From assembly GCA_945897885.1 (NCBI GenBank), contig CAMDGU010000031.1, forward strand, positions 1 through 34,572: DNA of 34,572 nucleotides, read 5' to 3'. Shown here one piece after another: positions 1-34,572 of this stretch. The stretch is from Chitinophaga pinensis. Lineage in GTDB: Bacteria > Bacteroidota > Bacteroidia > NS11-12g > UBA9320. Position 1 is the first letter of the stretch. Every line of letters starts with the position of its first letter. A program made the translations under genes and the position numbers. The notes under the pieces were generated by a model. The model did no database searches. It saw only the letters and a program-made list of their open reading frames with translations, and had not been told where the DNA came from.

Positions 1-58
1 AGTCAATTGCATTTTGAGCAACATCCGAAAAATCCGTAGGCACTAGTATTGTTTTCAT
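1..58 (-). CDS. Universal stress protein, N-terminal fragment (cut by window edge)
   Basis: Reading leftwards from the ATG at 58-56, the frame gives MKTILVPTDFSDVAQNAID and runs off the window. This is the classic first beta strand and nucleotide-binding loop of the UspA family (ILVPTDFS), almost the same as the start of the complete usp gene at 779. Only 19 residues are visible, so ATP binding and the number of Usp domains cannot be judged. Usp proteins are cytoplasmic stress and starvation proteins. A TAnnTTTG box lies 18 nt upstream of the start and a Crp/Fnr-like palindrome further up, so this is probably the first gene of its transcript. The family call is firm; the rest of the gene is unseen. 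Confidence 0.8.
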   Translation of the reverse strand, partial: MKTILVPTDFSDVAQNAID

Positions 59-75
59 TTAATTATTTACAGGTA

Positions 76-83
76 CAAAAGTA
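76..83 (-). promoter_or_regulatory. -7 promoter box of the left-edge usp gene
   Basis: The minus strand reads TACTTTTG, a full match to the Bacteroidota -7 consensus TAnnTTTG. The predicted transcript starts a few bases downstream and leaves a 5' leader of roughly 10-15 nt before the ATG at 58. Confidence 0.6.
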
Positions 84-128
84 GTTGGGGTACAAATGGT
101 TTATCATGAGTGGAATCAGACGGTGATA

Positions 129-140
129 TGATTTTAATCA
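129..140. promoter_or_regulatory. Crp/Fnr-like palindrome upstream of left-edge usp
   Basis: TGAT-TTTA-ATCA is a perfect TGAT/ATCA inverted repeat with a 4-base spacer, the layout of Fnr-type sites. Its centre (134.5) is 58.5 bases from the last base of the -7 box, exactly the spacing seen at the second usp gene. It fits a class I activator position near -61.5. Binding by the nearby REC-Crp regulator is an inference. Confidence 0.45.
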
Positions 141-156
141 GTTGCTTAATTTCAGG

Positions 157-564
157 CTAGTTAACTAAAATCCTTTCAATTTGGCTTATTAAAACCATTT
201 CCGATTTATTTTTTCCTGAAAATGATTCGGCAATTGCAAATGCTGTTTTTAATATTAATTTGTTAACTGAATCCGTAAACAAATGTTCGTGCCCTTGTTT
301 AAACAATTTAAACTCAGTTAAAAATTCGTCTGCATTTCTCCAATCTATTTGCACCAGCCAATCAAAAACCACTTCAATTTGAAAGGCAGCATCAGTTCCA
401 AACTGATCAATAGAATCATCTAAAGCAAGCCAATCGGATTGCATAAGTTTTTTAAGTTGATTCACTTCTTCCTCTCGAATAATATCATCAGCGGCAGCAA
501 TACTGTAAAACAATTTACCAAGGTGCTGATAAAACAGAATCATGGTTTCTTTTGATGGGTTCAT
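157..564 (-). CDS. TerB-like domain protein
   Basis: A 135-residue soluble, mostly helical protein with no signal peptide or membrane segment. The N-terminal part (about residues 10-50) has the pattern of TerB/DjlA-like helical domains: a hydrophobic helix, then AAADDIIREEEV, where an acidic/Ile motif leads into the next helix. TerB-like domains are linked to tellurite and general stress responses and may bind metal, but the biochemical role is open. It lies between the two usp genes and is divergent from the complete one, with an Fnr-like palindrome 56 bp upstream of its start. The ATG at 564 is the only good start. The family call is moderate because TerB-like sequences are weakly conserved. 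Confidence 0.6.
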   Translation of the reverse strand: MNPSKETMILFYQHLGKLFYSIAAADDIIREEEVNQLKKLMQSDWLALDDSIDQFGTDAAFQIEVVFDWLVQIDWRNADEFLTEFKLFKQGHEHLFTDSVNKLILKTAFAIAESFSGKNKSEMVLISQIERILVN

Positions 565-613
565 TCACTATTTATTTAGTTTGTAAAATAAGAACATAGT
601 CATCTATAAAAAA

Positions 614-627
614 TTGATAACTATCAT
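614..627. promoter_or_regulatory. Fnr-box-like palindrome in the TerB-like/usp divergent region
   Basis: TTGAT-AACT-ATCAT is one base from the textbook Fnr box TTGAT-N4-ATCAA. A weak -7 box for the leftward gene (TATTTTAC, minus strand, 590-583) has its end 37.5 bases from the site centre, which would place the site close to -41.5 (class II activator). Confidence 0.45.
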
Positions 628-689
628 CCCTCACACTGATCTTAATCATAAAATTTCAAAAATCAATTTCTGGAAAAAATTATTTATAT

Positions 690-703
690 ATGACTAATAT
701 CAT
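690..703. promoter_or_regulatory. Crp/Fnr-like palindrome upstream of usp (779)
   Basis: ATGAC-TAAT-ATCAT is an inverted repeat with one mismatch and shares its left arm and spacer (ATGACTAAT) with the site in front of tnaA. Its centre (696.5) is 58.5 bases before the last base of the -7 box at 748-755. Confidence 0.5.
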
Positions 704-747
704 GCTTAATTATGAACATTATCAATTCAAAAACACTCTCGTTCAAA

Positions 748-755
748 TAAATTTG
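748..755 (+). promoter_or_regulatory. -7 promoter box of usp (779)
   Basis: TAAATTTG matches TAnnTTTG exactly. The final G is the first base of an in-frame GTG at 755, so that GTG would lie in or before the transcription start and cannot be the real start codon. The ATG at 779 leaves a leader of about 20 nt. No clear -33 TTG is seen, as expected for an activator-dependent promoter. Confidence 0.6.
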
Positions 756-778
756 TGCAACCCAATCATCCAATAATT

Positions 779-1633
779 ATGAGCAATTGCATCCTTGTTC
801 CAACTGATTTTTCAAAAAATGCCTCTCATGCTTTTGACTATGCTATTATATTAGCAAAAAAGGAAAAGGCCAAAATTTTGCTACTTCATGCATATCATAT
901 TACCTATATAACACCTGATGTACCAGCCGATTTTATGGCTATAGAAATAGAAAATGCGGAAAAAACGGCCATCAAAAAGATGAAATTTCTTGTTGAAAAA
1001 ATCAAACATGAAAACTTGGAGTGTGAAGTTTTTTTAAGACAAGATATGGCAGTAGATTTAATTTTGGAGGTAGCCAAAGACAGACATCCTGATTTTATAG
1101 TAATAGGCACCACCGGGGCTAGCGGGCTTGAAGAAATTATAATGGGGAATATAACTGCCACAGTAATTGCAAAGGCCAAGTGCCCCGTAATTGCTGTTCC
1201 TAAAAAGGCATCTTTTAAGCATATTAAACACATTACTTACGCCACCGATTATTTGGTAAGCGATTTGTATGCCCTTAAAAAACTGGTTGAAATAGCTAAA
1301 TTATTTAATGCTACGATTACAGTGGTTCACATTTCAGGCGAACTATTAACGCATGAAAGCGAAGAAGAGTTTATGAATAAATTTAAAGCCAAGGTTAGAA
1401 AGAAAATAAAGTATGATGATATAGCCTATAAATTAATCTATGGTCGAAATTTTATAAATACCCTTGAAGAATATATCCTCCATGAATCCTCTGATTTATT
1501 AGCTATGTCAACACACCTCCAAAGTATCTATGATAAAATATTTGGAAAAAGTAACACAAAAAAAATGTCTTACCACTCCACAATACCCTTCCTTGCGTTC
1601 CATCATAAAAAAGAATCAGTAATTTTTATTTAG
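779..1633 (+). CDS. Universal stress protein, two Usp domains
   Basis: A 284-residue cytoplasmic protein starting at ATG 779. Domain 1 (about 1-145) begins CILVPTDFSKNASHAFDYA and carries GTTGASGLEEIIMGNIT, close to the G2xG9xG(S/T) ATP-binding signature but with Asn in place of the last Ser/Thr. Domain 2 (about 150-284) starts with the ITYATDY strand and has a more degenerate glycine region (STHLQSIYDKIFGKS), so it probably does not bind nucleotide in the usual way. Tandem Usp proteins are common in Bacteroidota and are usually induced by low oxygen, starvation or stress. An in-frame GTG at 755 is rejected because it overlaps the promoter box. The gene is followed 26 bp later by a small proline-rich ORF on the same strand. 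Confidence 0.88.
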   Translation: MSNCILVPTDFSKNASHAFDYAIILAKKEKAKILLLHAYHITYITPDVPADFMAIEIENAEKTAIKKMKFLVEKIKHENLECEVFLRQDMAVDLILEVAKDRHPDFIVIGTTGASGLEEIIMGNITATVIAKAKCPVIAVPKKASFKHIKHITYATDYLVSDLYALKKLVEIAKLFNATITVVHISGELLTHESEEEFMNKFKAKVRKKIKYDDIAYKLIYGRNFINTLEEYILHESSDLLAMSTHLQSIYDKIFGKSNTKKMSYHSTIPFLAFHHKKESVIFI

Positions 1634-1659
1634 GCTTGTTATAACCCATTTATTTTGTC

Positions 1660-1821
1660 ATGAATCCCAAACCAAAACCAGAAATAGAACCGGTTCCTAA
1701 AACCCCTGAACCTATTTTACCTCCTGAAATAATCCCTTTTCCTGAAACTGTTCCTAACCAACCCATGCCAGACATTTCACCTCCTCCAGATAATCCCGAG
1801 ATAGGGCCAATAAAAGATTAA
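1660..1821 (+). CDS. Small proline/glutamate-rich protein (53 aa)
   Basis: An ATG at 1660 opens a 53-codon frame ending TAA at 1819-1821. The product starts MNPKPKPEIEPVPK and goes on with dense Pro-Glu-Ile/Pro repeats (about one third proline), with no cysteine, membrane segment or signal peptide, so it should be extended and disordered. The strong composition bias, the clean start and the stop just before a bidirectional terminator argue that it is real, although it is too short for ordinary ORF cut-offs. Similar short Pro-rich hypotheticals occur in Bacteroidota, to my knowledge without a function. It lies 26 bp after usp and may be cotranscribed with it. Confidence 0.6.
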   Translation: MNPKPKPEIEPVPKTPEPILPPEIIPFPETVPNQPMPDISPPPDNPEIGPIKD

Positions 1822-1836
1822 AGAAAATTGAAAAAC

Positions 1837-1854
1837 AACTAAGGTTTCTTAGTT
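1837..1854. terminator. Bidirectional hairpin between convergent genes
   Basis: AACTAAG-GTTT-CTTAGTT forms a 7-bp stem with a 4-base loop. On the minus strand it is followed by GTTTTTC, which suits termination of the regulator gene ending at 1849. On the plus strand it follows the small Pro-rich ORF. The stem is AT-rich, so strength is uncertain. Confidence 0.45.
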
Positions 1855-2907
1855 TCTCATTTTTGAAAGCTTATCGTAATTTAAAATTGTGATTGTTCCG
1901 CCGGATACTTCAACGAATTTTTCATCTTTAAAGTCACTCAGGGTTCTTATAACCGTTTCGGTTGCTGTACCTACCAAATTAGCCAAATCTTCTCTTGAAA
2001 CATTCATGCTAAAAGTTTGGTCACCTTCTTTTTTATATTTATCAGAAAGTTTAACAAGCGCTTCGGCCACACGTTTTCTAACAGAATTATAGGCAAGTTT
2101 AACCAATTGCTTTTCGTTTTCACGTATGCTATTTGAAAGTATTTCTATAAACCTTCTTGAAACTTCGGCATTTTTAAAAATCAATGAAAAGAAATCATCC
2201 TTTGGAATCATAAAAATTTCAGAATCTTCTAAAGCAGATGCAGAACTTGAATATTTTTCATCCTGCAGAAGTGGTAAATAGCCGAAAAAATCACCTTCTT
2301 TGTGCAAGTCGGTAATAAGTTCTTTTCCAAATTCATTGGTTTGATATGATTTTATTTTGCCTTTGTTTACAAAATAAATCCCTTTAGCATAAGTACCTTC
2401 AAGGTAAATATCTTCTTTCTTTTTATAAACTCTTAAATCACGATTTTCTGAAAGCTTATTCAAGGATTCAATTCCCTTGGCTTCATTCATAAACTCACTG
2501 AAACCTGCAAAATTTTTCGCAAACTCTTTTCTTAGTATATCATTTTTTTTAAGCCTGCTCTCAATAGCGTTCAGCAATTCAACATCATCAAATGGTTTTG
2601 TTAAATAATCATCGGCTCCCATTTCCATTCCTTTTCTAAAATCATTTCGCTCAGCCTTGGCCGTTAAAAAAATAAAGGGAATACTTGATGTTTCTTCATT
2701 TTTTGACAACATGTGTAATACACCATGCCCATCCAATACCGGCATCATAATATCACAAATTATTAAATCGGGCTTTTCACTCTGAACAAGTTCTACTCCT
2801 TCTTTCCCGTTTTTTGCAGTTATTACATTATACTGAGCAAGAGTTAATATCTCTGCTGTATTTTCACGTACATCTTTGTTGTCTTCAATTAGTAGAATTT
2901 TCTTCAT
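1849..2907 (-). CDS. Response regulator with Crp/Fnr output (REC-cNBD-HTH)
   Basis: A 352-residue transcription factor starting at the ATG at 2907 (MKKILLIEDNKDV); a longer frame upstream overlaps the kinase gene and adds no recognisable domain. Residues 1-120 are a receiver domain: acidic pocket E8/D9, phosphoacceptor D52 (CDIMMP), T in FLTAK and the conserved Lys in LTKPF. Residues ~150-265 are a cyclic-nucleotide-binding-type beta roll, and ~285-350 a Crp winged helix. The recognition helix TATETVIRTL keeps the Glu and Arg that read TGA in Crp/Fnr but lacks the Crp Arg before Glu, which fits Fnr/FixK-like sites. The cNMP pocket Arg-Ser pair is missing and there are no Fe-S cysteines, so the signal probably comes by phosphorylation. 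It follows the kinase gene by 13 bp. Confidence 0.88.
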   Translation of the reverse strand: MKKILLIEDNKDVRENTAEILTLAQYNVITAKNGKEGVELVQSEKPDLIICDIMMPVLDGHGVLHMLSKNEETSSIPFIFLTAKAERNDFRKGMEMGADDYLTKPFDDVELLNAIESRLKKNDILRKEFAKNFAGFSEFMNEAKGIESLNKLSENRDLRVYKKKEDIYLEGTYAKGIYFVNKGKIKSYQTNEFGKELITDLHKEGDFFGYLPLLQDEKYSSSASALEDSEIFMIPKDDFFSLIFKNAEVSRRFIEILSNSIRENEKQLVKLAYNSVRKRVAEALVKLSDKYKKEGDQTFSMNVSREDLANLVGTATETVIRTLSDFKDEKFVEVSGGTITILNYDKLSKMRN

Positions 2908-2920
2908 TTTAATTTTATTA

Positions 2921-4090
2921 TTAAATAGTAATAGTAAACTCTGTTCCTTTATTTTCTTCGCTTTCAAAATCAATTGAGGCATCCAAAACCTCGGCATACT
3001 TGGCTACTATACTTAAGCCTAAACCTGTGCCTTGAATATGGGTTGCGTTATACCCCCTAAAAAAGCGTTCAAATAAATGCTTTTGATCCTCCTCATTTAT
3101 CCCAATCCCTTCATCTTTAACAAAAATCTTAACGGTAGAATTTTCTACAAGAGTAGAAACCCAAATTCCACCACCATCGTGTGAGTATTTCATGGCATTG
3201 GAAACCAAATTGAATAAAATATTTTTTATTAATTTTTTATCAAGAAAAACAGCTTCTTCACCAACATGGGTGTATTCTATTTTTTGATTCTTTTTTATGG
3301 TAGCTTGCATATCTGCCAACAAATCACCTATAAAAGTTTTTAAATTAAAATCACTTGGATCGTTAATAATTTTACCTTCCTCTAGTTTGGCCAATGATAA
3401 AAAGTCATTCAGTATTTCTGTTAAATTATTTATTGAGGATTTTAATTTGTTTACATGCTTGGTTTGGCTTTCTAAATCTTTATTTTCTCCATATCTGGTA
3501 ATTAATGACAGTGAAGAAAGCATAGTGGTAAGCGGAGTTCTAAACTCATGAGATGCCATGGAAAGAAATCTTGATTTTAATTCGTTTAATTCCCTTTCCT
3601 TTTCAAGCGATTTGTGCAAATCCGTTTTGGTTCTCTCAAGCTCCTCAATGGCCTCTTCCAAAATAAGAGTCCTATTTCTTACTTGCTTTTTTAATTCCGC
3701 CGAGTATTCACGCTGTTGTTTCTCATTGTCTTTTCGGGCTGTAATATCTGAAATAAATGCAATTACAAAATTACCTTCATTCGTTTTGAAAGGACTTAAA
3801 CTAATTTCAACCGGAAACTCAACGCCATCCTTTTTTATAGCCAGCAAATCTAAATTTCCGCCCATTCGTCGAGGTTTATGATTATATCCTCCTCTTTGCG
3901 CTGTATGATTTTCAGTATACCTTTGAGGAATTAAAATTTCTACCTTTTGACCTAGAATTTCATCCTTATCATACCCGAATAATTTTTCGGCACTGGGATT
4001 CATCCGGATTATTTCACCCTTGTCATCTAACACCAAAATCCCTTCTGTGGCATACAGGAAAAGAGGATCGCTATTTTGGGAATAATTCAT
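2921..4090 (-). CDS. Cytoplasmic PAS sensor histidine kinase
   Basis: A 389-residue protein without membrane segments. Residues ~5-115 form a PAS domain (AEKLFGYDKDEILGQ, then FVIAFISDITARK), followed by a coiled coil (~118-170). The HisKA helix has the phosphoacceptor H181 in ASHEFRTPL. The HATPase domain (~270-389) has the N box (NILFNLVSNAMKYS), G1 (DEGIGI) and G2 (GTGLGLSIV). It is therefore expected to autophosphorylate and pass phosphate to the REC-Crp regulator encoded 13 bp downstream. The PAS ligand is unknown, and I see no heme or flavin signature that decides it. The first Met (4090) is a natural start. No terminator that works on this strand separates it from tnaA, 102 bp upstream, so read-through is possible. 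Confidence 0.9.
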   Translation of the reverse strand: MNYSQNSDPLFLYATEGILVLDDKGEIIRMNPSAEKLFGYDKDEILGQKVEILIPQRYTENHTAQRGGYNHKPRRMGGNLDLLAIKKDGVEFPVEISLSPFKTNEGNFVIAFISDITARKDNEKQQREYSAELKKQVRNRTLILEEAIEELERTKTDLHKSLEKERELNELKSRFLSMASHEFRTPLTTMLSSLSLITRYGENKDLESQTKHVNKLKSSINNLTEILNDFLSLAKLEEGKIINDPSDFNLKTFIGDLLADMQATIKKNQKIEYTHVGEEAVFLDKKLIKNILFNLVSNAMKYSHDGGGIWVSTLVENSTVKIFVKDEGIGINEEDQKHLFERFFRGYNATHIQGTGLGLSIVAKYAEVLDASIDFESEENKGTEFTITI

Positions 4091-4192
4091 AAGAAATAAA
4101 GGATTACGCTGGCAGCGAATTTAATCTTTTCACATATCTATTTTTACTCATAGAGTATTTTTTCTGGAATTAACTTTTAAACCCAAAAACTA

Positions 4193-5563
4193 TCAAAATG
4201 TAGTAAGTTTAGCTGTAAAATGCCTAAGCATAGGAGCCTCTTCTACTATTTTTAACCCTACAATTTCCTTACGTTTGTTGTATACTTCAATGATTACTTC
4301 GGATACATAATCAATGTGGCTCTGAGTATACACACGGCGTGGAATTGCCAAACGCACCAATTCCATTGGTGCCGGCATTAAATTATGGTTGTCATCATAT
4401 TTACCAAACATCAGCGAACCTATTTCAACCCCGCGAATACCTCCTTCTATGTACAAAGCTCCCACCAATGCCTGCCCGGGATATTGATTTACAGGGATAT
4501 GCGATAAAAATTCTTTGGCATCAAGATACACCGCATGTCCACCACCTGGCTGCATTACCGGAACCCCGGCATTAACCAGCTTTTCTGTAATATACTCAAT
4601 GCTTCTTATACGATAATGTAAATAATTTTCGTCCATTACCTCTTCCAACCCTATGGCTATAGCTTCTAAATCTCTGCCGGCTAGGCCACCATAAGTAGGA
4701 AAACCTTCGGTTATAACCAATAAATTCCGACACCTTTGGGCAAGGTTTTTATCATGCATGGCCAAAAACCCGCCAATATTGGCAAAGGCATCTTTTTTAG
4801 CACTCATCGTGCATCCGTCACCATACGAAAAAAGCTCACTTACTATTTCCGGTATCGACTTATTTTCATACCCTTTCTCTCTTATTTTTATAAAATAGCA
4901 GTTTTCGGCAAAGCGGCAGGCATCAATAAATAGTGGCACGCCAAAATCGGTGCAAATTTTTCTTACTTCTCTCACATTCTCCATACTTACAGGTTGACCT
5001 CCACCTGAATTATTGGTAACAGTAACGATGCAAAGTGGAATATTTTCAGCTCCCTTTTCAATAATAAATTTCCGTAAAGCATCGGTATCCATATTCCCTT
5101 TAAATGGTGCCGGTGTGGAGATATGTTTTCCTTCTTCACATAATAAGTCAACCCCTTCAGCTCCTGAAAATTCAATATTGGCTCGTGTGGTATCAAACAG
5201 GGTATTACTTACAAAATATTTACCCTTTCCACCCAATATGCTAAACAATATTTTTTCAGCTGCCCGGCCTTGATGCGTGGGGATTACAATTGGCATTCCA
5301 GTAATTTTTTGAACCTGGACTTCAAACCTAAAAAAGCTTGGGCTACCTGCATAGGATTCATCTCCTTGCATAATACCGGCCCATTGGTTACTGCTCATAG
5401 CACTGGTTCCGCTATCGGTTAGCAGGTCTATTATTACATCATCCGATTTTAGTAAAAAGGAATTAAAGTGGGCTTCCTTTAGCAGATTAATACGTTGTTC
5501 TTTGGTTGTAAAATGAATAGGTTCTACAGATTTTATTTTAAAGGGTTCAATAATGGTTTGCAT
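4193..5563 (-). CDS. tnaA: Tryptophanase
   Basis: A 456-residue PLP enzyme of the beta-eliminating lyase family. It converts L-tryptophan to indole, pyruvate and ammonia in the cytoplasm. PLP Lys is K257 in TMSAKKDAFANIGG, with PTHQGR (phosphate binding) and FIDACRFAEN also present. Length and numbering equal tyrosine phenol-lyase, so the two must be told apart. The residue aligned with Thr124 of phenol-lyase is Asp (TLFDTTR, D124), and the region of phenol-lyase Arg381 reads GVEIG, as in tryptophanase. Both point to tnaA. It is upstream of the kinase-regulator genes on the same strand. A perfect Crp/Fnr-like palindrome lies about 130 bp upstream of the start, recalling catabolite control of tnaA in enterobacteria. 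No tryptophan permease gene is adjacent. Confidence 0.93.
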   Translation of the reverse strand: MQTIIEPFKIKSVEPIHFTTKEQRINLLKEAHFNSFLLKSDDVIIDLLTDSGTSAMSSNQWAGIMQGDESYAGSPSFFRFEVQVQKITGMPIVIPTHQGRAAEKILFSILGGKGKYFVSNTLFDTTRANIEFSGAEGVDLLCEEGKHISTPAPFKGNMDTDALRKFIIEKGAENIPLCIVTVTNNSGGGQPVSMENVREVRKICTDFGVPLFIDACRFAENCYFIKIREKGYENKSIPEIVSELFSYGDGCTMSAKKDAFANIGGFLAMHDKNLAQRCRNLLVITEGFPTYGGLAGRDLEAIAIGLEEVMDENYLHYRIRSIEYITEKLVNAGVPVMQPGGGHAVYLDAKEFLSHIPVNQYPGQALVGALYIEGGIRGVEIGSLMFGKYDDNHNLMPAPMELVRLAIPRRVYTQSHIDYVSEVIIEVYNKRKEIVGLKIVEEAPMLRHFTAKLTTF

Positions 5564-5586
5564 AAAATGAATAATAAAAAGAAAGT

Positions 5587-5627
5587 AAAAAAACGTGGTC
5601 GCAGTTGGATCTACTAAGAAGGGCGAC
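5587..5627 (-). terminator. Possible attenuator hairpin before tnaA
   Basis: On the minus strand GTCGC (5627-5623) can pair with GCGAC (5602-5598) around a 20-nt loop, followed after 4 nt by seven T (5593-5587). The stem is short and the gap before the T run is not ideal, so this is a weak candidate. Its 5' arm lies inside the candidate leader ORF at 5649-5614. Confidence 0.25.
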
Positions 5628-5649
5628 TAATGATATTTTTCCAAATCAT
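5614..5649 (-). CDS. Candidate tnaA leader peptide (11 aa, contains Trp)
   Basis: Between the predicted tnaA promoter and the tnaA start, an ATG at 5649 opens MIWKNIISRPS and stops at TAG (5616-5614), 50 bp before the tnaA ATG. Enterobacterial TnaC is a Trp-containing leader that stalls ribosomes at its Pro-stop end when tryptophan is abundant. This peptide shares only a Trp and a near-terminal Arg-Pro, and its Trp-to-Pro spacing (7) is shorter than in TnaC (12), so homology is not claimed. Its 8th and 9th codons form one arm of the hairpin listed at 5587-5627. It could equally be a chance ORF. Confidence 0.25.
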   Translation of the reverse strand: MIWKNIISRPS

Positions 5650-5656
5650 CGTGATG

Positions 5657-5664
5657 CAAAGGTG
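5657..5664 (-). promoter_or_regulatory. Likely -7 box of tnaA (weak)
   Basis: The minus strand reads CACCTTTG, one mismatch from TAnnTTTG. The centre of the palindrome at 5687-5700 is 36.5 bases from the last base of this box, which puts the palindrome near -41.5, the class II activator position. Confidence 0.4.
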
Positions 5665-5686
5665 ACTATAGCAAAGCAATTAAAAT

Positions 5687-5700
5687 ATGACTAATGTCAT
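5687..5700. promoter_or_regulatory. Perfect Crp/Fnr-like palindrome upstream of tnaA
   Basis: ATGAC-TAAT-GTCAT is a perfect 5-bp inverted repeat with a 4-base spacer. TGAC-N4-GTCA is the layout of FixK/DNR-type Crp-Fnr sites. The left arm and spacer match the site at 690-703 in front of usp. Confidence 0.55.
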
Positions 5701-5717
5701 TTGGTAATAATTTAAAC

Positions 5718-5749
5718 AAAAAAAAGCCATCCTTTGGAGATGGCTTTTT
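5718..5749 (-). terminator. Intrinsic terminator
   Basis: GCCATC...GATGGC with a 7-base loop, extended by A5/T5, gives an 11-bp stem. On the minus strand it is followed by a run of eight T. It is placed to end the transcript of the endonuclease-like gene (5865-6731) and the T9SS-tail remnant behind it. Confidence 0.8.
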
Positions 5750-5767
5750 GAGAGAAAATTTGAAACC

Positions 5768-5867
5768 TTACTCATTCATCAAAACCACTGTTCTGTTTAT
5801 TTTTTGTCCATTAGCTTCAATTACCAAATAATAAATTTGAGATTGAAGGAAATATACCTGTTAATTA
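5768..5867 (-). pseudogene. Remnant of a T9SS type A C-terminal sorting domain
   Basis: Reading leftwards and ending at TAA (5770-5768), one frame gives IYYLVIEANGQKINRTVVLM followed by NE-stop. This is a typical T9SS type A tail (G-I/V-Y-Y-x-V, NGQ, R-x-V-V-L-M). The piece just before it, LTGI in another frame (5864-5853), looks like the usual LPSGIYY lead-in separated by about 19 extra bases. No start codon or body of a cargo protein is attached: the frame upstream is occupied by the stop of the endonuclease-like gene. It is either the end of a lost secreted protein or a detached tail of the endonuclease gene itself. The intact terminator 19 bp further on supports a former 3' gene end. Confidence 0.55.
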
Positions 5868-6731
5868 AATAGTCAATTCATACCACTTAGGTCGGTGGTC
5901 AGAAATATAATAGCGCAAATAATTTCTTAAAATAGTAGGTTTAGTTTCATCCCATAAATCGGGAAATAAAGCCCCGTCAAAATCAAACACTCCGCCTGTT
6001 TTTATAAGGCTTTTCATGCCCGGTAAAAAAGCTACCTGATCATAATTTTTATAATTGGTAATGTTTGAAAAAACTTTACTGGTATGTTCCGGCAATTCAA
6101 ATCCTCTGGAAACCAAAGCATCATAAATTGGGTCGCCTTTTTCCACTTTGGGTAAATTAAAATCACCAAGAGCCATAATATTGGGAGTAAAAACGTATTT
6201 GCTTTTTCGTCCTAAATCAGCCCACCGAGCCACCGCAAATGTTTCTACAGTCCTCCGTTCAATAGATTTTTTTTCGGTATCATCGCCAAAATACAAATGC
6301 ACATTAACCAATGCAAATTCAAAGGTACTGACCTTAAAGTTTGCTAAAAAAGGCGTTCTACTAAATCCTTCAAATTTTGACTGAATACCCGGAAGCTTAA
6401 TATTTTTGAGGTCCTCGGCGGCTATGGCTATTTCCCCTATTTTTTCAAGCTGCTTTATTTTTTCTGAGTTATACAAATAGGCCATCCGCTCATTATTGCC
6501 CGATGCATCTGTAAAAACTGCCTTATACCGTTTAGGCAATTCCTTTTGCAACGCCCTAAAACCTTCCAAATTATCATTGATTTCCTGTAAGGCAATCACA
6601 TCAAACCACGAAATTATTTTGGCAATAAATTTATAATGGGCGGCCTCTCGTTTTTGCAATCCAAACGATACAATGCAAGCACTATTGAAACTTAAACAGA
6701 AGCAATAAAAACTTTTCTTAAATTTCATCAT
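5865..6731 (-). CDS. Endonuclease/exonuclease/phosphatase (EEP) family protein
   Basis: A 288-residue protein with the EEP fold landmarks in order: metal-binding E50 in IALQEIND, the VNVHLY strand, GDFN near residue 190, and the terminal D278-H279 in SDHRPKWYE. The fold cuts phosphodiesters with Mg2+; whether the substrate here is DNA, RNA or a lipid cannot be told. The first 22 residues are cysteine- and phenylalanine-rich (SFYCFCLSF) and could be a weak export signal. The usual N-terminal Asn is probably N16, but its distance from FG (23-24) is longer than normal, so the 5' end may be altered. It lies between two gene remnants. The end at SDHRP plus a few residues is normal for a complete EEP domain. 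Confidence 0.75.
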   Translation of the reverse strand: MMKFKKSFYCFCLSFNSACIVSFGLQKREAAHYKFIAKIISWFDVIALQEINDNLEGFRALQKELPKRYKAVFTDASGNNERMAYLYNSEKIKQLEKIGEIAIAAEDLKNIKLPGIQSKFEGFSRTPFLANFKVSTFEFALVNVHLYFGDDTEKKSIERRTVETFAVARWADLGRKSKYVFTPNIMALGDFNLPKVEKGDPIYDALVSRGFELPEHTSKVFSNITNYKNYDQVAFLPGMKSLIKTGGVFDFDGALFPDLWDETKPTILRNYLRYYISDHRPKWYELTI

Positions 6732-6745
6732 ACAAAACCACTGGA

Positions 6746-6791
6746 GGATATTATTAACCAGGATATTATTAATGTTAATATCGACATTAAT
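6746..6791. repeat. Direct and inverted repeats next to the recombinase remnant
   Basis: GGATATTATTAA occurs twice (6746-6757 and 6761-6772, period 15). The second copy runs into a perfect inverted repeat ATTAATGT / ACATTAAT (6768-6775 and 6784-6791) with an 8-base centre. The layout resembles a recombinase core site, or it could be an operator for the EEP gene that starts at 6731. Confidence 0.4.
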
Positions 6792-6797
6792 TTATAG

Positions 6798-6992
6798 CAA
6801 AATCTATCATCCTCCTTACAAAATCAGTTCGTCAATTCATTAAAACTGTTTTTTAGGCAGATAGAAAACCGAAATTTGGATTTGGAATTGGACCATAGGC
6901 CTAAACAAGAAAAGTTGCTGCCTAATTTATTGAGTAAGGAAGAAGTAAAGATGATACTAAATGCCTCTGCCAATGCCAAATGCATGTTGTAG
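6798..6992 (+). pseudogene. Tyrosine recombinase (Xer/phage integrase) fragment
   Basis: An open stretch of 64 codons without a start codon (preceded by TAG at 6795, ended by TAG at 6990). It reads QNLSSSLQNQFVNSLKLFFR, then RPKQEKLLPNLLSKEEVKMI and LNASANAKCML. This matches the end of the SAM-like core-binding domain and the entry to the catalytic domain of Bacteroidota site-specific integrases (QNQ-INAIKFYY and RPKxxKxLPxxLSKEEV patterns). All catalytic residues (R, K, HxxR, Y) lie downstream in intact enzymes and are absent, so this is a dead relic. It implies that a mobile element or chromosomal integrase was once here. Confidence 0.75.
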
Positions 6993-7096
6993 GCAACATA
7001 GAAAATAAAACAACCTGAATTCTACATCGGTTAATCCCTTGTCTTTATCATTTAATCGTTGATCTGTGTAAAAGGAATTGGTATTTTTTTAAAGCT

Positions 7097-7558
7097 TTAA
7101 TAACTTTCTAATAATTTTTCCATGTACTTATCGGATTTATAAGCAAAGCTGGAAATATCCTTTATCACTTTTCTAAACTCTCGGATCTGAGAGGCTTTCC
7201 CCTTGGGGTCTTTTATTTTTATTAACGATTTTATAACAGGGTCAATCCCTCTGCGTTTGCGTTCAAGCGTTAAAATGCGGGCAATAGTTGCAATTTCCTT
7301 ATCGGCTTTGTAATACACGTTTCTATCGCCTGGCACATGTACTTTTAGCAATAGTCCCATATCAGCTAGAGCTCGCAGGTTAGTATTGGCATTACCACTT
7401 GATATTTGCAACAATTCCATAACCTCAGCGCGGCATAATGCTTTTTCAGAAACCAGCAATAATGCATGAATTTGCCCCATCACTTTGTTTATTCCCCACT
7501 GTTGTCCGTAGTTTCCCCAAGTACTGATAAACTGACCTTTGGCTTCCACAATATCCAT
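7097..7558 (-). CDS. GbsR/MarR family transcriptional regulator
   Basis: A 153-residue protein with an N-terminal helix (FISTWGNYGQQWGINKVMGQ) typical of GbsR-type regulators, followed by a winged helix: AEVMELLQISSGNANTNLRAL (helix-turn-helix, ~42-63) and the wing VHVPGDRNVYYKAD. The C-terminal part is basic and helical and probably dimerises. GbsR homologues in other bacteria control osmolyte uptake or synthesis; the ligand here is unknown. It is divergent from icd across a 148-bp gap that holds a perfect palindrome (7633-7647). The -7 box at 7564-7571 is so close that the ATG at 7558 would be at or next to the transcription start. Confidence 0.82.
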   Translation of the reverse strand: MDIVEAKGQFISTWGNYGQQWGINKVMGQIHALLLVSEKALCRAEVMELLQISSGNANTNLRALADMGLLLKVHVPGDRNVYYKADKEIATIARILTLERKRRGIDPVIKSLIKIKDPKGKASQIREFRKVIKDISSFAYKSDKYMEKLLESY

Positions 7559-7563
7559 AGGTT

Positions 7564-7571
7564 CGAAAGTA
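7564..7571 (-). promoter_or_regulatory. -7 box of the GbsR/MarR-type gene
   Basis: The minus strand reads TACTTTCG, one mismatch from TAnnTTTG. Only 5 bases separate it from the ATG at 7558, so the mRNA would be essentially leaderless. Confidence 0.4.
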
Positions 7572-7632
7572 CGCCGTTTTAACTTTAGCGCCTTGTTTCG
7601 TCATAATATTGATTTAAACAGATTAAATAAAC

Positions 7633-7647
7633 TGTATATTTTATACA
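7633..7647. promoter_or_regulatory. Perfect palindrome in the regulator-icd divergent region
   Basis: TGTATA-TTT-TATACA is a 6-bp perfect inverted repeat with a 3-base centre, 60 bp before the icd start and 75 bp from the regulator start. MarR-type dimers bind such short AT-rich palindromes near their own gene, so it is a fair candidate operator. Confidence 0.4.
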
Positions 7648-7706
7648 ACGTTTTGAGTTTTGATATTAAAGGTGTTGGTTTGCAGAAAATATAAAAAACA
7701 TATCAA

Positions 7707-9008
7707 ATGCAAGGCGAAAAAATAACGATTAGTAATGGCGTTCTTAATGTTCCAAACAATCCAATTCTTCCATTTATTGAAGGAGACGGAACCGGTCCGG
7801 ATATTTGGAGAGCAAGCAGACGTGTGTTGGATGCAGCGGTAGAAAAGGCATACAACGGTACAAAAAAAATTGAATGGAAAGAAGTACTAGCCGGTGAAAA
7901 AGCCTTTAATGAAACCGGAAACTGGTTACCTGATGAAACCTTAGATGCTTTTAAAGAATATTTAGTTGGGATAAAAGGCCCGCTTACCACACCTGTAGGT
8001 GGTGGAATTCGTTCGTTAAATGTAGCCTTGCGCCAAATTTTAGATTTATATGTTTGTTTACGTCCGGTACGTTGGTTTCAGGGAGTTCCAAGTCCCGTAA
8101 AAAATCCGGGAGCTGTAGATATGGTAATTTTTAGAGAAAATACAGAAGATATATATGCGGGTATTGAATATGCCGCAGGCAGCGAAGATGCTCAGCGTGT
8201 ATTAGATTTTTTGGAAAAAGAATTTGCAAAAAGCTTTGAAAAAATACGTTTTGGAAGCAAAGAAAAATCACAAGGCTGGCAAAAAGAACTAGAAGCTGTA
8301 GGTGGCCCGGCAAGAAATGTGGATGTTCAGGTTGGCATTGGTATTAAGCCGGTAAGTTATTTAGGAACCGAGCGATTAATGCACAGTGCTATTAGCTATG
8401 CCATTAAGCACAACCAAAAAAGTGTAACCATTGTGCACAAGGGAAATATCATGAAATTTACCGAAGGTGGTTTCCGCGACTGGAGTTACAAAGTAGCAAA
8501 AGAATTTTATGGTGCAGTAGAAATTGATGGTGGCCCATGGTGCCGGATTCCTGAAGGAAAACCGGGAGCAGGTATTATTATTAAAGATGCCATTGCCGAT
8601 ATTACATTGCAGCAGGTATTAACCCGCCCTGAAGATTTTGATGTAATAGCTACTTTAAATCTTAATGGTGATTATTTAAGCGATGCTTTGGCTGCACAGG
8701 TTGGTGGTATTGGTATTGCTCCGGGAGCAAATATCAACTACATTACCGGTCATGCTATCTTTGAAGCTACCCACGGGACTGCCCCAAAATACGCCAATCA
8801 GGATAAAGTAAATCCGGGTTCTATGATATTATCAGGTGCTTTGATGCTTGAGTACATGGGTTGGAAAGAATCAGCCGATCTTATTTACCGTTCACTTGAA
8901 AAAACAATTGACAGCAAACGGGTAACTTATGATTTTGAACGCTTAATGGAAGGGGCAACTTTATTAAAATGTTCAGAATTTGGTACCGAACTGATAAATA
9001 ATATGTAA
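7707..9008 (+). CDS. icd: Isocitrate dehydrogenase, NADP-dependent
   Basis: A 433-residue TCA-cycle enzyme of the E. coli-type (type I) family. It oxidises isocitrate to 2-oxoglutarate and CO2 with NADP+. Seen in order: [13 protein letters not shown] near the N-terminus, the substrate/phosphorylation loop [13 protein letters not shown] with S103, the conserved Tyr of the [15 protein letters not shown] stretch, the metal-binding Asp of DAIAD, and the cofactor segment [18 protein letters not shown]. Lys-Tyr after HGTAP is the NADP-specific signature. Length is normal (E. coli 416). It stands alone, with a strong terminator after the stop. The serine of the kinase/phosphatase loop is kept, but no aceK is in the window. 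Start at ATG 7707. Confidence 0.95.
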
Positions 9009-9023
9009 AAATATTTTTTTAAG

Positions 9024-9056
9024 GAAGCCTTTAACCCTTGTTTTAAAGGCTTCTTT
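9024..9056 (+). terminator. Intrinsic terminator of icd
   Basis: GAAGCCTTTAA and TTTTAAAGGCTTC pair into a stem of about 11 bp with a CCCTTG loop, followed by TTT, 15 bp after the icd stop. Confidence 0.8.
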
Positions 9057-9153
9057 AATCCATTTATCTATTATTTCAAAATTTTAAAAAAAACATAACA
9101 CAAATAAGCATAAAATTGACGTTTTTCGCGTTTTATTGAAATAATTTAAAACT

Positions 9154-9375
9154 ATGTATTGGACACTTGAACTTGCTTCATATTTGGACGATGCTCCATG
9201 GCCGGCCACCAAAGACGAATTGATTGATTACGCTGTTCGTTCAGGAGCTCCTATGGAGGTTATCGAAAACCTGCAAGACCTTGAAGATGATGGTGAACCT
9301 TATGAAACCATCGAAGAAGTATGGGCTGATTATCCAACACCCGACGACTATTTCTTCAACGAAGACGAACTTTAA
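9154..9375 (+). CDS. DUF2795-like small acidic protein
   Basis: A 73-residue, very acidic protein with no signal peptide. The pattern YLDDAPWPATKDELIDYAVR, then GAPMEVIENLQDLEDDGEPY and a Tyr/Asp-rich tail, is that of the short DUF2795-type proteins that are nearly universal in Bacteroidota, where it occurs as a conserved single-domain unit. The function is unknown. It is a single-gene unit on the plus strand and converges on the lytic transglycosylase gene only 13 bp away. Start at ATG 9154. Confidence 0.8.
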   Translation: MYWTLELASYLDDAPWPATKDELIDYAVRSGAPMEVIENLQDLEDDGEPYETIEEVWADYPTPDDYFFNEDEL

Positions 9376-9388
9376 AATTTCTAAAATT

Positions 9389-10300
9389 TTATTCAGCAGG
9401 CAATATTATTTGATATTGCTTTCTGGTTTTGTTAGGTAAAGTTTTGTCCCGCAACCAGGGATTTAATATTTTCAGCATTTTATAATTTGTTCCATTCGCT
9501 TTGGCATAATCACTTAGGCTGCCAATTGTTGAATCTTCTGTTTGGATTTTTGTAGCGGGTATTTTATAATAATCTTCAGGCCTTAAATACAGGCCATACA
9601 ATTCAGGATTTTCAAAAATAAGTTTGTAAGAAACAATCCTAAAAATATATCGGGATGTTTCTTCATTCATGTGTAAATCATAAAACGATTTAACCCCTTG
9701 GGAAGCCAAGTCCCTTGTAACACCGTTTTGTCCGCGATTATAGCTGGCGGCAGTCAGTGTCCAATTATTAAAGGCTGAATAGCTTTCTTTAAAATACAAA
9801 CAGGCGGTTCGTGTAGCTTTTTCAAGATTATAGCGCTCATCCACATAATCCGTCATTTCCAATCCATACGGCTTAGATGTACCTTCCATCAATTGCCAAA
9901 ATCCCTTGGCTCCTGCCGGACTTGTTACATTGCTCAACCCACTTTCGGCAACACACAAATATTTAAAATCTTCAGGAATTCCATATTCCTTTAAAATTGG
10001 TTCAATAATCGGGAAATACTTTGCGCTGCGTTTTAACAACATCATCGTATTGGATTGCCAAAACACGGTAGCCATTATTTCTCTGTCCATACGCTCTTTA
10101 ATATCCTGCTGGGTTGCTGGCATTACTTCACCTGCAAAAAGAATAGTAGAGGGTAAATAAGGCGTTTTAACTTTATAACTCTCGGTAAAAAGGGCTTTAT
10201 GTTTATCAGCATCCGCTAGGCTAAATGCCAATAAAAAAAATAAACATCCCAAACTGAATGCGATAACATAATTGCGATTGATTTTTTTAAATAAGTTCAT
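9389..10300 (-). CDS. Lytic transglycosylase (SLT domain)
   Basis: A 303-residue envelope protein that should cleave peptidoglycan between MurNAc and GlcNAc with formation of the anhydro product. One N-terminal hydrophobic segment (VIAFSLGCLFFLLAFSLA, residues ~12-29) is a signal or anchor. The SLT domain (~95-235) has the catalytic Glu in CVAESGLSN, then SPAGAKGFWQLM and AASYNRGQNG, the standard goose-lysozyme-like motifs of the MltD type. The last ~50 residues (IGSLSDYAKANGTNYKMLKI) look like one LysM-like module. Its start overlaps the end of the GGGP synthase gene by 14 bp, so the two are translationally coupled. Confidence 0.9.
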   Translation of the reverse strand: MNLFKKINRNYVIAFSLGCLFFLLAFSLADADKHKALFTESYKVKTPYLPSTILFAGEVMPATQQDIKERMDREIMATVFWQSNTMMLLKRSAKYFPIIEPILKEYGIPEDFKYLCVAESGLSNVTSPAGAKGFWQLMEGTSKPYGLEMTDYVDERYNLEKATRTACLYFKESYSAFNNWTLTAASYNRGQNGVTRDLASQGVKSFYDLHMNEETSRYIFRIVSYKLIFENPELYGLYLRPEDYYKIPATKIQTEDSTIGSLSDYAKANGTNYKMLKILNPWLRDKTLPNKTRKQYQIILPAE

Positions 10301-11012
10301 TCAATAATTGAGGATTATTTTCTAAAGCAGTTCCTATAACTACCATATCAGCCCCTGCCTCAAAAGCTGCGGCAATAGATTCCCTGGTTTTAATTCCTCC
10401 CCCAACAATTAAGGGTAACGAGGTATGTTCCTTCACTTTTTTTATTACATCGGCTCCTATATTATTGCCAGCCCCACTTCCACCATCCAAATACAATAAT
10501 TTCATACCCAATTGTTCAGCAGCAAGAGCTGTGGCGGCCGCCAGCATGGGTTTATCGGCAGGCAATGGATGGGTAAAACTAATGTACGATGCCGTTGTTT
10601 GCTTGCCACTGTCTACCAACATATAACCGGTTGGCATCACCTCCAATCCGGAGGATTTTAATTTAAAAGACGATTCTACGTGCTTGCCTATTAATAAATC
10701 GGCATTTCGTCCCGAAACCAGAGACAAAAGCAAAATCCCGTCTGCTTTATTACTTATTTGTTGAACCGTTCCCGGAAAAATAATAACTGGAATTTGGCTT
10801 CTTTCTTTAATAAATTCTGTTGTTTCCTCTATATTTCCATCTCCTAATATACTTCCGCCTACTAGTAAAAAATCAATGACTTTTAGGTTACATAAAGTTA
10901 ACAATTCTGTCAACTGTCCAAAATTTCGGTTATCAGGGTCAATTAAAACCGATACCATCTTTTTTTTATTGGCGGCATACTTTTGAATATCATATAGAAT
11001 ACCTTTGTTCAT
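10287..11012 (-). CDS. Geranylgeranylglyceryl phosphate synthase-like (GGGPS/PcrB family)
   Basis: A 241-residue TIM barrel prenyltransferase that joins a polyprenyl diphosphate to sn-glycerol-1-phosphate, the ether-lipid step best known from archaea. Seen: SVLIDPDN near the N-terminus, FLLVGGSILGDGNIE, VIIFPGT, the YLDGGSGAGNN strand, and the phosphate-binding VGGGIKTRESIAAAFEAGAD and VVIGTALENN. Bacteroidota are known to carry group II GGGPS homologues, and the sequence fits them. The prenyl chain length cannot be read here. It is the first gene of a two-gene unit with the lytic transglycosylase and divergent from nrdJ. No glycerol-1-phosphate dehydrogenase gene is in the window. Confidence 0.88.
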   Translation of the reverse strand: MNKGILYDIQKYAANKKKMVSVLIDPDNRNFGQLTELLTLCNLKVIDFLLVGGSILGDGNIEETTEFIKERSQIPVIIFPGTVQQISNKADGILLLSLVSGRNADLLIGKHVESSFKLKSSGLEVMPTGYMLVDSGKQTTASYISFTHPLPADKPMLAAATALAAEQLGMKLLYLDGGSGAGNNIGADVIKKVKEHTSLPLIVGGGIKTRESIAAAFEAGADMVVIGTALENNPQLLNELI

Positions 11013-11278
11013 CGGTGTTTAAAATATCGTTATACTGTTTGCAAATTAAAGTCCAAAATGCGACAATTCTTGTTAAAATTTACCTTAAAATTTTGTTTTC
11101 AACAGTCAATTGGTTCCGATTTTTCGTAACTTTATGATGACTTTACTGTGAATTTGAAAGGAGGATGTGGAAAACACAAATTTTCTTACAAGCTAAATTT
11201 CATCACCTTTGGATTAAAACTCTGTAGCTTTTTTTTACAGCCTAAAACCCCTAAAAATCAATTAATAATAAATATACT

Positions 11279-14200
11279 ATGACCAATACTACCTCAAAAT
11301 CTGCAAAAGGTTTAAAATTTAAAAGACATTTCACACATGAAGGGTTAAGACCTGAAGACATGTTTACTTTCGATCTTCGAACCTCGGTGATAAAAAACCC
11401 GGATGGTGGAATCGTTTTTAAAATGGATAATGTGGAGGTACCCGACTTTTGGTCGCAGGTGGCTACCGATATTTTAGCACAAAAGTATTGCAGAAAAGCA
11501 GGTGTTCCCATGCCGGATGGCACAACAGGGTCAGAAACCTCTATCAAACAAGTAGCTCATCGTATGGCTAACTGTTGGAGAAGCTGGGGTGAGCAATACA
11601 ATTATTTTGCAACATCAAAAGATGCCGATATTTTTTACGAAGAATTGGTTTATAGCATTATTGCACAGCAAGCTGCACCTAATTCACCACAGTGGTTTAA
11701 TACCGGGTTATTTTCATCATACGGTATAGCAGGTAGCCCACAGGGTCACTACTATGTGGATGATGAAAGCGGAAAACTAATGCGTTCCACCTCTGCCTAT
11801 GAAAGACCGCAGCCACATGCTTGCTTCATATTATCAGTAGATGATGATTTGGTAAATGATGGAGGAATTATGGATCTTTGGATTCGTGAAGCCCGTATTT
11901 TTAAATATGGTTCAGGAGTTGGTACCAACTTTTCCAAAATAAGAGGAGCCAACGAAAAACTTTCAGGAGGAGGAAACTCAAGCGGCCTTATGTCTTTTCT
12001 CAAAATAGGTGACCGTGCAGCAGGAGCTATCAAATCGGGGGGAACTACCCGCCGAGCTGCCAAAATGGTTTGCCTTGATTTAGACCATCCAGAAATAATG
12101 GAATTTATTAACTGGAAAGTTCAGGAGGAGAAAAAAGTAAAAGCATTAATAGATGCAGGCTATTCTTCACATTACGAAGGAGAGGCTTACCAGACCGTTG
12201 CAGGCCAAAACTCAAACAATTCTGTTCGAATCCCCAATAAATTTTTTGATGCACTTAAAAAAGGTGCTGACTGGGATTTAATTGGCAGAAGTAATGGAAA
12301 AGTTGTAGGTTCTATTCCTGCTGAAAAAGTTTGGGATGATATTGCTTTTGCGGCTTGGGCATGTGCTGACCCCGGAGTTCAGTTTGATACTATAATAAAT
12401 GATTGGCATACATGCCCTGAAGGTGGAACAATCAATGCATCTAATCCTTGCTCGGAATACATGTTCCTTGACAACACAGCTTGTAACCTTGCCTCATTAA
12501 ATCTTCGTAAATTTTTTAAGGAAGATAAATTAGAATTTGATATTCCATCTTTAGAATATGCTTGTCGCTTATGGACAGTAGTTTTAGAAATATCTGTTTT
12601 AATGGCTCAATTCCCATCAAAGGAAGTTGCAAAATTATCATACGAATACAGAACCCTTGGATTGGGATATGCTAACCTAGGCTCTGTTTTGATGATTTCA
12701 GGAATTCCATACGATAGCGATAAAGCCAACGCTATTTGCGGAGCGGTATCAGCAATAATGACCGGCGTTTCATATGCTACTTCAGCAGAAATGGCTCAAT
12801 TTTTAGGACCATTCAAGCAGTTTGCTAAAAACAAAAAACATATGATGCGTGTAATGAGAAATCATCGCTATGCAGCATATAATACTCCTCTAGCGTTTGA
12901 AGGGCTCAGTGTTCCAGCTAAAGGAATAAATCCTGCCTATTGCCCTGACAACTTATTAAAGGCCGCTTGTAATGCTTGGGATACAGCGGTTCAAAACGGT
13001 GAGAAATGGGGTTACAGAAATGCACAAGCTACTGTAATTGCACCAACTGGTACCATAGGTTTGGTAATGGATTGCGATACTACCGGAATAGAGCCCGATT
13101 TTGCTTTAGTAAAATTCAAAAAACTTTCAGGTGGTGGCTATTTCAAAATTGTGAATGAAAGTATTCCTTTGGCGCTTAAAAATTTGGGATACAACACCAA
13201 CCAAATTAATGATATTGTAAATTATGCCAAAGGTCATGCTACACTTACCGGTTGTCCATACATTAATCATGATAGCCTAAAAGCAAAAGGATTTAGTCAG
13301 GAAGATTTAATAACTATTGAAGGTCAATTATTGGCAGCTTTCCAGTTAGAATTTGTATTTAACAGATTTACATTAGGTGATGCTACCTTGCAGCGCCTTG
13401 GATTTGCACCTGAAAAATACGAACACCAAGACTTTAATTTATTGCGTGAACTTGGATTTACCTATAAACAAATGCAGGAAGCCAATGATTTTGTATGTGG
13501 AACCATGACTGTAGAAGGAGCTCCACAACTTAAGGATAAAGACTTACCAGTATTTGACTGTGCTAACAAATGTGGTGAAATAGGAACCCGTTATATTCAT
13601 CCACATGCGCATATACGAATGATGGCTGCAGCACAACCATTTATTTCTGGAGCTATTTCAAAAACCATTAATTTACCAAATGAAGCAACAGCTGATGATA
13701 TAAAATCATGCTACTTGCTAAGCTGGGAATCAGGGTTAAAAGCTAATGCTCTTTATCGTGATGGTTGTAAATTATCACAACCTTTATCTAATAAATCGGA
13801 CAACAAGAAAGAAGATGAAGTAACTGAAGAAGCCATAAACAAAGCAGTTGGCGAAAATGCGGAAGTTAAATTAAGCGATCTTACGCCTGAAATGATTTTG
13901 GATGCTGCCAAAAAATTAATGGATCAATCGGTAGGAACAGATTTTAAATCAGCCTTATCAAATATCGTTCATCGCAAAAAATTACCACACAAGCGTCATG
14001 GTTTTACTCAAAAAGCTAAAGTTGGTGGTCATACCATTTTTGTTAGAACAGGTGAGTACGATGATGCTAAACTAGGTGAAATCTTTATAGACATGCACCG
14101 TGAAGGAGCTACATTCCGTTCATTAATGAACTGCTTTTCAATAGCAGTATCCATAGGGTTGCAGTATGGTGTTCCATTAGAGGAGTATGTAGACAAATTT

Positions 14201-14602
14201 ACATTTACACGTTTTGAACCATCAGGCTTTGTTGAAGGCCATGATAACATAAAAAATGCAACTTCTATTATTGACTACATATTTAGAATGTTAGGTTTTG
14301 AATACCTTCACCGAAACGATCTGGTACAGGTACAACCAACTAATCAGCAAAGTGCCTCTGTAGCCAAACCAATAGTTATTAAAGATTTACCTATGGCTAT
14401 GGAAGAAGAACCTGAATTTGCAGCAGATATTCAAAACGATATTGAAGGATATAAAGCAGCTCAAAGCCAAAGTGGGACTGATGCATACCTAAAAAGTATG
14501 CAAAGCGATGCACCGGCTTGTAATGTTTGCGGTCATATAACCGTAAGAAGCGGAACATGTTACAAATGCCTTAATTGTGGAAATTCATTAGGTTGCAGTT
14601 AA
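11279..14602 (+). CDS. nrdJ: Adenosylcobalamin-dependent (class II) ribonucleotide reductase
   Basis: A 1107-residue enzyme that reduces ribonucleotides with a radical from adenosylcobalamin, so it works with or without oxygen and needs no NrdB. The 10-stranded barrel shows substrate Cys265 (MVCLDLDHPE), the NPCSE motif (N389, C391, E393), the partner cysteine in FLDNTACNLASLNL (~C402), and the phosphate-binding APTGTIGL near 588. After about residue 840 comes a charged linker, then the extra C-terminal domain of long NrdJ proteins (HGFTQKAKVGGHTIF, RFEPSGFVEGHD). The protein ends in a zinc-ribbon-like tail with CNVCG, CYKCLNCG and a final CS, presumably shuttling electrons from thioredoxin. 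The 266-bp upstream gap shows no cobalamin riboswitch that I can recognise. A terminator follows. Confidence 0.95.
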   Translation: MTNTTSKSAKGLKFKRHFTHEGLRPEDMFTFDLRTSVIKNPDGGIVFKMDNVEVPDFWSQVATDILAQKYCRKAGVPMPDGTTGSETSIKQVAHRMANCWRSWGEQYNYFATSKDADIFYEELVYSIIAQQAAPNSPQWFNTGLFSSYGIAGSPQGHYYVDDESGKLMRSTSAYERPQPHACFILSVDDDLVNDGGIMDLWIREARIFKYGSGVGTNFSKIRGANEKLSGGGNSSGLMSFLKIGDRAAGAIKSGGTTRRAAKMVCLDLDHPEIMEFINWKVQEEKKVKALIDAGYSSHYEGEAYQTVAGQNSNNSVRIPNKFFDALKKGADWDLIGRSNGKVVGSIPAEKVWDDIAFAAWACADPGVQFDTIINDWHTCPEGGTINASNPCSEYMFLDNTACNLASLNLRKFFKEDKLEFDIPSLEYACRLWTVVLEISVLMAQFPSKEVAKLSYEYRTLGLGYANLGSVLMISGIPYDSDKANAICGAVSAIMTGVSYATSAEMAQFLGPFKQFAKNKKHMMRVMRNHRYAAYNTPLAFEGLSVPAKGINPAYCPDNLLKAACNAWDTAVQNGEKWGYRNAQATVIAPTGTIGLVMDCDTTGIEPDFALVKFKKLSGGGYFKIVNESIPLALKNLGYNTNQINDIVNYAKGHATLTGCPYINHDSLKAKGFSQEDLITIEGQLLAAFQLEFVFNRFTLGDATLQRLGFAPEKYEHQDFNLLRELGFTYKQMQEANDFVCGTMTVEGAPQLKDKDLPVFDCANKCGEIGTRYIHPHAHIRMMAAAQPFISGAISKTINLPNEATADDIKSCYLLSWESGLKANALYRDGCKLSQPLSNKSDNKKEDEVTEEAINKAVGENAEVKLSDLTPEMILDAAKKLMDQSVGTDFKSALSNIVHRKKLPHKRHGFTQKAKVGGHTIFVRTGEYDDAKLGEIFIDMHREGATFRSLMNCFSIAVSIGLQYGVPLEEYVDKFTFTRFEPSGFVEGHDNIKNATSIIDYIFRMLGFEYLHRNDLVQVQPTNQQSASVAKPIVIKDLPMAMEEEPEFAADIQNDIEGYKAAQSQSGTDAYLKSMQSDAPACNVCGHITVRSGTCYKCLNCGNSLGCS

Positions 14603-14618
14603 AATCTCGAATCATAAT

Positions 14619-14655
14619 AAAAAAAATCCCGACTAAAAGTTGGGATTTTTTTTAT
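14619..14655 (+). terminator. Intrinsic terminator of nrdJ
   Basis: AAAAAATCCC-GACT / AGTTGGGATTTTTT makes a long A-T flanked stem around a short loop, followed by a T run, starting 17 bp after the nrdJ stop. Confidence 0.85.
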
Positions 14656-14712
14656 TCTAAAATTTTGTTTTGAAAACCTGATAAAAAAATTATTTTTGCA
14701 GTCCTCTAAATC

Positions 14713-14786
14713 GGGCCTATAGCTCAGTTGGTTAGAGCACCTGACTCATAATCAGGTGGTCCCTGGTTCGAGCCCAGGTGGGCCCA
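14713..14786 (+). tRNA. tRNA with CAT anticodon, probably tRNA-Ile2 (lysidine)
   Basis: A complete 74-nt cloverleaf: acceptor GGGCCTA pairs with TGGGCCC, anticodon arm CCTGA-CTCATAA-TCAGG, T arm CCTGG-TTCGAGC-CCAGG, discriminator A, and no encoded CCA. The anticodon is CAT, which means elongator Met or Ile2. The acceptor pairs C4-G69 and C5-G68 and the A37-A38 loop bases are those recognised by TilS in E. coli, and the body resembles the Ile-GAT tRNA of Bacteroidota, so Ile2 is favoured. It lies between two terminators as an independent gene. Confidence 0.93.
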
Positions 14787-14797
14787 CAAAAAGCAGC

Positions 14798-14826
14798 AAG
14801 GGTTTCAGAAATGAAGCCCTTTTTTA
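14798..14826 (+). terminator. Intrinsic terminator after the tRNA
   Basis: AAGGGTTTCA-GAAA-TGAAGCCCTT is a 10-bp stem (one T-G pair) with a GAAA tetraloop, followed by a T run, 11 bp after the tRNA. Confidence 0.9.
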
Positions 14827-14973
14827 TTTTATCCATTTGCATACAAATTCAATTCTTTATAAAAAAAAATTAAAACACCGGACGCCTTTATTTACAAAGC
14901 CTTGAATCAAATTTTATATCTTCGTGGTGTGACTATATTTTATGTAGCTTTCATTAATCACAATTAAAATAAA

Positions 14974-15738
14974 TTGGTTAAAAAAACTTACTTCCCTCAG
15001 ATTAATGAGCTTGAAAAAAAAGCAACATTAATAGATGTTCATAGTAGAATAGGCGTCAATTTCACCTTTAATATGGTTCATTACCAATTTCATATTGATA
15101 AGAAACAATATGAGCTATTCCCTCAATGCTGCAAATACCATACTACTATTTTTGAATTTTTTAAAAAGTGGTTTAATAATGACTTTCCTGGCAAAAATAT
15201 TCAGCACCAAAAACTGTTTGACCTCCCAGAATTTAAAAAAGAAGATTACAGATATATCCCATTATTGCTTACCCGTTCCGTTTGTTCTACTGAGATTCAT
15301 ATTTATAAACAGAGAGACAAACCAGAGTGGTTTGAAGAGACAACCTCCTTCATTAACTACAATTGCGATTGTCTTACAAAATCACAAGGGTAGATATAAA
15401 GAAATTCTAAATATTCCTGAGTTTATATCAGATAATCATATTTTCATTAAAGAGGGTTCTCAATTAAAGAGGGTTAAAACTAAGGATATATTTTACATTA
15501 TGTCTGATGCAAACTATCTTCATATAAATACCGCCCAAAAAAATTATTTGGTACGAAATAAATTATTAGATTTTTACACTGAATTACCTGACAAAGAGTT
15601 TATCCAAGTACATCGAAGATTTTTGATAAATAAGCATCATGTTGATTCATTTGACAATAAACTGTTGTGGTTAATAATAAAACTATTTCAATCTCAAAAA
15701 GCTTTAGAAATGCTTTTTTGAATGAAATTTATTTGTAA
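14974..15738 (+). pseudogene. LytTR-type transcriptional regulator, broken by two frameshifts
   Basis: The first part (14974 to ~15350) reads as an N-terminal region of ~125 residues in one frame and stops at 15393. The LytTR DNA-binding domain continues in the next frame: HIFIKEGSQLKRVKTKDIFY, NYLHINTAQKNYLVRNKL, then FIQVHRRFLINKHHVDSFDN. At about 15660 the frame shifts back, and the true domain end VVVNNKTISISKSFRNAFLN is read to TAA at 15738. Two indels of opposite phase are therefore needed to restore one protein of about 250 residues. The apparent start is TTG with a stop just upstream, so the 5' end may be damaged too. It is a decaying gene, or assembly errors at A/T runs. LytTR proteins of this kind are usually local regulators. 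Confidence 0.7.
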
Positions 15739-15782
15739 AATCTTTAGATAACTATTACCAACTCCAATTGCCTCACAATCCG

Positions 15783-15790
15783 TATTTTTG
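15783..15790 (+). promoter_or_regulatory. -7 box of the uxs gene
   Basis: TATTTTTG matches TAnnTTTG exactly, 14 bp before the ATG at 15805, giving a leader of about 10 nt. Confidence 0.5.
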
Positions 15791-15804
15791 AAGTTCAAAA
15801 TATT

Positions 15805-16788
15805 ATGACTAAAAAACGTGTACTTATTACCGGTGCTGCCGGATTTCTTGGATCTCATTTGTGTGATAGATTTATCAAAGAAGGCTATTTTGTAATGGGG
15901 ATGGATAATCTTATTACAGGAGACCTCCGTAATATTGAACATCTTTTTGGAAACCCCGATTTTGTTTTTTATAACCACGATGTTTCAAAGTTTGTGCACG
16001 TCCCTGGGGAATTAGATTATATTTTGCATTTCGCCTCACCTGCCAGCCCAATTGATTATTTAAGAATTCCAATACAAACTTTAAAAGTTGGCTCCTTAGG
16101 CATTCATCATTTATTGGGTTTGGCCAAAGCAAAAAATGCAAGACTTCTTATCGCTAGTACAAGCGAAGTATATGGTGACCCATTGGTACATCCGCAAAAT
16201 GAAGACTATTGGGGAAATGTAAATCCTGTGGGTCCTCGTGGCGTATATGATGAAGCGAAGCGTTTTCAGGAAGCTATGACCATGGCTTATCACACCTATC
16301 ATGGACTAGAGACAAGAATAGTAAGAATTTTTAATACTTATGGACCGCGAATGAGGCTTAATGATGGTCGCGTTTTACCGGCATTTATTGGTCAGGCATT
16401 GCGTGGTGAAGATTTGACCGCTTTTGGTGATGGAACCCAAACTCGTTCTTTTTGCTATGTAGATGATTTGGTGGAAGGTATTTATCGTCTGTTGTTAAGC
16501 GATTATGCTCAACCCGTAAATATTGGCAATCCTAATGAAATTACTATTAATCAGTTTGCCGAAGAAATAATAAAACTCACAGGAACCAATCAAAAAGTAA
16601 TTTACAAACCATTACCTACCGACGATCCTAAACAACGAAAGCCTGATGTTACCCGTGCCAAAACTCTGCTAAATTGGGAACCAAAAGTAAGCCGTGAGGA
16701 GGGTTTAAAATTAACTTATGACTATTTCAAAAGTTTGCCGCCGGAGCGCTGGAATGAAGAACCTTATGGCAGAGACTTTAAGAAATAG
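15805..16788 (+). CDS. UDP-glucuronate decarboxylase (UDP-xylose synthase)
   Basis: A 327-residue short-chain dehydrogenase of the extended type. It oxidises and decarboxylates UDP-glucuronate to UDP-xylose with bound NAD+. Seen: the Rossmann motif [10 protein letters not shown] (residues ~9-18), the UXS-specific [20 protein letters not shown] stretch, the active-site tyrosine and lysine in [12 protein letters not shown], and the nucleotide-binding [10 protein letters not shown]. The sequence follows UXS closely, rather than dTDP-glucose dehydratase or GalE. Length is typical for soluble bacterial UXS. UDP-xylose is a donor for cell-surface glycans, in line with the glycosyltransferase operon ending 1 kb downstream on the other strand. 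Its stop overlaps the 3' end of the next, convergent gene by 11 bp inside a perfect hairpin. Confidence 0.92.
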
Positions 16789-16799
16789 GATTTCTTAAA
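16777..16799. terminator. Perfect inverted repeat over both convergent stop codons
   Basis: TTTAAGAAAT-AGG-ATTTCTTAAA is a perfect 10-bp stem with a 3-base centre. It contains the uxs stop (TAG, 16786-16788) and the stop of the leftward gene (16780-16778). It can act in both directions, although no long T run follows, so it may serve as a 3' mRNA stabiliser rather than a terminator. Confidence 0.5.
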
Positions 16800-17200
16800 A
16801 TTGTAAATTCATATTCAGCGGCCTCCTTTTCATGCAAAAACTTGGCTTTGGCTTGTGATTCATCTGCTGCTCTGAAATATGAAATATGCTTCATTGGGTC
16901 ACCTTTCTTTTTCCATTCAATGGTAAATGAATATAAAAATTGGGGGTTATAAAATTCATTCAAATAGCTTCTCATTTTTTCAAGGCAATGAATACTGCTG
17001 GTGCCGCTTACCGAATGTAAAAGCATATAATTTTCGTGTACAGGATTATAAGTTAACAGATTCAATTTTATAGTTTCATCATCACTCATCATGTTTATAT
17101 GATAATCAAAATGGCAACTTACGCCATTATCATTCTTCAAAATTTCAACTATTTGATGTTGCAAACGAATCTGCTGAAGTTTCTTATCGTATGAATTCAT
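16778..17200 (-). CDS. Conserved hypothetical protein
   Basis: I do not recognise this family. From the ATG at 17200 it encodes 140 residues ([20 protein letters not shown]), soluble and without a signal peptide. It looks alpha/beta, with an acidic-polar middle and a C-terminal strand-helix-strand pattern ([12 protein letters not shown], then [13 protein letters not shown]). An open frame continues 20 codons upstream to 17260, but the -7 box at 17207-17214 lies inside that extension, so the shorter start is preferred. The gene is divergent from tadA with 79 bp between starts, and its 3' end overlaps uxs. Nothing in the sequence gives a biochemical function. Confidence 0.65.
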
Positions 17201-17206
17201 TATATG

Positions 17207-17214
17207 CAAAATTA
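17207..17214 (-). promoter_or_regulatory. -7 box of the hypothetical gene ending at 16778
   Basis: The minus strand reads TAATTTTG, an exact TAnnTTTG match, 6 bases before the ATG at 17200. The mRNA would have almost no leader. Confidence 0.5.
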
Positions 17215-17266
17215 GATTTTTGAAACAACAACTTAATAACCCACTAACAAATAACCTCAATAACCA

Positions 17267-17274
17267 TAAATTTG
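17267..17274 (+). promoter_or_regulatory. -7 box of tadA
   Basis: TAAATTTG matches the consensus exactly. It lies 5 bases before the GTG at 17280 and 23 before the ATG at 17298, so any longer N-terminal extension from 17220 is ruled out if the box is used. Confidence 0.55.
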
Positions 17275-17279
17275 CCGCA

Positions 17280-17714
17280 GTGAACGACGAATACTACATG
17301 AAACAGGCTTACCGGGAAGCTTTAAAAGCCTTTGATGCTGACGAGGTACCAATAGGTGCTGTAATTGTAGCCGGAGATAAAATAATTGCAAAGGGAAATA
17401 ATCAAACTGAATTATTAAATGACACCACTGCTCATGCTGAAATTATTGCTTTAACAGCAGCATTTAATGCGATGGGAAGTAAATTTTTGGAAGAGTGTAG
17501 CATGTATATTACCATTGAGCCTTGTGCTATGTGTGCAGGTGCCTTAAAATGGGCCAGAATCGGAAAACTAATTTATGGAGCCAGCGAACCTAAGAGTGGT
17601 TTTACTCTTTATGAGCCCTCTATTTTACATCCAAATACAATAGTTGTAGATGGTGTATTAAAAGACGAATGCCGGCAATTGATGAAAGATTTTTTTTTAA
17701 AAAAACGCAATTGA
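17280..17714 (+). CDS. tadA: tRNA adenosine(34) deaminase
   Basis: A zinc-dependent deaminase that converts A34 of tRNA-Arg(ACG) to inosine. From GTG 17280 it has 144 residues. Zinc ligands and catalytic Glu are H52-A-E54 (TTAHAEIIAL) and P81-C82-A-M-C85 (IEPCAMCAGALKWARI). DEVPIGAVIV and ASEPKSG are also family marks. The start is uncertain: homology of NDEYYMKQAYREA with the first helix of E. coli TadA (HEYWMRHAL) favours GTG 17280, while an ATG at 17298 would give 138 residues and a leader like those of neighbouring genes. The family also contains guanine and cytosine deaminases, but length and motif spacing fit TadA. Confidence 0.9.
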   Translation: MNDEYYMKQAYREALKAFDADEVPIGAVIVAGDKIIAKGNNQTELLNDTTAHAEIIALTAAFNAMGSKFLEECSMYITIEPCAMCAGALKWARIGKLIYGASEPKSGFTLYEPSILHPNTIVVDGVLKDECRQLMKDFFLKKRN

Positions 17715-17721
17715 CTAGTTT

Positions 17722-17754
17722 AACTTTCCTAAAGTTCAAAACTTTGGAAAAGTT
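17722..17754. terminator. Bidirectional hairpin between tadA and the glycosyltransferase operon
   Basis: AACTTTCCTAAAGTT and AACTTTGGAAAAGTT pair over 12 of 15 positions around a 3-base loop. It starts 7 bp after the tadA stop and 5 bp from the stop of the leftward gene, so it can serve both. Confidence 0.5.
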
Positions 17755-17759
17755 TCATT

Positions 17760-19172
17760 CTAATAAAACTTGATTTTTCGCATAGCAAAAATTACCATTT
17801 TTAGTAATATCAATCCATGCTTAAATCGTGAAATATTGGTATCCCCATAGGTTCTTTCTCTGTATCTTATAGGCACTTCAACAATTTTCAAATTGAGTTT
17901 GTAGGCTCCAAAAATTAAATCAAAATCACCAAACGGATCAAACTCACCAAAGAATTTTCGGTTTTGAATCAACTTATCATAATCTTCTCTAAAAATAACT
18001 TTGGTTCCGCAAAGAGTATCTTTAAACGGCTGTTCCAACAACCATGAAAATGCCATACTAAAAAATTTATTACCCAAAATATTTAGAAAACGCATGGCCT
18101 TTTTCTCCATCACATACACCAAACGGCTGCCATTTATAAAATCACCTTTACCGCTGGCTATAGCATTATAAAATTTTGGTAAATCCTCCGGAGGCATTGT
18201 TAAATCAGCATCCAATATGGTAAGAATATCACCCATAGCCATACCGAAACCTTTGCGAACTGCATCACCCTTTCCTTTTCCATCCTGGCGGCCAATTTTT
18301 ATATCATGACTGTCTTTATATTTTTCAGCCATTTTCTGAATCATTTCCCATGTATCATCCGTTGAGTTTCCTTCAATAAAAATCAACTCTGTATGTTTAC
18401 CAATTTTGGGGGTTCTTAATATGGCATTTTCAATATTTCCACTTTCGTTTCGGGCAGGTATTACTATTGAAATTGAATACTTCTCGGCAGCCTCCTTGTC
18501 AGAAACAGTTTGCTTGGGCATGGCAAACGAATAATGATTGATGCAAAAATGCCTGAACAATGGCATCTTTGACAAGAAATTATTTAAAAATTCAGAAACC
18601 AAAGGAATATAAATTGGAAACATCATTCGGCGGGTATTTCTATAAACCTCAAAACCGGATATGTAAAACAAGTTATTCAAATCCTGAAGTGTAAGCCAAT
18701 TTTGTTGTGGCGATTTTGTTTTTAATCCCAATTTTTCGCCCCAACGTAGAATTGGTTCCCACAATTTACTGTAGTAGCTTACAATAACTTTGGTTCTTGA
18801 GTGACAAACACTTTGCAGTTTTTCAAACACCTCCTGAACATCCGGCAAGAAACCAACCACGTTCGAAATTATGATGACATCAAACTTTTTATCAAAGCTT
18901 ACTGACGCTGCATCCATCACCTCAAATTGAATTCCGGGATTATTTTTCCGAGCTATTTCAATCATAGCAGGTGAAAAATCGATACCTGTTTTATTGGTAC
19001 TTTTTAGCCCGGCAAGTAACTCACCCGTTCCGCAACCAATTTCTAAAACCGAACAATTTTCATTTATAAAATAGTCACAATACTTGGTTATATCATTCCA
19101 GTAGTAATTGTGGTTTTTTCTTATTGAAGGCCGTTTTGCGGCTATTTTTTCAAAATAGGATAGATGACTCAA
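17760..19172 (-). CDS. Fused SAM methyltransferase and family 2 glycosyltransferase
   Basis: A 470-residue two-domain protein. Residues ~1-215 are a class I methyltransferase with motif I VLEIGCGTGELLAGL (43-57), GIDFSPAMIEIA and the DVIIISNVVGFL strand. Residues ~230-470 are a DPM1-like GT2: SIVIPARNESGNIENAI, EGNSTDDTWE, GKGKGDAVRKGFG and the metal/nucleotide DAD in ILDADLTMPPEDLP. DPM1-like enzymes load a sugar on polyprenyl phosphate; no C-terminal membrane helices are present, so it would work at the inner face of the membrane. It is the last gene of an operon with a methyltransferase (6 bp upstream) and a GT-C-like membrane protein. Donor and acceptor are unknown; loading of a methylated sugar on undecaprenyl phosphate is a plausible inference. 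Confidence 0.85.
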   Translation of the reverse strand: MSHLSYFEKIAAKRPSIRKNHNYYWNDITKYCDYFINENCSVLEIGCGTGELLAGLKSTNKTGIDFSPAMIEIARKNNPGIQFEVMDAASVSFDKKFDVIIISNVVGFLPDVQEVFEKLQSVCHSRTKVIVSYYSKLWEPILRWGEKLGLKTKSPQQNWLTLQDLNNLFYISGFEVYRNTRRMMFPIYIPLVSEFLNNFLSKMPLFRHFCINHYSFAMPKQTVSDKEAAEKYSISIVIPARNESGNIENAILRTPKIGKHTELIFIEGNSTDDTWEMIQKMAEKYKDSHDIKIGRQDGKGKGDAVRKGFGMAMGDILTILDADLTMPPEDLPKFYNAIASGKGDFINGSRLVYVMEKKAMRFLNILGNKFFSMAFSWLLEQPFKDTLCGTKVIFREDYDKLIQNRKFFGEFDPFGDFDLIFGAYKLNLKIVEVPIRYRERTYGDTNISRFKHGLILLKMVIFAMRKIKFY

Positions 19173-19178
19173 AATTCT

Positions 19179-19946
19179 TTATTTTTTCTTTTCAATACTA
19201 ATTGTAACAAACATACTAAACCAACCTGCCAAAGGACTCAGCAATTTTTCAATACCCGAAATAATACTAAAACTTCCTTGCGGTACTAGCGATTTCATCG
19301 AGACTCCCCCACTCAACAAATAGCGCAATGGCGTATGTGGCTTTATAATTTTCACTTTTAAATCAGGAAACTGGGATTCAAATTTTTTAATATCCCGTTT
19401 AAACACAATCCATGGCAAAGCGCCATTGGCATCACTCATAGGGCCTGAAGACGGAATGGTCCAATCGCCTTGAGGATTAAAAGTTTCATGATGAAAATTT
19501 TTATATATGACCTTTCCCCAAGCTGAGTTCCAAGGTTCATTCATTAAAATTTTACCGCCCGGCTTAAGAGTTCTTTGCATCTCTTGCAAAAATTTTAAAC
19601 TATCAGGCACATGATGAAATACATCCACCATTAAAAAAGCCCCAATTGAATTATTTTCAAAAGGCATGTTCAAAGCATCAAAGGTCATGTCATTGCCTGG
19701 TAATTCCAGTATATCACTGGTTTTTACGTTCGGCATTATTTCCTTTAAAAATCCACCGCCGGAGCCCAATTCTATAATGGTTTCATTTTCCAATCCTTCA
19801 CATTCCTTTTTAAACAAAGAATACCACTCAATATATAGCTTTTTTAAAAACGGTTTTGATAAAATAATTTCCTTGTGATGAATGGTCCTTCGAGGATCAT
19901 CCAAATCGTAGGTATCAATACCGGGAAGTCGGAGAGATTTTAACAT
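19179..19946 (-). CDS. Class I SAM-dependent methyltransferase
   Basis: A 255-residue methyltransferase with motif I ETIIELGSGGGFLKEIMPN (~55-73), the acidic motif SDILELP, the motif DALNMPFENNSIGAFLMVDV, and HHVPDSLKFLQEMQRTLKPG, typical of the UbiE/Methyltransf_11 group. The C-terminal ~60 residues (PLRYLLSGGVSMKSLVPQG, IEKLLSPLAGWFSMFV) are hydrophobic and may touch the membrane. The substrate is unknown. Its ATG overlaps the stop of the upstream GT-C-like gene as TAATG, so translation is coupled, and the fused methyltransferase-GT2 gene starts 6 bp downstream. The context points to a lipid-linked sugar or surface glycan. Confidence 0.85.
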   Translation of the reverse strand: MLKSLRLPGIDTYDLDDPRRTIHHKEIILSKPFLKKLYIEWYSLFKKECEGLENETIIELGSGGGFLKEIMPNVKTSDILELPGNDMTFDALNMPFENNSIGAFLMVDVFHHVPDSLKFLQEMQRTLKPGGKILMNEPWNSAWGKVIYKNFHHETFNPQGDWTIPSSGPMSDANGALPWIVFKRDIKKFESQFPDLKVKIIKPHTPLRYLLSGGVSMKSLVPQGSFSIISGIEKLLSPLAGWFSMFVTISIEKKK

Positions 19947-21688
19947 TAATAATTTATTTTGTATAAAAGGGCTTCTTCATCATTACCCATTCGTTTTACT
20001 AACTCAAATTTTTGCGGATACTTTTGCGCCACCGGCGAAAAATAATTTTGCATTGTATTAATAATTGATTTTTGGTCAGAATCAACATACGCTTCGTAAA
20101 TGGAAGGATATCCTGCCGGAAGAGTAGAAGTAACATCTCCGCTTCGTTTGGGCTCCAATCTCAAATTGGCAAACATAACATGCGTTACTTTTTGCTCCTT
20201 TAGCTTGGTTAAAATACTATCTGCATCCCGAGGAAAGTTAACTTTATAAATTGGATAAAATTCCATTCCTCGGCCATAAACAAAACTCATAGGGGCCTTG
20301 CGGCTGGCTACCAATGAGCCTTTTGGCAAACTATCAGCACACCATTCACTCAGCATCAAAAAGTTTTTGTAATCATCCGTGTAGCCTTCAAACTTGTCCC
20401 CTTTTAAAAGGTTCTTTTTTACTATTGGAATATTTTTTGAGGATTTTTTTAAGGTTTCGGAGGTATTGTTCCAAAGAAAAATGGCTAATAAAATAAAGAA
20501 AAATGCCTGAAACGATGAATTTCCCGGCTTTGCAAAAAGCTTATAAAAACCATAAAACATCACTATCAACAACAATGGCAAATACACCATTACCAAGCGG
20601 CCTTGCCCCCAGGAAGTTTGAAGTGCAAAAAAAGTAACCCCTAATAATGCAGCTGAATATAGTGCTGATGCCAAAATATATTTTTGCTTACCTCTTAATG
20701 CTGCTAGTAATCCAATTACTAATAACGCTACCGTTAATATGGCAAGAGGTCCTGAAAATTCACCGTTTTCTTTTTTAAATCCTAGTATTTCCCAAAAACG
20801 GCCTGATAGATAAATGACAACGTTACCCAAAAACCGTTCAATAAATCCGGCCATATCTTCCTGCCCTTTGCTTGGGTCATAAGCATCCTTTAAAAATAAA
20901 ATGTTGGACTGAGCAAAATTGGTAATTTTTGAACCCCAAAGCACCTTTTTTAAACCTTCCATCACCACATATATTGCACCAAAAGATACCACAGTAGCCA
21001 ATGCATTTTTCCATTCCTTTTGGAATAAAAAATACACTGAAACAGCCAAAAAAGTTCCTATCCCTACCGTTTTTGTAAAGTAAAGAACAAACATCATGAA
21101 GCCTAAAAACAGCCACTTTATTGCATTTTTTCCAAGTTCAGAAAAAGATGAATCTTTTTCGGGCAAACTGTCCAAATGTTTAAAAAACACCCAGAAAAAT
21201 GCACTTTGTATTAAAAGGAAAAAAGCTTCGGTATAAGTAAGACTGGCGTAGGATAAAGCAAAAAAGTTTGTAGCATAAATAAAAATGGAAGCTACGAGCA
21301 AAAGGTTTGGAATTCTGTTCTTAAACGCTGCAAATAATATCCAAACACTAAGCACAAAGAATAATACCGATAACAACTTTAGCAACATTAAATTAAGCCC
21401 GAACATAGAAATAGGAAGGGCCAAAAACATCACATATAATGGAGCATTATCTGAATACCAATACCCAAAAAAGTCTGTGGCATATTTATTTCCAGCCATG
21501 ATATACAGCGAATCGTCATGTCCGATGGAAACTTTAGCATCAAACATTAAAAAACAAAATAGAAGAGATATTAATGTAATTGCAACCTGCCATAATCTAT
21601 GATTTTCGCCTATGGATTGCTCTGCTTTTTCAAACAGGGTGGCTTTGGTTGCAGGGCTTGGCTTGGCCTTAATAGTATTTTTTGCCAT
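19946..21688 (-). CDS. GT-C/ArnT-PMT-like multispanning glycosyltransferase
   Basis: A 580-residue membrane protein with about ten predicted transmembrane segments between residues ~33 and 400, followed by a soluble C-terminal domain (~420-580). The first periplasmic loop carries GHDDSLYIMAGNKYA with adjacent Asp residues, the mark of GT-C enzymes that take sugar from polyprenyl phosphate (PMT, ArnT, PF13231-like). The N-terminus is basic with no cleavable signal. It is the first gene of a three-gene operon behind a good -7 box. With the DPM1-like GT2 downstream it could form a two-step pathway: sugar loaded inside, then transferred outside to a lipid, glycan or protein. The acceptor cannot be read from the sequence. 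Confidence 0.78.
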   Translation of the reverse strand: MAKNTIKAKPSPATKATLFEKAEQSIGENHRLWQVAITLISLLFCFLMFDAKVSIGHDDSLYIMAGNKYATDFFGYWYSDNAPLYVMFLALPISMFGLNLMLLKLLSVLFFVLSVWILFAAFKNRIPNLLLVASIFIYATNFFALSYASLTYTEAFFLLIQSAFFWVFFKHLDSLPEKDSSFSELGKNAIKWLFLGFMMFVLYFTKTVGIGTFLAVSVYFLFQKEWKNALATVVSFGAIYVVMEGLKKVLWGSKITNFAQSNILFLKDAYDPSKGQEDMAGFIERFLGNVVIYLSGRFWEILGFKKENGEFSGPLAILTVALLVIGLLAALRGKQKYILASALYSAALLGVTFFALQTSWGQGRLVMVYLPLLLIVMFYGFYKLFAKPGNSSFQAFFFILLAIFLWNNTSETLKKSSKNIPIVKKNLLKGDKFEGYTDDYKNFLMLSEWCADSLPKGSLVASRKAPMSFVYGRGMEFYPIYKVNFPRDADSILTKLKEQKVTHVMFANLRLEPKRSGDVTSTLPAGYPSIYEAYVDSDQKSIINTMQNYFSPVAQKYPQKFELVKRMGNDEEALLYKINY

Positions 21689-21704
21689 AATTTTTTCAGG
21701 TATG

Positions 21705-21712
21705 CAAAAATA
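21705..21712 (-). promoter_or_regulatory. -7 box of the GT-C operon
   Basis: The minus strand reads TATTTTTG, an exact consensus match, 16 bases before the ATG at 21688. Confidence 0.5.
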
Positions 21713-21764
21713 TCAAGATTGAAGTAATAATCTAAGGTTTAATTGCAGGCTGTGATATTGAAAA

Positions 21765-22538
21765 TTACTCCTCGAAAAATTTAAAAGTTATTGGCATTCG
21801 GTAATAAACTGCAACCGGTCTATCATCCTTATAGGCGGGAGTCCATTTAGGCATAGAGCGTATTATTCTGATGGTTTCCTCCTCCAATCCATAGCCAATT
21901 GGTTCTCCAACAATATCCACGCAACATACTTTTCCTATGGAGTCAATTATAAATTTTAAAAGTATTTTACCTTCAATTTTATTATCCAAAGCCCCTTTCG
22001 GATATTTAAGAGTCTTGGAAATAAAATCAATCATAGCCGTTCTTCCTCCCGGAAATTGCGGCTTTAGGGTACTTATTAAAAAAATATTGTCAGGAATCTT
22101 TTCATTTACAACCGTATTCGTTCTGTAATAAAAACTAAATCGAATCGGAATATTATAATAAACAGGAGTCACTACACCATTTATACTTCCCGGTTTCCAC
22201 GAGGGCATTTTTTTCACCACATCAATAGCGGCCTCCTCAAGCCCATAACCAAGTTTTTCTTTTGTTATCACAACCATAAAATCAGTTAGTATTCCTGATT
22301 TGGTAACCGTAAACCTCACTTTTACAACCCCCTCTATCCCACTATCAATAGCTGTTTGAGGATATATCAGATTTTTATCAATAAATTCAAACATGGCTTT
22401 TTTACCTCCTGGAAATTCCGGCTCCTTTTCTACAAGGATTTTAATAGACTCTTCAACAACTAAATTATTTGTAGAGTCAGTTTGGGCTAAGCAAAAAATT
22501 TGACTTATTATAAAAAAAAGAAAAAAAAGAGTCTTCAT
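21765..22538 (-). CDS. Protein with two tandem TonB C-terminal domains
   Basis: A 257-residue secreted protein: signal peptide (TLFFLFFIISQIFCLAQ, residues ~3-19) and then two TonB_C domains, about 38-137 and 155-256. Each starts PEFPGG or PQFPGG, then a helix with A-M-x-x-F-I and L-x-YP, then the IEGVVKVRFTV or IEGKILLKFII strand, and ends YGLEE-A/T-I-x-V/I-I/V-K/R-x-MPxWxP. There is no N-terminal membrane anchor and no Pro-rich spacer, so it cannot work like classical TonB. Such periplasmic TonB_C proteins are frequent in Bacteroidota and their role is poorly known. It has its own promoter box and is a single-gene unit. Confidence 0.85.
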   Translation of the reverse strand: MKTLFFLFFIISQIFCLAQTDSTNNLVVEESIKILVEKEPEFPGGKKAMFEFIDKNLIYPQTAIDSGIEGVVKVRFTVTKSGILTDFMVVITKEKLGYGLEEAAIDVVKKMPSWKPGSINGVVTPVYYNIPIRFSFYYRTNTVVNEKIPDNIFLISTLKPQFPGGRTAMIDFISKTLKYPKGALDNKIEGKILLKFIIDSIGKVCCVDIVGEPIGYGLEEETIRIIRSMPKWTPAYKDDRPVAVYYRMPITFKFFEE

Positions 22539-22554
22539 GGTTTATTTAACTTAA

Positions 22555-22562
22555 CAAAAATA
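22555..22562 (-). promoter_or_regulatory. -7 box of the tandem TonB_C gene
   Basis: The minus strand reads TATTTTTG, an exact match, 16 bases before the ATG at 22538. Confidence 0.45.
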
Positions 22563-22607
22563 ACCATTCAAGACATACTTAGAAAAAACAGTTGAGGATT
22601 TACAGTT

Positions 22608-23945
22608 TTATTTCAACTCGAAAGTTTCCATAAATTTGGTAGTAAAATTACCTTCCACAAAATCTTTATTATTCATTAACTGAATTTGAAGCGGGATAGT
22701 AGTTTTTATACCTTCAATGATAAACTCATCCAAAGCACGACGCATTTTTACAATACACTCATCGCGGGTTTGAGCCACAACAATAAGTTTGGCTATCATG
22801 CTATCATAGTTTGGCGGAATGGAATATCCGGCGTAGATGTGAGTATCTACCCTAACTCCATGTCCACCCGGCTTATGCAACGAAGTTATTTTTCCGGGAC
22901 AAGGAGCAAAGTTTTTATAAGGGTCTTCAGCATTTATCCTACATTCAATGCAGTGCATTTGTGGGTAATGATTTTTACCTGAAATAGGAACACCTGCTGC
23001 TATTAATATTTGTTCTTTTATAAGGTCATAATTTATTACTTCTTCCGTTACTGGATGTTCCACCTGAATCCGGGTGTTCATTTCCATGAAGTAAAAATTA
23101 CGGTGCTTGTCTACCAAAAATTCAATCGTACCAACTCCTTCATAAGCAATAGAGGCAGCAGCCTTTACAGCTGCATCTCCCATCCTTTCACGCAATTCAT
23201 CGGTCATAAATGGAGAAGGGCATTCTTCAATCAGCTTTTGATGACGACGTTGGATACTGCAATCTCTCTCGCTTAAGTGACAAACTTTTCCATATTGGTC
23301 ACCGGCTATTTGAATTTCGATATGCCTTGGTTCTTCAATGTATTTTTCTAAATACATACCATCATTGCCAAAAGCAGCTTTTGATTCGGTTTGTGCTGAT
23401 TCAAAAGCAGGCTGCATTTCTTCATCTTTCCACACAATTCGCATTCCTCGTCCACCTCCACCTGCTGTTGCCTTTAGTATTACAGGGTATCCAATTTCAT
23501 TGGCTATTTTTATTCCTTCTTTAATATCTGTAAGCAATCCATCACTACCTGGCACAATAGGCACACCCGCTTTTTTCATGGTGTCCTTAGCATTACTCTT
23601 ATCACCCATAGAATTAATCATTTCAGGTGAGGCTCCTATAAATTTAATATTATGCTGGCGACATAGTTCCGAAAATTTAGCGTTTTCACTTAAAAAACCA
23701 TAACCCGGATGAATAGCATCGGCATTGGTAATTTCAGCTGCTGCTAAAATATTTGGCATGCTAAGGTAGCTAAGCGTGCTGGATGGTGGGCCAATACAAA
23801 CTGCCTCATCTGCAAAACGAACATGTAAACTTTCCTTATCTGCTGTGGAGTAAACGGCCACAGTTTTAATACCCATTTCTTTGCAGGTACGAATTATTCT
23901 TAATGCTATTTCGCCTCGATTCGCTATTAATATTTTTTTAAACAT
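22608..23945 (-). CDS. accC: Acetyl-CoA carboxylase biotin carboxylase subunit
   Basis: A 445-residue ATP-grasp enzyme that carboxylates biotin on AccB with ATP and bicarbonate, the first half of the malonyl-CoA step of fatty acid synthesis. It begins [20 protein letters not shown], carries the ATP loop [17 protein letters not shown] (~159-175), [19 protein letters not shown], the catalytic [13 protein letters not shown] stretch (~286-298) and the C-terminal barrel. Length is as in E. coli (449). It follows accB on the same strand after a 106-bp gap that holds a palindromic repeat, an unusually long gap for this pair. Pyruvate or propionyl-CoA carboxylase subunits are less likely because accB is adjacent and both are of normal AccB/AccC size. 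Confidence 0.93.
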
Positions 23946-23984
23946 TCTTTTAATTTGAAAATTTGAAGATTTGAAGATTTCATT

Positions 23985-24042
23985 GTCATTCCGACGGAGG
24001 AGGCATCTATATAGAATGAGATGCTTCGTTCCTCAGCATGAC
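23985..24042. repeat. REP-like imperfect palindrome between accB and accC
   Basis: The segment opens GTCATTCCGACGGAGGAGGC and closes GATGCTTCGTTCCTCAGCAT-GAC. The arms are imperfect reverse complements over about 24 bases around an AT-rich centre. Palindromes with GTCATTCCGA / TCGGAATGAC-like ends and a GAAGCGAGG-type core are dispersed intergenic repeats in Bacteroidota and several other phyla. Between two operon partners it would form a strong mRNA hairpin. Confidence 0.7.
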
Positions 24043-24051
24043 ACAAGCAAA

Positions 24052-24534
24052 TCAACTTGGATCTACTAAAAATAATGGTTGATCATATTCAACTGGTGAA
24101 GCATCATCTACCAAAACCTTTACTATTTTACCTTTTATTTCACATTCAATTTCATTGAACAATTTCATCGCTTCAATAATGCAAAGCGTATCACCGGGAG
24201 CTACCATATCACCAACATTTACAAATTGTGGTTTATCAGGACCAGCACTTCTATAAAAAGTGCCTATCATTGGTGATTTTACTTCAACTAGTTTTGAACT
24301 TACAACCGGCTCTGCTGCTGGCTGAGCTGCTTCAGCAGCCGGAGCAGCCTCAACACGAGGTGCTGATGCCACAGGAGCATGGTGAATAACAGAAGGTTGA
24401 GAGGCCATAACTACTTCTGTAGTTTTTGCGTTCTTCTTTATGTTAAGTTTAAAATCTTTGCGTTCAATACTTACTTCATCAACTCCTGATGAAGAAATGA
24501 AACGAATGAGTGCTTGAATGTCTTTTAAATCCAT
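24052..24534 (-). CDS. accB: Acetyl-CoA carboxylase biotin carboxyl carrier protein
   Basis: A 160-residue carrier of biotin for AccC and the carboxyltransferase. The N-terminal part (MDLKDIQALIRFISSSGVDE) is the AccB helical region, followed by an Ala/Pro-rich flexible linker (about 50-78) and the biotinyl domain (81-160). The biotinylated lysine is K124 in CIIEAMKLFNEIE, with the thumb region MIGTFYRSAGPDKPQFVNVG that marks AccB of fatty acid synthesis. It is divergent from guaB and first of the accB-accC unit. A -7 box (TAATTTCG on the minus strand) lies 23 bases before the ATG. Confidence 0.94.
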   Translation of the reverse strand: MDLKDIQALIRFISSSGVDEVSIERKDFKLNIKKNAKTTEVVMASQPSVIHHAPVASAPRVEAAPAAEAAQPAAEPVVSSKLVEVKSPMIGTFYRSAGPDKPQFVNVGDMVAPGDTLCIIEAMKLFNEIECEIKGKIVKVLVDDASPVEYDQPLFLVDPS

Positions 24535-24557
24535 ATTTTTTGAATTAATACAATTGG

Positions 24558-24565
24558 CGAAATTA
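24558..24565 (-). promoter_or_regulatory. -7 box of accB
   Basis: The minus strand reads TAATTTCG, one mismatch from TAnnTTTG, 23 bases before the accB ATG. Confidence 0.4.
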
Positions 24566-24606
24566 AGGCAAAAAATGAGAAAAGTATGATATTATTGCTT
24601 AAAAAA

Positions 24607-24663
24607 GCTAATTTTTAACCATTTAAGGCTAATTTTTGGACCATAATTATATTTTTGGACCAT
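24607..24663. repeat. Three phased direct repeats between accB and guaB
   Basis: ATTTTTGGACCAT occurs at 24632-24644 and 24651-24663, and a related ATTTTTAACCAT at 24611-24622; the first two units are also preceded by GCTA. Spacing is 21 and 19 bases, close to two helical turns. The array is 60-110 bp upstream of the guaB promoter and 75-130 bp from the accB start, a typical place for regulator sites. No regulator is known to me for this sequence. Confidence 0.55.
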
Positions 24664-24695
24664 GTTAAATCTGTTTAGATATTTAAATTTTACAA

Positions 24696-24726
24696 TTTGT
24701 TTTCATCAACAATCCCTTTAACTTTG
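24696..24726 (+). promoter_or_regulatory. guaB promoter (-33 and -7 boxes)
   Basis: TTTG at 24696-24699 and TAACTTTG at 24719-24726 are full matches to the Bacteroidota -33 and -7 elements with 19 bases between them. The transcript should start near 24731, about 32 nt before the guaB ATG. This is the best promoter in the window. Confidence 0.75.
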
Positions 24727-24762
24727 CACCGCAAATAATTACCTCTAAATAATTTATTTGCA

Positions 24763-26235
24763 ATGTCGAATTCACTCTCTAATAAAATCCTTTACGAAGG
24801 TCTCGCTTTTGATGATGTTCTTGTACTACCGCGGTATTCCGAAGTTTTACCCCGCGAAGTAACTACTCGAACTAAGCTTACCCGTAATCTCGAAATTAAC
24901 GTACCTATTCTTAGCGCTGCTATGGATACTGTTACCGAAGGACGAATGGCAATAAGCATGGCTCGTGCCGGGGGCATTGGTTTTATTCATAAAAATATGA
25001 CCATAGAACGCCAAGCCGCCGAAGTAAAAAAGGTTAAGCGTTCAGAAAGTGGTATGATTAAAGACCCTGTTACGCTTAGAATTTCAGCCACACTGAGTGA
25101 AGCTATGGCGGCAATGAAAGATTACAGGATTGGTGGAATTCCTATTATTGATAATGATGGAAAACTGGTTGGGATATTAACCAATCGCGACCTTCGTTTT
25201 CAAACGGATATGAGCCGCTCGGTAGATGAAGTGATGACCAAACATAATTTAATTACCGCTGAAGTTGGAACAGATTTGCAAAAAGCTATGGAAATTTTGC
25301 AACAACACCGTATTGAAAAACTTCCGGTTATTGATAAAGATGGTTTTTTAAAAGGTTTGATAACCTACCGCGATATTCAGAATGTAAAAAATCACCCGTT
25401 TGCCTGTAAAGATAAATTTGGGCGACTGATGGTTGGTGCTGCTGTTGGTATTACTTCTGATACTCTTGAAAGAGTAAAAGCCTTAGTGGCTCAAGATATT
25501 GACGTTATTACCCTTGACACCGCTCATGGCCATAGTAAAGGGGTAATTAATGAACTAAAAAAAATAAAACAACATTACCCCGATTTGCAAATTGTGGTAG
25601 GAAATATAGCTACAGGTGATGCGGCCAAAGCCTTGGTAGAAGTTGGAGCTGATGCTGTTAAAGTTGGTGTTGGACCGGGTTCTATTTGTACCACTCGTAT
25701 AATTGCAGGTATTGGTGTTCCGCAACTTTCAGCAGTTATTGAATGTGCTGCTGCCATTAAAGGAAGCGGTGTTCCTGTGATAAGCGACGGAGGAATTCGT
25801 TACAGTGGCGACATTGTAAAAGCTATAGTAGCAGGTGCTGATAGTATTATGGCAGGTTCATTATTTGCGGGAACCGATGAATCTCCGGGAGAAACAATAA
25901 TTTATGAAGGCCGAAAAGTAAAATCATACCGGGGAATGGGTTCTATTGACGCGATGAAAGATGGTTCTAAAGACCGCTATTTTCAGGATGCAGAAGAGGA
26001 AATTGCTAAATTAGTACCTGAAGGCATTGTTGGTATGGTGCCTTTTAAAGGTCAATTATCAGAGGTAATGTATCAATACATTGGCGGATTAAGAGCAGGT
26101 ATGGGATACTGCGGTGCAAGAACGATTGAGGAATTAAAAACGGCCATGTTTACCAAAATTACGTCTTCAGGTATTCGTGAAAGCCACCCGCACGATGTTA
26201 CTATTACCCAGGAAGCCCCAAATTACTCACGATAA
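24763..26235 (+). CDS. guaB: IMP dehydrogenase
   Basis: A 490-residue enzyme that oxidises IMP to XMP with NAD+, the committed step of GMP synthesis. Seen: N-terminal YEGLAFDDVLVLPRYSEVLP, two CBS domains inserted at about 95-205 (VDEVMTKHNLIT marks the second), catalytic C309 in GPGSICTTRIIAG, the IMP-binding ISDGGIRYSGDI and MAGSLFAGTDESPGE, the flap YRGMGSIDAM, and the C-terminal GGLRAGMGYCG. Length matches bacterial IMPDH (488 in E. coli). It stands alone behind a consensus promoter and converges, with 7 bp between stops, on a methyltransferase gene. Three phased repeats upstream suggest specific regulation. Confidence 0.96.
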   Translation: MSNSLSNKILYEGLAFDDVLVLPRYSEVLPREVTTRTKLTRNLEINVPILSAAMDTVTEGRMAISMARAGGIGFIHKNMTIERQAAEVKKVKRSESGMIKDPVTLRISATLSEAMAAMKDYRIGGIPIIDNDGKLVGILTNRDLRFQTDMSRSVDEVMTKHNLITAEVGTDLQKAMEILQQHRIEKLPVIDKDGFLKGLITYRDIQNVKNHPFACKDKFGRLMVGAAVGITSDTLERVKALVAQDIDVITLDTAHGHSKGVINELKKIKQHYPDLQIVVGNIATGDAAKALVEVGADAVKVGVGPGSICTTRIIAGIGVPQLSAVIECAAAIKGSGVPVISDGGIRYSGDIVKAIVAGADSIMAGSLFAGTDESPGETIIYEGRKVKSYRGMGSIDAMKDGSKDRYFQDAEEEIAKLVPEGIVGMVPFKGQLSEVMYQYIGGLRAGMGYCGARTIEELKTAMFTKITSSGIRESHPHDVTITQEAPNYSR

Positions 26236-26242
26236 AATTTCG

Positions 26243-27274
26243 TTAGTAATTCTTAGGAACTGAAACCATTATAATAGCCGGCGAAATAAGTTTTGCCATT
26301 TTACCCGAATTTTTAATAAATAGATTTAAAAATTTTAAAGCAATTCGCTTTAACCCCTTATTTCGCCATTCATCATAGGGTGCAAAGTGCCATTGGGTTT
26401 TGTAATCATATTCTTCAACAAATGATTCATACTGCTCAAAACTCAATAAATGCTCCGTCCAATTGCCATTTGATGGGTCGGAAGTATTGGTTGGATGCTT
26501 TGGCAATGCAGGTAATTTTTCGGTTAGCAAGTAATCTTCAACATCTTTTTTTATATCCAAAAATATTTTCCCCCGGGTAATGGCCGCCAAAACTTCTTTT
26601 CTACTGGCTGATAAATTTGGGAAATTTTTAGTTATAAAATCCAAACGCATTTTATAAAAAGATTCAACAGAATCCCCCGGTTTAAACTGATTGCTATTTC
26701 CGTCCCATTCATCAAGTTTATGGATTTTTTTAAAATATTTCTTCTTAAAAATATTATAACTGTTAGCCGAAGTATTGTGAACTAAAATAGCATTTCTAAA
26801 ATTTTCGGCACATTGCTTAAAAAAAAGTGCAGGATTGTAAATATGCTCTATTACATCTCTGCTCACAATTAAATCAATCCTATTTTTATATTTTCTTGAT
26901 ATCTCATCACTACTTCCACACACAATATCGTCGGTTTTTAATTTTAAAGTAGTTGAAATCACCTCAAAATCCCGGCAACTTTGCTCGAAAGTATCTGAAT
27001 AAATCACTTTTCCAAATCCCAACCATTTGGCCAACAAACTTATTATACCGGTGCCACCACCTATTTCAACTACACTTAATTTTTCAATCGTTTTATCCGA
27101 TTTATTTAACCCCAATTCTAAAATTTGCCAAGCTAGATTTACCGAATAGGTTAAACTTTCAAGATGCTTTTTTAAGTAAATTTTATTGTAATCAGAAACA
27201 TCCAATTCATCAACATTCAGTAACTCTAAATGCTTGATAAATTCACGTTTTTTATGCTCGTCTAGTCGGTACAT
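26243..27274 (-). CDS. Class I SAM-dependent methyltransferase, unknown substrate
   Basis: A 343-residue protein. The methyltransferase core lies at ~65-165 with motif I LSVVEIGGGTGIISLLAKWL, then VIYSDTF and the LIVSRDVIEHIYNPALFFKQ stretch. After it comes a long C-terminal part (~170-343), rich in Lys and aromatic residues, that I do not recognise; it ends with a hydrophobic segment (GKMAKLISPAIIMVSV). Methyltransferases with this architecture occur in surface polysaccharide clusters, but no such genes adjoin it here. Its start overlaps the end of the thiamine pyrophosphokinase gene by 13 bp, so the two form one transcript. Confidence 0.78.
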   Translation of the reverse strand: MYRLDEHKKREFIKHLELLNVDELDVSDYNKIYLKKHLESLTYSVNLAWQILELGLNKSDKTIEKLSVVEIGGGTGIISLLAKWLGFGKVIYSDTFEQSCRDFEVISTTLKLKTDDIVCGSSDEISRKYKNRIDLIVSRDVIEHIYNPALFFKQCAENFRNAILVHNTSANSYNIFKKKYFKKIHKLDEWDGNSNQFKPGDSVESFYKMRLDFITKNFPNLSASRKEVLAAITRGKIFLDIKKDVEDYLLTEKLPALPKHPTNTSDPSNGNWTEHLLSFEQYESFVEEYDYKTQWHFAPYDEWRNKGLKRIALKFLNLFIKNSGKMAKLISPAIIMVSVPKNY

Positions 27275-27924
27275 TCCATTAGCAATAAAATACCCTCGCT
27301 ATAATTTATCTCTACAATTCCGGCTTCTGTGCTTTCGTTACTGGATCCGGATCGATTTACAATTGACAAGGTATCATTATTCAAATCATATTTTAAACCT
27401 TTAGAATTTATTCCGTTCACTTCGCCCAAGGCAAACAAAGAAAGAACCTGCCCCTTGGTGTAGTATTTTTTAAAATTATGAGGCAATACAAAAATTTTTG
27501 AGTGATTATCTAAAATTACCGCATTTATGGTATTAACGTATTTACCTAATGTACAAATATTATTAAAGGTATGATCCATCCTTAAGCCGGTAGCCCAAAC
27601 AATATTTACAGCCTTATGGCCTTTAGTTATTAAAAAATCTAAAGCTTTTTCAAGATCGGTTTTATCCTGATTGGGGGTATGGACTATTTCAATATCCGGT
27701 TGGCTGGGAAATAATTCCTGATTGGCTTCCAATCTATCAAAATCGCCTAACAGAACATCAAACTTAATACCCAAACTCATTACCCTATCCAGTGCACCAT
27801 CTAGCACTATCACATAAGGACTCCACTCCAGCAACTGCCCCAATAACGACTCATCGCAAGGAAGGCCATTAGCAATTATAAGTGCAGGTTCCTGATTTTC
27901 TTTTACAAAATGGTGAGACGACAT
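27262..27924 (-). CDS. thiN: Thiamine pyrophosphokinase
   Basis: A 220-residue cytoplasmic enzyme that makes thiamine diphosphate directly from thiamine and ATP (salvage route). Seen: ALIIANGLPCDESLL, VIVLDGALDRVM, the metal/ATP-binding DVLLGDFDRLE, TPNQDKTDLEKALDF, the substrate-binding GLRMDHTFNNICTLGKY, and the C-terminal beta domain with SIVNRSGSSNES, where a Ser-rich loop touches thiamine in the family. Length is normal. It is the first gene of a unit with a methyltransferase. Neither a TPP riboswitch nor other thi genes are visible nearby. Confidence 0.92.
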   Translation of the reverse strand: MSSHHFVKENQEPALIIANGLPCDESLLGQLLEWSPYVIVLDGALDRVMSLGIKFDVLLGDFDRLEANQELFPSQPDIEIVHTPNQDKTDLEKALDFLITKGHKAVNIVWATGLRMDHTFNNICTLGKYVNTINAVILDNHSKIFVLPHNFKKYYTKGQVLSLFALGEVNGINSKGLKYDLNNDTLSIVNRSGSSNESTEAGIVEINYSEGILLLMECTD

Positions 27925-27942
27925 TCAAGCTATTGTTGGCGG

Positions 27943-27950
27943 CAAAAATA
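27943..27950 (-). promoter_or_regulatory. -7 box of thiN
   Basis: The minus strand reads TATTTTTG, an exact match, 18 bases before the ATG at 27924. Confidence 0.5.
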
Positions 27951-28103
27951 CCTGATTAAAATGAGTTGATTGTGTAAATACCTTTTTTGAATCAATGCAA
28001 GGATACATAGATCATAAAATTAGAGTCATATAAATCTATATAAATTTACAATTAGGTTGTATCCTTCAAATTTTTAAATGATTTTTACAAACCCAAAAAA
28101 TAA

Positions 28104-30173
28104 ATGAACAAAACAGTAAGTTCTAAAATTTTAATGCCTTTGCTAATGGCAAGCCTACTATGGGGTTGCAAACGCGACCTGGAAACCACATGGGATGCCG
28201 AATATGCAACTCCTGTGGCTCATGCTGAAATGGATTTAGGCGACTTGATTGGCGACAGTCTTTTAGTAAAAAAAGGAGATAACAGCCTTGATTTGGTTTA
28301 CGATTATCAACTGGCGGTTGATAGCATAGACCGATATCTGGCAGTGCCTGATACCCTGCAAAGCAAGTCGGTTACTCTTGCCAAAATTGTGCTCGACAAC
28401 AGAACCCTTTCCGATACCATTACTCTTGGCGAAATCTATCCGCTTTCAAAACTTTTGGACGGACAAACCCAAACCCTTCCTGCCTTTGACCAAGATGGGT
28501 CTTACAACAAACAGGAAATTGATGTAACCAAGCAATTTTTCAAACAAGCTAAATTTAAGGAAGGTTTTATTGATATGACCTTGAGCAATGACTTGCCGGT
28601 GGAAGCCGAAAAAATAGTTTTTCAATTGCTTAACAAATTGGATAATGCGGTAATCGTTTACGATTCATTTTTGAATGTATTGCCAAACACGTCTGTTAAA
28701 ACTACAAAATCACTAGCCGGTAAAAAAATAGACGGGGTATTGATAGGCGTAGTAAAACGAATAAAAACCAAAGCAAGTGACAATCCTGTAGTAATTGATT
28801 CAAAAAAAGGGATACGCCTTGATTTGGCCATACGCGATTTGGAAATAGAATATGCTACAGCCATTTTTCCTGCACAAAATTTGGTGGAAGAAAATCAAGA
28901 AGTTCAATACAGCCTTGGCGGAGCTCAAATTACATATATGGAGTTAAACTCAGGCTATGTGGTAATGGAAGTTTTTAGCAATGTTCAGGAAGAAATAATT
29001 TTAGACTATAAAATTCCTAACTCGATGAAAAACTTTGACAAGAGTGACTATGTGAGACAAACGGTTAAAGTACCCCCAGCCCCAAAAGGAAGCTATTCAA
29101 AAGTGATAAAAAAATTCCCATTGGATGGGTATCAGGTTTTTTATAGGGGTAAAAACCCTGATTTACCGCCCTTCAAATACAATACCGTTTATAGCGAATT
29201 TACGGCCCGAATTGAATATTCAGGAATTGAAAGAACCCTTTCATTAAGTGACAGTGTGTATGTACGATTTGGACTTACCGACATAAAACCCAAACTGGCC
29301 ATTGGCGATTTTGGAATTCATTATTTCAATTTTGATGAGAAACAACCAGTTAAATTTTTTGAAAATGTGAAAGGAAATATAAGTTTGGAGGATGTGAAAA
29401 TGGCTCTTGTTTTTAAAAACACTTTTGGTATTCAAGCGGATATTAACGTTGATAATATTACCGGGGTAAATACCCGAACCAACACTTCCGTTAAACTTAT
29501 TTCATCCTCATTGCCCGGTACTTTTTTGGTAGACAGAGCCAAAAATAACCCATTTATACCCTTTGTTTATCCCATTCTTTTTGATAAGTCAAATTCCAAC
29601 TTAAAGCAATTTTTGGAAAACTTACCGGATAGAATTGATTCAAAGTTTGGCATGGAAGTTAGAAAACGCGGGTCGCAAGATTATACCGATTTTGTGTTTG
29701 ATACCAGTAAACTTACCGTTAATCTGCAATTGCAAATGCCGGTTCAGTTTGGCAGTGATGGCCTTGAACTTAGCCAATTGCAAGCCTTTAATTTTATGGG
29801 TTTTAAAAATGCCGACCGAATAAAAAGTGGTGTTTTAAAATTAGATATTTCAAATGGATACCCTTTTGAAGCCACTTGTGATATTGAGTTTTTAGACGAG
29901 CGGGGATTGGTGCTTACCACGCTTTACGAAGCCGGGAAAACTCAAACGGTATTACCAGGCAATATAGATGGAAACGGAATTGTAACCTCTCCTACCCCAT
30001 CGCAATTGTTTGTTGAAATTCCTGCTCCAAAAATGCAGATTATAAAAAATGCAAAAAAAATAAGGATTAAAACAAAATTTGAAACCCCCGGTGGCAACCG
30101 ATACAAAATTTACAGCAATTATAAATTTGGCGTTAAACTAAAAGGAAATTTCGTTTATGAACAAGGCTTTTAA
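28104..30173 (+). CDS. Large lipoprotein of unknown function
   Basis: A 689-residue protein with a lipoprotein signal: hydrophobic segment ILMPLLMASLLWGC and lipidated Cys22, followed by Lys-Arg-Asp, which resembles the charged export signal of Bacteroidota surface lipoproteins. After it the opening LETTWDAEYATPVAHAEMDL recalls a set of Bacteroidota hypotheticals that begin with a comparison of a cysteine-rich lipobox and a TPV/APL segment. The remainder is beta-rich with repeated polar strands and no enzyme motif that I can identify; it may be an adhesin-like or barrel-associated surface protein. It overlaps the start of the beta-barrel gene downstream by 17 bp, so the two products are probably made together and act together at the outer membrane. 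Confidence 0.7.
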   Translation: MNKTVSSKILMPLLMASLLWGCKRDLETTWDAEYATPVAHAEMDLGDLIGDSLLVKKGDNSLDLVYDYQLAVDSIDRYLAVPDTLQSKSVTLAKIVLDNRTLSDTITLGEIYPLSKLLDGQTQTLPAFDQDGSYNKQEIDVTKQFFKQAKFKEGFIDMTLSNDLPVEAEKIVFQLLNKLDNAVIVYDSFLNVLPNTSVKTTKSLAGKKIDGVLIGVVKRIKTKASDNPVVIDSKKGIRLDLAIRDLEIEYATAIFPAQNLVEENQEVQYSLGGAQITYMELNSGYVVMEVFSNVQEEIILDYKIPNSMKNFDKSDYVRQTVKVPPAPKGSYSKVIKKFPLDGYQVFYRGKNPDLPPFKYNTVYSEFTARIEYSGIERTLSLSDSVYVRFGLTDIKPKLAIGDFGIHYFNFDEKQPVKFFENVKGNISLEDVKMALVFKNTFGIQADINVDNITGVNTRTNTSVKLISSSLPGTFLVDRAKNNPFIPFVYPILFDKSNSNLKQFLENLPDRIDSKFGMEVRKRGSQDYTDFVFDTSKLTVNLQLQMPVQFGSDGLELSQLQAFNFMGFKNADRIKSGVLKLDISNGYPFEATCDIEFLDERGLVLTTLYEAGKTQTVLPGNIDGNGIVTSPTPSQLFVEIPAPKMQIIKNAKKIRIKTKFETPGGNRYKIYSNYKFGVKLKGNFVYEQGF

Positions 30174-31413
30174 GCTCGTAGTTGCTTTATTAATTTCGTT
30201 TCAGGGCTTGGCGCAAAATGGGGATTCCACAAAGTGGAACCGTTTTAAAAATCAATTCGACAATCCCTATAAAAATTTTGAAGCTTTTAATTTATTAGGG
30301 TTTCAATCATCAACCTTTATTTCGACCAATCGTATTTCCAATGATTTTATTTACCCCTTTGTATTTGGAAAAAAATTAGAGAAAGATGCCATTGACCATA
30401 ACCTTGAAAATACAAAAAATAAGCGCCTTAGCAGCGAAACCAATCAGGAGCTACGGTTTGTAAACCTTAAAAAAAACGCTTTTAAAACCAAATCACTTAA
30501 TTGGTATGTAAAAGGTGGTGTGCACAGCAGAACCTTTGTAAATGCTACAAATGATGCGGCTAAACTCATCTTTAAAGGCAATACCGAAACCTCAAAATAT
30601 GAGTTTAACGATTGCAGCTATTCCAATTTAAGGCTTAATAAATTTGGTGGCGGCTTATACCACCATGTAGAAAAAACCGCCAAACCGTTTAATCTCACAT
30701 TTGGACTTTTTATTATTCAAGCCCTTAATTATGGCAATGTAAAAACCTACACTAATAATTACTTGCAGGGCAATGAAGATTCGTTTGATATAGGCGTTAA
30801 TTACGATGCGGCATTTGCCAATGCCAAAGCTTTTTCATCCAACGGATTGGGTTTGGGAAGTGAGGTGGTTTTTAACCAAAAAATATCCCCCACCAAAACC
30901 TGGGGATTTAGCCTTCAAAATTTTGGATTTGCCTATTTTAAAAACAATACCACAACTTATACAGCCAATGGCCAATATAAGTTTGATGGTATTTACATAG
31001 CCGAAGTAGGCCGATTAAGCGAAGACGACTATTTTAAAAATAAACTCGATTCCTTTACCAATCCATTAAATAATGTGAAAGAAAACCAGTCGAAACCCAT
31101 CTTAATTGCACCGGTTTCTTTTATTTATTACAACATGCGATTAAATGGAGGATATTACCAGCTTGGCTTGCGGCATTCGGGCACCAAAGCTTTGCCTACG
31201 GCTGAATTCAGGTACTTCACCTTTATAAAACCTTCCTTTATTCTTGGTGTTTCGGCAGGTGTGGTAGGGCAAAATTATTTAAACACCGATATAAGCTGGG
31301 CCATTAGCAAGCAATGGTTTTTTCAAGCAGGGCTTTACCATTTAGAAGCTTTGGCTTTACCAAAAACCTTTGGTGGCCTGGGCGGAAGTTATGGGTTGCA
31401 GTTTGTGTTTTAG
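30157..31413 (+). CDS. Outer membrane beta-barrel protein (DUF5723-like)
   Basis: A 418-residue protein with a cleavable signal (LVVALLISFQGLAQ, residues ~7-20). The mature part consists of amphipathic strands with alternating aromatic residues (GFSLQNFGFAYF, FIYYNMRLNGGYYQLGLRHS, SWAISKQWFFQAGLYHLEA) and ends in GSYGLQFVF with a C-terminal aromatic, as in outer membrane barrels. The whole resembles the DUF5723 family, which often follows lipoproteins like the one upstream. Its ATG lies within the end of the lipoprotein gene (17-bp overlap), which implies coupled translation. The transported or bound molecule is unknown. Confidence 0.72.
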   Translation: MNKAFKLVVALLISFQGLAQNGDSTKWNRFKNQFDNPYKNFEAFNLLGFQSSTFISTNRISNDFIYPFVFGKKLEKDAIDHNLENTKNKRLSSETNQELRFVNLKKNAFKTKSLNWYVKGGVHSRTFVNATNDAAKLIFKGNTETSKYEFNDCSYSNLRLNKFGGGLYHHVEKTAKPFNLTFGLFIIQALNYGNVKTYTNNYLQGNEDSFDIGVNYDAAFANAKAFSSNGLGLGSEVVFNQKISPTKTWGFSLQNFGFAYFKNNTTTYTANGQYKFDGIYIAEVGRLSEDDYFKNKLDSFTNPLNNVKENQSKPILIAPVSFIYYNMRLNGGYYQLGLRHSGTKALPTAEFRYFTFIKPSFILGVSAGVVGQNYLNTDISWAISKQWFFQAGLYHLEALALPKTFGGLGGSYGLQFVF

Positions 31414-31523
31414 GAAAGATATTATTTCCGATTATTGCAAGGGCATCTTGCCAAACCATTATGAAATTTCACTCACCAGAGACTGAGCGACAGCGAACAA
31501 GGAAGCCACAGCAAGCTAGAATA

Positions 31524-32594
31524 TTATGCTTCCTTATCAAAATAAATCTTATAGTACTTTCTTCCATCTTTCTCCACTCCCTGCTCTATCAGGTCTTTGT
31601 TTCCATGAATATAAATATGGAAATTCTTATCCAGTTTTAAAACACTTTTAAAAACCTTTGCTTGTTTTTTTACTGCTTGTTCCGAAATTTCGAAGCTATC
31701 GTTTGCTTCCATATCGTTTTGCTCCCTGTATAGTTCATCAAAATTGCGGAACGATTTTATTATTTCTTCGTCCTGAAAAACCTGTGTTTCAAAATCCTGC
31801 TTTTCAAAAGTATCATGGGTTTTAAAATATTCTACCGAACGGTTCAGTAAATCAATTTGGTCGGCTTTACTTACCACAAAATCTTCTGTCAATTGTTGGG
31901 TTACAAAGTTTTTGGTAATATTCATAAACTCCTTTGTATGATGGTAATCGTCGTTACAGGGTTTTAGTTGCAAAAAATTGTCTTTCCAGTATTGCGCTTC
32001 AGCTGCCTTATTCGATTTATCAATAATGCAAACTTTATAGCCCAAATCTTTATTGGTATTAATAATCAGGCATCCTTTATCCAGTTTATCAATATTAATC
32101 CCATCTTCATACTCAATGGAAAATTCGTCCTGTTGGCTATCCAATTTTAAAAATGCCTGTGTATTTTCCGATTTAAAAAGCCCTATGGCATCACTTGATT
32201 CACCGTCAATACTGAGGCTGCTTATATAGGCTACAAAAAAATCTCCCGATTTAATTTGAGGGTGTATGGAAAGTTCGTACAAATGCCTGGCAATATGAAT
32301 TGAATTTAAGTGAAAAGATGAATCGCCAAAAATTTGCGAAGCAAAATTGAATAAAGGGTTCAGGGTAAAATCTTCATTTGAAAATGTGAATGTGTAAAAC
32401 TCTGGGTTTGAAAAAGGAGTGAGAAAAAATTTAAATAGTAAATCTTTAACCCTTAAATCGGAAGTATCCAGTAACGATTTGGATAGCCTGAGGTCTTCTT
32501 CATTTGTTTTGTTTCCAACCCTATGAACCGATACTTTTTGGATGCTGGTGTTTGTAAAATCAATCAATACAGTTTGTTTGTTATGTTTAATCAA
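31524..32594 (-). CDS. Nucleoid-associated protein NA37/YejK-like
   Basis: A 356-residue soluble protein of the 37-kDa nucleoid-associated (PF04245) type. Seen: the opening TSIQKVSVHRVGNKTNEEDL, the central HIARHLYELSIHPQIKSGDF, and FVAYISSLSIDGE, GLFKSENTQAFLKL and AEAQYWKDNFLQLKP, which follow the family order. The C-terminal part is charged and helical. No ATG is available: the frame opens at TTG 32594 with a stop 36 bases upstream, and the only good promoter box (32620-32627) lies before that TTG, so TTG is the probable start. Family members bind DNA non-specifically or act near phage-defence and nucleoid genes; the exact role is open. It is a single-gene unit. Confidence 0.82.
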   Translation of the reverse strand: MIKHNKQTVLIDFTNTSIQKVSVHRVGNKTNEEDLRLSKSLLDTSDLRVKDLLFKFFLTPFSNPEFYTFTFSNEDFTLNPLFNFASQIFGDSSFHLNSIHIARHLYELSIHPQIKSGDFFVAYISSLSIDGESSDAIGLFKSENTQAFLKLDSQQDEFSIEYEDGINIDKLDKGCLIINTNKDLGYKVCIIDKSNKAAEAQYWKDNFLQLKPCNDDYHHTKEFMNITKNFVTQQLTEDFVVSKADQIDLLNRSVEYFKTHDTFEKQDFETQVFQDEEIIKSFRNFDELYREQNDMEANDSFEISEQAVKKQAKVFKSVLKLDKNFHIYIHGNKDLIEQGVEKDGRKYYKIYFDKEA

Positions 32595-32619
32595 ATAGAT
32601 AAGCCCACCTAAGGACGCT

Positions 32620-32627
32620 CAAAGGTA
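32620..32627 (-). promoter_or_regulatory. -7 box of the NA37-like gene
   Basis: The minus strand reads TACCTTTG, an exact consensus match, 25 bases before the TTG start at 32594. Confidence 0.5.
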
Positions 32628-32659
32628 TAAATTAATGACCAATCAAAACCGGTGCTATT

Positions 32660-32743
32660 CTGAGTTTGCAACTCAGGATACAACTAATAAATTAAAGGTA
32701 TGCTCCGCATATGATTTATGTCTTGAGTCACAGACTAAAGACA
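32660..32743. repeat. Long imperfect palindrome in the intergenic region
   Basis: CTGAGTT-TGC-AACTCAG (32660-32676) and TGTCTTgAGTC-ACA-GACTaAAGACA (32719-32743) are two hairpins. The stretch between them is itself centred on GTATGC-TCC-GCATAT (32698-32712) with ATAAAT arms. Together they fold as one structure of about 84 bases that looks like a small non-coding repeat element. It follows the stop of the T9SS protein gene and may end its transcript, although no T run is seen. Confidence 0.5.
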
Positions 32744-32759
32744 GCAGGGTATAGAAATA

Positions 32760-34572
32760 TTAATGAATTACATGAACATGCCCTTTAAAGGTATTTTCAG
32801 TCCCGTCTTTAAATTTCACTTTAATCACATAGCTGTAAACCCCGTCTTCATAGGTTGGTTTCCATGGAGAGTTTCCTTTGTATACAACCTGATTGGTCCT
32901 GGCTACCACGAGCATGGTGTAGGACTGAACTTTCCAGCCAAAAGGCGCAAATTCATCATTCAGCCCGTCGTCATTATTGCTCACTGCATTGGGAATATAA
33001 AAAGCATCGGATACACCAATTTTAATTAGTTTGGTCACCGTATCAGCACAACCAAAGGTATTGCTCACCAACAATGTTGCCTGATAAGTGGCGGTATCCA
33101 ATATTGGCAAACGAACCGATTGCCATGATTTATGATACAATCTTAAATTATCGCCAATAGCCCAGTTATACTTTTTATAATTGGTTTCCAAAGGTGTAAG
33201 TTCTATGGTTCCGTTATCTACCGTTGGGTTTTCGGGTATAATAACAAATTGGGCATTGGGTTTTTCAATAACGATAAGGCTAACTGAAGCATTACTCTTG
33301 CAACCTAAACTATCTGTTATTTGCAGGCCAATTATTTGTTGCCCTGTTTGGGTACAGGTGAGTGATGTGTCTTTATTTTTCCACCTAAAACCATTAAGTG
33401 TCGATTGAATAGTATTGAATTGCACCGATTGGTTAAAAAGTACGATGGGTTGAAACTGACAAACAGAATCGGTAGAAGTCAAAAGTTTGGCTATGGGATT
33501 TGGAAATAAGTGTATGCTGTCTTTTACCGTTGTTTTGCAAAAATCAGTAGTATATGCCTCAATCCATTGCTTTTTAGTAATACTGCTAAGGGGTGTGGTT
33601 TTTCCAATATCAATAGCCTTATTATCCTTATACCATATATAGTTTAATGAATTTTTATAGCCTCCTGTTCCTGCTATTTTAAGTGTTACACTACTGTCAA
33701 AGCATTCAGGTTTTTCTATTTTGGCTGTAATGGGGGGAGGAAGAGTTAATTTTATAAACGATGTATCTTGTTTACCAGAGCAAGTATGGATTAAAATGGC
33801 TTTGAAAGTTTCCGGTTTTGATATTTTATAACGCAAGGTATCTGTAGTTGCAAGTAATTTAAAATCAGAAAACCATTGGTAACTGTAATCTGAGTTTAAT
33901 CCATTGGATGGCATAAGTTTTAAAATTGGTTCACTATTTTTACAAACTAGAGTATCTTTTAATAATTGGGTGAAATTAAAAATTGGGAACCCAAAATTAA
34001 TGACCACGGTATCATTCATAATGGTGCACCCATCACTTAATACCGCTTTAATACTTCCGGGAGTTGAAACTTTAATAGAAAGTGTATCCTTAGTACCAAG
34101 TGGCTGATTAAATGAGGAAAGCCATTGATAGGTATATCCTGAAGCTAACCCACCTGATGGAATAAGTTTGAAAATTGGGCGGCTGTCTTTACATATGGCA
34201 GTATCTTTTGGTAACCCTTTAATCTCTAAAGGCGGCCTTACCGTTATAGTTTTATAAGCTGTATCTATTTTACCACAACCACTGCTGTCGCTTATTATTA
34301 TTCTATATTTTGTAGTATTATTAGGAAATGCCAACGTAGATTTGGCGGTGCTATCCTGCACCAAATTACCTGGACTCCACCTCCAACGGCTGCCGCCCGT
34401 GGTAGTAAGTTTTACTCTTTGACCTTCACAAATGGTTGTATCCTTGCCTGCGTTGGCTGTGTCTTTACTGTATATCAATAAGCGCAAGGTATCGTACTTA
34501 TAATAGCTTTGTACCACAGGGCTGGTGCTAAGTATCCGTATCCTGTAGCTTGGGCTACTTTCTACATCAAAT
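32760..34572 (-). CDS. T9SS type B secreted protein with PKD/Ig-like repeats (5' end outside window)
   Basis: At least 603 codons are visible; the frame stays open to the right edge, so the apparent GTG start at 34517 is internal. The visible part holds several Ig/PKD-like modules of about 75-95 residues, each with a DTAIC- or DTLVC-type Cys, a Y-x-W strand and a D-T-V/S strand (for example CKDSRPIFKLIPSGGL and CKNSEPILKLMPSNGL, two near-identical modules). The last ~80 residues (FYIPNAVSNNDDGLNDEFAP, then MLVVARTNQVVYKGN and GVYSYVIKVKFKDG) are a T9SS type B C-terminal domain, the signal for export and anchoring at the cell surface. Probably a large adhesin or gliding-associated surface protein. 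Ligand unknown. Confidence 0.9.
   Translation of the reverse strand, partial: FDVESSPSYRIRILSTSPVVQSYYKYDTLRLLIYSKDTANAGKDTTICEGQRVKLTTTGGSRWRWSPGNLVQDSTAKSTLAFPNNTTKYRIIISDSSGCGKIDTAYKTITVRPPLEIKGLPKDTAICKDSRPIFKLIPSGGLASGYTYQWLSSFNQPLGTKDTLSIKVSTPGSIKAVLSDGCTIMNDTVVINFGFPIFNFTQLLKDTLVCKNSEPILKLMPSNGLNSDYSYQWFSDFKLLATTDTLRYKISKPETFKAILIHTCSGKQDTSFIKLTLPPPITAKIEKPECFDSSVTLKIAGTGGYKNSLNYIWYKDNKAIDIGKTTPLSSITKKQWIEAYTTDFCKTTVKDSIHLFPNPIAKLLTSTDSVCQFQPIVLFNQSVQFNTIQSTLNGFRWKNKDTSLTCTQTGQQIIGLQITDSLGCKSNASVSLIVIEKPNAQFVIIPENPTVDNGTIELTPLETNYKKYNWAIGDNLRLYHKSWQSVRLPILDTATYQATLLVSNTFGCADTVTKLIKIGVSDAFYIPNAVSNNDDGLNDEFAPFGWKVQSYTMLVVARTNQVVYKGNSPWKPTYEDGVYSYVIKVKFKDGTENTFKGHVHVIH

Follow-up and report, generated by a model that had tools for sequence, protein, structure and literature searches.

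A TGAY-N4-RTCA palindrome as a predicted operator of receiver-bearing Crp/Fnr-type regulators in Bacteroidota

The window (the whole 34,572-nt stretch of DNA analysed here) contains five copies of the palindrome TGAY-N4-RTCA, which very probably bind a Crp/Fnr-type switch equipped with a phosphorylation domain. Sites of this kind recur in Bacteroidota in front of genes for stress proteins, low-oxygen respiration and indole production, often at a distance that would suit an activator. We consider it likely that TGA-reading Crp/Fnr activators, together with a PAS kinase, govern a low-oxygen or energy-stress regulon through these palindromes.

Palindromes and genes of the window

A preliminary description of this DNA had placed four palindromes in four separate intergenic regions, ahead of usp1, a TerB-like gene, usp2 and tnaA. 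All four were found at the expected positions (Table 1), together with a fifth that had been overlooked, 22 bp from the second. All five are intergenic (the intergenic total is 4,033 bases), but they occupy three regions rather than four, since those at 615, 637 and 691 all fall between the divergent TerB-like and usp2 genes. They all lie within 2.8 kb of the gene for a Crp-type regulator with a receiver domain (REC-Crp). No site was found in the 102-bp gap upstream of the kinase gene. Shuffled windows contained 1.78 palindromes on average, and enrichment inside the window alone is weak, borderline evidence against chance. Across this genome, the bare core was mildly enriched, with 159 matches compared to 125 for the reversed control. 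The own-genome background was drawn from a 400-kb sample of 3.03 Mb. Genes were called with a simple ORF script, and gene starts and intergenic borders are therefore approximate.

Table 1. Features of the window, in positions of the 34,572-nt stretch; operators are predicted.
Feature	Position	Strand	Remarks
usp1, 5' part	1..58	-	Runs off contig end; ATG at 58-56; name from the preliminary description; ~19 codons in the window
usp1 -7 box TACTTTTG	76..83	-	Exact; offset 51 from centre of 129-140 site, site at ~-63.5
Operator 1 TGATTTTAATCA	129..140	.	Centre to usp1 ATG, 76 bp
TerB-like gene, 135 aa	157..564	-	Relatives at REC-Crp loci L054 and L284
Operator 2a TGATAACTATCA	615..626	.	Distance to TerB-like ATG, 56 bp
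Operator 2b TGATCTTAATCA	637..648	.	Tandem with 2a, 22 bp; absent from the preliminary description
Operator 3 TGACTAATATCA, usp2	691..702	.	Inside 14-bp palindrome 690-703
usp2 -7 box TAAATTTG	748..755	+	Exact; offset 51 from operator 3
usp2, universal stress protein	779..1633	+	Pfam Usp E 2.7e-32 (longer ORF 755-1633 searched)
REC-cNMP-HTH_Crp regulator, 352 aa	1849..2907	-	Start set at 2907; listed ORF from 2997
PAS histidine kinase, 389 aa	2921..4090	-	13 bp upstream of regulator gene
tnaA	4193..5563	-	Tryptophanase by D124/I381/H448
tnaA -7-like box CACCTTTG	5657..5664	-	Imperfect by one base; operator 4 at offset 29, which puts it at -41.5
Operator 4 TGACTAATGTCA, tnaA	5688..5699	.	Inside 14-bp palindrome 5687-5700

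Spacing and promoter position in other genomes

The four-base spacer is specific. Among 27 REC-Crp loci taken from other genomes (L055, from the window's own genome, was left out), we counted 56 intergenic TGAY-N4-RTCA sites, compared to 0–9 for 12 other spacers. In 79 further named Bacteroidota loci (leaving out L276, which is the same contig as G051), there were 180 intergenic N4 sites and 4–15 with other spacers; 66 of these loci had an intergenic site and 13 had none. In 58 genomes, tandem sites numbered 66, compared to 5 in the control, with a spacing of 22 bp in 49 cases; four of the cases at 21 bp belong to one repeat array in a single genome (G039).

Most proximal site–gene pairs lack an exact Bacteroidota -7 box, but when the box is present, it mostly begins 29 or 51 bp past the site centre. 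Among 115 proximal pairs, 26 of 43 exact boxes were at offsets 29, 40, 51 or 52, where shuffling gave a mean of 1.5 and a maximum of 7 (2000 shuffles). The second set of 161 pairs had 67 exact boxes, 42 of them at the same offsets (shuffle mean 2.4, maximum 8). The combined pattern site-N23-TANNTTTG occurred 113 times, compared to 3 in the control (58 genomes). According to PMC6847099, the T of the Bacteroidota -7 element lies at -12; an offset of 29 thus places the site at -41.5, and an offset of 51 corresponds to -63.5. These positions support activator spacing. The regulon proposed in the preliminary description is supported for usp1, usp2 and tnaA, each of which carries an in-phase site, but not for the TerB-like gene, which has tandem sites, yet no -7 box within one mismatch. 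The TerB-like label is itself weak: the window protein has no TerB match at E-values up to 5, and its relative at locus L054 matches PF05099 below the cut-off (E = 3e-4). In one fold comparison, the best chain for the structural model (pLDDT 83) was a tellurite resistance protein, 2ou3 (Z 6.2, rmsd 4.7, 106 residues aligned), tied with unrelated helical folds.

The regulator, its kinase and the candidate target genes

Matches to PF00027 (E = 6.7e-22) and PF13545 (E = 2.2e-17) place the regulator in the Crp/Fnr superfamily, and the receiver domain described previously was borne out by PF00072 (E = 7.1e-30). The receiver residues D9, D52 and K104 are invariant among 12 aligned sequences, in keeping with a response regulator, whose receiver domain has a phospho-acceptor Asp and a conserved Lys. 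As had been proposed, the recognition helix, GTATETVIR, keeps the Glu and Arg that read TGA and lacks the Arg with which Crp demands TGTGA. The Arg-Glu-xxx-Arg helix of a TGTGA reader has Thr in place of its first Arg here, at what we take to be the position of Crp Arg180. The predicted lack of Fe-S cysteines was likewise upheld: the N-terminal cysteine cluster of an Fe-S FNR is missing, and the only Cys of the protein, Cys51, lies in the receiver domain.

The preliminary description named the regulator as the sole Crp-type one in the window; a search across the genome showed a second REC-Crp on contig C13, 46% identical to that of the window, with the helix GTSPESVSR and with sites around its gene, and a third Crp-type gene on contig C58. 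Of the three genes found, those for the two REC-Crp proteins alone encode the Glu and Arg that read TGA. By elimination, these two would be the readers of the sites, and the C13 paralog may read some of them.

In the PAS domain of the window kinase, a His aligns with the proximal haem His of FixL, as in 82 of 86 aligned partner PAS domains. The distal Arg of FixL is Leu in the window kinase and Arg in 36 of the 86. Partner kinases often look like the haem kinase FixL. The kinase/REC-Crp pair is present in the named genera Dyadobacter, Pontibacter, Chitinophaga, Rufibacter and Emticicia. In 11 of 28 loci of the order, this pair has genes for the cbb3 oxidase as neighbours, and the operator stands before ccoI and ccoNO in 9/16 and 6/11 cases, respectively, in the 79-locus set, and in 4/6 and 2/7 in the 27-locus set. 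The cco operon of this genome has no site, even when one mismatch is allowed. In other genera, the same oxidase-operon slot is filled by a cysteine-bearing Fnr-like protein. Descent of one type from the other in this order was rejected, as one well-supported branch separates them in a tree of 38 rows with long branches and a midpoint root. Thus, the slot and the operator are common to both types, while a recent common regulator is unsupported. This slot, filled by either kind of regulator, provides a natural setting in which to compare two sensors of a single operator.

Genes for universal stress proteins occur within 6 kb of REC-Crp in 30 of the 79 named loci. An immediate site was enriched at usp genes in this set (16/42 vs. 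92/512, p = 0.003) and not in the 27-locus set (2/19 vs. 33/325). PMC2908626 counts uspA and cbb3 among the core members of the FNR regulon predicted for alphaproteobacteria, and control of usp is therefore not new in kind. As for the suggestion that a link between usp and indole production under one system is undescribed, Fnr-type control of usp is known; no tnaA/usp/Fnr link was found in titles and abstract openings among the matches listed. The same scope yielded no receiver-Crp regulator and no such operator for Bacteroidota.

The window tnaA has Asp, Ile and His at residues 124, 381 and 448, as in tryptophanase; these residues separate tryptophanase from tyrosine phenol-lyase (TPL), which has Thr, Arg and Phe, and TPL was rejected on this basis. 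The top PDB match is a tryptophanase, and the protein passes the cut-off of the NCBIfam subfamily model "tryptophanase" (PRK13238), with the TnaA and TPL equivalog cut-offs unreached. We compared 34 tnaA-family genes, comprising nine from the order and 25 taken from the top-scoring loci of a class search that matched 99 of 295 genomes, which is not a random sample and in which one row (L365) is apparently a neighbouring TPL. An N4 site was present within 300 bp of 13 of the 34, compared to 0–4 with other spacers, and eight of these were phased at exactly 29. Such genes bear the motif recurrently. At one locus (L289), tandem sites and an in-phase CACCTTTG precede a tightly spaced 249-128-TPL-tnaA run.

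Alternative readings and known systems

That AT-rich intergenic DNA should have yielded these palindromes by accident is extremely improbable. Although 5 of 100 shuffles reached the window count of five, two locus sets showed spacer specificity, tandem spacing and promoter phasing, on which chance was rejected for the motif as a class. An accidental site at tnaA, leaving a regulon of usp1 and usp2 and perhaps the TerB-like gene, is improbable to a lesser degree. Six of nine orthologues in the order, including two from the same genus (G001 and G002), have no site within 500 bp; in one of the six (G006), the nearest site precedes a gene of 123 aa that lies upstream of tnaA. The window tnaA box is imperfect. 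Against this stand the recurrence and phasing in the 34-gene set and the fact that tnaA adjoins REC-Crp in G006 and lies no more than 6 kb away in L289.

The most serious rival, which we judge somewhat unlikely, is that the palindromes are general Bacteroidota Crp/Fnr boxes open to any TGA-type reader, with the C13 paralog, rather than the window REC-Crp, reading some or all of them here. Genomes that lack a full-length REC-Crp likewise have tandem sites or phased promoters, the Fnr-like proteins in the cco slot carry GTATET.IR-type helices, and the C13 paralog has its own helix and surrounding sites. We rejected a motif exclusive to REC-Crp genomes. The presence of tnaA sites did not track REC-Crp either (found in 8 of the 13 genomes that have a tnaA site and in 16 of the 21 that have none, p = 0.45, full-length REC-Crp scored by eye), and the discriminating test set out in the preliminary description, that the motif precede usp, terB-like and tnaA genes only where REC-Crp is present, thus fails. 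However, sites are concentrated at REC-Crp loci, as they are around the window regulator, and the comparison with relatives and named Bacteroidota loci supports an operator of the Crp/Fnr class that is concentrated near the genes for REC-Crp.

The preferred reading takes REC-Crp as the switch. Its receiver domain would receive a phosphate from the PAS kinase, and the REC-Crp dimer would occupy TGAY-N4-RTCA sites, which at some genes form a 22-bp tandem. From -41.5 (class II) or about -63.5, the dimer would recruit RNA polymerase. A low-oxygen or energy-stress programme would result, with oxygen as the putative signal; it would include cbb3 genes in many relatives, usp genes and, in several lineages of which this is one, tnaA.

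The functional logic would be that of rhizobial FixL–FixJ–FixK, with FixJ and FixK fused into one protein. A FixL-like haem-pocket PAS kinase in part of the relatives, a Crp/Fnr-type output, and cbb3 genes as neighbours and apparent targets are common to both systems. Here, however, receiver and Crp-type DNA-binding domain are in one protein with no separate FixJ, the window PAS lacks the distal Arg, and usp and tnaA belong to the proposed regulon. FNR recognizes a TGA-N6-TCA core and acts from -41.5. Proteobacterial FNR/ANR regulons share this core and position with the present sites, but the window regulator lacks the N-terminal cysteine cluster and is presumably controlled by phosphorylation. 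The cbb3 and uspA genes are a further likeness, as core members in PMC2908626. The MalR-type CRP/FNR homologs of Bacteroidota, predicted carbon sensors scanned with a MalR motif, share superfamily and phylum with the window regulator, but no receiver-domain fusion was found in the available part of PMC8510549.

Escherichia coli CRP activates tnaA, which encodes tryptophanase. A Crp-family protein is predicted to do the same here, but one with a receiver domain, without the TGTGA-reading Arg, and at a different promoter class. The pattern TGAY-N4-RTCA, N23, TAnnTTTG would allow prediction of Crp/Fnr-type activated promoters in Bacteroidota. More tentatively, the observations may reflect a phylum-wide form of low-oxygen control, with a haem kinase resembling FixL that acts directly on a receiver-bearing Fnr/FixK activator. 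In some genera, this activator would fill, with the same operator, the oxidase-operon slot that a cysteine-bearing Fnr-like protein has elsewhere, and in several lineages it would also switch on tnaA. If true, such a system would couple the production of indole to oxygen or to energy stress.

Specificity of the palindromic motif

The preliminary description positioned all four of its palindromes correctly, but the four intergenic regions that it assigned to them are in fact three, and there is a fifth palindrome, spaced 22 bp from that at 615. The five core matches in the window compare with a shuffle mean of 1.78, and five or more occurred in 5 of 100 shuffles. Judged on the window alone, the palindromes are weak evidence. 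The whole genome holds 159 bare-core matches versus 125 for the reversed control.

Loci of the receiver-Crp regulator (REC-Crp) were collected from relatives, and all spacers from 0 to 12 were scanned. In 27 loci from other genomes (505 kb, of which 45 kb is intergenic), TGAY-N4-RTCA occurred 56 times between genes, compared to 0 to 9 times for the twelve other spacers and 2 for the reversed control at N4. A separate collection of 79 further loci, from which L276 was left out as a duplicate of G051, gave 180 intergenic N4 sites, versus 4 to 15 for other spacers and 4 for the control, with at least one site in 66 loci. In 400 kb sampled from the genome of the window, there were 6 N4 matches versus 0 to 5 at other spacers; thus, the signal clusters around the regulator. 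Tandem site pairs numbered 66 versus 5 in the control (58 genomes). Their spacing was 22 bp in 49 pairs, and four pairs at 21 bp form a single repeat array in one genome, G039. From these counts, we conclude that the motif is real. Three of 80 REC-Crp loci (L275, L319 and L337) belong to metagenome bins labelled proteobacterial, which may reflect wrong binning or transfer.

Position of the sites relative to promoters

The Bacteroidota −7 element is given as TANNTTTG, with its T at −12, in PMC6847099. Among 115 proximal site-gene pairs there were 43 exact elements, 15 of them at an offset (site centre to start of the −7 box) of 29; a further three had offset 40, and eight had 51 or 52. These 26 compare with a mean of 1.5 and a maximum of 7 when distances were shuffled among genes (2000 shuffles). 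The second set (161 pairs) yielded 67 exact elements, 16 at offset 29 and 25 at 51, with 42 at the four offsets versus a shuffle mean of 2.4 and maximum of 8. Offset 29 places the site centre at −41.5 and offset 51 at −63.5, and the difference between them equals the 22-bp tandem spacing. The composite site-N23-TANNTTTG occurred 113 times versus 3 (58 genomes). Most proximal pairs have no exact −7 element, which may reflect promoter variation or wrong gene starts. By this phasing, the sites are at what would be activator positions.

Sites, −7 boxes and other genes discussed in the text
Feature	Coordinates	−7 box	Remark
usp1 site	129-140	TACTTTTG	exact, offset 51
TerB-like gene, tandem	615-626, 637-648		no box at ≤1 mismatch
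usp2 site	691-702	TAAATTTG	exact, offset 51
tnaA site	5688-5699	CACCTTTG	one mismatch, offset 29
Second tnaA-family gene, window genome	G000:C28:20409-21752		tyrosine phenol-lyase residues; no site within 500 bp
Small protein family (120-140 aa)	L047:8532-8903; L048:14575-14943; L048:17438-17857; L284:7566-7937
144-aa gene preceding cco operon, window genome	G000:C9 (L181:11538-11972)		start MFSKSCEYAIKAMIFVAQ
204-aa protein gene, window genome and G006	G000:C95 (L125:3694-4308); G006:C2 (L128:6595-7209)		three sites nearby in both

Genes adjoining the sites

Genes of the cbb3 oxidase (cco) adjoin the regulator-kinase pair in 11 of 28 loci from the order, two of these having a ccoG relative only. 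In the 79 loci, immediate sites preceded ccoI in 9 of 16 cases, ccoNO in 6 of 11, usp in 16 of 42, the kinase gene in 31 of 70 and other genes in 92 of 512. The corresponding counts in the 27 loci were 4/6 (ccoI), 2/7 (ccoNO), 2/19 (usp) and 33/325 (others); the few usp sites may be due to usp genes standing behind others in a run. The cco operon of the window's own genome has no TGAY-N4-RTCA site; the gene preceding it may encode an Rrf2-like protein. Other site neighbors in this genome or in the relative G006 include a TonB receptor with HmuY, CBS, phasin-like, Hsp20, GH130 and Fer4/NrfD genes. The 204-aa protein has weak apolipophorin-III similarity (scan of the L125 copy).

Two REC-Crp loci besides that of the window contain relatives of the TerB-like gene. 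In L284, the relative and a usp gene form one tightly spaced run, with a tandem and an in-phase one-mismatch box upstream; in G006 (L054), a tandem with a one-mismatch box likewise lies upstream. The small protein family is a recurrent neighbor of REC-Crp, TerB-like, usp or tnaA genes, and three of its four members directly follow a site with an in-phase box. A Pfam scan of two members at E up to 5 gave no match, and one further member had weak matches only.

The window tnaA product carries Asp124, Ile381 and His448. Its orthologues agree, except that Val may replace Ile, versus Thr, Arg and Phe, where readable, in the paralogous group. By these residues, which distinguish tryptophanase from tyrosine phenol-lyase (TPL), the window enzyme is a tryptophanase, although it falls short of the NCBIfam equivalog cut-offs. 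A site lies within 300 bp of tnaA in three of nine orthologues from the order (the window's own, G011 and G009), and in all three a one-mismatch box stands at exactly offset 29. The G006 site is in front of a 123-aa gene that itself lies upstream of tnaA, and the remaining five orthologues have no site. With 25 loci from the class added, 13 of 34 tnaA-family genes had an N4 site within 300 bp, versus 0 to 4 for other spacers, and 8 of the 13 had a box (≤1 mismatch) at offset 29. In L289, a tandem with an in-phase CACCTTTG is followed by a run of 249-aa, 128-aa, TPL and tnaA genes. The G006 counterpart of the second tnaA-family gene has a site and an exact box at offset 29. Receiver-less Crp/Fnr-type genes occur at most about 1.5 kb from tnaA in G062:C98, G145:C181 and G224:C9.

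The predicted reader of the sites and its partner kinase

The window regulator consists of a receiver, a cNMP-binding domain and a Crp HTH, in that order, with the recognition helix GTATETVIR; receiver residues D9, D52 and K104 are invariant (12 aligned). The motif had been expected to follow this regulator from genome to genome. It did not: tandem sites occur in G019, G024 and G030, and composite sites in others (e.g., G003, G004, G040 and G057), in which no full-length REC-Crp was found, and among genomes with a tnaA site 8 of 13 had REC-Crp, versus 16 of 21 genomes lacking such a site (Fisher p 0.45). In G038, G039 and G044, ccoG, a ≈140-aa gene and a DsbD-like gene precede the regulator-kinase pair, and in six loci from other genera (L211-L215, L218) the DsbD-like gene is followed by one for a protein that has a similar helix and, N-terminally, a cluster of cysteines. 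The two regulator types are separated in a tree, so they would share slot and operator without a recent common ancestor. Two features of the window genome also speak against the preliminary description: the lack of a site at its cco operon, and a second REC-Crp whose helix is compatible. The third Crp-type gene of this genome lacks the Glu; by elimination, either REC-Crp protein is the predicted reader here.

The core FNR regulon predicted for alphaproteobacteria includes uspA and cbb3 (PMC2908626), and a study of CRP/FNR homologs in one microbiome used a MalR motif and assigned those of Flavobacteriales and Saprospiraceae genomes to carbon sensing (PMC8510549). None of the matches listed by a literature search describes a receiver-Crp regulator with a TGAY-N4-RTCA operator in Bacteroidota.

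In 76 of 79 named loci, the retrieved stretch also includes a PAS kinase relative. The FixL haem His is kept in 82 of 86 alignable partner PAS domains (101 kinases collected), and the FixL Arg position is Arg in 36, Met in 25 and Leu in 12. The PAS of L036 matches FixL structures at E 2.8e-29. The window PAS keeps the His, has Leu at the Arg position and gives weaker matches to haem PAS chains; its best chain is a multi-sensor kinase PAS with no stated ligand. On these residues and matches, oxygen sensing by the window kinase is uncertain, and it is likely for the partner kinases of part of the relatives.
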